Positions 1 to 49,064 of a stretch of 49,064 bases of DNA are shown one piece after another. Within the stretch, counting starts at the first letter, position 1, and each line of letters starts with the position of its first letter. A model generated the notes under the pieces. That model was given only the letters and a program-made list of their open reading frames with translations. It had not been told where the DNA came from and did no database searches. A program made the position numbers and the translations under genes. Location of the stretch: assembly GCA_027021615.1 (NCBI GenBank), contig JALUTY010000037.1:1-49064 (forward strand). Direction: 5' to 3'. The stretch comes from a bacterium. Its GTDB lineage: Bacteria; Desulfobacterota; Deferrisomatia; Deferrisomatales; Deferrisomataceae.

Positions 1-1
1 C

Positions 2-103
2 AAAGTCGCGCTCACGGCCTGCATGCGCAAACTGATCACGATCCTAAACGCGATCGTCCGGGACAGGACTCCCTGGCAGCCCCGCTCCGCGGTTCCGGCT
101 TGA
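2..103 (+). mobile_element. IS110-family transposase, C-terminal fragment (cut by window edge)
   Basis: The first 33 codons of the window, ending at TGA 101-103, read as the C-terminal tail of an IS110/IS116/IS902-type transposase. Key pieces are TACMRKL followed by ILNAIVRDRTPW, the usual closing helix of these DEDD-type recombinases. Only this tail is inside the window, so whether the element is intact is unknown. The 120 bp after the stop hold no gene and would include the element's right end. The palindromic repeat copy at 224 begins just beyond; no sequence link between the two is visible. Confidence 0.75.
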
Positions 104-223
104 CACGCAACACAGTTGCTTGCCCCTTCCCTTGAGGAGTGCGGAGTGGGGGAAGAAACCTCGGCCCTGGATACCGTCCTCTGCACCGGCAACGGGCGCA
201 CAGCCAGGGGAAACGCCCCCGTC

Positions 224-497
224 CGTTACTAATACCAACGGAACTATTGTCAGATCTCCGGCGTTCACAAGGGAACCAGCGGGTGGGGGGCTGGGAGAGC
301 TGGGCGCGGCCCCTCACGTCGCCGCGCCCTCACCAAGCCGGAATCGCCTTGGAAGTTCCGGAACTCCCGCCACCGGCGCCCCGGCCTACCGGGCTGACGA
401 CGGCATGCGAAGGCGCGGCGAAAGGGGTGCCGCACTCGCGCCCGGCCGGAGCCAGCCCCCCACCCGCGTCCGGCAATACCTTCGTAGGCCTTAGTAG
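224..497 (-). repeat. palindromic MITE-like repeat, copy 1 (inverted relative to copies 2 and 3)
   Basis: This 274-bp segment is the reverse complement of copy 2 at 19646-19921 with roughly 95% identity by hand alignment. Its ends form an imperfect terminal inverted repeat: GTTACTAATACC at the left against GCTACTAAGGCC at the right. The centre (351-368) is a near-perfect palindrome, GGAAGTTCCGGAACTCCC. Subterminal G-rich blocks near both ends are also inverted, so the whole unit could fold as one long hairpin. It encodes no convincing protein. No clear target-site duplication is visible. Confidence 0.85.
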
Positions 498-753
498 CGT
501 ACCACCCCTTGCGGCCCCTGGAAGCCTCCTCGGGTACCGCAAAGGGTCCGTCCCTGGAACCGGAACCGAGGCCGCCCCCCAACTTCGGCACCTCCGACCA
601 CGTAACGGACGGGTGAGAAGGGAGGTGCAACCCAGCCGAGGGCACCGAAACAAGCTTGTCGGGGGCGACAGAAGGGGGGAAGATCCTAGCCCCACACTCC
701 CCCTCGCCCGTGATGCAATGCCGAAAAAGGCGGGGTCGTGCCCAGAGCGTGTG
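498..753. other. intergenic region, no gene recognised
   Basis: This stretch lies between repeat copy 1 and the leader repeat of the Crp/Fnr gene. Open frames through it have no recognisable domain and no ribosome binding site, and I see no RNA gene. The promoter of the downstream regulator is presumably here or in the following leader, but I cannot place it. Confidence 0.5.
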
Positions 754-828
754 GGAATCCGGGAGGTTTTCAAGCCTCCCAACATCCCAGCGTCCTAGCG
801 AAAGCTCCATGGAAGGAGACCCATCATG
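754..828 (+). repeat. leader repeat A with octamer array, shared with 37825-37896
   Basis: The 75 bp up to the Crp/Fnr start codon align with the 72 bp up to the FMN-binding gene at 37894, about 51 of the first 64 positions by hand. Shared parts are AGGTTTTCA, octamers of the CRTCCYAG type (three units at 775-798) and the ribosome-binding stretch CATGGAAGGA. In this copy GGGAGG...CCTCCC at 761-780 can form a hairpin. The two downstream genes are unrelated, so the leader itself is the repeated unit. Confidence 0.7.
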
Positions 829-1533
829 AGCGAACCTCGGTGCCTTTGCGAACGTCTCGCTGGCCCCGGGCCCCACCCCCGGTGCATCGGGCAGGTCTGG
901 CTGTTCGAGGGGCTCGACCCCGAGGCCCGGCAGATGGTGGCCCGGCATCTGGAACGGCGACGTTTGGAGCCGGGGGAGGCGCTGTTTCGCCAGGGGGACC
1001 GGGCCGACACCATGTACCTTCTGAAAGCAGGGGCCGTGAAGCTGTGGAAGGTCACCGAGGACGGCCGGGTCCTCACCCTCGACATCCGGCACGCCGGCGA
1101 CCTGCTGGGAGAGAGCGTGTTCCTGGAGGAGGAAGGGGAGTACCCCGTCTCGGCCACGTGCCTCGAGCCCATGTTCGTCTGCGGCGTGGCCAAGGACCGG
1201 TTCGAGCGGTTGGTGGAGGAGAACCCCCGGATCGGCTTGAGGGTGATCCGAAACCTGGCCCGGCGTATCGAGCAGTTGCGGAGCAAGCTAGAGGCCCTGT
1301 CGGAGCCCATGCTGGAGGAGCGGATGTACCGGGTTCTCGTGAACGTGGCCCGTGAGGTGGGAACCCCGGGGAAGGGAGGTTGGGTGATCCCCTTCCCCCT
1401 CACCCACGAAGAGATCGCGTTTCTGGTAGGAGCCCATAGGGTGAGCGTGACCCGGGCCCTGGCACGGCTTCGGTCCGCGGGCCGTGTTCGGGCCGAAGGC
1501 AGGAATCTGTTCGTGGCCGAGGGGCCCCCGTGA
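826..1533 (+). CDS. Crp/Fnr-family transcriptional regulator
   Basis: This 235-residue protein has the Crp/Fnr layout: an N-terminal cyclic-nucleotide-binding-type beta-roll (about residues 30-140, with FRQGDRADTMYLL and GDLLGES), a dimerisation helix, and a C-terminal winged helix (about 165-230, with LTHEEIAFLVGAHRVSVTRAL). The ATG follows AAGGAG at good spacing. The N-terminus carries three cysteines (C6, C8, C20) and another sits near residue 110. This resembles redox- or Fe-S-sensing Fnr proteins but does not match the E. coli FNR spacing. Its targets cannot be told from position: the leader is a repeat and the next gene is convergent. A redox or NO sensor is plausible. Confidence 0.9.
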   Translation: MSEPRCLCERLAGPGPHPRCIGQVWLFEGLDPEARQMVARHLERRRLEPGEALFRQGDRADTMYLLKAGAVKLWKVTEDGRVLTLDIRHAGDLLGESVFLEEEGEYPVSATCLEPMFVCGVAKDRFERLVEENPRIGLRVIRNLARRIEQLRSKLEALSEPMLEERMYRVLVNVAREVGTPGKGGWVIPFPLTHEEIAFLVGAHRVSVTRALARLRSAGRVRAEGRNLFVAEGPP

Positions 1534-1546
1534 GGGAGGAACGGGC

Positions 1547-2539
1547 TCAACCCTTCTCCGCGAGGCCGGGACCGGGACGATAAGGCTCACCGAACTCCCG
1601 GACCACCCCGCCGTTCGGTGCGGTCTCCAATAGCTCCAACGCGGCCCGCACCACCGCGGCCTGGCGCTCCCGGTCACCCGGGGCGCCCAGGGGCCGACCA
1701 ACAGGATGCCGGGTCAGGAGCACCCGCGGCAGCCGCATCTCCCGGGCCACCTTCTCGAACGCCTTCACGTACACGGCCACGGTAGGGATGCCGGCGGACT
1801 CGACCGTGCGGGCGACGTGTCCCACGGACACGTGGCACACCGGTCAGACCGGCACCAGAAGCACCGCGGCCACCCCCTCGTCCCGGAGGAGCCCGGCCCA
1901 CCGGGGAGCATGGTCTCTTAGCAGGCGGAGCTGGGAGCAGGCACCCACGAACGAGTAGAAGGTTCCGGCCCGTCGCCCGATCGCGCCCTCGGCCTCCAGC
2001 TCCCGCAGCCGGCCCACGGGGAACACCACGTTGGGGTCGGCCTGGGCGGCCCGCACGTCGTAGCCGCCGTGGCGCACCCGCAGACGCTCGGCCGGCACGT
2101 CGGCCGGGATCCGGCTCAGCGTGGGCGGCGCCTTCAGAAACTCCTTGATCCGACGGCAGGCCTCCTGCTGGGTCATGCCCTTCACCCCGAACGGCTCGGG
2201 ATCGTCGTCCTTGACGAAATGTCCGCTCGAGGTCAAGAGCCCCACCACGGATTCCCGCACGGGTTTCTCGAGGGGTGCGAACGGAGCGTCTTCGTACGTC
2301 CATCTCCCACCCCCCTCTCCTGCATAGGCCCGAGCCTGCCACTCCACGGCCAGCCGGACGAGACGTCCGGCATCGCCGTCGTCCACGGTGCGCCCCAGGT
2401 TCTCAAGGAGCTCCCGAAAGAACTCCGCGGCGTCCTCGTTGGACAGGTTTTTCAGAAACTTGAACGCCAGGTCGCTTCGGGATCCGTAGAAGAACGAGTT
2501 CTTGAACGCCTCGAAGGTCTCCGTCACGGGCTCGGGCAT
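1547..2539 (-). CDS. GrdB-like (PF07355) selenoprotein with in-frame UGA selenocysteine
   Basis: The frame from ATG 2539 (behind GGAAGGAG) continues through an in-frame TGA at 1846-1844 to a stop at 1547. Read as selenocysteine, the TGA gives a 330-residue protein with VPV-U-PVCH at residues 229-236, a U-x-x-C redox motif. The sequence resembles the glycine/sarcosine/betaine reductase selenoprotein B family; after the UGA comes a conserved-looking SVGHVART stretch. A hairpin with an 8-bp perfect stem starts 10 nt after the UGA, as expected for a bacterial SECIS. No grdA, grdC or grdD genes are nearby, so glycine reduction itself is unlikely; a stand-alone selenol/thiol oxidoreductase is more probable. 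It lies 30 bp downstream of a CMD-family gene and probably shares its transcript. Confidence 0.85.
1815..1833 (-). promoter_or_regulatory. candidate bacterial SECIS hairpin
   Basis: On the coding strand ACGTGTCC-GTG-GGACACGT forms a perfect 8-bp stem with a 3-nt loop that starts with G. It begins 10 nt after the UGA at 1846-1844. Position and loop G fit the apical stem-loop recognised by SelB in bacterial selenoprotein mRNAs. The hairpin lies inside the coding sequence, as it must for bacterial Sec insertion. Confidence 0.7.
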
Positions 2540-2569
2540 GGGGCTGCTCCTTCCGGGTCTCAAGGGCAC

Positions 2570-3100
2570 TCAGAAATCCACGTCCACCTGGAGGGCGTCC
2601 AGGAATCGGTTAAACGCCACGAACACCTCCATCACACCCAAGGCCTCCACGATCTCGGCGTCGGTGGCGCCCTCGGCACGGACCGTCGCGAGCAGAGCGT
2701 CGGGCAGGCGATGGGGATCGGCGTTGGCATGGCGGGCCAGGCGGATCAGCGCCTTTTCCTTGGGCGAGAAACCGGCCCCGTCCGGGTCCTCCACAATGCG
2801 GGCAATCTCGTCCTCGCACGCACCGATCGCCTGCAGGGCCGCGGTGTGGGCCGCCACGCAGTATCGGCAGGCGTTGTCCTTCGACACGAGCACCGCGATG
2901 GCCTCCTTGACCCTGCGGGGGAGGAGCCCCCCCATCATGACGGCCTTCACCTTGTTCCAGTTCGCTTGAAGGAGCCCGGGGAAGTGGGCCTGGGTCCGAA
3001 ACAGGTTCGGCACCCTCCCGAAAGCCTCCCGGATCTCGGCGAACACGGTCTGCACCTCGGGGGATGCGTCGGTGGGATCGATCGGCGGCACGCGGGGCAT
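2570..3100 (-). CDS. carboxymuconolactone decarboxylase / AhpD-like peroxidase-related protein
   Basis: This 176-residue protein carries the AhpD-type redox motif C78-RY-C81-VAA-H85 in the all-helical CMD fold. In this family the C-x-x-C-x-x-x-H site gives thiol-dependent peroxidase or disulfide reductase activity. Length and motif match the peroxidase-related subgroup. The ATG follows AGAGGTG. It is the first gene of a two-gene unit with the GrdB-like selenoprotein, which suggests both act on thiol or peroxide redox chemistry. The physiological substrate is unknown. Confidence 0.85.
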   Translation of the reverse strand: MPRVPPIDPTDASPEVQTVFAEIREAFGRVPNLFRTQAHFPGLLQANWNKVKAVMMGGLLPRRVKEAIAVLVSKDNACRYCVAAHTAALQAIGACEDEIARIVEDPDGAGFSPKEKALIRLARHANADPHRLPDALLATVRAEGATDAEIVEALGVMEVFVAFNRFLDALQVDVDF

Positions 3101-3189
3101 GGCGGCACCTCTTTGCGGGTTGGGAGGCCACAGAAGCTCGGTCCGTCAGAGAGATGAACCGTTTTTAATACACCGTACGCGGCGGGGAT

Positions 3190-3213
3190 GTAGCGCAGGC
3201 TACCTCTAAGAGG
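3190..3213. other. small tandem hairpins between CMD gene and RND operon
   Basis: GTAGC-GCAG-GCTAC (3190-3203) is followed at once by CCTCT-A-AGAGG (3203-3213). They lie 33 bp beyond the stop of the RND-OMF gene and may contribute to its termination. There is no T-run, so a factor-independent terminator is not established. Confidence 0.3.
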
Positions 3214-3245
3214 CCATCGTACAGGCAGTCCCGACGGGAGGCCGC

Positions 3246-6200
3246 TCAGGGCCGAGGGGGCTCCGGAGCACCGAGGCTACCCCCGGCCAGGGCCACCTGG
3301 AGCCGGGCGATCTCCGCCTCTCTGCGTGCCTGCCGAAGGAGGGCCCGGGCCTCGAGCAGGGCCGCCTCGGCGTCGAGCACGTCGTTGATCACCCCTTTGC
3401 CCGCGCGGTACTTGAGCTTCTCCACCCGCAGCGCCTCCTCGGCCTCCTTCACCTCGGTGCGGACGGCCTCGATCCGGGCCCGGGCGCCTTCCAGAAGGGC
3501 CCGGGCCTGCGTCTCCTCCCGCCGTGCCTGGAGGAGCAACTTCTCCCGCTCGGCGCGGGCCTCCACGGCCCGGGCCCGGCTCTGCCGGATGCGGCTCCTG
3601 CGAAGCCCCCCGTCGAGCCAGGGGAATGTGATCCGAAGGCCCACGACCGCGTCGTCCTCCCACGGATCGTCTTCGCCCCCGGGGGTCAGGGGGGTGGGAT
3701 CCGGGGCCCCGTACAGGGCGTAGGAGGCCTGGACCTCCACGCGGGGGTAGAGCCGTTTCCGGGCCGCCTCGGCTTCGGCCTCGGCCGCCTGGGCCTCGGT
3801 CTCGGCGGCACGCAGGTCGGGCCGGTCCGGTTTCGGCCCTACGGGTGGGGGCGCCCCCACCTCCCGCGGATCTTCGTGGGCCAGCGGGGGAATCTCCGCA
3901 CCTTGCCACCCCATGGCCTCCCCCAGGGCGGCCATCAGGGCCTTGCGCTGGGCCTCCAGGTCGGCGATGCGGCTTTGCACCCGGGCGAGCCGTACCCGCA
4001 CCTTCAGCGCGTCGATCCGGGGGGCCTTGCCGCGGGCCACGAGTCTCCGGGTGGTCTGCTCCAGGGCCGTCAGGCTCTTCTCCGTGGCCCGGGCGGCCTC
4101 CAGGACCTCATCGGTGGCGAGAACCCCGAGGAACGCCTGGGACACGCGGAAGATCACCTCCTGCCGAACCCGTGACTCCAGATCGGCGCCGGCCTCCTTC
4201 CGGGCCAGGGCGGCCCGCACCCGGGAGCGGGTCTCGCCGAAGTCCCAGATCAGGGCCCGGGCGAACAGGCCGGCATCCGCCCGCCACCGGTCCGAGCGCT
4301 GGACATCTCCGGTGGCTCCGGGGAGCAAGACGTGCTCCTCCTGGGTCCACGCGAGCCCCCCGACGAGATCGACCCGAGGACGCAAGGGGGCGGCCGTCTC
4401 CTCCACGCCCGCCGCCCGCCGGTCCACCCGGGCCCGGGCCGCGTGGAGGCTCGGGTTGTGGGCCAGGGCAAAGGCCACGGCAGCCTCCAGGGTCAGGGGG
4501 CCGGGGGAAGGCTCTTCGGCACGCGGCGCGGCCGGCAGGACCAGCAAGGCCACGACCGCGGCGGCCGCGGCCGCCGTTCGGCGACGCGCGGACACCCGCC
4601 GCAGCCCGGCGGCCGCGGAGTCGAGGGCCGAGTAGATCACGGGCACGGCCACGGTGGTGACCACCGTGCCCACCAGGAGCCCCGCGCCCGCGGCGATGCC
4701 CAGGGGGCTCATGCGCTCCAGCCCCACGGCCATCTCGAAGATGAGAGGGGTGAAGCCGATGACGGTGGATCCCGCGGTCATCAGGATCGGCCGCAGCCGC
4801 AGCCGCACCGACTCCACGATCGCCTCGTCCTTGGGGACCCCCTTCCTGCGGGCCTCGAGCACGAAGTCCAGGAGCAGGATCGCGTTGTTCACGATGGTGC
4901 CCCCGAGCAGGATGATCCCCATGAACGCGGGCTTGCAGAAGGGCTTGTCGAACAGCAGGAGACCCCACATGGCCCCGGCCACGGCCAGGGGGATCGCGGT
5001 CATGATCGTCACCGGGTGGCCGAACGACCGGAACATGGCCAGGAGCAGGATGTAGAGGAGCACGATCCCGACCACGAGGGCCCGCCCCATCTCGGCCTGG
5101 CTCTCCCCCATGTCCCGCACGGTGCCGGCCACCGTGAGCGTGTAGCCGGCGGGAAGCTTCAGATCCGCGAGGCGGCGCCGGGCCGCCGCGGTCACCTGGC
5201 CGATGGTGAGGCCGGTGTTGCCCGCCGTGATGTCGATGGTGGGCACGAGGTTCTCGCGGGTGATGAACGGCTGGATCCGGGACGACCCGGTGGTGGCCAG
5301 CGTGCGCAGGGGCACCAGGCCCTTGGCCGTGGGGATCATGGCCTCGGCCAGATGGGCCGGGTCGGCCACCTGGTCGGCCCGGTACCGGACCCGGATGGGA
5401 ATGTCCAGGTAGTCCGACAGCCGCAGCCGGGTGGCCGGGATCCCTTGCACGGCGGCCCGGAGGTTGCGGGCCACGTCCTCGGGGGAGGTGCCGTACAGGC
5501 GCGCCAGGGCCGGGTCCACATGCACCCGGGTCTCGGGCTTGTCCAGGTACCAGCTTCGGCGCAGATCGACCAGGCCGGGGGTTCCCCGCAGCCGGGCGAT
5601 CACCCGGTCGGCCAGGCGGTCGAGCACCCGGGGGTCCGGGCCGGAGAGAATCAGGTCGAAGGGGGCCTTGGTCGTGGACACGGGCGTGGCGCCGTACTCC
5701 GAAACCCGGAAGGTGCGCACCCCCGGGATTGTCCGCAGGGCCTCCCGCCACCGGCTCTCGATCTGCCAGATCGTGTCGGAACGCCGGGTGCGGTCCACGA
5801 GGTGGACGGTGAGCCGGGCCGTCTGGGTGGTGGCCCCCCCGCCGCCGAAGCTCACGGCCCCCGGCTCCGACCCCACCACGGCGGACACGGCTTCCACCCC
5901 GGGCGTTTCGTAGATCATCCGCTCCACCCGCGCCAGGGTCCGCTCGACCTCCTCGGGGCGGGCGGAGGCCTCGGTGTCGAACTCCACGATGGCGATGCCG
6001 GTGTCCATGGGGGGCATCTCCTCGGCCCCCAGGAGGGGCTTGACCTGGGTCCGGGTGACCGCGAGGAACGCCATCATGAGCCCCAGAAAGAGCCAGCGGT
6101 GGCGCAGCCCCAGGCGCACGAGCCCCACGTACAGATCGGTCAGACGGTCCACGGCCCATCCGACGGGCGAGACGAGGCGCTCGATCCGGTTCTTGCGCCC

Positions 6201-7694
6201 GTGGGGCCGGGCCAGGAGCCGGGAGGCGACAATGGGCACCACGGTGAGCGAGATCAGGAGCGAGGCCACCAGGGTGGAGATGATCATGAGGTTCAAGGGG
6301 GCCATGATGCGGCCCGTGAACCCCTTGGTGAACAACACGGGCACCAGCACCACCACGGTGGTGAGCATGCCGGCCGTGATGGCCAGGGCCACCTCCCCGG
6401 TGCCCTCGATCGCGGCCCGCCGGGCGTCCGGAACCTCCATGGCCCCGTAGTGCCGGTACACGTTCTCGAGGACCACGATGGAGGCGTCCACCACCATGCC
6501 CACCGCAATGATGAGACCCGAGAGGGTCACCATGTTCAGCGTGTGGGGGCTGAACCACAGGACCACCAGGGAGGTCAGGAACGACAGGGGGATCGAGACG
6601 CTCACCACGGCGGCGGCCCGGAGATCCGCGAGGAACAGAAAGATCACCAGCACGGTGAGGGCCACGGCCTGCCACAGGGAGGTGCGCATGCCGTGGACAT
6701 TGATGTCGATGATGGGCTGCTGGTCGTCCGTGACGGAGAAGGCGAGATCCGGGAACCTCCGCTCGATCTCGGGAAGGGCCGTTTTCGCGTTGCGGATCGC
6801 CTCCACGGTGTTCCCCCCGTCCGCCCGGAGAAGGTTGAGGGCGATGGCGGGTTTTCCGTTTCCGTGGTAGAAGCTGCGGGGGTCGGCCTCGTCGAGGGAC
6901 ACCCGGGCCACGTCGGCCAGGCGCACCTGACGGCCGTCCGGGGTAGAGGCCAGGGGGAGCTCCTCCAGGGCCCGGGCGTTGGGGAACTCCCCGGACACCC
7001 GGACCAGGTACTCTCCCTTGGCCCCGTACACCACGCCGGCGGGGCTCGAGACGTTCTGTTGCGCCAGCCGGGCCAGCACCTGGCCCAGGGAGAGCCCCCG
7101 GGCCGAGAGGCCGTCCCGGTCCACCCGGACCACCACCTCGGGCTGGTGCCCGCCGAACACGTCCACATCGGCCACGCCCGGAACCCCGAGGAAGAAGTCC
7201 TTGAGGTCGTTTTCCGCCAGGAGCCGAACGTCGGCCAGGGTCTTGAGGCTGCCGGGCTTCGGGCGCACCGCCAGGGTGAGGATGGGGCGGTTGGCGTCGG
7301 TGATCCGGTAGATCCGGGGCTCACGCACATCAGCCGGCAGGTCCCCGCGCACCCGGGCCACGGCGTGTTGCACGTCCACCACGGCCTCGCCCACCGGCTT
7401 CTCGTAGACGAACTCGGCGTTGATCGAGGAGACCTCGTCCCGGGACGTGGACACGATGCGTTTCAGGCCGGACAGGGTGTTCAGCTCCTTTTCGAGAACC
7501 TGGGTGATCTTGTCGGCCACGTCGTCGGCCGAGGCTCCGGGCTCCACCGTGACCACCACCACCTGCGGGGGCACGGTGTCCGGAAACAGATCCGTGGGCG
7601 TGCGCCAGAAGGCGAAGGCCCCCAAGGCCACGACCACCAGCGACAGGGCGAGCACGGTGTAGGGGTTGCGAAGGGCAAACCGAGTCAGGTTCAT
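3246..7694 (-). CDS. RND efflux transporter fused in frame to a TolC-family outer-membrane channel
   Basis: One frame of 1482 codons runs from ATG 7694 (overlapping the adaptor stop as ATGA) to 3246. Residues 1 to about 1025 are a complete RND permease: N-terminal helix, periplasmic porter loops, GMVVDASIVVLENVY in helix 4 and closing helices ending near VIYSALDS. With no stop, residues of about 1030-1055 form a basic-then-hydrophobic, signal-peptide-like segment (around 4520-4600), and the rest is a TolC-type outer-membrane factor with two repeat halves. Helix 4 keeps the first of the two proton-relay aspartates of AcrB and has Ala in place of the second. RND-OMF fusions are known in Bacteroidetes CzcA/CusA-type pumps. 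Substrate is unknown, though a MarR regulator suggests drugs or organic compounds. Confidence 0.9.
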   Translation of the reverse strand: MNLTRFALRNPYTVLALSLVVVALGAFAFWRTPTDLFPDTVPPQVVVVTVEPGASADDVADKITQVLEKELNTLSGLKRIVSTSRDEVSSINAEFVYEKPVGEAVVDVQHAVARVRGDLPADVREPRIYRITDANRPILTLAVRPKPGSLKTLADVRLLAENDLKDFFLGVPGVADVDVFGGHQPEVVVRVDRDGLSARGLSLGQVLARLAQQNVSSPAGVVYGAKGEYLVRVSGEFPNARALEELPLASTPDGRQVRLADVARVSLDEADPRSFYHGNGKPAIALNLLRADGGNTVEAIRNAKTALPEIERRFPDLAFSVTDDQQPIIDINVHGMRTSLWQAVALTVLVIFLFLADLRAAAVVSVSIPLSFLTSLVVLWFSPHTLNMVTLSGLIIAVGMVVDASIVVLENVYRHYGAMEVPDARRAAIEGTGEVALAITAGMLTTVVVLVPVLFTKGFTGRIMAPLNLMIISTLVASLLISLTVVPIVASRLLARPHGRKNRIERLVSPVGWAVDRLTDLYVGLVRLGLRHRWLFLGLMMAFLAVTRTQVKPLLGAEEMPPMDTGIAIVEFDTEASARPEEVERTLARVERMIYETPGVEAVSAVVGSEPGAVSFGGGGATTQTARLTVHLVDRTRRSDTIWQIESRWREALRTIPGVRTFRVSEYGATPVSTTKAPFDLILSGPDPRVLDRLADRVIARLRGTPGLVDLRRSWYLDKPETRVHVDPALARLYGTSPEDVARNLRAAVQGIPATRLRLSDYLDIPIRVRYRADQVADPAHLAEAMIPTAKGLVPLRTLATTGSSRIQPFITRENLVPTIDITAGNTGLTIGQVTAAARRRLADLKLPAGYTLTVAGTVRDMGESQAEMGRALVVGIVLLYILLLAMFRSFGHPVTIMTAIPLAVAGAMWGLLLFDKPFCKPAFMGIILLGGTIVNNAILLLDFVLEARRKGVPKDEAIVESVRLRLRPILMTAGSTVIGFTPLIFEMAVGLERMSPLGIAAGAGLLVGTVVTTVAVPVIYSALDSAAAGLRRVSARRRTAAAAAAVVALLVLPAAPRAEEPSPGPLTLEAAVAFALAHNPSLHAARARVDRRAAGVEETAAPLRPRVDLVGGLAWTQEEHVLLPGATGDVQRSDRWRADAGLFARALIWDFGETRSRVRAALARKEAGADLESRVRQEVIFRVSQAFLGVLATDEVLEAARATEKSLTALEQTTRRLVARGKAPRIDALKVRVRLARVQSRIADLEAQRKALMAALGEAMGWQGAEIPPLAHEDPREVGAPPPVGPKPDRPDLRAAETEAQAAEAEAEAARKRLYPRVEVQASYALYGAPDPTPLTPGGEDDPWEDDAVVGLRITFPWLDGGLRRSRIRQSRARAVEARAEREKLLLQARREETQARALLEGARARIEAVRTEVKEAEEALRVEKLKYRAGKGVINDVLDAEAALLEARALLRQARREAEIARLQVALAGGSLGAPEPPRP

Positions 7695-8854
7695 CGCACC
7701 GCCTCCACGAGCTCCCCGGCGGCCAGGCGGTTCCACCCGAGGTAGGTGCTCACCACGACCTCGGTGCCCGGCTCGACGCCTTCGACCGCTGCGAGCCCCT
7801 CGCGGACGATCCGGGGCGTCACGGGGATCGGGCGGGTCCTCCCCCCGGCCACGGTGAACACCGCCGTTTTCCCGTCGGGCGTGCGCACGAGGGAGGCCTC
7901 GGGCACGAGCACGGCGTTCTCGAACCGCTGGAGCACGACCTCCAGGGGATGGAACGTGCCCGAGGCCAGGGGAGGCCCGCCGGGCGCGTAAGCCTCCATC
8001 GTGCACGTGCGGTCGGGGTTGAGGGACGGATAGACGCGGTCGACCCGGAGCGTCAGGTCGAGATCCCCGATCCGCACGGTTGAGCCCCGGCCGACCCGGC
8101 CCAGGTCTCCCTGGGGCACGTCGAACGCCACCCGCCACCGGGACGTGTCCTCGACCCTCACCAGGGGGCGGCCCGGAACCCCCAGGTCGCCGGGGTCGCA
8201 CAGCCTCCGGGCGACCACGCCCGGGAACGGGCTTCGGATCCGGGTGTAGGCGAGCCGGGCGCTCACCTCCCCGAGGCGCCGGCGCAGCGCCTCGACCTGC
8301 CCCTGGGCCGCGGCCAGGGCCTTTCGCGCGGCTTCGAGCCGTCCCAAGGCCTCGTTCAGCCGGTCGGCCGTGGCGTCGGCCGCGGCCTGCGCGATCGCCC
8401 CTTCCCGGGCCAGGGCCGTGTCCCGCTCCACCTCCCGCTGCCAGTAGGCGGCGGTCCTCTCGAGCGAGGCCGCGGTGGCGGCCTGGGCCTCGGCCTGGGC
8501 CTCGGCCTGCCGGATCTGGGCCTCCACCCCGGCCGCTGCGTTGCGGAGTTCGTCGTCGTCCAGGACCACGAGAACCTGCCCCTTCCGGACCCGGTCCCCT
8601 TCGCGGACCTTCACCTCCAGAACCCTCGCGCCGATCTGGGCCGACAGCTCAGCGGCCTGCCAGGGGAGCACCCGGCCGAGAAACGCACGCCGGTCCTCGA
8701 GGGTGCCGATGGCGGCCCGGGCCACCCGAACGGGAGTGGGGCGCAGGGTCGGGGCCGGGGCAGCCGCCACCCGGGCCCTTTTGCTCTTCACGGCGAGAGC
8801 TCCGCCCGCCGCGAGGGGAACGAGGGGGAGAAGGAGGAAAAGCGTTCGACGCAT
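7691..8854 (-). CDS. RND efflux periplasmic adaptor (membrane fusion protein, HlyD/AcrA family)
   Basis: This 387-residue protein has an N-terminal membrane anchor or signal (MRRTLFLLLPLVPLAAGG), a lipoyl half-motif (AQIGARVLEVKVREGDRVRKGQVL), a long alanine- and glutamate-rich coiled coil (about 105-195), the second lipoyl half (TRIRSPFPGVVARR) and beta-barrel and membrane-proximal domains. The ATG at 8854 has AAGGAG six bases upstream; an in-frame ATG seven codons earlier has no such site. It overlaps the pump gene by ATGA, so the two are translationally coupled. It would join the RND pump to its fused outer-membrane channel. Confidence 0.93.
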   Translation of the reverse strand: MRRTLFLLLPLVPLAAGGALAVKSKRARVAAAPAPTLRPTPVRVARAAIGTLEDRRAFLGRVLPWQAAELSAQIGARVLEVKVREGDRVRKGQVLVVLDDDELRNAAAGVEAQIRQAEAQAEAQAATAASLERTAAYWQREVERDTALAREGAIAQAAADATADRLNEALGRLEAARKALAAAQGQVEALRRRLGEVSARLAYTRIRSPFPGVVARRLCDPGDLGVPGRPLVRVEDTSRWRVAFDVPQGDLGRVGRGSTVRIGDLDLTLRVDRVYPSLNPDRTCTMEAYAPGGPPLASGTFHPLEVVLQRFENAVLVPEASLVRTPDGKTAVFTVAGGRTRPIPVTPRIVREGLAAVEGVEPGTEVVVSTYLGWNRLAAGELVEAVR

Positions 8855-8868
8855 GACAGACTCCTTGA

Positions 8869-8895
8869 TTAGCAACGCATTAATTGCTTAGCTAA
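8869..8895. promoter_or_regulatory. candidate MarR operator upstream of the adaptor gene
   Basis: In the 58-bp gap between marR and the adaptor gene lie TTAGCAA (8869-8875) and the perfect palindrome TTAGCTAA (8888-8895). The half-site TTAGC recurs in the palindrome in front of marR at 9381-9392. This suggests that the MarR protein controls both its own promoter and a second promoter or site inside the operon. Confidence 0.5.
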
Positions 8896-8912
8896 CTAAT
8901 AGGACAAAAAAC

Positions 8913-9353
8913 TCATTCCTCGTTCCCGGCCAGGTTCTCCCGCACCCGCTCCAGGGTCTGGATCGTCCGCCGGATCTCCTCCTCCGGGATGCCCCGGTAG
9001 GCCCTTTCGAGCAGGGCCCGGGCGTGGGCCGACAGGTCGTCCCAAACGGCAAGGGCCTTGGGCGTCGGCGCCACCAGGTTCACCCGGCGGTCCTCCGGGG
9101 CGGGGCGGCGCTCCACCCAGCCGTCCCTCTCCATGCGGTCGATGAGCCGCACGGCCGAGGCCGGGGTGATGCCCAGGTGGGCGGCCAGCTCCGCCTGGGG
9201 CATGGGGCCGACCCCCACCAGATGGGCCAGGGCCATGAACTGGGCCCGGCTGATCCCGGAGCCGCCGAGCCGACGGTCCAGGGCGGCGGTAAAGGCCCGC
9301 AGGGTGAGAGAGCACTGAAATCCGAGGCTGTCCCGGGGGTTGAACAAGGGCAT
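8913..9353 (-). CDS. MarR-family transcriptional regulator
   Basis: This 146-residue winged-helix protein has the MarR order: helix-1 dimer segment, recognition region ISRAQFMALAHL...LAAHLGITPASAVRLIDRMERDGWVERR, and wing DRRVNLVAPT. Family members repress efflux operons and let go on binding phenolic or lipophilic ligands or on cysteine oxidation. It is the first gene on the same strand as the efflux genes, 58 bp upstream of the adaptor. TTAGC palindromes in front of it and in front of the adaptor are likely its binding sites. The effector is unknown. Confidence 0.92.
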   Translation of the reverse strand: MPLFNPRDSLGFQCSLTLRAFTAALDRRLGGSGISRAQFMALAHLVGVGPMPQAELAAHLGITPASAVRLIDRMERDGWVERRPAPEDRRVNLVAPTPKALAVWDDLSAHARALLERAYRGIPEEEIRRTIQTLERVRENLAGNEE

Positions 9354-9380
9354 CGAAGGCTTCTCCGCACAGGGGTATAA

Positions 9381-9392
9381 TTAGCATGCTAA
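9381..9392. promoter_or_regulatory. candidate MarR operator, perfect palindrome
   Basis: TTAGCATGCTAA is a perfect 12-bp palindrome 28 bp upstream of the marR start codon. A TTGACA-like sequence (complement of 9409-9414) lies further upstream on the minus strand, so the palindrome sits in the promoter region of the operon. It shares the TTAGC half-site with the second site at 8869-8895. Confidence 0.55.
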
Positions 9393-9487
9393 CGACATGC
9401 CGCCTCCTTGTCAACCCGCCCTGGGCCAGCAGACGACATCCCCCTGGGGGAGGCTCAGACGGGGCCACGGGCACCGGCCGGCTCCGC

Positions 9488-10570
9488 CTACAGCAGGGCG
9501 TTGAACAGGTACCCCACGATCAGGATCCCCACGGCCACTACCGAGATGAACGTGCCGATGAGCCGGGGTTTAAGAACCTTGCGCAGGATCACCATCTCGG
9601 GCAAGGACAGGGCGATCACGCTCATCATGAACGCGAGCACCGTGCCCAGGGCCGCGCCCTTGCCCAGGAGGGCCTGGACCACCGGGATGATGCCGGCCGC
9701 GTTGGAGTACATGGGCACCCCGATCGCCACGGCCAGGGGCACCGACCACCACGCTCCCTTGCCCATGATCGAGGCCATGAAGTTCTCGGGCACGTACCCG
9801 TGGATGCCAGCGCCCACCGCAATGCCCAGCACCACGTAGACCCACACCTTGCCCACGATCTCGCGCACGGCAACGAGCCCGGCGCGCACCCGGTCGGCCC
9901 AGACGAGGCCGGCTTCAGGAACCTGCGACCCGGAGCCGTCGAGCTCCTGCACCCAGTCCTCCACGTGCCGTTCCATGTGCATCCGGCCGATCACCCACCC
10001 GGCCACCACCGCCACGGCGAGCCCGGTCACCAGGTACAGGGCCGCGATCCTCCACCCGAACAGCCCGAACAGGAGCACCAGAGCGATCTCGTTCACCATG
10101 GGCGCGGAGATCAGGAACGACAGGGTGACCCCCAAGGGGACTCCGGCGGTCACGAACCCGATGAACAGGGGCACGGCCGAGCATGAGCAGAAGGGGGTCA
10201 CGATGCCCAGCAGCGCCGCGAGCACGTTGCCGACCGACTCCCGCTTCCCGGCCAGGATCGCGCGGGTGCGCTCGGGCGTGAAGAACGTGCGCACGATCCC
10301 GATTCCGAACACCACCAGGGTCAGCAGCATCAGAACCTTGGGCACCTCGAAGGCGAAGAAGACGACCGCCGAGCCCAGGTGGGTGGCGGGGTCCACGCCG
10401 AGAAGGTCCCGGGTGAGCCACCGGGTGGCGAGCTCCAGGTTCCCGTACAGGCCGAACCACACCAGCAGGCCGGCCCCGACGCCGGCCCAGAGGGTCAAAG
10501 GGCGGTTGGGCGTGGTCTCGGCGGTCGGGGGACCCTGGGGTAGCGGGCACGACGAGCGGGCAAACGGCAT
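9488..10570 (-). CDS. ArsP/YraQ-type (DUF318, PF03773) permease
   Basis: This 360-residue integral membrane protein has about eight to ten predicted helices and the family signature TPFCSCSAVPLFIGF in the first half, with a matching GVPMYSNAAGIIPVVQALLGKG block in the second. ArsP members of this family export trivalent organoarsenicals; others are uncharacterised. The ATG at 10570 follows GGAGG. It is the last gene of the minus-strand operon that runs divergently from arsR, and an intergenic hairpin separates it from the FmdE-like gene. An arsenical or other metalloid export role is inferred from context, not from unique residues. Confidence 0.85.
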   Translation of the reverse strand: MPFARSSCPLPQGPPTAETTPNRPLTLWAGVGAGLLVWFGLYGNLELATRWLTRDLLGVDPATHLGSAVVFFAFEVPKVLMLLTLVVFGIGIVRTFFTPERTRAILAGKRESVGNVLAALLGIVTPFCSCSAVPLFIGFVTAGVPLGVTLSFLISAPMVNEIALVLLFGLFGWRIAALYLVTGLAVAVVAGWVIGRMHMERHVEDWVQELDGSGSQVPEAGLVWADRVRAGLVAVREIVGKVWVYVVLGIAVGAGIHGYVPENFMASIMGKGAWWSVPLAVAIGVPMYSNAAGIIPVVQALLGKGAALGTVLAFMMSVIALSLPEMVILRKVLKPRLIGTFISVVAVGILIVGYLFNALL

Positions 10571-10611
10571 GGAATAATCCTCCAAGCTCGGTTCTTCTTC
10601 GTGCAGGCCGG

Positions 10612-10638
10612 GGGGCGGGCGATGCCTCGGCCCGCCCC
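10612..10638. terminator. intergenic hairpin between FmdE-like gene and permease
   Basis: GGGGCGGGC (10612-10620) pairs perfectly with GCCCGCCCC (10630-10638) across a 9-nt loop. There is no T-run on either side. It may lower expression of the last gene of the operon or protect the upstream message. Confidence 0.45.
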
Positions 10639-10666
10639 GACCCCTGGATTCGCGTGGGCCCTACCC

Positions 10667-11266
10667 TTACAACGGCCGGGCGCAGCCCCCGCACAGGGTC
10701 TTGCCGTCCTTCTCGGTCACCGCGTTCGTGAACACGGCCTCGCCGCACCCATCGCACCGGACCACGTCGAAGCAGGCCTGCCCGCCCTCCCACGGGAAGT
10801 CGAAGGGATCGGAAATATCCAGAAACTGTTCCTCGGGCAGCGAGAGGACCCGTTGGAGCAGAGGCTCCAGCACCTCCGCCGGCACGTCCTGGGGCGGCAT
10901 GCCCTTTCGGCGCTGCTGGACGAAGGGGGATTGCAGGGCCTGCTCGAAGAACTCGGGCTTCAGGCTCACCCGTACCGCCTTGCCCTTTCGGGTATCCACC
11001 AGGGTGAAGGCCATCTTGTTCCAGTACCTCTTCTCGATGTTCGACTTGCCGTAGGTGCAGCCCGTGGCCGCCATGATCCCGTCCAGAAAGCACCCGGCCG
11101 CGTGGCCCTTGCCGGTCTCGGAGATCACGTAGAGCTCCTTGTCCTGCGCCCGTTCGGCGCCGAGGACCTTCATGGCCGCAAGCCCCGCCCGCAGGCCCAT
11201 GGGCATGGCCGGGCACCGATGTCCGTGGAACTTCACCGCCATGTCGAAAAGCTGCTCGAACTGCAT
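10667..11266 (-). CDS. FmdE-family (PF02663) protein with C-terminal zinc ribbon
   Basis: This 199-residue protein has an FmdE domain: [11 protein letters not shown] near residue 14-24 and [25 protein letters not shown] around 52-76, which supply conserved His and Cys residues. A four-cysteine zinc ribbon (CDGC...CGGC) closes the chain. FmdE proteins are named after formylmethanofuran dehydrogenase subunit E but are widespread in non-methanogens, often near molybdenum or metal genes, and their biochemistry is poorly known. It lies inside the arsR-divergent operon, between a small thioredoxin and the permease. A metal- or metalloid-binding role is only a guess. Confidence 0.85.
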
Positions 11267-11311
11267 GGTGCACCTCCTTTAGTGGGTGAGAATGGGGTAC
11301 CGGCCGCGGAA

Positions 11312-11542
11312 TCACCCCAGCATCCTGGCGATCTCGTCCGGCTTGAGCACCTTGCCCGCGGCCTTCACCTCGCCGTCGATCGCAAGGGCCGGGGTGAGCA
11401 TGACGCCTCGCTTCATGATCTCGGCCAGGTCCTCTACCTTGACCACCGCTGCGTCCTTGCCCGACCGTCTCACGGCCTCCTGGGCCGCCTCGTAGAGCTT
11501 GTCGCACTTGGCACATCCGGTTCCCAGAACCTCGACCTTCAT
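11312..11542 (-). CDS. small thioredoxin/glutaredoxin-like protein (TM0996/MTH895 type)
   Basis: A 76-residue protein with the redox motif C10-AK-C13 right after the first strand and a cis-proline loop (MLTPALAIDG). It lacks a signal peptide, so it is cytoplasmic. Small thioredoxins of this type are regularly encoded with DUF318/ArsP permeases and ArsR regulators, as here. It could hand electrons to the membrane CcdA-like protein encoded just upstream or reduce arsenicals before export. The ATG follows GGAGGTG. Confidence 0.9.
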   Translation of the reverse strand: MKVEVLGTGCAKCDKLYEAAQEAVRRSGKDAAVVKVEDLAEIMKRGVMLTPALAIDGEVKAAGKVLKPDEIARMLG

Positions 11543-11576
11543 GGCATCACCTCCGGTTGTAACGTGTTGGAACGGG

Positions 11577-12275
11577 TCAGGAACTCACCAAAATTGCCAC
11601 GCCCACACCGGCGATCAGCGCTCCTGCCACCCGCTTGAGCACGCGGTTGGCCCGGCCGAGGCCGCGGGACCGGATGAGCTGCTTCGCCACGCCCATGCTG
11701 GTGCCGGCCGCAACGATCAGCAGGCAGTGGCCCACGGCGTAGGTCCAAAGGAGGGCCAGGCCGTACGGCAGGTTTCCCTGCGACGCGATGTAGGTGAGCA
11801 CCACCACCAGGATCGGTGCGGCGCAGGGCGCCGACACGAGCCCGAACAAAAGCCCGAGGGTGAACGCCCCGATCACCCCGGCGTGCCTGGGCCGGTAGCG
11901 GGCGAGCCCCTCGGGCACCGAAAAGGTCCAAAGGTCCCAGAGGTGGGCGGCCATGGCCAGACACACCGCCGCGATGACCCACGGCCAGAACTCGCCCACA
12001 TCGCCGAAGAGCCGCCCCAGGCTCACCGCGATCACCCCCATGGCCGTGAAGCTCACCGCCAGCCCGAACACGAACACGAGCGAGAACCCGAAGCTGCGCT
12101 TCCAGCCCGAGATCCCGTCGTATCCGCCCACGAACCCGATCACGAGGGGGATCATCGCCAGCACGCAGGGGCTCGACGCGGTCAGCGCCCCGCCCACGAA
12201 CACCGCCACGAAGGCGAGCCAAGGGTTCGTCTGGATGTAGGTCTGGGCGTTGGCGAGAAGCCCCATGCCGGTCAT
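11577..12275 (-). CDS. CcdA/DsbD-like thiol-electron transporter
   Basis: This 232-residue protein has about six transmembrane helices and the two intramembrane cysteines typical of CcdA, in ASSPCVLAMIPL near residue 36 and SAPCAAPIL near 149. CcdA moves reducing equivalents from cytoplasmic thioredoxin to exported thioredoxin-like proteins. The operon supplies a small cytoplasmic thioredoxin and two exported thioredoxin-fold proteins, so a complete relay is present. The ATG at 12275 follows GGAGG; a second in-frame ATG three codons later is possible. Confidence 0.92.
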   Translation of the reverse strand: MTGMGLLANAQTYIQTNPWLAFVAVFVGGALTASSPCVLAMIPLVIGFVGGYDGISGWKRSFGFSLVFVFGLAVSFTAMGVIAVSLGRLFGDVGEFWPWVIAAVCLAMAAHLWDLWTFSVPEGLARYRPRHAGVIGAFTLGLLFGLVSAPCAAPILVVVLTYIASQGNLPYGLALLWTYAVGHCLLIVAAGTSMGVAKQLIRSRGLGRANRVLKRVAGALIAGVGVAILVSS

Positions 12276-12290
12276 CTCACGGTTCCTCCG

Positions 12291-13076
12291 TCAAACTCCC
12301 CGCAGCACCGAGGCGGTCATCCACGCCGCGATCACCACGAGGAGGACCCCGAAGGCCCGTTTCAGGTGGCGCTTGTCCACCCGGACCGACACGCGCGACC
12401 CCACCTGGGCGCCCAGAAAGCCGCCGATCGCGAGCGGCAAGGCGAGGCGCAGATCGAAGTGGCCCGCTGCGGCGTGGCCCAGGAGCCCGGTCAGCGCGGT
12501 GAGCCCCACCATCAGGGAGCTCGTGCCCACGGCCACCTTCATGGGGATCCGGCAGGCCAGCACCATGAGCGGCACCTTGAGGAGGCCCCCGCCCACCCCG
12601 AGCATGCCGGCGAGTCCCCCGGCCAAGACCATCAGGGGGATCGTGGCGACCCAGTTGACGCTGTAGGTCTCGCCCCCCATCGTGCGGGTCCAGTAGGCGA
12701 AGCCCCGCTTTGGCGGCTCCCGGCGCTCGGCCACGGGCCGGATCATGAAAAAGGCCCCCACTGCAAGGACCGCGGCGAAGATCACCTTGCCCACGTGACC
12801 GGGTACGTACTGGGAGAAGTAGCCGCCGAGCACGGCCCCCAGGTTGGTGGCGGGCTCGATCAGGAGCACGAGCTTCCAGTCGAGAAACCCCGCCCGGTGG
12901 AACACGAGCATGGCCGAGGCCGACACGGCCACGATCACGGCTTGGCTGGCGGTGGCCGCATGGTGGAACGGCACGCCCCACGCAAGGAGCAGGGGTACGT
13001 AGAACGCGCCGCCGCCCTGGCCCAGGGCCGAGAACGCCGCAGCCACGCCAAAAAAGACGAGCCCGAGCCAGATCAT
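12291..13076 (-). CDS. TSUP-family (TauE/SafE) permease
   Basis: This 261-residue membrane protein has two homologous halves with the glycine-rich TSUP blocks FSALGQGGGAFYVPLLL and GMLGVGGGLLKVPLMVL. TSUP permeases are proposed to export sulfite, sulfoacetate or other sulfur oxyanions, and a few work on thiosulfate uptake. It overlaps the preceding thioredoxin-like gene by ATGA. In an arsenic-linked thiol operon it may move a sulfur compound or thioarsenical, but nothing in the sequence fixes the substrate. Confidence 0.9.
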   Translation of the reverse strand: MIWLGLVFFGVAAAFSALGQGGGAFYVPLLLAWGVPFHHAATASQAVIVAVSASAMLVFHRAGFLDWKLVLLIEPATNLGAVLGGYFSQYVPGHVGKVIFAAVLAVGAFFMIRPVAERREPPKRGFAYWTRTMGGETYSVNWVATIPLMVLAGGLAGMLGVGGGLLKVPLMVLACRIPMKVAVGTSSLMVGLTALTGLLGHAAAGHFDLRLALPLAIGGFLGAQVGSRVSVRVDKRHLKRAFGVLLVVIAAWMTASVLRGV

Positions 13077-13504
13077 GGCGGTCTCACTCCCATGCGGTGG
13101 AGCACGGCCTTCACCATGGGTAGGGGCAGGTACCCCTGGTGGCGGTAGAACTCGGTGCCGTCCGGTGCCAGGAACACCTGGGTGGGGATCAACGTGACCC
13201 GGTACCTCCCTGCTACGCCAGGGTTCTTGCGCACGTCATAGAAGATCACCGTTACCTGGTCGTCATAGCGGTCCTTTACGGCCTGCACCACGGGCTTCAT
13301 CGCCTCGCAGGACTCGCAGCCCTCGCTGCCGAGCTCCAAAAACACCACCCTTTCACCCGGACCAAGAGCCTCCCGGGGTTCCGGAATCCAAGCCGGATCG
13401 CTCAGCCCGGTCTCCGCCACCTGGCGGGCGGCCAGCTCCGGGAGGGACCAAAGCGCCACGGCGGCCACGGCCAACCCAGCGAGGGCGAGGACAAAAGGCT
13501 TCAC
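13073..13504 (-). CDS. membrane-anchored or secreted thioredoxin-like protein
   Basis: From a GTG at 13504 (AAAGGAG five bases upstream, overlapping the previous stop as GTGA) this gives 143 residues. The N-terminal hydrophobic segment (residues 3-21) targets it to the periplasm. The thioredoxin fold follows with C63-ES-C66 and cis-proline in LIPTQVF. It is probably an electron acceptor of the CcdA-like protein encoded two genes downstream. It is translationally coupled to genes on both sides. Confidence 0.9.
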   Translation of the reverse strand: MKPFVLALAGLAVAAVALWSLPELAARQVAETGLSDPAWIPEPREALGPGERVVFLELGSEGCESCEAMKPVVQAVKDRYDDQVTVIFYDVRKNPGVAGRYRVTLIPTQVFLAPDGTEFYRHQGYLPLPMVKAVLHRMGVRPP

Positions 13505-13896
13505 TGGGACTCCTTTTTCTGACGATACTCGTTCCACTCCCGCAGGAGATGGCTTTCCTCCACGTAGCCGTAGAACCGGCCGAGCGCCTCGCCCTTTTCG
13601 TCCTGGAGGATCACCACGGGCACGGCAAAGGCCTTGTAGGTCTTCCCGGCCTCGGGGGTCCTGGCGAGGTCCACGATCACCAGGCCCACCTGTCCCCCGG
13701 TGTCGGCCACGAAGTTCCGGACCTCCTGCTCGGCGGCCACGCATAGGCTCAGCTGGCAGGGGCACGCGTCACTCTTGGTCACAAGCACGACCGTGGGTCC
13801 CCTCTGCTGCGCTTGGACGGCCGGGGCCGGGAACGCTGCGGATGCGGCCCAGAGGACCAGAGGAAAAATCCGTGGGACGGGGAAGCGGAGCGCCAT
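13501..13896 (-). CDS. exported thioredoxin-fold protein with C-x-C...C motif
   Basis: This 131-residue protein starts at ATG 13896 behind GGGAGG. Residues 1-30 form a signal peptide ending near VQAQ. The mature part begins with a thioredoxin-like strand and has C45-P-C47-QLSL-C52 rather than a standard CxxC, then VPVVIL as the cis-proline loop. It is the first gene of the operon divergent from arsR. The unusual cysteine triad could bind a metalloid or act in redox relay. I know no close characterised relative. Confidence 0.85.
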   Translation of the reverse strand: MALRFPVPRIFPLVLWAASAAFPAPAVQAQQRGPTVVLVTKSDACPCQLSLCVAAEQEVRNFVADTGGQVGLVIVDLARTPEAGKTYKAFAVPVVILQDEKGEALGRFYGYVEESHLLREWNEYRQKKESQ

Positions 13897-13927
13897 GATT
13901 CCTCCCGGGGAGGCTGCATATCGTTGG

Positions 13928-13954
13928 ATGCGCATGTAGACAAATGGTAACCAT
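13928..13954. promoter_or_regulatory. candidate ArsR operator in the divergent intergenic region
   Basis: Between the divergent operons (13897-14069) lie the palindrome ATGCGCAT (13928-13935) and the inverted repeat ATGGT-A-ACCAT (13944-13954). ArsR repressors bind short AT-containing dyads at their own promoter. A site here could control the thiol/permease arm and the arsC-acr3 arm together. No clear -35/-10 pair could be assigned. Confidence 0.4.
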
Positions 13955-14069
13955 GGCATTTCCGCACGTCAACCGGAAAATTTGCTTTCTCTTTTGGCCC
14001 ACCAAAGGCTTGCGTGCAGGGTGTGGACCTGGTAGCTTTCGCCCATACAAATCGATGGAGGTCGATACG

Positions 14070-14411
14070 ATGCGAGAGATTCTCGCCCCTACCAAGGCCC
14101 TGGCCGACGAGTCCAGGCTGAAGATCCTGTGGATGCTCGAGGGCCGCCGCCGGTGCGTCTGCGAGATCCAGGCGGTGCTGGGTCTCGCCCAGTCCACGGT
14201 GAGCCGGCACATGCAGGTTCTGGAGGACGCCGGCTTCGTGGTGGCGGAGCGAAACGGCCCCTGGAAGGACTACCGCCTCAACCCCGCCCCCCCGCCGTTC
14301 GTGCAGGGGCTTCTGGCCCAGGTCCGGATGGCAGGGGAGACCCACCCCGTGGCCCGCGAGGTGCGGGAGCAGGCCGCCGGGGTGAGCCGGGAGAACCTGT
14401 GTGCGGCGTGA
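14070..14411 (+). CDS. arsR: ArsR-family arsenic-responsive repressor
   Basis: This 113-residue winged-helix protein has the metalloid-binding motif C29-V-C31 (RRRCVCEIQ) at the start of the recognition region, followed by QAVLGLAQSTVSRHMQVLEDAG. This is the classical As(III)/Sb(III)-sensing ArsR arrangement. The ATG at 14070 has GGAGG eight bases upstream; longer in-frame starts have none. It is transcribed away from the thiol/permease operon and toward arsC, acr3, arsD and arsA. Arsenite binding should release it from DNA. Confidence 0.93.
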   Translation: MREILAPTKALADESRLKILWMLEGRRRCVCEIQAVLGLAQSTVSRHMQVLEDAGFVVAERNGPWKDYRLNPAPPPFVQGLLAQVRMAGETHPVAREVREQAAGVSRENLCAA

Positions 14412-14445
14412 TTCGGAATCCAGAATTCGGAAGTCAGAAGTCGGT
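14411..14445 (+). repeat. heptamer short tandem repeat array 1
   Basis: Five 7-bp units directly after the arsR stop: ATTCGGA, ATCCAGA, ATTCGGA, AGTCAGA, AGTCGGT. The period is exact although units vary. Related arrays occur at 14496, 15071 and 23932. Such heptamer arrays between genes are not coding and not CRISPR. Confidence 0.7.
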
Positions 14446-14495
14446 ACCTGAACAGAGACGCCGGGGAGAGGGTTTCGCGCGATGAGGGCTTTTGA

Positions 14496-14551
14496 CTGAT
14501 TCCTGTCCGCTGATTTCTGTTTTCTGGATTGGAGACCGACGACCGATGACC
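14496..14551 (+). repeat. heptamer array 2, running over the arsC start codon
   Basis: Eight 7-bp units in exact register: CTGATTC, CTGTCCG, CTGATTT, CTGTTTT, CTGGATT, GGAGACC, GACGACC, GATGACC. The last unit contains the arsC ATG (14546-14548), and the sixth supplies the only GGAG upstream of it. Array length therefore sets the spacing and possibly the start of arsC. Confidence 0.75.
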
Positions 14552-15010
14552 AAAGGTTCTAAGAAGCGGGTGTTGTTCCTCTGCACCGGGAACTCGTGCC
14601 GGAGCCAGATGGCCGAGGGGTGGCTGCGGAACCTGGCCGGCGACCGGTACGAGGTGTTCTCGGCCGGCACCCGGCCCCAGGGCCTGAACCCCCTGGCCGT
14701 GCGGGTGATGGCCGAGGCCGGGGTGGACATCTCGGGCCACACGAGCGACCCGGTGGAGAAGTACTTGGGCCAGGACTTCGACCTCGTGGTCACGGTGTGC
14801 GGCGGGGCCAAGGAGTCGTGCCCGGTGTTCGTCGGCCGGGTGAAGGACCGGCAGCACTGGCCCTTCGACGATCCAGCGGGGGCCATGGGAACCCAGGAGC
14901 AGATCCTGGCCGTGTTCCGCCGGGTGCGTGACGAGATCCGCGCCCGGGTCGAGGCGTTTCTGAACGAGACCCCCGCGTGCCCCGGTGGGGGGGGCCGGCG
15001 AGAAGGCTAG
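14546..15010 (+). CDS. arsC: thioredoxin-coupled arsenate reductase ArsC (LMW-phosphatase fold)
   Basis: This 154-residue protein reduces cytoplasmic arsenate to arsenite. It has the phosphatase P-loop C13-TGNSC-R19 and the redox pair C85 and C92, seven residues apart like C82 and C89 of the Staphylococcus pI258 enzyme, so thioredoxin should regenerate it. The C-terminus is longer than usual and ends in a glycine-rich tail. I chose ATG 14546; a TTG at 14492 would add 18 residues encoded by the heptamer array. It lies between arsR and acr3. Confidence 0.93.
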
Positions 15011-15044
15011 CCCCCGGGTCCGGGATCACGAGGGGTTTGGCCGC

Positions 15045-15105
15045 CTAGCCGCCCAGCGGGCCGAAGGCCCAAGACCGCGGATCGTAGACCGCAGACTGGA
15101 GACCG
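15045..15105 (+). repeat. composite octamer-heptamer repeat, array 3
   Basis: Two octamers (CCGCCTAG, CCGCCCAG) and CGGGCCGAAGG are followed by five heptamers at 15071-15105: AAGACCG, CGGATCG, TAGACCG, CAGACTG, GAGACCG. The same composite, octamers then GGGCCGA then heptamers, occurs at 23903-23966. It fills the arsC-acr3 gap just upstream of the acr3 ribosome binding site. Confidence 0.7.
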
Positions 15106-15129
15106 TTTTTGTTGGGAGGAGGAGTAGAC

Positions 15130-16200
15130 ATGTCGCAGGGCGTTGCCAAGAAGCTCTCGTTCATCGACCGGTATCTCACGCTGTGGATCTTCCTCGCCAT
15201 GGCGGTGGGCGTGGGCTGGGGCTATTTCTTTCCCGGCATCCGCAACGTGATCAACGCGTTTCAGGTGGGCACCACCAACATCCCCATCGCCATCGGGCTC
15301 ATCCTCATGATGTACCCGCCGCTCGCCAAGGTGCGCTACGAGGAGCTGCCCCAGGTGTTCAAGAACACCAAGGTCCTGGCGCTGTCGCTCGTGCAAAACT
15401 GGGTCGTGGGGCCGGTGCTCATGTTCGTGCTGGCCGTCACCCTGCTGCAGGGCTACCACGAGTACATGGTGGGGCTCATCCTGATCGGGCTCGCCCGGTG
15501 CATCGCCATGGTGATCGTATGGAACGACCTGGCCGACGGCGACCGGGAGTACTGCGCCGGGCTCGTGGCGTTCAACTCGGTCTTCCAGGTGCTCTTCTAC
15601 TCGGTGTACGCGTACTTCTTCATCACCTGGCTGCCGCCGAGGCTGGGCTTGGGGGAGGCGATCGAGGTGAACATCTCCATGGGGCAGATCGCCGAGAGCG
15701 TGTTCATCTACCTGGGCATCCCGTTCCTCGCCGGCATGATCTCCCGGTTTGCGGGCGTGAGGCTCAAGGGCCGCGAGTGGTACGAGACCCGGTTCATCCC
15801 CAAGGTCAGCCCGATCACCCTGATCGCGCTCCTGTTCACGATCCTCGTCATGTTCAGCCTGAAGGGCGAGTACATCGTGCAGCTCCCCTTCGACGTGGTG
15901 CGCATCGCGGTGCCGCTCACCATCTACTTCTTCGTGATGTTCTTCGTGTCGTTCTGGATGAGCCGCAAGGTGGGCGCGCCCTACGGCCAGACCGCGACCC
16001 TCTCGTTCACGGCCGCCTCGAACAACTTCGAGCTCGCCATCGCCGTGGCCGTGGCCGTGTTCGGCATCGACTCGGGTGAAGCGTTCGCCGCGGTGATCGG
16101 TCCCCTGGTCGAGGTGCCGGTGCTGATCAGCCTGGTGAACGTGGCCCTGCGCCTGAAAGAGAAGCATTTCACCCCCGAGGGGCTGGCCCAGAGGGCATGA
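15130..16200 (+). CDS. acr3: ACR3-family arsenite efflux permease
   Basis: This 356-residue, ten-helix membrane protein is the arsenite exporter of the locus. It carries the conserved ACR3 cysteine block [19 protein letters not shown] in the fourth-helix region and the glutamate-containing block [14 protein letters not shown] near the end. The ATG at 15130 follows GGAGGAGGAG. ArsA and ArsD encoded downstream would normally energise and feed an arsenite transporter of this kind. It belongs to the arsR-arsC-acr3-arsD-arsA transcript. Confidence 0.95.
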
Positions 16201-16273
16201 ACGGAGAAGATGCAGTCCTCGAAGGGTGAAACCGTCAAAAGCGACCCGTTCGACGGACGAGGGAGAGGCTTTC

Positions 16274-16654
16274 ATGGCCAAAACGCTCTACGTCTACGAT
16301 CCGCCGCTGTGCTGCCCCACCGGGGTGTGCGGCCCGTCGGCCGACCCCGAGCTGGCCCGGTTTGCCGCCGACCTCCGGTGGCTCGAGCAGCAGGGGGTGC
16401 GCGTGATTCGGAGAAACCTGGCCCAGGAGCCAGCCGCGTTCTCTGCCGATCCCCGGGTGGCCGAGGTGCTCCGGACCGAGGGAACCGAGGGCCTGCCCCT
16501 CGTGCTCCTGGCCGAGCGCGAGGTGAGCCGCGGGCGCTATCCCGACCGCCGGGCGCTGGCCGAGGCCCTGGGCCTCGACCCGGCCGAGGTGGGCCCGGTG
16601 CTCGAGATGGCCGGCACCGGAGGCTGCGACCCCACCACCGGCTGCTGTGGGTAG
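16274..16654 (+). CDS. arsD: ArsD arsenite metallochaperone
   Basis: This 126-residue thioredoxin-fold protein has the ArsD arsenite site C13-C14-x4-C19 (PLCCPTGVCGP), one residue shifted from Cys12-13-18 of the E. coli plasmid protein, plus a C-terminal vicinal pair (TGCCG). ArsD passes As(III) to ArsA and stimulates its ATPase. The ATG at 16274 follows a GAGAGG stretch; an in-frame ATG 16 codons earlier has no site. It overlaps the arsA start. Confidence 0.94.
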   Translation: MAKTLYVYDPPLCCPTGVCGPSADPELARFAADLRWLEQQGVRVIRRNLAQEPAAFSADPRVAEVLRTEGTEGLPLVLLAEREVSRGRYPDRRALAEALGLDPAEVGPVLEMAGTGGCDPTTGCCG

Positions 16655-18394
16655 GCCGGCCGTGGAGGGGTTTCTGGATCGCGTGCCCCGGCACGTGTTT
16701 TTCACGGGCAAGGGCGGGGTGGGGAAAACCACCCTCGCGTCGGCAACGGCGGTGGCCCTGGCCGATGCGGGCCGTCGGGTGCTGTTGGTCTGCACCGATC
16801 CGGCGTCCAACCTGGACGAGGTCCTCGGCACCCCCCTGGGGCTCGCGCCCCGGCCGGTGAACGGGGTAGACGGGCTGTACGGGGTCAACGTGGACCCGGA
16901 GGAGGCGGCCCGGGCGTACCGGGAACGGGTGGTGGGCCCGGTGCGGGGGGTGTTGCCGGAGGAGGCGGTTCGCAGCATCGAGGAGCAGCTCTCGGGGGCG
17001 TGCACGGTGGAGATTGCGGCCTTTGGGGAGTTCGCCCGGCTCCTGGGGGACCCCGAGGCCACGGACGGGTTCGACCACGTGGTGTTCGACACGGCCCCCA
17101 CGGGTCATACCCTGCGCCTCCTGGAGCTCCCAGCCGCCTGGACCCAGTTCATCGCCACCAACGTCACGGGCACCTCGTGCCTGGGCCCCCTTTCGGGCCT
17201 GCGGGAGCAGGAGGCCCGGTTCCGGGCGGCCCTCGAGCGGCTTGCGGACCCGGATCAGACGGAGGTGGTTCTGGTGGCCCGGCCCGACCGGGCCTCCTTG
17301 GCCGAGGCGGGCCGGGCGAGCGCGGAGCTGGCGGCCCTCGGCCTTGGGAACCAGCGCCTGGTGGTGAACGGGGTGTTCCGGGCCCAGGATCCCGACGACC
17401 CCGTGGCCCGGGCCTGGGAGGCTCGGGTCCACGAGGCCCTGGAGGCCTTGCCCCCCGCACTCCGAGGCCTGCAACGCTGGGAGGTCAGCCTTCGGCCCTA
17501 CGAGCTCGTGGGCGCCGGGGCCCTCCGATCCCTGTGGAACGGCCAGCCGCCTCCGGCAGAAGGGGATGCCGGGGCCTGGGACGCGAGCCATCAATCCCTC
17601 GATGCCCTCGTGGAAGGGATCGCCGCTCCGGGTCGGGGCCTCGTGCTGACCATGGGCAAGGGCGGAGTGGGCAAGACCACGGTGGCCCTCGAGCTGGTCC
17701 GCCGCCTGGCCGAAACGGGCCGGCCGGTGCACTTCACCACCACCGACCCGGCGGGCCGGCGCCCGCTGGACCTTCCGGCCGGGGTCACGGCGACCCGCAT
17801 CGACCCCAAGGCCGAGACCCGAGCCTATGCCGCCGAGGTGATGGAAACCGTGGGCGGAGAGCTCGACGAGGAGGGCCGCGCCCTGCTGGCCGAGGACCTC
17901 CGGTCACCCTGCACCGAGGAGATCGCCGTGTCCGGGCCTTTGCCCGGGAGGCTGCACGATCCGAGCAGGGGTTTGTGGTGGTCGACACGGCGCCCACGGG
18001 GCACACCCTCCTTCTGCTCGACGCTGCCCAGGCCTACCACCGCGAGGTCCTGCGGTCACGGGGCGACCTCCCCGAGACGGTGAGGCGGCTCCTTCCCCGA
18101 CTCCGGGATCCCGAGCTGACCCGGGTTCTGCTCGTGACGCTTCCCGAGGCCACCCCGGTGCACGAGGCCGCGAGCCTCGAGGCGGATCTACGCCGTGCCG
18201 GCATCGAGCCTTACGCCTGGGTGCTCAACCAGAGCCTGACGCCCCTGCCCGTCACGGACCCGTTGCTGCGGGCCCGCCGCCGGGCCGAGGCCCGGTACGT
18301 GAGAGACGTGCTTGAAAACCACCCGAGGGTCTTCGTTCTCCCGTGGTCTGCCGACCCACGGCCGGATCCGGATCCAGGAAAGGAGGGCCGATGA
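16647..18394 (+). pseudogene. arsA: ArsA arsenite-stimulated ATPase, interrupted by one frameshift near 17931
   Basis: Two homologous ATPase halves are present, each with GKGGVGKT (near residues 22 and 337) and DTAPTGHT. The first frame runs from GTG 16647 to about 17930, where the sequence reads IAVSGPLPG instead of the expected IAV-FRAFARE. The rest (RAFAREAARSEQGFVVVDTAPTGHTLLLLDAA to the TGA at 18392-18394) continues in the next frame. One missing base explains it. Everything else is intact, and the stop overlaps the next ATG (ATGA). Either a base was lost in sequencing or assembly, or the gene is recently broken; there is no obvious slippery site. Without the second half the pump would rely on ACR3 alone. 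Confidence 0.88.
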
Positions 18395-19632
18395 ACCCCC
18401 GTGCCGCACGCGACCTGCTTGCCGGGTTACTGCCGTCCGATGCGCCGGTGCCGGGCGCGGTGGAGCTGTGGGATGGAACGCGTCTGGCGGTAGGCGAGCC
18501 GGGCGCCGCGCCGGCCTTCACCGTGCGCGTAAAGAGGGCTTCGGCTCTGGATGCCCTGCTCGCCGAGCCGTCTTTGGGTTTTGGAGAGGCGTACGTCGGA
18601 GGCGACATCGAGGTCTCTGGAGACCTCGGAGCCGTCTTGGCCCTGGCCTTCCGCCAGGATCTGGCCAGCAGACTTTCCCTGCGTCAGAAGGCCCGGGCCG
18701 GCTGGATGCGCGCCCGCCGGGGCCGCAGCGTGCGCCAGTCGCGCCGCGACATCGAGAGCCACTACGACCGGGGGAACGACTTCTACCGGCTCTGGCTCGA
18801 CGACGACATGAACTACTCCTGCGCCTACTTCCGAGACGAGGGCGACAGCCTCGAGACGGCGCAAAAGCAAAAGAACATGTACGTCCTCAACAAGCTGCGG
18901 CCCCGACCCGGCCAAAGGCTTTTGGACGTGGGGTGTGGGTGGGGCGCCCTCCTGCGCATCGCGGCCGAACACCACCGCCTCGAGGCGGTGGGTCTCACCC
19001 TTTCGCGCGAGCAGCACGCTTTCGCTCGCGACCGGCTGGCCGCCGCCGGTCTCGGCGGCCGGACCGAGGTCCGCCTCCAGGACTATCGGGAGGTGCCGCC
19101 GGCAGAGGACGGAACCTACGACCGCATCGCCTCGGTGGGGATGTTCGAGCACGTAGGCCGCGCCAACCTCCCGGTGTTCTTCGACCGGATCGCCGGACTG
19201 CTCAAGCCCGGCGGGATCCTGCTGCTGCACACCATCGGCCGGGTGCGGCCCGAGCCCGTGGACCCGTGGATCGAGAAGCACGTCTTCCCCGGGGGCTACG
19301 TTCCCGCCCTGGGCGAGACCGTGGAGGCGGCCGCACGGGCCGGCCTGGAGTTCTTGGACCTGGAGGACCTTCGGCCCCACTACGACCGTACCCTCGGCCA
19401 CTGGATCGGGCGGTTCGAAGCGCACGCGGCCCGGATCGCGGACACCATGGGTGGAGCGTTCGTGCGCCTGTGGCGCCTATACCTGCACGGCGCCCAGATG
19501 GCCTTCCGGCACGGCACGTTGCACCTGTTCCAGTTCGTATTCTCGCGAGGCCGCGTCCGCGGCTGGCCGATGACCCGGGAATGGATGACGGCACCGGGAC
19601 CTCCCCCAGCCGGTGGCGGGGCCCGAGGCTGA
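18391..19632 (+). CDS. cyclopropane-fatty-acyl-phospholipid synthase family methyltransferase
   Basis: This 413-residue protein has a CFA-synthase layout: N-terminal lipid-binding domain (about 1-110), then an SAM-dependent methyltransferase domain with LDVGCGWGALL (178-188), the active-site block MNYSCAYF (C144) and SVGMFEHVG. Typical members put a methylene bridge on membrane acyl double bonds. Its ATG overlaps the arsA stop and AAAGGAGGG precedes it, so it is translationally coupled to the ars operon. Membrane adaptation to arsenite is one explanation; methylation of another substrate is another. Assignment to family is firm, role is not. Confidence 0.88.
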   Translation: MNPRAARDLLAGLLPSDAPVPGAVELWDGTRLAVGEPGAAPAFTVRVKRASALDALLAEPSLGFGEAYVGGDIEVSGDLGAVLALAFRQDLASRLSLRQKARAGWMRARRGRSVRQSRRDIESHYDRGNDFYRLWLDDDMNYSCAYFRDEGDSLETAQKQKNMYVLNKLRPRPGQRLLDVGCGWGALLRIAAEHHRLEAVGLTLSREQHAFARDRLAAAGLGGRTEVRLQDYREVPPAEDGTYDRIASVGMFEHVGRANLPVFFDRIAGLLKPGGILLLHTIGRVRPEPVDPWIEKHVFPGGYVPALGETVEAAARAGLEFLDLEDLRPHYDRTLGHWIGRFEAHAARIADTMGGAFVRLWRLYLHGAQMAFRHGTLHLFQFVFSRGRVRGWPMTREWMTAPGPPPAGGGARG

Positions 19633-19645
19633 CACGGCCGGAGGG

Positions 19646-19921
19646 CTACTAAGGCCTACGAAGGTATTGCCGGACGCGGGTGGGGGACTGGCTCCGGCCG
19701 GGCGCGAGTGCGGCACCCTTTTCGCCGCGCCTTCGCATGCCGTTGTCAGCCCGGTAGGCCGGGGCGCCGGTGGCGGAAGTTCCGGAACTTCCAAGGTGAT
19801 TCAGGCTTGGTGAGGGCGCGGCGACGTGAGGGGCCGCACCCGGCTCTCCACCAGCCCCCCACCCGCTGGTTCCCTTGTGAGCGCCGGGGATCTGACAATC
19901 GTTCCGTTGGTATTAGTAACG
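19646..19921 (+). repeat. palindromic MITE-like repeat, copy 2 (best-preserved)
   Basis: This 276-bp unit has ends CTACTAAGGCC and GGTATTAGTAACG that form an imperfect terminal inverted repeat (about 13 of 18 positions). GGAAGTTCCGGAACTTCC at 19775-19792 is a perfect 18-bp palindrome centred at 19783.5, exactly the midpoint of the unit. Subterminal GGGTGGGGG...CTGG blocks are inverted too. Copy 1 (224-497) is the same unit in reverse; copy 3 (48927 on) is the same unit in this orientation. The element lies 13 bp after the CFA-synthase stop. Confidence 0.88.
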
Positions 19922-20047
19922 AAAGCTACTGGAAACAGGCGACGGGGCCGAGGGGGGCCGGTGCTTTTTGCAACCGTTCGGTACGGATGTTGCTTCATGC
20001 CAAGGGGCGTCGCAGGCCCCCTTGTCCCTTCCTCCCCATGTGTGCCC

Positions 20048-20929
20048 ATGCGCCCTCGGAACGCCGGATCGGCCGCTTTCCTCGTTTTCCTTCTGATCCT
20101 TCTGCCGGCGGGGCTCGCCCGGTCGGGTTCCAAACCGGTGGTCCGTTTCGGCGTGATCCCCCGGTACAACCCCCTGGTGATGTTCCGCAGCTACCAGCCG
20201 ATCATGGACTACCTGACCGAGAGCACCCCGTATCGGTTCGAGCTCAAGGTGGCCCGAAGCTACGACGAGGCCGTTCAGTTCCTCGCCGATCGGGACGTGG
20301 AGCTGGCGAGCCTGGGGGACGTGACGTTCGTCGAGGCGTACCGCTCGTTCGGCGCGGTCCCCTTGGTGCGCCCCCTGAACGCCGACGGGCGCCCTTACTA
20401 CCGCAGCGTGATCATCGTGCGCAAGGACAGCCCGATCCGAGATCTCTCGGACCTCAAGGGCAAGCGGGTGGCCTTCGGGTCGGTCCACTCCACCTCGGGA
20501 AACCTGATCCCACGGTTCTTCCTGTTCCGGCACGGAGTGCGGATCGAAGACTTGGCCTCGGCCACCAACCTGGGCAAGCACGACATCGTGGCCAAGGCGG
20601 TCCTGAAGGGGGAGTACGACGCTGGCGCCGTCAAGGACGTGGTGGCGGAGAGGTACCGGAGGCACGGCCTGCGGTTCCTTGCTCGCAGCGATCCGATCCC
20701 CTCGGTGCCGATCGTGGCGCATCCGGCCACCGACCCTGCCGTGCGCGAAGCGGTGAAGCGGTCCCTGCTCGCCGTGGACCCCGAAGACCCCGTTTTCCAA
20801 GAGCGCCTGTCGCAGTGGGATCCCGAGTTTCGACACGGCTTCGTGGAAGCCCGGACAGAGGACTACCGGCCGATCTTCGGGCTCATGGACTCCTTCGAGG
20901 GGACCTGCGGGGGGAGGTGCCACCGGTGA
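20048..20929 (+). CDS. PhnD-like periplasmic substrate-binding protein, probable sensor component
   Basis: This 293-residue protein has a signal peptide (residues 1-25) and the PhnD/TtrS-type type II binding fold: VVRFGVIPRYNPLVMFRSYQPIMDYL, then LASLGDVTFVEAY and LKGKRVAFGSVHSTSGN. No ABC ATPase or permease accompanies it. Instead its stop overlaps the kinase start as GTGA, as in AioX-AioSR and related oxyanion-sensing systems. The only cysteines are in the C-terminal TCGGRCHR, so the internal arsenite-binding cysteine described for AioX is absent. It is likely to bind an oxyanion for the kinase. The start is uncertain because no ribosome site is visible; an ATG at 19997 is the alternative. 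Confidence 0.85.
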   Translation: MRPRNAGSAAFLVFLLILLPAGLARSGSKPVVRFGVIPRYNPLVMFRSYQPIMDYLTESTPYRFELKVARSYDEAVQFLADRDVELASLGDVTFVEAYRSFGAVPLVRPLNADGRPYYRSVIIVRKDSPIRDLSDLKGKRVAFGSVHSTSGNLIPRFFLFRHGVRIEDLASATNLGKHDIVAKAVLKGEYDAGAVKDVVAERYRRHGLRFLARSDPIPSVPIVAHPATDPAVREAVKRSLLAVDPEDPVFQERLSQWDPEFRHGFVEARTEDYRPIFGLMDSFEGTCGGRCHR

Positions 20930-22383
20930 GGCTGGGGATCACCGGCAAGTTCGTCCTCCTGGCCACGGGCCTGGTGATCGCGACCACCGGGATCTGGGGC
21001 TCGTGGATCTGGCAACGGGAGAAGGCCCTCCTGGAGGAGCGGCTCGCCCAGAAGGGCCGGATCCTCCTCTCGTCCATGGCGATCCCCGTGATCCAGGCCC
21101 TTCTCTACGAGGAGATGGGGGTGATCGAGGAAGGGGGGCTCCTGGACAGCTTCATCGCCGACATCATGGGACAAAACGACCTGGCGCCCGTGTACGCCAT
21201 GGTGCTCGGGCCCGAGGGCCGGGTGCTCGCCCACAACCGCTATGCCGAGTACGGCAAGCTGTACCGCGACCCCATCAGCCAGGCCGCCCTGGCCGCTGGG
21301 GGGTTCGTGCGCCAGGTGACGGTGTGCCAGGGGGAGCCGATCTGGGACCTGTCCTACCCCCTGGCCATCCACGGCAAGTCCTGGGGGGTGCTGCGGGTCG
21401 GGATCTCGCTTGCTCCCCTGCGATCCGATCTCAGGACCCTCGAGAGGCAGATCCTGGCGTTCGGCTCGGCCTTCGCCCTGGGAGCCCTGGTGGTGTTCTG
21501 GCTCATCGGACGCGGCCTGGCCCGTCCCCTGCTCGAGCTCCGGGCCCACGCGGAGCGGGTGGGGGGGGAGGGGCTCCCCGAGGTGGCGACCTCGACCCGC
21601 GGGGACGAGATCGGGGATCTGGAGCGGGCCTTCGCCGACATGGTCCACAGGCTGCGGGCGAGCGAGGCCGAGCGGGAGCGGGCGACCCGCAAGCTTCTCG
21701 AAAACGAGCGGCTGGTGGCCGTCGGGCAGATCGTGGCCGGCGTGGCCCACGAGGTCAACAACCCCCTGGCGGCCATCGAGGGCGCCCTCTTCCAGGTGGA
21801 GCGGCGCTGCAGCGGCGACGGCAGCCGGTACGCAGGCGTGATCCGTGAGGGCCTCGAGCGCATCCGGCGGGTGGTGGGCCAGCTCGTGGACCTGACCCGC
21901 TCCGGCGACATCTCGCCCGAGCCGACCTTCCTGCCCGAGGTGTACCGGAGCGCGAGCCTGTTCGCCAAGATGGCCCTCAAGAGAAAGGGGGTGCGGCTCG
22001 ACACGGCCGGGCCGGTGCCGGATGTGGAGTTCTTCGCCGACCGTACGAAGGTTCATCAGGTGCTCCTGAACCTTCTCGTAAACGCGGCCGATGCCGCGGG
22101 AAACGGCGGAACGGTGTGCTTGGAGGCCGGGGCTGGGGACCGTGGGGTGTGGTTCGCGGTGGAGGACGACGGCCCCGGCGTGCCCTCCGAGGACGCGGAC
22201 AGGATCTTCGACCCGTTCTTCACCACGAAGCCCCCGGGCAAGGGGAGCGGCATGGGGCTTGCGATCTCCCGCCGGATCGCCGAGGGCCACGGCGGCACCC
22301 TGACCCTGGAGCGGGGCCGGCGTCTCGGCGGCGCCCGGTTCGTGTTGACCCTGCCCCGTCACGGCGGCCGAGAGGAGGGGTAG
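20926..22383 (+). CDS. membrane sensor histidine kinase of the reductase regulatory system
   Basis: This 485-residue kinase has helix 1 at about 8-28, a periplasmic sensor of roughly 145 residues (with a lone C134 in VTVCQGEPIW), helix 2 at about 176-197, HAMP, then the HisKA box VAHEVNNPL with H275 and an HATPase domain (GTVCLEAG, FDPFFTTKPPGKGSGMGL). The GTG start overlaps the binding-protein stop and follows GGGAGG. The binding protein, kinase and regulator form a three-gene unit immediately upstream of the molybdenum reductase. The kinase should read ligand binding by the PhnD-like protein. Confidence 0.93.
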   Translation: MRLGITGKFVLLATGLVIATTGIWGSWIWQREKALLEERLAQKGRILLSSMAIPVIQALLYEEMGVIEEGGLLDSFIADIMGQNDLAPVYAMVLGPEGRVLAHNRYAEYGKLYRDPISQAALAAGGFVRQVTVCQGEPIWDLSYPLAIHGKSWGVLRVGISLAPLRSDLRTLERQILAFGSAFALGALVVFWLIGRGLARPLLELRAHAERVGGEGLPEVATSTRGDEIGDLERAFADMVHRLRASEAERERATRKLLENERLVAVGQIVAGVAHEVNNPLAAIEGALFQVERRCSGDGSRYAGVIREGLERIRRVVGQLVDLTRSGDISPEPTFLPEVYRSASLFAKMALKRKGVRLDTAGPVPDVEFFADRTKVHQVLLNLLVNAADAAGNGGTVCLEAGAGDRGVWFAVEDDGPGVPSEDADRIFDPFFTTKPPGKGSGMGLAISRRIAEGHGGTLTLERGRRLGGARFVLTLPRHGGREEG

Positions 22384-22386
22384 CCG

Positions 22387-23748
22387 GTGGAACCCCGAAT
22401 CCTCCTGGTGGAGGACGACCCCCTGTACGCCGGGATGCTCTTCGAGGCACTGACCCAGGCGGGCTACAAGGTCGAGCACGCCGACACCGTGGCCTCGGCC
22501 GTGGCCTGCCTGGAGTTGGAGTCGTTCGCTGTGGCGATCCTGGACGTGCGGCTGCCCGACGGCGACGGGCTCGACCTCCTCCGAACCCTGCTCGAGCTCC
22601 AGCCCGGGTGCTCGGCCCTGGTGATGACCGGCCACGCTTCGGTGGAGTCGGCCGTGGATGCCATGAAGATCGGGGCGGCAGACTACCTGCCCAAACCGTT
22701 CCCCACCGAGGTCATCCTCCTGAAGCTGAAACGCCTGCTCCGGGCCCGGCGGCTGGAAGAGGAGCTCGAGGGCCTCCGAGCGCGGGCGTCCGACACGCGG
22801 TTCGTGGGCCAGAGCCCCAGGGTGCGCCGCCTGCTGAGCACCGTTCGATCGGTGGCGCCCAAGAACGCCAACGTGCTGATCCAGGGGGAGAGCGGCACCG
22901 GCAAGGAGCTCATCGCCGAGATGCTCCACCGCCTGAGCCCCCGGGCGGAGGGACCGTTCGTGCGGGTCAACTGCGGGGCCATCCCCGAAAGCCTCCTGGA
23001 GTCGGAGCTGTTCGGCCACGAGCGGGGCGCCTTCACCGGCGCCGACCGCCGGCGCAGGGGCATGCTCGAGCAGGCCCACGGCGGCACGTTGTTCCTGGAC
23101 GAGGTGGGCGAGATCCCGCCGGCCATGCAGGTCAAGCTCTTAAGGGCCCTCCAGGAGCGCCGGATCCGACGGATCGGGGGGGAGAGCGAGATCGAGGTGG
23201 ACTTCCGCCTCGTGGCCGCCACCAATCGAGACGTGGAGGATCTGGTCCGGGGGGGCGAGATGCGCGAGGACTTCTACTTTCGGATCGCCGTGATTCCCCT
23301 GGAAGTGCCCCCCCTGCGGGACCGGCCGGGGGACATCCCCCTCCTGGCCCAGCACTTCGTCGCGAGGCTCAGCCGCATTCATGGGACCGAGCCCGTGCGT
23401 CTGAGCCCCGAAGCGCTGGATCTCCTGGCCGAGTACCCGTGGCCCGGCAACGTACGGGAGCTGGAGAACGTGATCGAGCGGCTGCAGGTGCTCACCCCCG
23501 GCGACACGATCACCCCCCGCCATCTTCCCCCCGAGGTGCGCCGGGTGCGGCCCGCAACGGGCACGGTGTACGAAGTGGTGTCCACCCGGCTCACCCTGCG
23601 GGAGGCGGTGCATCGGTTCGAGCGCCGCTTCATCGAGCAGGTGCTGGCCGAGGAGGGAGGCAACCGCACCGCGGCCGCGGCCCGGCTCGGGATCTCCCGC
23701 AAGAATCTCTGGGAGAAGCTGGGGGGTGGGAGCGTTACCGGTAGGTAA
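22387..23748 (+). CDS. NtrC-family sigma-54-dependent response regulator
   Basis: This 453-residue protein has a receiver domain with phospho-acceptor D53, an AAA+ domain with Walker A GESGTGKE (167-174) and the sigma-54 contact loop GAFTGA (214-219), and a C-terminal Fis-type HTH ([22 protein letters not shown]). GTG 22387 lies 4 bp after the kinase stop. Its last codons, VTGR-stop, are themselves the palindrome CGTTACCGGTAGGTAACG. That palindrome has a twin at 23805 and a sigma-54 promoter beyond, so this regulator very probably activates the reductase operon. Confidence 0.94.
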
Positions 23749-23750
23749 CG
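23733..23750. promoter_or_regulatory. upstream activator site 1, inside the regulator stop region
   Basis: CGTTACCGGTAGGTAACG is a 7-bp perfect inverted repeat with a 4-nt spacer, covering the last codons and TAA of the response regulator. The core GTTACC-N4-GGTAAC is repeated 71 bp downstream. It lies about 250 bp upstream of the predicted sigma-54 start point, a workable enhancer distance for an NtrC-type protein. Confidence 0.65.
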
Positions 23751-23804
23751 CCTGGGGGCCTCGTTTCTCCTCTGCCGACAGGGCTCTCGTTCCCCTCCGC
23801 AACT

Positions 23805-23820
23805 GTTACCTCCCGGTAAC
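23805..23820. promoter_or_regulatory. upstream activator site 2
   Basis: GTTACCTCCCGGTAAC has the same GTTACC-N4-GGTAAC architecture as site 1 with an unrelated spacer, which argues that the arms are a protein-binding motif rather than a copied sequence. It is about 180 bp upstream of the predicted start point. Confidence 0.65.
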
Positions 23821-23902
23821 GCCCCACCCCGGACATGGCCGCGTCCGGCGCTCCGCCAGGCCCCCCGCCCCCGAGCCTTGGCGCGGCTCGAGAGCTGCTC
23901 GG

Positions 23903-23966
23903 CCGCCCAGTCGCCCAGCGGGCCGAGGCCCCAGACCGAAGACCGTTGACCGACGACCGAAGTCAC
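23903..23966 (+). repeat. composite octamer-heptamer repeat, array 4
   Basis: Octamers CCGCCCAG and TCGCCCAG plus CGGGCCGAGG are followed by heptamers at 23932-23966: CAGACCG, AAGACCG, TTGACCG, ACGACCG, AAGTCAC. The arrangement matches 15045-15105. It lies between the activator sites and the sigma-54 promoter, so it sets part of the loop length. Confidence 0.7.
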
Positions 23967-23972
23967 ATTGGT

Positions 23973-23988
23973 CGGCATTGCCCTTGCA
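23973..23988 (+). promoter_or_regulatory. sigma-54 (-24/-12) promoter of the molybdenum reductase operon
   Basis: CGGCATTGCCCTTGCA fits the -24/-12 consensus TGGCACG-N4-TTGCW: GG at 23974-23975 and GC at 23986-23987 are separated by exactly 10 bases, and the TTGCA block is perfect. It is about 95 bp before the first reductase gene and downstream of twin palindromes for the NtrC-type regulator encoded immediately upstream. Confidence 0.7.
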
Positions 23989-24081
23989 GAGCAATCCGGC
24001 CGGAGGAGGGTTCCATCGGCCGCTCGATCGGGGACGGCCTTTCCTCACTTGCGCCCGGCGGAGAGCCGGCAGGAGGTGGTC

Positions 24082-24825
24082 ATGGCGGACATGGCGTTGC
24101 TCGAACAGATGCGGCAGGACGTCCTGCGGGCCCTGAAAAAGCCGCCGGAGGAGAGGCGGTGGGCCATGATCGTGGACATTCGAAAGTGCGTGGGGTGTCA
24201 CGCGTGCACAGTGGCGTGCAAGTCGGAGAACAAGACCCCCCCCGACGTGGAGTACCGCATCGTGCGCGAAGCGGAGGACGGGGCGTACCCCAACGTGCAG
24301 CACTACTTCATGCCGGTGCTGTGCATGCAGTGCGAGAACCCGCCGTGCGTGAAGGCCTGCCGGGACGGCGCGATCTTCAAGCGGCCGGACGGCGTGGTGC
24401 AGGTGGACTACAGCCGGTGCAACGGGTGCTCGAAGCCCTCGGCCTGCCCCTACGGGGTGCTCCACAAGGACGACGGCCGGTACTACACGGAGGGCACCCC
24501 CCGGCTGGAGCCTTACGAGACGGCCCCCACCTTCGAGTACGGGGAGCGGCAGTCGAGGAAGAACGGGGCCGCTCCCATCGGACGGTGCCGGAAGTGCCAC
24601 TACTGCCTCCACCGCCTGGAGGCCGGCATGCTTCCGGCGTGCGTGACCACCTGCATCGGCCAGGCGAACTACTTCGGCGACCTGTCGGACCCGGACAGCG
24701 TGGTGGCGAAGGTGGCAGGGGGGCAGCACATCTACCTGTTCGGCACCTCGTACAAGACCGGCCCGACCACCCGCTACGTGAGCTGGGGCCCGGGCGAGGA
24801 CACCTGCGGCGCGTGCCACGACTGA
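24082..24825 (+). CDS. four-cluster [4Fe-4S] electron-transfer subunit of molybdenum reductase
   Basis: This 247-residue ferredoxin-like subunit has four cysteine groups, beginning with C36-VG-C39-HA-C42-TVA-C46, then CMQCENPPCVKAC, CNGCSKPSACPYG and CRKCHYC...CVTTC. This is the DmsB/TtrB/ArrB pattern. It lacks its own signal peptide and would be exported with the Tat-carrying catalytic subunit. The ATG follows AGGAGG. It precedes the catalytic gene, which is the srdB/ttrB order rather than the arrA-arrB order. No NrfD-type membrane anchor is encoded beside it. Confidence 0.92.
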   Translation: MADMALLEQMRQDVLRALKKPPEERRWAMIVDIRKCVGCHACTVACKSENKTPPDVEYRIVREAEDGAYPNVQHYFMPVLCMQCENPPCVKACRDGAIFKRPDGVVQVDYSRCNGCSKPSACPYGVLHKDDGRYYTEGTPRLEPYETAPTFEYGERQSRKNGAAPIGRCRKCHYCLHRLEAGMLPACVTTCIGQANYFGDLSDPDSVVAKVAGGQHIYLFGTSYKTGPTTRYVSWGPGEDTCGACHD

Positions 24826-24858
24826 CCGCGTCCTCTTTCGACCGAAAAGGAGTGAACC

Positions 24859-27800
24859 ATGGATCGGAAACAGATCGCGGAGAACGCCCAGGTGGTGGAC
24901 GAGAAAGGCGTAAGCCGCCGGGGCTTCCTGAAGTGCGGTGCGTTCCTGGGTGGCTCGGCCATCCTGGCCTCGAAGCTGGGCTGGGCCGTGGACCTGGTGC
25001 GCCGGGCCGAGGCCGGCCAGCTCAAGCCCGGCGAGGAGCTGGAGCTGGCCCGGGCCGAGAACGTGCTCTACTCCGTGTGCCTGCAGTGCCACACGGCCTG
25101 TACGATCCAGGGCCGGATCCTGGACGGGGTGCTCGTGAAGATCGGCGGGAACCCGTACAGCCCCATGAACCTGCTGCCCCAGCTTCCCTACGCCACGAGC
25201 CCTTTCGACGCGGCCCGGGTCGAGGCGCGGCTGTGCCCCAAGGGCCAGGCCGGAATCCAGTCCCTTTATGATCCCTACCGCATCGTCAAGGTGCTCAAGC
25301 GGGCCGGGAAGCGCGGGGAGAACAAGTGGCGGGTCATCCCGTTCCACCAGGCCGTGGACGAGATCGTCAACGGCGGCTACCTGTTCTCCGACGTTCCCGG
25401 CGAGGAGCGCCGGTACGTGAAGGGGTTGAGGGAGACCTACGCCCTGCGCGACGCCAAGCTGGCCAAGGCCATGGCTGCCGACGCCAAGGCCGTGGCGAAG
25501 AAGAAGATCACCGTTGCGGAGTTCAAAAAGAGGTACGCCGACCACCTGGACCTCCTGATCGACCCGGATCACCCGGACCTGGGCCCGAAGAACAACCGGT
25601 TCGTGTTCATGGCCGGCCGGATCGAGCACGGCCGCAAGGAGTTCGCGAAGCGCTGGCTCAAGGACAGCTTCGGCAGTGTGAACTGGTACGAGCACACCAC
25701 GATCTGCGAGCAGAGCCACCACATCGCCTACAACGAGATGACGAGGGCGTGGAAGAAGGGGAAATGGGGCAAGGGCAAGCACCACATGAAGCCCGACGCC
25801 TTGAACTCCCGGTACATCCTGTTCTTCGGCACGGGTGCGTTCGAGGCGAACTTTGGTCCCACGAACATGGCCGAGAAGATCACCGAGGGCATCGCCTCGG
25901 GCCGGCTCAAGATCGCGGTGGCCGACCCGCGGTTCTCCAAGACCGCGGCCAAGGCGTCGAAGTGGCTGCCCCTCAAACCCGGCACCGACGCGGCCCTGGC
26001 GTTCGGCATGATCCGCTGGATCCTCGACAGCAAGCGCTACGACGAGCGCTACCTGCGCTCCGCCAACAAGGCCGCCGCCCACGAGGCCGGCGAGACCACC
26101 TGGACCAACGCCACCTGGCTGGTGAAGATCGGAGAGGACGGCCCCGGGGCCCTGCTGCGGGCCGACGAGGCCGGCGTAGGCGGCAAGGACGAGTTCGTGG
26201 TGGCGGTGGACGGCAAGCTGGCCGCCGTCGACCCCAACAGCGGCAAGGACCCCGTGGTGGGAGACCTCTACCACGAGGGCGAGGTGAACGGCGTGAGGGT
26301 CAAGAGCGTGTTCCAGCTCCTGACCGAGCGGGCGAGGGCGCGCTCCGTGGCCGAGTGGGCCGAGGAGTGCGGGCTCCCGGCGTCGGACGTGGAGGCCGTG
26401 GCCAAGGAGTTCACCTCCTACGGCAAGCAGGCCGTGGCCGAGCTCTACCGCGGGCCCGTGCAGCACACCAACGGCTACTACAACGGCCAGGCCATCATCA
26501 CCCTGAACCTGCTGGTGGGGAACCCCGACTGGAAGGGCGGGCTCCAGAAGGGCGGGGGCCACTGGCACGAGGACGGCAGCAAGAAGGACCAGCCGTTCAA
26601 CCTGAAGAAGCTCTATGCTTCCAAGCTCAAGAGCTTCGGGGTCACCTTGACCCGGGAGAAGCACCGGTACGAGGAGTCCACCCTGTTCGAGGGCTATCCG
26701 GCCAAGCGCTGCTGGTACCCGTTCACGGGGAACGTGTACCAGGAGATCATCCCCTCGGCCGGCATGGGGTACCCCTACTCGATCGATGCTCTGTTCCTCC
26801 ACAAGGGAACCCCTGCGTTCTCCGCACCGGCGGGCGACAAGAACATCCAGATCCTCCAGGACCTGGAGAGGGTGCCCCTGCTGTTCGCGTGCGACATCGT
26901 GATCGGCGAGACCTCCATGTACGCCGACTACCTGTTCCCCGACACAGCGATCTGGGAGCGCTGGGGAACCCCCCACATCACGCCCGACGTGGTGACCGCG
27001 GTGAGCAAGGTACGCCAGCCCCTGGTGAACCCGCTGACCGACGAGGTTTACGTGTACGGGGAGCGCCAGCACGTGGGCATGGAAGCCATCATGCTGGCGA
27101 TCGCCGAGCGGCTGGATCTGCCGAACTTCGGCGAGGACGCCTTCGGCCCCGGCCAGCCCCTGAAGCGCGTGGACGACTGGTTCGTCCGGATGGTGGCCAA
27201 CCTGGCCAAGGGCGACAAGCCCGGCACCGAGGTGCCGGATGCCTCGGCCGAGGAGATCGGGCTCTTCTACAAGGCCCGCCGGCATCTTCCGGCCCACGTG
27301 TTCGACCCGGACCGGTGGAGGGCGATCGTCGGAGAGAAGCTGTGGCCCAAGGTGGTGTACGTGCTGAACCGGGGCGGCCGGTTCGAGGGCTTCGAGCGTG
27401 CCTACAAGGGCGACAAGGTGCGCCACCAGTACAAGGGCCAGTTCAACCTGTACGCCGAACACGTCGCGCTCGCCAAGCACCCGGGAACCGGCAAGCGGTT
27501 CTCGGGGCTTCCGGTGTACGAGCCGGTCAAGGACTTCCACGGCCGCCCCGTGGACGACCCCGGCTACCCGCTGCACCTCATCACCTACAAGGAGATCGTC
27601 GGCGGTCAGTCCCGCACGCCGGGCAACTACTGGAGCCAGGGGCTGATGCTGCCCGAGAACTACATCCTCATGAACTCCCGGGACGCCGAGGCCTTGGGGC
27701 TCAAGGACGGGGATCGCGCCCGGATCGTGTCGGCCTCCAACTCCGACGGTGTCTGGAACCTGCGAAACGGCCAAAAGGTGCCGATCGCGGGCAAGGTCAA

Positions 27801-28044
27801 GGTGGCCGAGGGCATCCGGCCGGGCGTGGTGGCGGTGAGCTGGCACTCGGGCCACTGGGCGTACGGGGCTTCGGACCAGATGGTGGACGGGCAGACGGTT
27901 CGGGGCGACCGCCGCCGGGCCAAGGGCCTGTGCCCCAACGCGGCCATGCGGGTCGACCCGGTCCTGGGCGACATGTGCCTCACCGACCCGATCGGCGGCT
28001 CCTCGTCGTTCTACGACACCAAGGTCAAAGTGATCCCAGCATGA
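24859..28044 (+). CDS. Tat-exported molybdopterin oxidoreductase, TtrA/SrdA/ArrA clade catalytic subunit
   Basis: This 1061-residue protein begins with a twin-arginine signal (SRRGFLK at 19-25). A [4Fe-4S] site follows (C74, C77, C81, C126). The probable molybdenum ligand is C283 in TTICEQSHH. The length, and blocks such as GKRGENKW, LGPKNNRF and SFGSVN, are closer to what I remember of tetrathionate reductase TtrA than to the roughly 850-residue ArrA; the selenate reductase SrdA is another possible relative. The ars locus and PhnD-like sensor next door favour an arsenic or other oxyanion substrate. An extra lysine- and alanine-rich insertion lies at about 183-225. The ATG follows AAGGAG. The substrate is unresolved: arsenate, tetrathionate, selenate or selenite. 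Confidence 0.88.
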   Translation: MDRKQIAENAQVVDEKGVSRRGFLKCGAFLGGSAILASKLGWAVDLVRRAEAGQLKPGEELELARAENVLYSVCLQCHTACTIQGRILDGVLVKIGGNPYSPMNLLPQLPYATSPFDAARVEARLCPKGQAGIQSLYDPYRIVKVLKRAGKRGENKWRVIPFHQAVDEIVNGGYLFSDVPGEERRYVKGLRETYALRDAKLAKAMAADAKAVAKKKITVAEFKKRYADHLDLLIDPDHPDLGPKNNRFVFMAGRIEHGRKEFAKRWLKDSFGSVNWYEHTTICEQSHHIAYNEMTRAWKKGKWGKGKHHMKPDALNSRYILFFGTGAFEANFGPTNMAEKITEGIASGRLKIAVADPRFSKTAAKASKWLPLKPGTDAALAFGMIRWILDSKRYDERYLRSANKAAAHEAGETTWTNATWLVKIGEDGPGALLRADEAGVGGKDEFVVAVDGKLAAVDPNSGKDPVVGDLYHEGEVNGVRVKSVFQLLTERARARSVAEWAEECGLPASDVEAVAKEFTSYGKQAVAELYRGPVQHTNGYYNGQAIITLNLLVGNPDWKGGLQKGGGHWHEDGSKKDQPFNLKKLYASKLKSFGVTLTREKHRYEESTLFEGYPAKRCWYPFTGNVYQEIIPSAGMGYPYSIDALFLHKGTPAFSAPAGDKNIQILQDLERVPLLFACDIVIGETSMYADYLFPDTAIWERWGTPHITPDVVTAVSKVRQPLVNPLTDEVYVYGERQHVGMEAIMLAIAERLDLPNFGEDAFGPGQPLKRVDDWFVRMVANLAKGDKPGTEVPDASAEEIGLFYKARRHLPAHVFDPDRWRAIVGEKLWPKVVYVLNRGGRFEGFERAYKGDKVRHQYKGQFNLYAEHVALAKHPGTGKRFSGLPVYEPVKDFHGRPVDDPGYPLHLITYKEIVGGQSRTPGNYWSQGLMLPENYILMNSRDAEALGLKDGDRARIVSASNSDGVWNLRNGQKVPIAGKVKVAEGIRPGVVAVSWHSGHWAYGASDQMVDGQTVRGDRRRAKGLCPNAAMRVDPVLGDMCLTDPIGGSSSFYDTKVKVIPA

Positions 28045-28062
28045 GGCCCTCGGTCTATCCTA

Positions 28063-28093
28063 GCGAGGGGGCGGGGATCTCCCGCCCCCTCGC
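28063..28093 (+). terminator. strong hairpin terminator after the reductase
   Basis: GCGAGGGGGCGGG (28063-28075) and CCCGCCCCCTCGC (28081-28093) form a perfect 13-bp stem with a 5-nt loop, 18 bp after the catalytic gene's stop and followed by CTTTG. It probably ends or attenuates the reductase message ahead of the small exported protein. Confidence 0.7.
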
Positions 28094-28114
28094 CTTTGCC
28101 GGAGGGACACGGGG

Positions 28115-28387
28115 ATGCGAGTAGGGAGAAAAAGGGGGCTCTGGTTTGCGCTGGTGGCCCTGCTTCTGTCGGCCCCAACGGGCTGGGCGGGCCAGGGAGA
28201 CACCTCCACCCACAGGAAAGGGGCACCCGCCTTGGAGGAGCCTTCTCCGCCGAGGGACGTAGGGGGACCCGAGGGCAACGAGAACCACCAGCTGCGCGGG
28301 CGGCCGAAAGCGGTTTCACCGCCGTCGGCCCTTGCTGACCCAGGGCCGGAGGACGACGGGGAAGAGGAAGAGGACTTCGGATGCTGA
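28115..28387 (+). CDS. small exported acidic protein of unknown function
   Basis: The 90-residue product starts at ATG 28115, eight bases after GGAGGG. Residues 1-25 are a basic-hydrophobic signal peptide (ending SAPTGWAG). The mature part is low-complexity, proline- and charge-rich, and ends in PEDDGEEEEDFGC with a terminal cysteine. I recognise no family. It lies between the reductase terminator and the mobAB gene on the same strand. It could be a metal- or metalloid-binding accessory, but there is no evidence beyond position and composition. Confidence 0.6.
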   Translation: MRVGRKRGLWFALVALLLSAPTGWAGQGDTSTHRKGAPALEEPSPPRDVGGPEGNENHQLRGRPKAVSPPSALADPGPEDDGEEEEDFGC

Positions 28388-28396
28388 GAATGACCC

Positions 28397-31922
<3,526 letters not shown>

Positions 31923-31927
31923 GGCCT

Positions 31928-31964
31928 CCCCCGGCCCCCCTTCCCCCCTGGGGAGGGCCGGGGG
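31928..31964. terminator. bidirectional hairpin between katG and merA
   Basis: CCCCCGGCCC (31928-31937) pairs with GGGCCGGGGG (31955-31964), a 10-bp stem between convergent genes. No T-run is present, so this is a candidate shared terminator. Confidence 0.5.
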
Positions 31965-31991
31965 GCCAGCTGCTCCGTTTGCCCGCCGGGT

Positions 31992-33398
31992 CTACTCCAC
32001 GCAGCAGCTCATGCGGTCGATGTGGCGGCGGAACGCCTGGGCCGCGATCTTGATCGCCTCCGAGTACGTGGGGAACACGTGCACGGTGTCGATCAGGTCG
32101 TCCACGGTGAGCCCGAACCGAACGGCGAGCGCGGCCTCGTGCACGATCTCGGAGGCGTGGGGGCCCAGGATGTGCACCCCCACGGCCCGGCCGGTCTCGT
32201 GGTGGGCGATCATCTTCACCAAGCCCCGGGCGTCGTTCACGGCCAGGGCCCGGGGCACCCGGTCCAGGGGCACGGTGCGGCAGGTGCAGGTGCCGTGGCG
32301 GGCCATGTACTCGGCCTCGGTCAGCCCCACGCCAGCCACCTCGGGGTCGGTGAACACGGCATAGGGCACGGTTGCCGGATCGATCGTTTTGTTCCCGCCC
32401 CCGAAGGCGTTCTCCACCGCGAGCTTCCCCTGCTTGGCCGCCACGGTCTCCAGGCACGGCGGGCCCGTCACGTCGCCGGCGGCCCACACGTGGGCAACGC
32501 TCGTGCGCAGGTGTTCGTCCACGTGCACGAACCCGCCTTGGGTCTCGACGCCCACGGCGTCGAGATTCAGGTCCTCGATGTTTCCGGTGACCCCCGTGGC
32601 CACCAGGATCTCGTCGGCCGTCAGATCCTCCTCGGTTCCGCCCTTTTCCAGGACGAGCCGTTTCCCGTCGCCCTCCCGATCCACCCGGACGACCTCTGCG
32701 CCGGTGCGGAACCCGATCCCCTCGGCTTCCAGGATTCCCTGGAGGGCCGCGGAGATCTCGGGCTCCGCGGGCGGAAGGATCCGGTCGGCCGCCTCCACCA
32801 CGGTCACCTCGGCCCCGAACCGGGCGAACAGTTGGGCGAACTCGAGGCCCAGGGCGCCGCCCCCGAGCACGGCAAGCGATCGGGGTAGCCGGTCCAAGGC
32901 CAGCGCCTCGCGGTTGGTGAGGTACCCGACCTCGGCGAGCCCCGGAACCGGCGGCACCCGGGTGCGGGAGCCCGTGGCGATGAGGATCTGCTTCCCTTCG
33001 ATCTCGCGCTCTTCCACCCGGAGCATCCGTTCCGTCATGAACGCGCCCCGGCCCTCGACCCAGGTGACGCGCCGGAGCCCCTGGAGCACGTTCCGGTAGT
33101 TCGCCTCCCGGGCCCCGGCCACGAGGCGGTCCTTGTCGGCAATCGCCTGCCGGAAGTCGAAGGCCGGGCTTGAGGCGCCCACGCTTCCGAAGCGGGGATG
33201 GCGCGCCGCATGGAGGGCACCGGCCGCGGCGAGGAGGTGCTTCGTGGGCATGCACCCCACGTTCACGCAGGTTCCCCCCATGGGAAGCCCCTGGTTCACC
33301 AGCAGGGTGCGGATCCCGCGCCGGTCGGCCTCGGTGGCCGCGGCAAACCCAGCGGCGCCGCCGCCCAAAAGGACGAGGTCGTAGGAGTCACGGGGCAT
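31992..33398 (-). CDS. merA: mercuric reductase MerA (lacking the N-terminal NmerA domain)
   Basis: This 468-residue flavoprotein has the FAD motif GGGAAGFAA, the redox-active pair C44 and C49 ([13 protein letters not shown]), the NAD(P)H motif [11 protein letters not shown], the tyrosine block [19 protein letters not shown] and the C-terminal vicinal pair C465-C466 that presents Hg(II) to the active site. The HMA-type N-terminal domain of Tn501 MerA is absent, which is common in environmental forms. It reduces Hg(II) to Hg(0) in the cytoplasm. It is the last gene of the mer set, separated from the others by a vapB on the opposite strand. Confidence 0.94.
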
Positions 33399-33509
33399 CT
33401 CGCCTATCCTTTCCGGCCGAGGGCAGAAGCGGCTTCATGGGCCAGCCCGCTTGATGTCCAAGGTTCACATGTGTAAAGCCTTGTGTAACATTAAGCACGG
33501 AGGTCCACC

Positions 33510-33713
33510 ATGCCCACCAACCTGGCCATCGACGACCGACTTTTGGAGGAAGCCCGGAGCCTCGGGGGCCACAAGACCAAGAAGGCCACCGTGACCGAGG
33601 CCCTGGAAGAGTACATCCGCCACCGAAGACAGCAGCAGGTTCTCGACGAGCTGTTCGGGCGGATCGAGTACGACCCCACGTATGACTACAAGGAGCAGAG
33701 GGGGCGTACGTGA
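33510..33713 (+). CDS. VapB-type antitoxin, orphan
   Basis: This 67-residue protein has an N-terminal DNA-binding segment (NLAIDDRLLEEARSLGGHKTKKATVTEAL) of the VapB/DUF2191 antitoxin type and a C-terminal toxin-binding tail. The ATG follows GGAGG. Upstream, two GTGTAA direct repeats (33471-33488 region) may be its operator. The usual coupled vapC begins at GTG 33710 but is cut short after about ten codons. The gene lies in the middle of the mer cluster on the opposite strand. Confidence 0.8.
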   Translation: MPTNLAIDDRLLEEARSLGGHKTKKATVTEALEEYIRHRRQQQVLDELFGRIEYDPTYDYKEQRGRT

Positions 33714-33739
33714 AAGTGCTCGTTGGCACCGTTGACCCC
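33710..33739 (+). pseudogene. remnant of vapC toxin start
   Basis: The GTG overlapping the vapB stop (GTGA) begins VKVLVGTVDP, which resembles the VapC start VKVLVDT but has Gly in place of the first catalytic Asp. Homology then ends and the frame runs into the 3' end of the oppositely oriented ferredoxin gene. The toxin has evidently been deleted. Confidence 0.6.
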
Positions 33740-33743
33740 ACGC

Positions 33744-34040
33744 TCACCCGACTTCCATCGGCCGGCAGGTCATGGCGCCGCCGTCCACGGGGCAGACCTT
33801 GTGGCAGTGGCAGTCACCCATGCAGTTGCCGGGGTTCGCGACCCGGGCTTTCTTCTCCCCCTCCACCTCGACCATCTCGTAGCACCCGCCCAGGCACACG
33901 GCCGCGCACCTGCCGCAGCCCACGCATTTGGCCGGGTCCACGTCCCGCACGAACATGGGAATCCAGGGCGAGCCGTCCTGGCGACGGAAGGTGAGGTAGG
34001 CCTTCTCGGAGCCGATCCCCCCGGAGCAGCAGTCGCTCAC
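33744..34040 (-). CDS. ferredoxin with two [4Fe-4S] sites (FdxB-like) in the mer cluster
   Basis: This 98-residue protein has an N-terminal MSDCCSGG, then CVGCGRCAAVCLGGC and CMGDCHCHKVCPVDGGAMTC. The order resembles nif-type ferredoxin III. The start overlaps the merP stop, so it is coupled to merP. No nitrogenase genes are in the window. It might donate electrons to a mercury or metalloid enzyme; no precise partner can be named. Extra cysteines could also bind metal. Confidence 0.85.
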   Translation of the reverse strand: MSDCCSGGIGSEKAYLTFRRQDGSPWIPMFVRDVDPAKCVGCGRCAAVCLGGCYEMVEVEGEKKARVANPGNCMGDCHCHKVCPVDGGAMTCRPMEVG

Positions 34041-34360
34041 GGCTTCCCCCCCTCTCCCTCGGACACCGGCGCAGCCCGGAACCCCGTGGAGTTCACGGCT
34101 TCGATCAGGGCCTCCTCGCTGGTCCGGGCGGGATCGTAGGTGACCACGGCCTTCTTCTCCCGAAAGCTCACCTCCGCGGCCTCAACGCCATCGACTCTCT
34201 TCAGGGCCGCCTTCACCGAGAACGTGCACGAGGGGCAGGTCATGCCCTCCACCCGGAGCACGGCGGTGCGGCTCCCGGCGCAACCGGCGGGCCGGGGCGA
34301 TGCCGCCACCGCGCCGAGAACGAGCAGGAAAACGAACGCCACAAACCCGACTTTCTTCAT
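34037..34360 (-). CDS. merP: MerP-like periplasmic mercury-binding protein
   Basis: This 107-residue protein has a signal peptide (residues 1-25) and one HMA domain with the GMTCPSC site, followed by VKAALKRVDGVEAAEVSF. MerP binds Hg(II) in the periplasm and hands it to MerT. ATG 34360 has GGAGGTGA upstream; the earlier in-frame ATG has none. A palindromic repeat element starts 26 bp upstream and separates it from merT. Confidence 0.9.
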   Translation of the reverse strand: MKKVGFVAFVFLLVLGAVAASPRPAGCAGSRTAVLRVEGMTCPSCTFSVKAALKRVDGVEAAEVSFREKKAVVTYDPARTSEEALIEAVNSTGFRAAPVSEGEGGKP

Positions 34361-34386
34361 TCCATCACCTCCCGCCACGCTTCATC

Positions 34387-34664
34387 CCAAGTTGTGTTCA
34401 AAGCTGTCGGACCCCCTGCGCGGTGGGGTGGGGGTCTGGTGGAGCGCCGGGCGTGGCGCCTACAATCGCTGTATCCGGCACTCAGCCGACGCCTGTCCCC
34501 AGGGTGATGCCGAAAATGCCTTGTCAACGTTCGCTGTTTCAACGGCCAAGGAGCCCCAGGGCTGAGTGCCGGATGCAGCGTGAGTCGGATGCTGCACTCA
34601 CGCCCGGCCGGAACCAGGCCCCCACCCCAGCCGCCGGATGGCTCTCTGTTTGAACGCAACTTGG
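34387..34664. repeat. second palindromic MITE-like element, inserted between merT and merP
   Basis: This 278-bp unit is bounded by 16-bp terminal inverted repeats with one mismatch: CCAAGTTGTGTTCAAA and TTTGAACGCAACTTGG. Inversion extends inward in blocks for about 100 bp each side, for example GGTGGGGTGGGGG and ATCCGGCACTCAGC at both ends. Its subterminal block GGTGGGGG-CTGG-TCCGGCCGGGCG-GAGTGC also occurs in copies 1-3 of the other family, so the two are related. It starts 2 bp after the merT stop codon and encodes nothing recognisable. Confidence 0.8.
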
Positions 34665-34666
34665 TA

Positions 34667-35053
34667 TCAGCCCATCAACAGGGGCAGGAACCGAGGGAAC
34701 AAGAACAACGCTGCGGCCAGGATCGTGGCGATCCACAGGATCACCCGCTGCACCCGAAGCGACGCAGGCGCGCAGCAGGCCTCCCCGCTCCGGGGCCGCC
34801 AGTAGGCCCGGTAGAACCCGTAACCCAGAAACACCACCATCAGCCCGCCGAACCACGGCCGGTAGGGCTCGAACCGGGCCAGGGCGCCGGCCCCGCTCAC
34901 GCCCAGGAACACGGCCAGAAGCGGCCCGATGCAGCAGGCCGAGGCCAGAAGCCCGCTCAACACCGCGCCCACAGCCCCCAGAGCCGTTCCCCGAGCCGAC
35001 CGCGGGCGGGGATCCACCGGCAGGGCGCAGGCGTTGTCTTCCCGACGACTCAT
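34667..35053 (-). CDS. merT: MerT-like mercuric ion transporter
   Basis: This 128-residue protein has three predicted membrane helices. The vicinal cysteine pair in helix 1 (LASACCIGPLLAV) takes Hg(II) from MerP, and a second pair (EACCAPAS) lies in the cytoplasmic loop, as in MerT. It imports Hg(II) for reduction by MerA. It follows a thioredoxin-like gene on the same strand and is followed at once by the inserted palindromic element. Confidence 0.92.
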   Translation of the reverse strand: MSRREDNACALPVDPRPRSARGTALGAVGAVLSGLLASACCIGPLLAVFLGVSGAGALARFEPYRPWFGGLMVVFLGYGFYRAYWRPRSGEACCAPASLRVQRVILWIATILAAALFLFPRFLPLLMG

Positions 35054-35074
35054 GAGCCTCCCCCCCAGCCTACC

Positions 35075-35344
35075 TCAGGGGCACGGCGTGCCAACTCCGG
35101 AGGCCCGAAGGGCGGCCTCGTCGATGCCCCGGCCGGCGCAGCAGCCCGCGAGCTTCCCGTCCACGGCCACGGCCGGCACCGAGCTCACACCCAGGGCCTT
35201 GGCCCGGGCGGCCACGGCCGGGTCGTTCATGTCGAGCACCGTGACCTCGCAGTCCGGACACGCGAGCTTTTTCACCCGCTCCACCGCCTCCTGGCACACG
35301 GTACACCCCGCGCTGAACACCTCTACTTTGCGCTTCGCACTCAT
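35075..35344 (-). CDS. thioredoxin/glutaredoxin-like protein of the mer operon
   Basis: An 89-residue thioredoxin-fold protein with C14-TV-C17, a second CxxC-like pair (CPDC) and VPAVAVDGKLAGCCAG. It has no signal peptide. The start codon at 35344 overlaps the stop of the MerC-like gene and follows GGAGGTG. In a mercury operon it may bind Hg(II) on the cytoplasmic side or keep MerA and the transporter thiols reduced. Confidence 0.85.
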   Translation of the reverse strand: MSAKRKVEVFSAGCTVCQEAVERVKKLACPDCEVTVLDMNDPAVAARAKALGVSSVPAVAVDGKLAGCCAGRGIDEAALRASGVGTPCP

Positions 35345-35793
35345 GGCTTCACCTCCATCGGGTTTCGGCTGCGTTCCGCTGGGTGTGCTCCCTGGCCGGC
35401 CGGAACGCACGCCGGACAGGGGCCCGGCCGTTTGGGCCAGGCGTTCCAGATCGAGGCCCCGATCAGAAGAACGATGCCTGCGTACATGATCCCGTCGCTC
35501 TGCAGGCCGAACTTGCCAGCGAGAAGGACTGCCGCCCCCACCGAGCCCAGGGCGAACGGCCCGTACCCCCTGCGGGTCCGGGCCCGAAACGCCAAGGCCC
35601 ACAGGGCCACGGCCAGCCCCGCCAGGGTCAACGGCAGGAGGTAGGGGGTGTAGTTGAAGGCGCCCACGCCCAGGGCGCTCAGGAGCCCCGCGTAGGCCGG
35701 CCAGCAGGCCGGACACGTCAGCTTGGGCAGGAGCGCCACGGCCACCGCAGCGGCCGTGGCCAGCACCCCTTTGCGGGCCGTCGGCGTGTTCAT
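35341..35793 (-). CDS. small four-helix membrane protein, MerC-like
   Basis: This 150-residue protein has about four transmembrane helices, a CPAC pair in the first (LPKLTCPACWPAYAGLLSALG) and a CPAC pair in the C-terminal tail. Paired cysteines in helix 1 are typical of mercuric transporters of the MerC/MerF/MerT group. I can place it only loosely in MerC. The ATG overlaps the merR stop (ATGA), so it is the second gene of the autoregulated operon. Confidence 0.75.
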   Translation of the reverse strand: MNTPTARKGVLATAAAVAVALLPKLTCPACWPAYAGLLSALGVGAFNYTPYLLPLTLAGLAVALWALAFRARTRRGYGPFALGSVGAAVLLAGKFGLQSDGIMYAGIVLLIGASIWNAWPKRPGPCPACVPAGQGAHPAERSRNPMEVKP

Positions 35794-36242
35794 TCGTGCT
35801 CCTCCCCTTCCTCCATGGCCTCCAGGATCGGGCACTCGCTCGTGGGGCCTCGGCCCCGGCAAGCCGAGGCCAGGTCGGCCAGGGCCCGGCGCATGCGCCC
35901 GAGCGCCTCGATCTTGCGGTCGATGTCGGCCATCTTGGCCAGGGCCCGGGCGCGCACCTCGGCGCAGCTCTTCCCCGGGTCCATCCGCAGCTCCAAGAGC
36001 TCGGCGATCTCCTTGAGGGTGAACCCCAGCTCCTTGGCCCGGCGGATGAACCGGATCCGGGCCACGGTCTCGGGCGGGTAGGTCCGGCGGCCGAACATGG
36101 GCCTTTCCGGCTGCTCGATCAGGCCCCTGCGCTCGTAGAACCGCACGGTCTCCACGCCCACGCCGGCGGCCCGGGCCACCCCGCCGATGGTCAACCCCGC
36201 CCCTTCTGTTGCAGGGGGAGGGCTCTTCCGCGATCGCTCCAT
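35790..36242 (-). CDS. merR: MerR mercury-responsive activator-repressor
   Basis: This 150-residue regulator has the MerR winged HTH (LTIGGVARAAGVGVETVRFYERRGLI) and three cysteines C93, C128 and C137. Their spacing (35 and 9) equals that of Cys82, 117 and 126, the Hg(II) ligands of Tn501 MerR, so it should sense Hg(II) and not copper or zinc. A perfect MerR dyad lies 49 bp upstream of its start. It heads its own operon rather than being divergent from merT. Confidence 0.95.
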   Translation of the reverse strand: MERSRKSPPPATEGAGLTIGGVARAAGVGVETVRFYERRGLIEQPERPMFGRRTYPPETVARIRFIRRAKELGFTLKEIAELLELRMDPGKSCAEVRARALAKMADIDRKIEALGRMRRALADLASACRGRGPTSECPILEAMEEGEEHE

Positions 36243-36290
36243 GGTCGGTTCTCCCGGCGGTCAGGAGTTCGGTTGGGTTCACCATAGCAC

Positions 36291-36306
36291 CCGTACCTTG
36301 GTACGG
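36291..36306 (-). promoter_or_regulatory. mer operator (MerR dyad) and promoter
   Basis: CCGTACCTTGGTACGG is a perfect 16-bp palindrome matching the classical mer dyad (CCGTAC-N4-GTACGG). On the minus strand it lies between TTGCTT and a TATGGT-like -10 element with a stretched spacer of about 19-20 bp, the arrangement that MerR untwists on Hg(II) binding. Confidence 0.85.
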
Positions 36307-36363
36307 AAGCAAGGGCCTGGCGGCCACTTTTTCCGAAAAATGCCGACCCAGCGCGGAGCAGGG

Positions 36364-36399
36364 GTTGACACGGCTCTGTCGATATTGATAATCATTTGC
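36364..36399 (+). promoter_or_regulatory. sigma-70 promoter overlapped by a Fur box
   Basis: TTGACA (36364-36369) and GATAAT (36386-36391), 16 bp apart, form a near-consensus promoter. GATATTGATAATCATTTGC (36381-36399) matches 16 of 19 positions of the Fur box and covers the -10. Iron-loaded Fur should block this promoter, so the porin and perhaps the genes after it are expressed under iron limitation. Confidence 0.8.
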
Positions 36400-36462
36400 A
36401 TTATCGATTATCCGGATCCGGGCCACCCCCCTTTCACCACCAAGAGCAAGGAGAGATCCATC

Positions 36463-37710
36463 ATGAACCTTCGCGTGATCCACGCGGCAGCGGCCTCGGT
36501 GTGCCTGGTGGCGGCGCCCACCTGGGCGGCGGACAACGGTGAGCTGGAGCGCCGAATCCAGATTCTGTCGGAGGAGATCCAGAAGATCAAAAACGAGCTG
36601 GCCGTGTCGGAGGAGCCCGGGTACTCCAGCTCCTACGGCCTCGGGCCGGCGGCTTCCAAGATCTACAAGGTGTCCAAAGGATTGTCCGTGGGCGGGTACG
36701 GGGAGGGCTACTACAGCGCCCTCGTGTCGGACCGGAACGGCAGGGCCGACCGGGCGGACCTCCAGCGCTTCATCCTGTACGCCGGGTACAAGTTCACGGA
36801 CCGCATCCTGTTCAACAGCGAGATCGAGTTCGAGCACGCATCCACCGGGGAGGGCGGGGAGGTGGCCGTGGAGTTCGCCGCACTGGACTTCCTGCTGAGC
36901 AACCGGGTGAACGTGCGGGTGGGAGAGGTCCTGATCCCCATGGGGCTCACGAACGAACTGCACGAGCCCACCCTGTTCCACGGGGTGCAGCGCCCCCAGG
37001 TGGAACGGGACGTGATCCCCACAACCTGGCGGGAGATGGGCGCGGGGCTGTTCGGCGACCTGACCGACGCGGTCTCCTACAAGCTCTACCTGGTGAACGG
37101 CCTGGACGCGGCCGGCTTTGGGAACACGGGACTCCGAGGCGGCCGGCAGAGCGCGTCCAAAACGCGGGCGGACGACTGGGCCCTGGTGGCCCGCCTGGAC
37201 TACGAGCCCGTGCTGGGCCTGACCGTGGGAGGAAGCGCCTACTGGGGCGACTCCGGGCAGGGCCGGGAGTTCGCCGGAGACGAGCTGGACGTATTTACCC
37301 AGATCTACGAGCTTCACGGCCAGTACAGGCGCCGCGGGCTCGAGATCAAGGCCCTGGTCTCTTGGATCGACGTGGACGACGCACGGGGGCTCAGCCGGGC
37401 CGCGGGGAGCGAGGTGGCCGAGGGCGTGCTCGGCTGGTACGCCGAGGCGGCCTACGACGTCCTGCCCCTCCTCGTGCCGGGCACCCCAGCCTACCTCGCG
37501 CCCTTCGTTCGGTACGAGCGGGTGGAGTTCGATCAGGCCCGGGCCCCTGGTGTGGAGGCCGGCCCCTCTCAGGACTACGGGGTGTCCGTGGTGGGGCTCA
37601 CCTACAAGCCCATCCCCAACGTGGTCCTCAAGGCCGACTACCGCAACTTCGTGGCCGAGGGCGAGCCCCGGGCGGACGAGATCAACCTGGGCTTCGGGTT
37701 CATTTTCTGA
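36463..37710 (+). CDS. outer-membrane porin (phosphate-selective porin O/P-like), Fur-controlled
   Basis: This 415-residue protein has a signal peptide (1-23), a short periplasmic coiled coil (GELERRIQILSEEIQKIKN) and then alternating beta-strand segments ending in INLGFGFIF, with the terminal Phe of outer-membrane barrels. Blocks such as LIPMGLTNELHEPTLF resemble the OprO/P-like porins often found in metal-reducing and iron-oxidising bacteria. The ATG follows AAGGAG. A Fur-box promoter precedes it, which ties it to iron. Confidence 0.87.
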   Translation: MNLRVIHAAAASVCLVAAPTWAADNGELERRIQILSEEIQKIKNELAVSEEPGYSSSYGLGPAASKIYKVSKGLSVGGYGEGYYSALVSDRNGRADRADLQRFILYAGYKFTDRILFNSEIEFEHASTGEGGEVAVEFAALDFLLSNRVNVRVGEVLIPMGLTNELHEPTLFHGVQRPQVERDVIPTTWREMGAGLFGDLTDAVSYKLYLVNGLDAAGFGNTGLRGGRQSASKTRADDWALVARLDYEPVLGLTVGGSAYWGDSGQGREFAGDELDVFTQIYELHGQYRRRGLEIKALVSWIDVDDARGLSRAAGSEVAEGVLGWYAEAAYDVLPLLVPGTPAYLAPFVRYERVEFDQARAPGVEAGPSQDYGVSVVGLTYKPIPNVVLKADYRNFVAEGEPRADEINLGFGFIF

Positions 37711-37824
37711 CCGAAGGAGTGCCGAGCGCCGGACCAAGGAGCCGCGCCCGGCACCCCAACAGGCCCCATGCCCCCGAGACCGTGAGGTGGCGCCAAAGAG
37801 GCGGGGCCATACTTGGAACACTCT

Positions 37825-37896
37825 GGAATCAAGTAGGTTTTCATGCGTCCTAGCGTCCTAGCCTCCTAGCGGAAGTTGCATGGAAGGACCGTCATG
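37825..37896 (+). repeat. leader repeat B with octamer array
   Basis: Same unit as 754-828. Here three octamers GCGTCCTA, GCGTCCTA, GCCTCCTA lie at 37845-37868, followed by the shared CATGGAAGGA ribosome-binding stretch and the ATG at 37894. It fills most of the 183-bp gap between porin and FMN-binding gene; the rest (37711-37824) holds nothing I recognise. Confidence 0.7.
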
Positions 37897-38427
37897 AGAT
37901 GGTATGCAGCGGTTGCGATCCTCTGTCTGACCACAACCGGCGCGTGGGCCCGCACGTACCTCACCAAGACCCAGGCCCTGGAGCTGGCCTTTCCGGATGC
38001 CGATCGGGTGGAGGCCCAGAGCCTGTTCCTGACGGAGGAGCAGGTCAGCCGGGTGGAGGCACGATCGGGGGCGACCCTGGACGGCCGATTGTTCACCCTG
38101 TACGTGGGCGAGAGGCAGGGGGAAGCCGTGGGGTGTGCCGTCATCGAGGCGGCCACGGTGCGCACCCTTCCCCAGACCCTTCTCGTCGTGCTGGGGCCGG
38201 ACGGGGCGGTCCGCCTCGTGCGGGTGCTGGCGTTCTTCGAGCCGGAGGAGTACCGGCCTCCCCCTCGATGGCTCGACCAGTTCCGGGGCCGGCGGCTGTC
38301 GCCCGGGTTGAGACTCGGGGGCGAGATCCAGGGGATCACCGGAGCCACCCTGTCGGCCCAGGCCGTGGCCCGCCAGGTTCGCAAGGCAGCGGCCCTGTGC
38401 GAGCTCCTGCCGGGGAGGCGGCCGTGA
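37894..38427 (+). CDS. exported FMN-binding domain protein, probable flavinylated electron carrier
   Basis: This 177-residue protein has a signal peptide (1-20) and one FMN-binding domain with the flavinylation motif ITGATLSA near residues 150-157, whose threonine would receive FMN from an ApbE enzyme. Domains of this type carry electrons in extracytoplasmic redox chains (RnfG, NqrC and stand-alone forms). The start overlaps its repeat leader and has AAGGA upstream. It is coupled to a membrane protein (GTGA overlap) and follows a Fur-controlled porin. No apbE is in the window. A periplasmic flavin-based reductase, for example of ferric iron, is a reasonable guess. Confidence 0.85.
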   Translation: MRWYAAVAILCLTTTGAWARTYLTKTQALELAFPDADRVEAQSLFLTEEQVSRVEARSGATLDGRLFTLYVGERQGEAVGCAVIEAATVRTLPQTLLVVLGPDGAVRLVRVLAFFEPEEYRPPPRWLDQFRGRRLSPGLRLGGEIQGITGATLSAQAVARQVRKAAALCELLPGRRP

Positions 38428-38945
38428 CCGTGCTCACCAGGGGCCCCATGGGGCGCGGGCTGGGCCGGGCGGTCCTGGGCGGGTTCTACGCCTACTTCCT
38501 GGCCCACTGGCTCACCAGCCTCCTCATGTTCCGGCAGAAGCTCGGGTTCGGCTTCGAAGGGGTGGTCCGGTACTACCGGGGGGACCCCGAGCGGTTCCTG
38601 AACCCGCGGAGCTTCACCGGGTTGCTGGAGGTCACCCACTTCCACCTGTTCGCGTTCGGCATGTTCTTCGTGGTGTTCGGGCACCTCGCCGCGTTCTCCG
38701 GCCTGCCCCGGCGCCTGCAGGGTCTGCTGGTGGGGGCCGTGGGGCTTTTCCTTACGGGCGACCTGGCAGCGGGCTGGCTCGTCCGATACGTGGCCCCCGG
38801 GTTCGCCTGGCTCAAGCTCGCGTGCTTCTGGGGGCTCCAGGCGGCATCCCTGGCGCTCGTGGGAGCGTTGCTGTGGCGCTGGTGCCGCCCGGGAGGGCCG
38901 GGCCAGGGGGCGAGCGCGGCGGGTCGGCCCATTACCCATCGATAA
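38424..38945 (+). CDS. four-helix membrane protein with conserved-looking histidines, partner of the FMN-binding protein
   Basis: This 173-residue protein starts at GTG 38424, overlapping the previous stop. It has about four hydrophobic helices with histidines in AHWLTSLLMF, EVTHFHLFAFGMFFVVFGH, which could bind haem or quinone. I recognise no named family with confidence. Translational coupling to the FMN-binding protein suggests it feeds electrons from the membrane to the flavoprotein. The C-terminal tail is short and basic. Confidence 0.7.
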   Translation: MTVLTRGPMGRGLGRAVLGGFYAYFLAHWLTSLLMFRQKLGFGFEGVVRYYRGDPERFLNPRSFTGLLEVTHFHLFAFGMFFVVFGHLAAFSGLPRRLQGLLVGAVGLFLTGDLAAGWLVRYVAPGFAWLKLACFWGLQAASLALVGALLWRWCRPGGPGQGASAAGRPITHR

Positions 38946-38974
38946 GGCGATTTTTCAACCTCACAAATTCCCCG

Positions 38975-39016
38975 TTGACAACGGATAAATCGGCCCGCAT
39001 AATGTGCATATACACA
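38975..39016 (+). promoter_or_regulatory. strong promoter with TGTG-N6-CACA dyad before the NifX-like gene
   Basis: TTGACA (38975-38980) and CATAAT (38998-39003) are 17 bp apart. TGTGCATATACACA at 39003-39016 overlaps the start region and is a dyad resembling Fnr/Crp-type or other regulator sites, only loosely. It may be the binding site of the DUF134 protein encoded second in this unit. Confidence 0.65.
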
Positions 39017-39038
39017 AAACTCTTTCCGGAGGTGCCCC

Positions 39039-39428
39039 ATGAAGCTCTGCTTTCCCGTGGAACGTCCCGAAGGGCTCCAAAGCCGAGTGTACGGGCATTT
39101 CGGCTCGGCGCCGGCGTTTGTGATCGTGGACACCGAGACCTCCCGGGTGGACGCGGTGACGAACCGAGACCAGCACCACCACCACGGCCGGTGCAGCCCC
39201 TTGAAGGCGCTGGACGGCCACGCGGTGGACGCCGTGGTGGTGGGCGGCATCGGCCGGGGAGCCATGACCGGGCTCTCCCGGGCGGGCATCCGCGTATTCG
39301 CGGCCCATCCGGGGACGGTGGCCGAGAACCTGTCCCTCTGGGAGAAGGGCCTTCTGCCCGCCTGGGACCCCGAACGGGTCTGCGGCGGCCACGGGCACGG
39401 CCACGGCTGCGGGCATCACGGGTCGTGA
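39039..39428 (+). CDS. NifX/NifB C-terminal-like (PF02579) iron-molybdenum cofactor-binding family protein
   Basis: This 129-residue protein has the dinitrogenase FeMo-cofactor-binding fold (MKLCFPVERPEGLQSRVYGHFGSAPAF at the start, VVVGGIGRGAM in the middle) plus histidine-rich stretches: DQHHHHGRC and a C-terminal HGHGHGCGHHGS. Stand-alone members occur widely without nitrogenase and are thought to carry metal or Fe-S cofactors. The His-rich ends suggest metal binding. It overlaps the DUF134 gene. Confidence 0.88.
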   Translation: MKLCFPVERPEGLQSRVYGHFGSAPAFVIVDTETSRVDAVTNRDQHHHHGRCSPLKALDGHAVDAVVVGGIGRGAMTGLSRAGIRVFAAHPGTVAENLSLWEKGLLPAWDPERVCGGHGHGHGCGHHGS

Positions 39429-39775
39429 GCCCCCGGCCCAAGAAGCCCAGGCGGTGCGGCTGCGCGGCCCGCCTGGGCTTCGACCTCGTGTTCAAGCCGG
39501 CAGGGATCCCCTTGTCCGACCTCGCGCCCGTGGTCCTGGAGCTGGACGAGCTCGAGGCCCTGCGCCTGTGCGATGCAGAAGGCCTGACCCAGGAGGAGGC
39601 CGGACGGCGCATGGGCGTTTCGAGGGGAACGGTGCAGCGGCTCCTCGCCCGTGCCCGGAAGAAGACGGCCCAGGCCCTCTCCGAAGGTCGTGCCCTGGTG
39701 GTCCGGGCGCGGGACGACGGGCCCCGGCCTCCCTCCACCGCCGAGCGGGGGAGTCGTGCCCCCTCCGAGGGTTGA
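39425..39775 (+). CDS. DUF134 (PF02001) putative DNA-binding protein
   Basis: This 116-residue protein begins at GTG 39425 (GTGA overlap with the NifX-like gene). It has the DUF134 start PRPKKPRRCGCAARLGFDLVFKPAG and a sigma-factor-like HTH (LTQEEAGRRMGVSRGTVQRLLARARKK). DUF134 genes are regularly next to NifX-like genes, as here, and are presumed regulators. The arginine- and proline-rich tail is unstructured. Confidence 0.9.
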   Translation: MSPRPKKPRRCGCAARLGFDLVFKPAGIPLSDLAPVVLELDELEALRLCDAEGLTQEEAGRRMGVSRGTVQRLLARARKKTAQALSEGRALVVRARDDGPRPPSTAERGSRAPSEG

Positions 39776-39842
39776 CCCACCGACAGACCGGGGTAGGGTT
39801 CCGGTGGCGGACGGGGGCGCAATCTCATCGGAGGGATGGATC

Positions 39843-40073
39843 GTGGAGACACACGCAATGATGGACGGCGGCATGATGGGCCTGGGCTGGATCGTGATGC
39901 TCCTCTTCTGGGGCGTCGTGGCGGTGGGCGTGGTGCTCACGGTTCGATGGCTCCTCGGGCAGAACCGACGGGCAGGAGGCGATACGCCCCTGGAGATCCT
40001 GAAGCGGCGGTACGCCGCCGGCGAGATCTCCCGCGAGGAGTACGAGCGGATGCGGCGGGGACTCGAAGCGTGA
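39843..40073 (+). CDS. small membrane protein with C-terminal SHOCT domain
   Basis: This 76-residue protein starts at GTG 39843, seven bases after GGAGGG. It has one transmembrane helix (WIVMLLFWGVVAVGVVLTV) and a SHOCT motif (LEILKRRYAAGEISREEYERM). Such proteins are common in metal-resistance clusters; function is unknown. Its stop overlaps the next start (GTGA), so it is coupled to the hydroxylase-like gene. Confidence 0.82.
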   Translation: METHAMMDGGMMGLGWIVMLLFWGVVAVGVVLTVRWLLGQNRRAGGDTPLEILKRRYAAGEISREEYERMRRGLEA

Positions 40074-40864
40074 CCCTGGAGCAGGCGGCCCTTGCGCGGG
40101 CCGGGTTCGTGTGGGGCGGCTTCGCCCTGTTCCTGGGGCTCGAGCTCCTGGCCCCCTACCGGCCGAGCACCGTGCCCAAGGCGAGCCGGTGGATCACCAA
40201 CATCTCGCTCACCGTGCTGAACGGCGCGGTCCTGAACCTCCTGTTCACCGGGGCGATCCTTGCCACCACGGCCTACGTGACCCGGGAGCAGCAGGGCCTC
40301 CTGTACCTGTGGGGCCTGCCCGGGTGGGCCCGGATGGTCGTTGCCGTAGTCTTCCTGGACTTCATGCTCTACGTGTGGCACCTGCTCAACCACGAGATGC
40401 CGCTCCTGTGGCGGTTCCACCGGGTGCACCACTCCGACATCGACATGGACGTGTCCACGGCCACCCGGTTCCACCTGGGGGAGCTTGCGATCTCGGCCGG
40501 GATCAAGCTGGCGCTGGTGTACCTCCTGGGGGTGCGGTTCGTGGAGCTGCTGGTGTTCGAGACCCTGCTGGTCCTCTCGGCCCAGCTCCAGCACAGCTCG
40601 GTGCGGGTACCGTGGGCCCTGGAGCGGGTATGGTGGCTCCTGTTCGTGCCGCCATCCATGCACCGCATCCACCACTCGGTGATCATCCGGGAGCGCAACA
40701 CCAACTACGGCACGATCTTCTCCCTGTGGGACCGGATCCTGGGAACGCTTCGGACCGACGTGGACCAGGCCCGCATCCGGATCGGCATGGGCGCCTACCG
40801 GGACCCGGCCCGCCTTCGGCTCGCCCACCTCCTAGCGCTCCCGTTCACCCGGCCGGTGCGGTGA
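40070..40864 (+). CDS. fatty acid hydroxylase / sterol desaturase family membrane protein
   Basis: This 264-residue membrane protein has the three histidine clusters of the di-iron family: HLLNH, HRVHHS and MHRIHHS, between about four helices. Family members hydroxylate or desaturate lipids with oxygen, so in an apparently anaerobic setting its use is unclear. It starts at GTG 40070 overlapping the SHOCT gene. Its lipid substrate cannot be told. Confidence 0.9.
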   Translation: MTLEQAALARAGFVWGGFALFLGLELLAPYRPSTVPKASRWITNISLTVLNGAVLNLLFTGAILATTAYVTREQQGLLYLWGLPGWARMVVAVVFLDFMLYVWHLLNHEMPLLWRFHRVHHSDIDMDVSTATRFHLGELAISAGIKLALVYLLGVRFVELLVFETLLVLSAQLQHSSVRVPWALERVWWLLFVPPSMHRIHHSVIIRERNTNYGTIFSLWDRILGTLRTDVDQARIRIGMGAYRDPARLRLAHLLALPFTRPVR

Positions 40865-40946
40865 GACGAATACCTCTGTTTCATCGCGACCGGCACAGCG
40901 GCCCCGGCGCCCCGGGACGCCCCGCGGTCCGTCCCGGCCGGGCGGG

Positions 40947-41360
40947 CTACTCCTGTATCTCGGCCACGGGCAGTCCCATCTGCCGCGCGAGGGACGCAAG
41001 CTTGCGATCGGCCGTGCAGACCGCGCAACCAAACCGACGGGCGAGAACGAGGTACAAGAGGTCGTACACCGGGTGGGATCGGTTCGAGGCCTCCCAGAGG
41101 GCCTCGCGGGCCAGGTCTTCCGTAGGCACCTCCCGGTCCACGAGGGCCGCGGCCGTCTCCCGGTGGGCGAGCGCCTCCTCGACCCGTATGTGCTGCCCAC
41201 GGCAGTACTTCCAAAGCGCGTTGGCCACCTCCGCGTGGAATAGATCCGGCGCCAGCACAACGGCCGCCCTCTCGAGCACCTCTGCAATGCTTTCGGCGCC
41301 CCCTAGGCCGAGGACCAGACGCACCGCTGCCGAGGCGTCGAGCACCACCCTCCCCGTCAT
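40947..41360 (-). CDS. PIN-domain toxin (VapC-like)
   Basis: This 137-residue ribonuclease-fold protein has the PIN acidic set: VLDASAAVRL at the start, DLFHAEVANALW with the conserved Glu, and SNRSHPVYDLLYLVLARRFGCAVCTADRKL carrying two more Asp. Its start overlaps the stop of the antitoxin gene on the same strand. It probably cleaves RNA when its antitoxin is degraded. Confidence 0.9.
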   Translation of the reverse strand: MTGRVVLDASAAVRLVLGLGGAESIAEVLERAAVVLAPDLFHAEVANALWKYCRGQHIRVEEALAHRETAAALVDREVPTEDLAREALWEASNRSHPVYDLLYLVLARRFGCAVCTADRKLASLARQMGLPVAEIQE

Positions 41361-41599
41361 CGCTCACGGTCCTCCCGAACGAGGGTCTCCGGCGGAGGTA
41401 GCGTGCACGGTCGATCCGGGGAGAGGCGCGCCTTGATACGCCGGACCACCGCGAGCCGTCGCCTGCGGGCCTCCAGCTCGGGCATCTTCTCGAGCTCGGC
41501 AACGGCCTGCTGGGCCAGGCTGCGGTGCTCGGCCTTCGCCCGCAGGGCCAATGCCTCGTAAACCTCGGGGGGCAGGTTTCGGATCTGCAGTGTGGGCAT
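41357..41599 (-). CDS. FitA/VapB-type ribbon-helix-helix antitoxin
   Basis: This 80-residue protein begins MPTLQIRNLPPEVYEALALRAKAEHRSL, a typical FitA-type ribbon-helix-helix, and has a C-terminal toxin-binding tail. ATG 41599 follows AGGAG. It overlaps the PIN toxin gene by ATGA. Repeats in front of it (41688-41723) are the likely operator for autoregulation. Confidence 0.9.
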   Translation of the reverse strand: MPTLQIRNLPPEVYEALALRAKAEHRSLAQQAVAELEKMPELEARRRRLAVVRRIKARLSPDRPCTLPPPETLVREDRER

Positions 41600-41687
41600 G
41601 GGATGTCTCCTGGCGGCCCCCCGACGGCCTCGGAAGGAAAAGGGGCGGGCTGGGGATACGTCCAAAGCGATCCGGCTCCTACATACT

Positions 41688-41723
41688 AATGCATGAACAC
41701 TGCATGCGCAATGCATATGAACA
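41688..41723. promoter_or_regulatory. direct repeats upstream of FitA-type antitoxin
   Basis: AATGCATGAACA (41688-41699) and AATGCATATGAACA (41710-41723) are direct repeats, each containing ATGCAT. The stretch is AT-rich in a GC-rich region. It fits an operator-promoter for the minus-strand antitoxin-toxin pair. Confidence 0.5.
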
Positions 41724-41848
41724 GGTCAGAGTAGGTGACGATGAACACGGTCTTGCCCCGGGCGTGCACGGCCCGGGCCAGATCCATGTGCCTCTCTCCT
41801 CGGATCGGCTGTCCAGGTTGCCGGTGGGCTGGACGGCGTGGGTCGTGT

Positions 41849-41868
41849 GGACTAACCTGTGTTAGTCC
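41849..41868. promoter_or_regulatory. operator of the Phd/VapC module
   Basis: GGACTAAC-CTGT-GTTAGTCC is a perfect 8-bp inverted repeat 22 bp before the antitoxin start codon. Phd-type antitoxins bind such dyads to repress their own operon. Confidence 0.65.
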
Positions 41869-41890
41869 GAATACGAGGAGGTGGTGACCC

Positions 41891-42139
41891 ATGCGCACCG
41901 TGAACATCCACGAGGCGAAGACCCATCTTTCCCGGCTGGTCCGGGAAGCCGCACAGGGAAGGCCCTTCGTTATCACGCGGGCCGGCAAGCCCCTGGTCAA
42001 GGTAATCCCCTACCACGGAGAAAAGCCGACGACGCGGCGACTGGGCTTCATGAAGGGGGAGATCGAGGTCCCGGACGACTTCGACGAGATGGGCGCGGAG
42101 GCGATCGAGGCGATGTTCGGGGGCGAAGACGAACGATGA
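41891..42139 (+). CDS. Phd/YefM-family antitoxin
   Basis: This 82-residue protein has the Phd fold signature MRTVNIHEAKTHLSRLVREAAQGRPFVITRAGKPLVKV and an acidic C-terminal tail. The ATG follows GAGGAGGTGG. It overlaps the downstream PIN toxin gene (ATGA). The dyad at 41849-41868 is the probable autoregulatory site. Confidence 0.92.
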   Translation: MRTVNIHEAKTHLSRLVREAAQGRPFVITRAGKPLVKVIPYHGEKPTTRRLGFMKGEIEVPDDFDEMGAEAIEAMFGGEDER

Positions 42140-42531
42140 GGCTTCTTCTCGACACCCACGTGCTCCTGTGGGCGGCCGGCGCTCCGGAAAGAATCCCTGA
42201 GCGCTGGCGCCTCCTGCTCGAAAGTGAGTCCAACGAGCTCGCCTTCAGCTCCGCAAGCATCTGGGAGGTGGTGATCAAGCGGGGGCTGGGGCGGAAGGAT
42301 TTTCGGGTGGACCCGGAGCGGTTGCGCCGGTTGCTCGTGGCCCACGGCTACCTGGAGCTCCCGGTCACCTCCGATCACGCCCTGGGAGTCTCCGCCCTCC
42401 CGGCGCTCCACAGGGACCCGTTCGATCGCATCCTGCTGGCCCAGGCCCGGGCGGAGGAGCTTTGTCTCCTGACGGCAGATCGGAATCTGTTGCAGTACGG
42501 CGAGCCGGCGCTCGATTTATCCGGGTTTTGA
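42136..42531 (+). CDS. PIN-domain toxin (VapC, type paired with Phd antitoxin)
   Basis: This 131-residue protein begins MRLLLDTHVLLWAAGAPERI and has FSSASIWEVVIKRGLG and HRDPFDRILLAQARAEELCLLTADRNL, the conserved acidic residues of the PIN nuclease fold. It is translationally coupled to the Phd-type antitoxin. An RNA-cleaving toxin role follows from the family. Confidence 0.93.
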   Translation: MRLLLDTHVLLWAAGAPERIPERWRLLLESESNELAFSSASIWEVVIKRGLGRKDFRVDPERLRRLLVAHGYLELPVTSDHALGVSALPALHRDPFDRILLAQARAEELCLLTADRNLLQYGEPALDLSGF

Positions 42532-42802
42532 GAAACTGGCGAGACAGGGAAATGGCCGGCCTCTGCGGTGACGTCTTGGACCGGGAGGCGAAGACGGCGG
42601 TTCGACCGCCCCCTGTCCGGCGCCCACGGCGCGCCCTACGCCTGGCGATGACCCCATAGGGCGGCCCGTGGCCGCCGGACAAGAGAGTGCGCGGGGATCG
42701 CGCGTTTGCGCAACCCGGCAGCAGCGTTATCCTTACTCCCCTCCCCGTTTCTTACCCGCAAGCCCAACGCGAAAACCGGTGTTGACGGGACCACCGATGA
42801 GC
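42532..42802. other. intergenic region between TA modules
   Basis: About 270 bp with no gene recognised. GGCGGT-TCG-ACCGCC at 42596-42610 is a small perfect hairpin that may end the upstream module, without a T-run. The promoter of the next module, TTGACG near 42782, lies at the end. Confidence 0.45.
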
Positions 42803-42821
42803 TGTACCGTAACCATGTACA
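42803..42821. promoter_or_regulatory. operator of the Phd/YoeB-like module
   Basis: TGTAC-N9-GTACA is an inverted repeat 17 bp before the antitoxin start. TTGACG at 42782-42787 is a possible -35. Family antitoxins repress their own promoter through such sites. Confidence 0.5.
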
Positions 42822-42838
42822 ACTCTCGGGAGGTGTCC

Positions 42839-43123
42839 ATGCCGATCCAAACCACGTACAGCGATGCCCGGGCCCACCTGGCAAAGTACCTGGACGAGGC
42901 CGCCTCCACGCGGGAACCGATCATCATCCGTCGCCGGAACCGCGAGGACGTGGCGCTCATTGCGGCCGACGAGCTCTCGAGCCTGCTCGAGACCGCTCAC
43001 CTGCTCCGCTCGCCCCACAATGCCGAGCGTTTACTTCGGGCTCTGATCCGGGCGCGCAAGGGAGAAGGTGACCCCACCTCCTTGGAGGAACTGCGGCGGG
43101 AGGTGGAGGGTGCCGCCAAGTGA
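42839..43123 (+). CDS. Phd/YefM-family antitoxin (second module)
   Basis: This 94-residue protein begins MPIQTTYSDARAHLAKYLDEA and has REPIIIRRRNREDVALIAADELSSLLET, the YefM/Phd DNA-binding fold, then a toxin-neutralising helix. The ATG follows GGGAGGTG. It overlaps the start of a YoeB-like toxin. Confidence 0.92.
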   Translation: MPIQTTYSDARAHLAKYLDEAASTREPIIIRRRNREDVALIAADELSSLLETAHLLRSPHNAERLLRALIRARKGEGDPTSLEELRREVEGAAK

Positions 43124-43379
43124 GCGGGTCGCGGTCTTCCATCCGGAGTTTCGGGAGGATCTTCACTGGTGGGTGAGAACCCACCGAAAAACCGCCCTGC
43201 GCGTGCTCGATCTTGTGGAGGCCGTGCTGCGCGATCCCTTCCAGGGGCTGGGGAAGCCCGAACCCCTGAAATACCTCGATCCCAACGTCTGGTCCCGTCG
43301 GATCACCCAGGAACACCGCCTGGTGTACCGCGTAACAGCGGACCGCGTGGACTTCCTCCAAGCCCGATACCACTACTGA
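43110..43379 (+). CDS. Txe/YoeB-family mRNA interferase toxin
   Basis: This 89-residue RelE-fold protein starts at GTG 43110. It has FHPEFREDLHWW near the start, DPFQGLGKPEPLKYL in the middle and ends FLQARYHY, the classical YoeB C-terminus with its catalytic His-Tyr. YoeB cleaves mRNA at the ribosome. It forms a standard YefM-YoeB pair with the preceding gene. Confidence 0.93.
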   Translation: MPPSERVAVFHPEFREDLHWWVRTHRKTALRVLDLVEAVLRDPFQGLGKPEPLKYLDPNVWSRRITQEHRLVYRVTADRVDFLQARYHY

Positions 43380-43437
43380 TACTGACCCGGGCCGGTAGAC
43401 TGCCGCGAATCGTGCCCCGAGAATCGTTGTCGGGGAC

Positions 43438-43482
43438 CGTTGGGACGGTGGGACGTTGGGCCGGGGGAGGGTGACCTCCCCC
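43438..43482. terminator. octamer array and hairpin between yoeB-like gene and TRAP operon
   Basis: Octamers CGTTGGGA, CGGTGGGA, CGTTGGGC (43438-43461) are the reverse complement of the CGTCCYA-type octamers seen at 775 and 37845. They are followed by GGGGGAGG-GTGA-CCTCCCCC (43463-43482), an 8-bp stem between convergent genes that could terminate both. Confidence 0.5.
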
Positions 43483-43515
43483 AGCTACCCGATCGGCCAA
43501 GGAGCGCGCTGGTCC

Positions 43516-44832
43516 TCACTTCACCAGGTTCGGCAACCACAGAACGATCTGCGGGAAAGCCATGCACAAGCTCAAACCAATGGCCTGGAGAAACACGAAG
43601 GGTGTGATGGAGCGGTAGATGTCCCCCATGGTCACCCCGGGGGGCGCGACCCCTCGGAGGTAGAAGAGGGTGTAGCCGAACGGCGGGGTGATGTAGTCCA
43701 TTTGGGCGTTCACGAGGAACAGGATACCGAACCACACGGGGTCGAAGTGGAGCGCCTGGATGATCGGGGTGAAAATGGGTACGCACAGCAGGATGATCCC
43801 GATTTCATCCAGGAAAAGTCCCAAGACCACGAGGATGAACTGGATGATGATGAGCACGATCCAGCGATTTAGGTTCAGGCCCACCACGAACTCCCGCACC
43901 AACTCGTCCCCTCCGACGGCGGAGAACACCGAGATAAAGCACCGGGCACCGATGGTGATCCATAGAATCATGGCGGTGATCTTGGCCGTGGAGTACACCG
44001 ACTCCTTCAGGTTCTCCCAGGTGAGCCGGCGGTAGATGGCGGCGGATCCGATGGCACCCACGCAGCCCACGCCGGCCGCTTCCGTGGGGGTAGCGATCCC
44101 CGCGTAGATCGACCCGAGCACCCCGATGATGAGAAGAATGGGGAGGATGATGCTTCTCAGCGCCACGATTTTGTCGAGTAGAGAGTGCCTGGCCCGTTCC
44201 TCTTTGGAAGGGGCCGGTGCGAGTTCCGGCTGAAGCCAGCATCGAACGGCGATGTACACGATGAACAGGGACGAGAGGAGAAGCCCCGGCATCACCCCGC
44301 CCATGAACATTTTCCCGACAGAAACGCCCGCCGTGACAGCGTAGACGATCGTGATGACACTCGGCGGAATCAGGATCCCCAGGGTGCCTCCGGCGCAGAT
44401 CGCGCCCAGGGCGATGCGCTTGTCGTACCCGCGGTTGAGCATAGAGGGCAGGGCCAGGATTCCCATGGTTGCCACGGCCGCACCGACCACTCCGGTCATG
44501 GCGGCCATCAGGGTGCAGATGATCACTGTCCCAATGGCCAGCCCCCCCCGCAGCGGCCCGAACCACATCTCCATCACCTGGAACAGATCCTCGATGATCC
44601 CAGAGCGCTGGAGCATGTTGGCCATGAATATGTAGAGGGGGATGGCCACCAGGAAGTAGGAGGTCATCACCTTCCAGGTCTGCAGCGCCACCAGGAGCAC
44701 CGAACTGGGCCCCCACATAAAGTACGCGAGGGTCAGGGAGAGCCCGCCCAGCGCAAAGGCGAGAGGAAGTCCCGAGAAGAGCAGGATGACCAGCGCCACG
44801 AACATGACGCCGGCGGAAACCTCGATGCTCAT
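43516..44832 (-). CDS. dctM: TRAP transporter large permease (DctM)
   Basis: This 438-residue protein has about twelve helices and DctM signatures: VAIPLYIFMANMLQRSGI, GAICAGGTLGILIPPSVITIVYA and TPTEAAGVGCVGA. It couples sodium-driven uptake of an organic acid with the small permease and binding protein. Its ATG overlaps the dctQ stop. It is the last gene of the minus-strand operon that starts with HMG-CoA reductase or its regulator. Confidence 0.95.
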   Translation of the reverse strand: MSIEVSAGVMFVALVILLFSGLPLAFALGGLSLTLAYFMWGPSSVLLVALQTWKVMTSYFLVAIPLYIFMANMLQRSGIIEDLFQVMEMWFGPLRGGLAIGTVIICTLMAAMTGVVGAAVATMGILALPSMLNRGYDKRIALGAICAGGTLGILIPPSVITIVYAVTAGVSVGKMFMGGVMPGLLLSSLFIVYIAVRCWLQPELAPAPSKEERARHSLLDKIVALRSIILPILLIIGVLGSIYAGIATPTEAAGVGCVGAIGSAAIYRRLTWENLKESVYSTAKITAMILWITIGARCFISVFSAVGGDELVREFVVGLNLNRWIVLIIIQFILVVLGLFLDEIGIILLCVPIFTPIIQALHFDPVWFGILFLVNAQMDYITPPFGYTLFYLRGVAPPGVTMGDIYRSITPFVFLQAIGLSLCMAFPQIVLWLPNLVK

Positions 44833-45344
44833 GACGCCAACTCTCGGCCCGTGAGCGCCAGGTGAAGATCGCGTACGAACTTGGCGAACCCCTGAAGCAG
44901 TACCAGGGCGGCCGCCAGGGGGATGACCATCTTGACCGGCCAGATCGGGGGAGCCCACGCCGAGGACAGGGTTTCCCGGAACGCGAACGAGTTCAGGGCG
45001 AACCGCCCCCCGTACCAGAACATCATGGCCATGAAGAAAAAGAAGACGGGGGCGGTGAAAAGGTCGATCACGGCCCGGACTCGCGGGGGAAACCGGCCGT
45101 AGATCACATCCACGTTGACGTGGCTGCGCGTAGCGAGGGTATAGCCCCCCAGCAGCATGAAGTAGACGCCGTGGGTAAGATAGTTGAACTCAAAGGCCCA
45201 TTGCGTGGGGGCGTTGAAGACGTAACGCCGGATCACCTCGTACACGGTGGCCGCTATGATCACGATCACCAGCCAACTCACCGCCTTGGCCGTCCACTCG
45301 TTGATCTTGTCAATCGCCCGCAGGCACGCCCTGAGCACTTCCAT
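44829..45344 (-). CDS. dctQ: TRAP transporter small permease (DctQ)
   Basis: This 171-residue protein has four helices and the DctQ features EVIRRYVFNAPTQWAFEFNY and GGYTLATRSHVNVDVIYGRFP. It pairs with DctM in the membrane. The ATG follows GGAGGGTT. A strong hairpin separates it from the binding-protein gene. Confidence 0.95.
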   Translation of the reverse strand: MEVLRACLRAIDKINEWTAKAVSWLVIVIIAATVYEVIRRYVFNAPTQWAFEFNYLTHGVYFMLLGGYTLATRSHVNVDVIYGRFPPRVRAVIDLFTAPVFFFFMAMMFWYGGRFALNSFAFRETLSSAWAPPIWPVKMVIPLAAALVLLQGFAKFVRDLHLALTGRELAS

Positions 45345-45361
45345 GGAACCCTCCAAACGCG

Positions 45362-45406
45362 CTTCGGGCGCCGGAGAACATGTGCACGGATCTCCGGCGC
45401 CCGAAG
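45362..45406. terminator. strong intraoperon hairpin between dctP and dctQ
   Basis: CTTCGGGCGCCGGAGA (45362-45377) and TCTCCGGCGCCCGAAG (45391-45406) form a perfect 16-bp stem with a 13-nt loop. Hairpins after a binding-protein gene commonly stabilise its message or cut read-through, so the binding protein is made in excess over the permeases. Confidence 0.75.
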
Positions 45407-45418
45407 GGGTGGTCAGGT

Positions 45419-46453
45419 CTAGTCGATCAGGCCGAGGAGTTTCATCCACTTCTTCTGGGAGTCGAGGATCTTCCGGGCCTTCGGGCTCTTGTTCGCGTAC
45501 TCCTCCCACACCTCCATTGCGATCTTCCGGATCCTCTTCACCTCGGAGTCGGGCAGGTAGATGATCTCACAGCCCTTCTTCTTGAACTTTTCGAGGGCCT
45601 CAAAGTTCTTGACCAGGTTGACCTGGAAGAGCTGGGCCGAGGTCTCGCGGACGGCGGCCTCCAGGATCGCTTGGATGTCCTTGGGTAGCTTCTTCCACGC
45701 CGTCATGTTCGCCACGAAACAGGTAGCCGTGGTGGGCTGGTGAAAACCCGGGAGAATAATGTACTTGGCCACTTCGTACAGGCCCGCGTCGTAGTTCGCC
45801 GCCAGACCGCCACGGTCTGCGAAGTCGATAACCCCCTTCTCCAGAGCCGAGTACACTTCGGCCGTGGGCATGGGGGTTACCACCGCCCCGAGTTTCTGGA
45901 GCACGGGACCCGCGAGGCCGACGAAGCGCCCCTTCTTGCCCTTTAGGTCGGCGATGGAGCGGATCGGGAATTTCGAATGGATAGGCTCCTCCCCGTAGAT
46001 CGTGGGGCCGATGTAGTAGCACCCGATTTTTTCGTAGGACTCCCGGAGCATCTGAACCCCTCCGAGCTGCCAGAACCAGGTTTCGAGCTGCCACGGCTCG
46101 GTGAAGCCGAGGGGCAGCGAACTCGTGAACGCCACCTCGGGCATCTTGCCCATGTAGTACCCCTCGTACTGCCACATCAGCTCGAACATGCCCCCTTGGA
46201 CAGCGTCGAGCATCTGATTGGTGGGCACTAGGGACCCCGGGGGGAACATCTTGATCTTCAGCCGGCCGCCGGTGAGTTCCTCCACACGCTTCACGAAAGC
46301 CTGACCGATCTTGTACGGGGTGGTTCCGGCGTCCCAGAGCACCTGCATGCGCCATTGATAGGTCTGCCCGGCAGATGCGGGTGTGGGTAGGGCCAGACCG
46401 AGACCGAGCGAGAGTGCCAGGACGAACGCGACGATGAGCCTATTCCCCTTCAT
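45419..46453 (-). CDS. dctP: TRAP transporter substrate-binding protein (DctP)
   Basis: This 344-residue protein has a signal peptide ending near PTPASA and the DctP fold: GQAFVKRVEELTGGRLKIKMFPPG, DLKGKKGRFVGLAGPVLQKLGA and PMPTAEVYSALEKGVIDFAD. These bind carboxylates through a conserved arginine. The ATG follows AAAAGGAGGG. The neighbouring class II HMG-CoA reductase suggests mevalonate or a similar branched hydroxy acid as ligand; sequence alone does not prove it. Confidence 0.93.
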   Translation of the reverse strand: MKGNRLIVAFVLALSLGLGLALPTPASAGQTYQWRMQVLWDAGTTPYKIGQAFVKRVEELTGGRLKIKMFPPGSLVPTNQMLDAVQGGMFELMWQYEGYYMGKMPEVAFTSSLPLGFTEPWQLETWFWQLGGVQMLRESYEKIGCYYIGPTIYGEEPIHSKFPIRSIADLKGKKGRFVGLAGPVLQKLGAVVTPMPTAEVYSALEKGVIDFADRGGLAANYDAGLYEVAKYIILPGFHQPTTATCFVANMTAWKKLPKDIQAILEAAVRETSAQLFQVNLVKNFEALEKFKKKGCEIIYLPDSEVKRIRKIAMEVWEEYANKSPKARKILDSQKKWMKLLGLID

Positions 46454-46519
46454 GGTGCCCTCCTTTTCCGCACATGGGCGGATCTGTGGTGGTGCATCAC
46501 CGACGGGTGAGAGTGGGAT

Positions 46520-46540
46520 GCCGGGGCTGGCTGCCCCGGC
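46520..46540. other. hairpin between HMG-CoA reductase and dctP
   Basis: GCCGGGGC-TGGCT-GCCCCGGC is an 8-bp perfect stem in the 132-bp gap between the two genes. It may separate message halves. No promoter is obvious in the gap. Confidence 0.45.
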
Positions 46541-46585
46541 GGAACTCTGCGGACGCCTTCGATACGTTCTCGGGTCGGCAGGTCA

Positions 46586-47857
46586 TCACGCCTTCCGGAG
46601 TTCCGACAGGATCTCCCTGGCCACGTCCATACGGACCTTGCCACCCCGGATCATCCGCTCGGCGACCTGCTCGATCTCGTCGCCCGTGGCCCCGGCCATC
46701 ATGGCAATATTTTTGGCGTGTAGCTTCATGTGCCCCTTCTGGACCCCCTCGGCTGCGAGAACTCTGAGCGCGGCCAGGTTCTGGCACAAACCTGCCGCTG
46801 CCGTGATCTCGGCGAGCTCGGTGGCACGGGTCACGCCCAGGATCTTGAGGGCGAGCTTGGCCATGGGATGGACAGCCGTGGCCCCGCCCACGATTCCCAT
46901 GGCAAGAGGCATTTCGATGGACCCCACGAGATCCCCGTCTGCGTTCTTCTCCCACTTCGTCAGGGGGCGATATCGCCCGGTGCGGGCGGCAAAGGCGTGG
47001 GCTCCCGCCTCCACCGCCCGGAAGTCATTCCCCGTGGCAACGACCAGAGCGCTGATCCCATTCATGATTCCCTTGTTATGGGTGGCCGCCCGGTAGGGGT
47101 CGGTGTCCGCGAAGGCCCAGGCGCACACGATGCCATCGATCACATGCGGCCCAGGAGGGATGGCGTCCTTCTTCACCACACACCGGGCCCGGGCGAGCCT
47201 GCGATCCGCCAGGTTCGACAGGATGCGCAGAAAGACCCGACCCCCGGTCCATTTCTCGATGTGGGGCGCCAGGGCCTCGGCCATGGTGTTCACCGCGTTG
47301 GCCCCCATGGCATCCCGGGTGTCCACGATGAGGTGGGTGACCACCATGGGACCTACACTCGAGTCCAGGACCCGCACTTCCACGTCCCGGCACCCTCCCC
47401 CTAACCCGACCAGAACCGGGTCCTGCTCGTTACAAATAGCGATGATCTCGTCCCGACGTTCCAGGATTCGGATCTTGGCCGCGAATGGATCGCTCATCCC
47501 CACGGCCTGGACTTGGGCGATCATGATCGGTCCGCTGGTGGAGGCGAAAAACCCTCCACCGGAACGGGCCATTTTGCCCGCATTGGCCATGGCGGCCACC
47601 ACAGAAGACTCCTCCACCGCCAGGGGGATCAGGACCTCACGGCCGTTCACGATGAGGTTCGGCACGATTCCGAGGGGGAGTTCAAAGGTGCCCACCACGT
47701 TCTCGATCATCCGCTGTGCCGTCTCCATCCCGAGCACGGCGCTCCTGCCCAGGATCGCGACCTCGTCGTCGGTGAGGTCCGCGAATTCCTGGACGGCCCG
47801 GATTCGCTCCTCCACGGTCATTTGGTGAAACCCGGGAATGCGAGACGATCTGGCCAT
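46586..47857 (-). CDS. mvaA: class II (degradative) hydroxymethylglutaryl-CoA reductase
   Basis: This 423-residue protein has the HMG-CoA reductase motifs ENVVGTFELPLGI, DAMGANAVNTMAE, THNKGIMNGI with the catalytic lysine, and GHMKLHAKNIAM with the C-terminal catalytic histidine. There is no membrane domain, and length fits class II enzymes such as that of Pseudomonas mevalonii, which oxidise mevalonate to HMG-CoA. No other mevalonate-pathway gene is in the window. With a TRAP transporter downstream, a catabolic role is more likely than isoprenoid synthesis. HMG-CoA lyase is not present here. Confidence 0.93.
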   Translation of the reverse strand: MARSSRIPGFHQMTVEERIRAVQEFADLTDDEVAILGRSAVLGMETAQRMIENVVGTFELPLGIVPNLIVNGREVLIPLAVEESSVVAAMANAGKMARSGGGFFASTSGPIMIAQVQAVGMSDPFAAKIRILERRDEIIAICNEQDPVLVGLGGGCRDVEVRVLDSSVGPMVVTHLIVDTRDAMGANAVNTMAEALAPHIEKWTGGRVFLRILSNLADRRLARARCVVKKDAIPPGPHVIDGIVCAWAFADTDPYRAATHNKGIMNGISALVVATGNDFRAVEAGAHAFAARTGRYRPLTKWEKNADGDLVGSIEMPLAMGIVGGATAVHPMAKLALKILGVTRATELAEITAAAGLCQNLAALRVLAAEGVQKGHMKLHAKNIAMMAGATGDEIEQVAERMIRGGKVRMDVAREILSELRKA

Positions 47858-47918
47858 GGGATTCTCCTTTCCGATCCTGGTCGCCCCCCCATGCAGGGCG
47901 GGCAGGTGGGCTCGGTCC

Positions 47919-48476
47919 TCAGCGCTTCGGCGGGATGATCACGACGAGGGCCCGCGCCTCTTTGTCCCCAAGACACTCCCCCCGGTGCTCTACGCTGGAG
48001 TCGAAGTAGAGGCAGTCCCCTTCCTCGCAGACGTACTTCTCATCCCCGAACAGGAAGAGCATCCTTCCCTTGAGAATGAAGATCATTTCCTCCCCGTCGT
48101 GCGAGAACAGAGTGTGCCGTTCGGGGTTCGGGGTGAGGGTGATATGGAATACCTCCACCGACTTGTTCGGGAAGCGGTCCGCGACGGCATCGTAGTGGTA
48201 TCCGAAAGCGGCGTCCGGGCCGCTGATCCTGGTCCGCTCACCCGCCCGGACCAGGCTCAGCCGCGGCCGATGCTCCTCGCTGCGGAAAAACTCGGTGATC
48301 TCGGTTCCCAGCGCCCTGGCGAGGTTGCTGAGCGTGGAGATGGAAGGAGACTGGAGACCCCGTTCTATCTTGGAAAGGTAGCTCTTGCTCAGGCCCGTTC
48401 TCGTGGCCAGCGTCTCGAGGGTGATGCCCTCTTTGCGCCGTAGGGTACGGATGGTGGCACCTATCGTCTGCTCCAC
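47919..48476 (-). CDS. XRE-family regulator with C-terminal cupin domain
   Basis: This 185-residue protein has an HTH_3 domain (about 8-62; LETLATRTGLSKSYLSKIERG) and a cupin sensor domain (about 110-182; HDGEEMIFILKGRMLFLFGD). I chose GTG 48476 because AGGAGGGA lies just upstream; longer frames lack a site. XRE-cupin regulators usually control catabolic operons in response to a small ligand. It lies upstream of mvaA on the same strand, 61 bp apart, so it likely controls the mvaA-TRAP operon. Confidence 0.92.
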   Translation of the reverse strand: MEQTIGATIRTLRRKEGITLETLATRTGLSKSYLSKIERGLQSPSISTLSNLARALGTEITEFFRSEEHRPRLSLVRAGERTRISGPDAAFGYHYDAVADRFPNKSVEVFHITLTPNPERHTLFSHDGEEMIFILKGRMLFLFGDEKYVCEEGDCLYFDSSVEHRGECLGDKEARALVVIIPPKR

Positions 48477-48926
48477 GAACTCCCTCCTACCCCGTTGCCA
48501 GAGTTTCCTGTGAGGACACCTCATAGCACCGCCAGGCAACACGGTCAAGGGGAATTTGACCCGCTGTTCGATTTTCTTGCTTTTCAACACTCAGGATTTT
48601 GTGCGCATCGGTACTTACGGCTTGCCCCACGCGGCCGCCTACAGCAAACTCTGGTTTGCTCCGGACACCCGTGCTGGACGCAATGCACCAAGCACCGTCA
48701 GGTCTCGGGAAAGGGGGTGTGGGAGGCGCCGTTAGGGGATATGGAGCACCGCCTGAGATACCGGAAGGGCTCGGTTACCACTGCCAATCAGACCAACCGA
48801 GGGAACGGGGCGACGACCAAGCGCGTACGGACGTCGATCGGATAGGTGGAGGTCGGGGTGCCCCGAGAGCGGCAGGGGACGGCCGGGGCCGGCAGTGGTG
48901 CCGCCCCCCCAGGGCGCCGGACCGTT
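48477..48926. other. intergenic region, no gene recognised
   Basis: About 450 bp between the regulator and repeat copy 3. Open frames on both strands lack recognisable domains or ribosome sites, and none is supported. The regulator's promoter is probably in the first 100 bp, which is less GC-rich than the surroundings. Confidence 0.5.
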
Positions 48927-49064
48927 TACTAAGGCCTACGAAGGTATTGCCAGACGCGGGTGGGGGGCTGGCTCCGGCCGGGCGCGAGTGCGGCACCCCT
49001 TTCGCCGCGCCTTCGCATGCCGTCGTCAGCCCGGTAGGTCGGGGCGCCGGTGGCGGAAGTTCCG
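48927..49064 (+). repeat. palindromic MITE-like repeat, copy 3, cut at its midpoint by the window end
   Basis: From TACTAAGGCCTACG the sequence follows copy 2 closely for 138 bp and stops in GGAAGTTCCG, the centre of the palindrome. Orientation is the same as copy 2 and opposite to copy 1. The stop at the palindrome centre suggests a contig that ended at a repeat. Confidence 0.85.

Follow-up and report, generated by a model that had tools for sequence, protein, structure and literature searches.

Insertion between merT and merP

The window analyzed here, a stretch of 49,064 nucleotides from a bacterium of the family Deferrisomataceae, carries a mer operon on its minus strand. In this operon, merT (34667..35053, minus strand; proteins 84–93% identical in the genomes G001–G003) is followed by merP (34037..34360 from its ATG, minus strand), and the two genes are separated by an inserted, palindromic, non-coding element of 282 bp (34385–34666). 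The protein encoded between merP and merA (33744–34040, minus strand) is small and ferredoxin-like and has two cysteine clusters. Two further genes lie between merR and merT (35075–35716, minus strand), one for a small membrane protein and the other for a thioredoxin-fold-like protein that has paired cysteines (MSAKRKVEVFSAGCTVCQEA); both apparently belong to the operon.

In G001 and G002, which represent the same genus, and in G003, a member of the same family, merT is followed by merP in the same order with a gap of about 24 bp and without the insert. The merT gene of these three genomes ends in GGGCTGA, and the window reads GGGC-TGA, the element (TACCAAG ... CTTGGGA) and TGA-AGCG, so that the target TGA occurs twice and its first copy is the merT stop. 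On the forward strand the two copies read TCA; the left one (34382..34384) exists as a single copy in the sister genomes, and the right one (34667..34669, minus strand) is the stop codon. The contig L178 shows the same insert-free gap, with a sequence identical to that of G001, and possibly comes from the same genome. The insert is likewise missing from mer operons that are more distant (G005/L150 and L149), whose spacers have diverged. The preliminary description had called for such a comparison, which reveals that the insert is not a constant feature of mer operons; since it is absent from the relatives examined, the insertion is probably younger than the split from G002. The start of the insert had been placed 2 bp past the merT stop, but the distance is 0 bp, as the right TCA copy is itself the stop codon.

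The element landed exactly at the merT stop codon, which the target duplication rebuilt: the duplication of the 3-bp target (TCA/TCA) retained the TGA of merT. A large insert could thus enter an operon without damage to either protein, since the target that was duplicated is the stop codon itself. The ribosome site of merP (GGAGGTG) is also retained.

The termini are formed by A tips, namely TCCCAAGTTGTGTTCAAA on the left (34385..34402, plus strand) and TACCAAGTTGCGTTCAAA, which is also the consensus, on the right (34649..34666, minus strand). Within them, the 16-bp terminal inverted repeats with one mismatch that had been noticed initially were found again at 34387–34402 and 34649–34664. The neck follows, with a left arm TGGGGTGGGGGTCTGGT (34424..34440, plus strand) forming an inverted repeat with the right arm (34613..34629, minus strand); both arms are of the B type, and the right one has CCTGG against TCTGG on the left, as in B elements. 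The necks enclose core I (34441..34612), the inner hairpin common to A-tip and C-tip elements, whose inner stem consists of a left arm CGCTGTATCCGGCACTCAGCC (34467..34487, plus strand) paired with a right arm (34560..34580, minus strand) as its inverted repeat around a variable apical loop (34488..34559). The unit had originally been described as a palindrome of 278 bp; its palindromic nature was borne out by the nested repeats and by folding far from chance, while its length is 282 bp, plus the 3-bp duplication. RNA folding of the element gave −158.7 kcal/mol against −116.1 ± 4.9 for shuffles (z = −8.7), and for DNA folding z was −7.3. Neither a transposase-like reading frame nor a match to a described RNA family in Rfam was detected within the element.

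The element has terminal inverted repeats, a target duplication and an empty site in relatives; it is short, lacks a transposase gene and has many copies in the genome. These are the properties of a MITE, and it is very probably a MITE-like non-autonomous transposon with a modular build.

Copies and target of the A tips

With up to 2 mismatches allowed, the A tip recurs at 93 sites of the genome, whereas the reversed control has a single match; tip counts were taken from full mismatch scans, and the censuses rest on search matches plus 1.5 Mb of stretches. An identical 3-bp flank lies directly outside the tips in 40 of 64 A-tip pairs and almost never at other offsets. The flank consensus is TNA (T in 89%, any base, A in 90%), and the middle base agrees in 39 of the 48 A elements that have TNA on both sides. 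Empty sites of A elements in G002 (L079, L080, L108) again gave 3-bp duplications, with at most one base changed.

On a conservative count, 19 of the 64 A elements are situated exactly at a stop codon, compared with 10.8% of comparable sites (codon-scored gene map; p = 3e-5, a value that is too small because some copies are orthologous between genomes). The count rises to 37 if any open frame of at least 80 codons is admitted, and no excess was seen with a cruder gene map; the excess at stop codons is suggestive. Because TNA includes TGA and TAA and the target is duplicated, stop codons are preserved at insertion.

A tips are present in 31 of 395 genomes of the phylum. At the loci read in other phylum genomes, TNA duplications are present as well, and the tips surround either other hairpins or nothing at all (43 bp); the hairpins seen at L344–L365, for example, begin with GTAGGGGCGCAATT, CTGTCATTCTGAACGG or CATTGCGAGGAGC. 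The wider distribution of the A coat suggests that it is probably older than the core.

B and C tips and the 276-bp family

The 276-bp type of element, which has B tips and the core Bc, is represented in the window by copies at 224..498 (plus strand) and 19647..19918 (minus strand) and by a copy cut by the contig end at 48927..49064 (minus strand). Compared with these copies, the tips of the merT–merP element are unrelated, as had been stated at the outset. The B family is young, most of its full copies being 93–96% identical to the query, and 24 of its 31 elements lie at TA. One B copy is nested inside an A palindrome behind a RAYT gene; in G002 the same palindrome is empty, which reveals the TA site directly (GAATGTAACTTGG). 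For the C tips, the TA duplication is weaker (8–9 of 24).

Two groups of IS630-type transposons were found in G002. The first (3 copies, 1.1 kb) has the left end TACTAATACCTACAAAAGTATTGCCAG and the right end TACTAAGACCTTCAAAAGTATTGCCGGA, which match the unequal B tips side by side (TACTAATACC on the left and TACTAAGACC on the right). The second (L263–L265 and the partial copy L266) ends in TTATTAACCCGGCGATTAAATAGGCGC and TTATTAACCAGGTGGCTAAATAGGCGCG, and these match the C tips (TTATTAACCCGGCGA and TTATTAACCAGGTGG), again separately on the left and right. At the level of sequence, these matches establish the B and C tips as the ends of two separate IS630-type transposons, so that for both tips an autonomous element sharing their ends exists in a sister genome. 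The B type thus has the TA duplication and the IS630-like ends of an IS630/Tc1-mariner MITE. The merT–merP element was also considered as such a MITE and rejected, given its 3-bp TNA duplication and unrelated ends.

No IS630 transposase above the threshold was found in the draft genome of the studied organism itself, perhaps because identical copies break assemblies. The window contig ends at or near 276-bp repeats (224–498 and 48927–49064), as do several other contigs of the assembly, which suggests that these repeats probably break it. Nested insertions are common (L045, L108, L005), with a B element joined to a C element. Another GC-rich palindrome with a weak neck match lies at 23700–24000 of the window (GGGGGTGGGAGCGTTACCGGTAGGTAACGCC ... 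GGCGTTACCTCCCGGTAACGCCCCACCCC, in an order determined by eye).

Exchange of cores between different tips

In total, 183 core matches were collected in 1.49 Mb, and tip groups were set before tree building. Core I is bounded by A tips on both sides in 19 cases and by C tips in 8 (11 with the related form Id), and core II has A tips in 10 cases and C tips in 10. Two clear cases of mixed elements with one C tip and one A tip were detected. One core I sequence from an A-tip element and one from a C-tip element are 94% identical over 171 bp, whereas the tips themselves are unalignable. In the tree of 58 cores, from which tips and necks were excluded, C-tip elements appear in two places, one of them inside an A-tip clade with starred support. 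On this core I tree, a single clade was rejected both for the C tips (p-AU = 2e-81) and for the A tips (p-AU = 2e-5). The core occurs in four genomes, all of one family (G000–G003), and was not found in 55 other genomes of the order and phylum.

The element between merT and merP is a mosaic of three parts: its tips are of the A type, its neck is of the B type in either arm, and its apex comes from the core family shared by A and C elements. The subterminal block that it shares with the 276-bp type extends over 41 bp at 88% identity (E = 5e-9). Its neck arms match those of the B2 elements at 21/22 and 23/23 positions, and the closest core I sibling with A tips reaches 13/22 and 19/23; its apex matches that of an A sibling at 123/160 positions and that of B2 at 24/160. 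Among the 19 A-tip core I elements, it alone has GTGGGG in both neck arms, and 16 have GCAAGG in both. The left-arm T opposite a right-arm C in the neck is also found in the B2 elements. The presence of the block on both arms, together with the scores of 21/22 and 23/23 against B2, shows that it is no chance low-complexity match, a concern raised in the preliminary description. Since the tips and apex match the A siblings and the neck matches B2, the neck, which was the block first noticed, is evidently the borrowed part of the element. In two separate copies (C107 and C45), a short insert beginning with GACGTCGGTCTGCC lies beside the neck.

The near-identical cores within A and C tips, the tree and the mosaic structure of the merT–merP element together indicate that the core is a conserved hairpin shuffled between ends used by different transposases. 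Two element types with a shared core had been proposed at first: the neck is indeed common to the merT–merP element and the 276-bp type, but the apex differs from that of the 276-bp family and the whole core is not shared with it, the full exchange having occurred between A and C tips. The suggestion that different enzymes mobilize the same cargo agrees with the 3-bp TNA duplication of the A elements as against TA for B, and with the separate IS630 transposons matched by the B and C tips. Modular evolution by exchanged tips likewise gains support, as cores I and II occur within both A and C tips and neither tip type forms one clade.

One hairpin core is associated with ends that different enzymes use, and its tips have switched at least three or four times. 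These repeated changes of ends make the exchange datable, mappable and testable. In the part of the literature that we covered, no report was found of a bacterial core that is associated with ends of more than one kind of transposase.

Proposed mechanism

The explanation that we hold with strong confidence, as a whole, is that of a modular MITE-like transposon with tips, a core, exchange between them and an effect on the operon. A transposase acting in trans would cut and join the A repeats, opening TNA targets and leaving a 3-bp duplication. Here the target was the merT TGA stop, with the insertion and the duplication directly visible in the comparison with relatives. The core is a conserved hairpin not tied to one tip family, as it is found in A-tipped, C-tipped and other-tipped elements and has a neck in common with B. 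Recombination or gene conversion among dispersed elements, with the neck that they share in both arms as the anchor, would move the core, and the merT–merP element (A tips, B neck, core I apex) would be a visible product of such exchange. Because the left and right tips of a pair stay together, including their asymmetry, the interior was probably replaced inside an existing scaffold. With mixed A/C-tip elements being rare, a point against the explanation, the route of exchange is inferred. The operon would remain uncut at the protein level, and its merT–merP mRNA would gain a very stable predicted hairpin, which may affect processing or change the merP:merT ratio.

Alternatively, the A scaffold could have acquired its cores when another mobile hairpin inserted into the loop, a route of nesting that we regard as possible but rather doubtful. 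It would fit the tip-only A copies of 66–76 bp, the quite different hairpins enclosed by A tips in other phylum genomes and the true nestings known here (B inside A, IS inside A). However, no duplication of its own was recognized at the core boundary, some of the tip-only copies look like deletions, and the neck common to A and C elements on both arms favors recombination.

Exchange at the shared neck also allows a broader, tentative proposal, somewhat better placed than nested insertion, in which the unit of selection that lasts is the hairpin core: a mobile cargo, it would repeatedly change its terminal-repeat “coat” by conversion at the neck. A non-autonomous element is generally expected to die out once its transposase is lost; a core of this kind would survive the loss of any one transposase, and coat changing would give non-autonomous elements a general means of switching between host transposases. 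The A coat, enclosing different hairpins in different genomes across the phylum, parallels this proposal.

Stem structure of the core

Across the 58 aligned cores, 97.3% of cells pair, and 119 double-change cells fall at 13 pairs; when the partner was slid by 1–3 columns, pairing dropped to 37–41% with 8–26 double-change cells. Several stem pairs changed repeatedly on the tree. Stem pairing in the cores is maintained, either by selection or by arm-to-arm copying.

These data bear on the idea that selection maintains the hairpin core as a functional RNA or terminator, with the tips serving only its spread. This would be compatible with the modular explanation, and we consider it unlikely, slightly more so than nested insertion. 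The paired changes at 10–13 positions, repeated on the tree, keep the stem, the fold is strong and insertion at stop codons is frequent; but the element has no Rfam match, paired changes are expected from arm copying too, and TNA targeting together with tolerance accounts for the location at stop codons. The compensatory changes could accordingly come from copying between palindrome arms instead of selection. Outside the element, Rfam gave a sub-threshold match to Betaproteobacteria_toxic_sRNA at L010 2117–2175 (minus strand; 32.9 bits, gathering threshold 50).

Candidate transposases of the A tips

A transposase with A tips was found neither in G000–G003 nor in nine A-rich genomes of the phylum, which counts against the modular explanation. 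Among the matches to PF01609, the Pfam model used for this search, none in the 13 genomes searched had A tips as its own ends. A DDE_Tnp_1 insertion sequence located between two A tips in G002 (L340) was rejected as a partner: its six other copies lack A tips, and it is therefore nested. A 959-bp pair of A tips in G002 turned out to belong to two separate elements with a small gene between them. A 1.38-kb pair on contig C56 (L091) looks like two partial elements flanking an ordinary gene, aminotransferase-like by eye.

A RAYT (Y1 HUH) transposase was attractive by position, as in G000 and G002 a RAYT gene has an A palindrome directly after its stop codon (contig C83, the RAYT having a C-terminal DnaA-like helix), but it was rejected as the mobilizer because of the 3-bp duplication. 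At L148 361–760, an A palindrome sits on the stop codon of the RAYT gene with a 276-bp B element nested inside, and the sister genome has the palindrome only. That the A elements are REP/BIME-type elements moved by RAYT is very improbable, given that their 3-bp duplication is exact and their target strictly TNA; among the genes with a targeted stop codon, which are many, the RAYT gene is only one, and no A tips adjoin the other RAYT loci examined. Such a duplication at TNA is not known from RAYT or IS200/605 insertion.

Least probable of all, and close to dismissed, is a single old MITE family within which one original tip diverged into the different tips. The hairpins of all types do resemble one another in GC-richness, size and neck, but the A and C tips cannot be aligned around cores up to 94% identical, the duplication length differs, the B tips correspond to one IS630 transposon and the C tips to another, separate one, and the C tips occupy two places on the core tree.

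Comparison with known systems

The modular element described here can be set beside several groups of small mobile elements. The A elements have the TNA target and 3-bp duplication characteristic of the IS1031 group of the IS5 family, for which a 5′-TNA-3′ target and an exclusively 3-bp direct repeat have been described (PMC12016507); the A tip differs, however, from the ISLrh end quoted in the same work.

The IS630-derived MITEs (RUP, Correia type) use a TA target. The B and C tips match IS630-type ends, whereas the merT–merP element differs in its A tips and 3-bp TNA duplication.

BIMEs and REP elements with RAYT are mosaic palindromic intergenic repeats (PMC2817692), with REP units of about 20–40 bp (PMC3733652). 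Insertion without target duplication, as expected for REP/RAYT, does not describe the merT–merP element, and the target duplication of the A elements in general does not fit REP. TIMEs are mosaic, non-autonomous miniature elements derived from Tn3, the mosaics arising partly by recombination between copies (PMC4133298); they differ in having Tn3 ends, in being usually single copy and in carrying a mosaic cargo between two copies rather than exchanging tips around one hairpin.

The Chunjie MITE of Geobacter uraniireducens is described as non-coding, 178–235 bp long and present in about 38 copies with tips and repeats, one of them in an operon (PMC10969869). Going by this description, it resembles the merT–merP element in its MITE nature, in its approximate size and in having entered an operon; tip exchange does not figure in the passage that describes it (PMC10969869).

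By analogy of build, the closest precedent for tip exchange appears to be the streptococcal BOX elements. In Streptococcus suis, two tip pairs (boxA/boxC and boxE/boxF) have been reported around the same boxB modules (PMC3049150). As here, these are composite small mobile hairpins in which different tip pairs enclose the same middle module, a likeness that concerns the build and implies no sequence relation. The elements described here differ in that their tips are tied to transposon ends with two types of duplication, and in having one large hairpin core instead of tandem boxB units.
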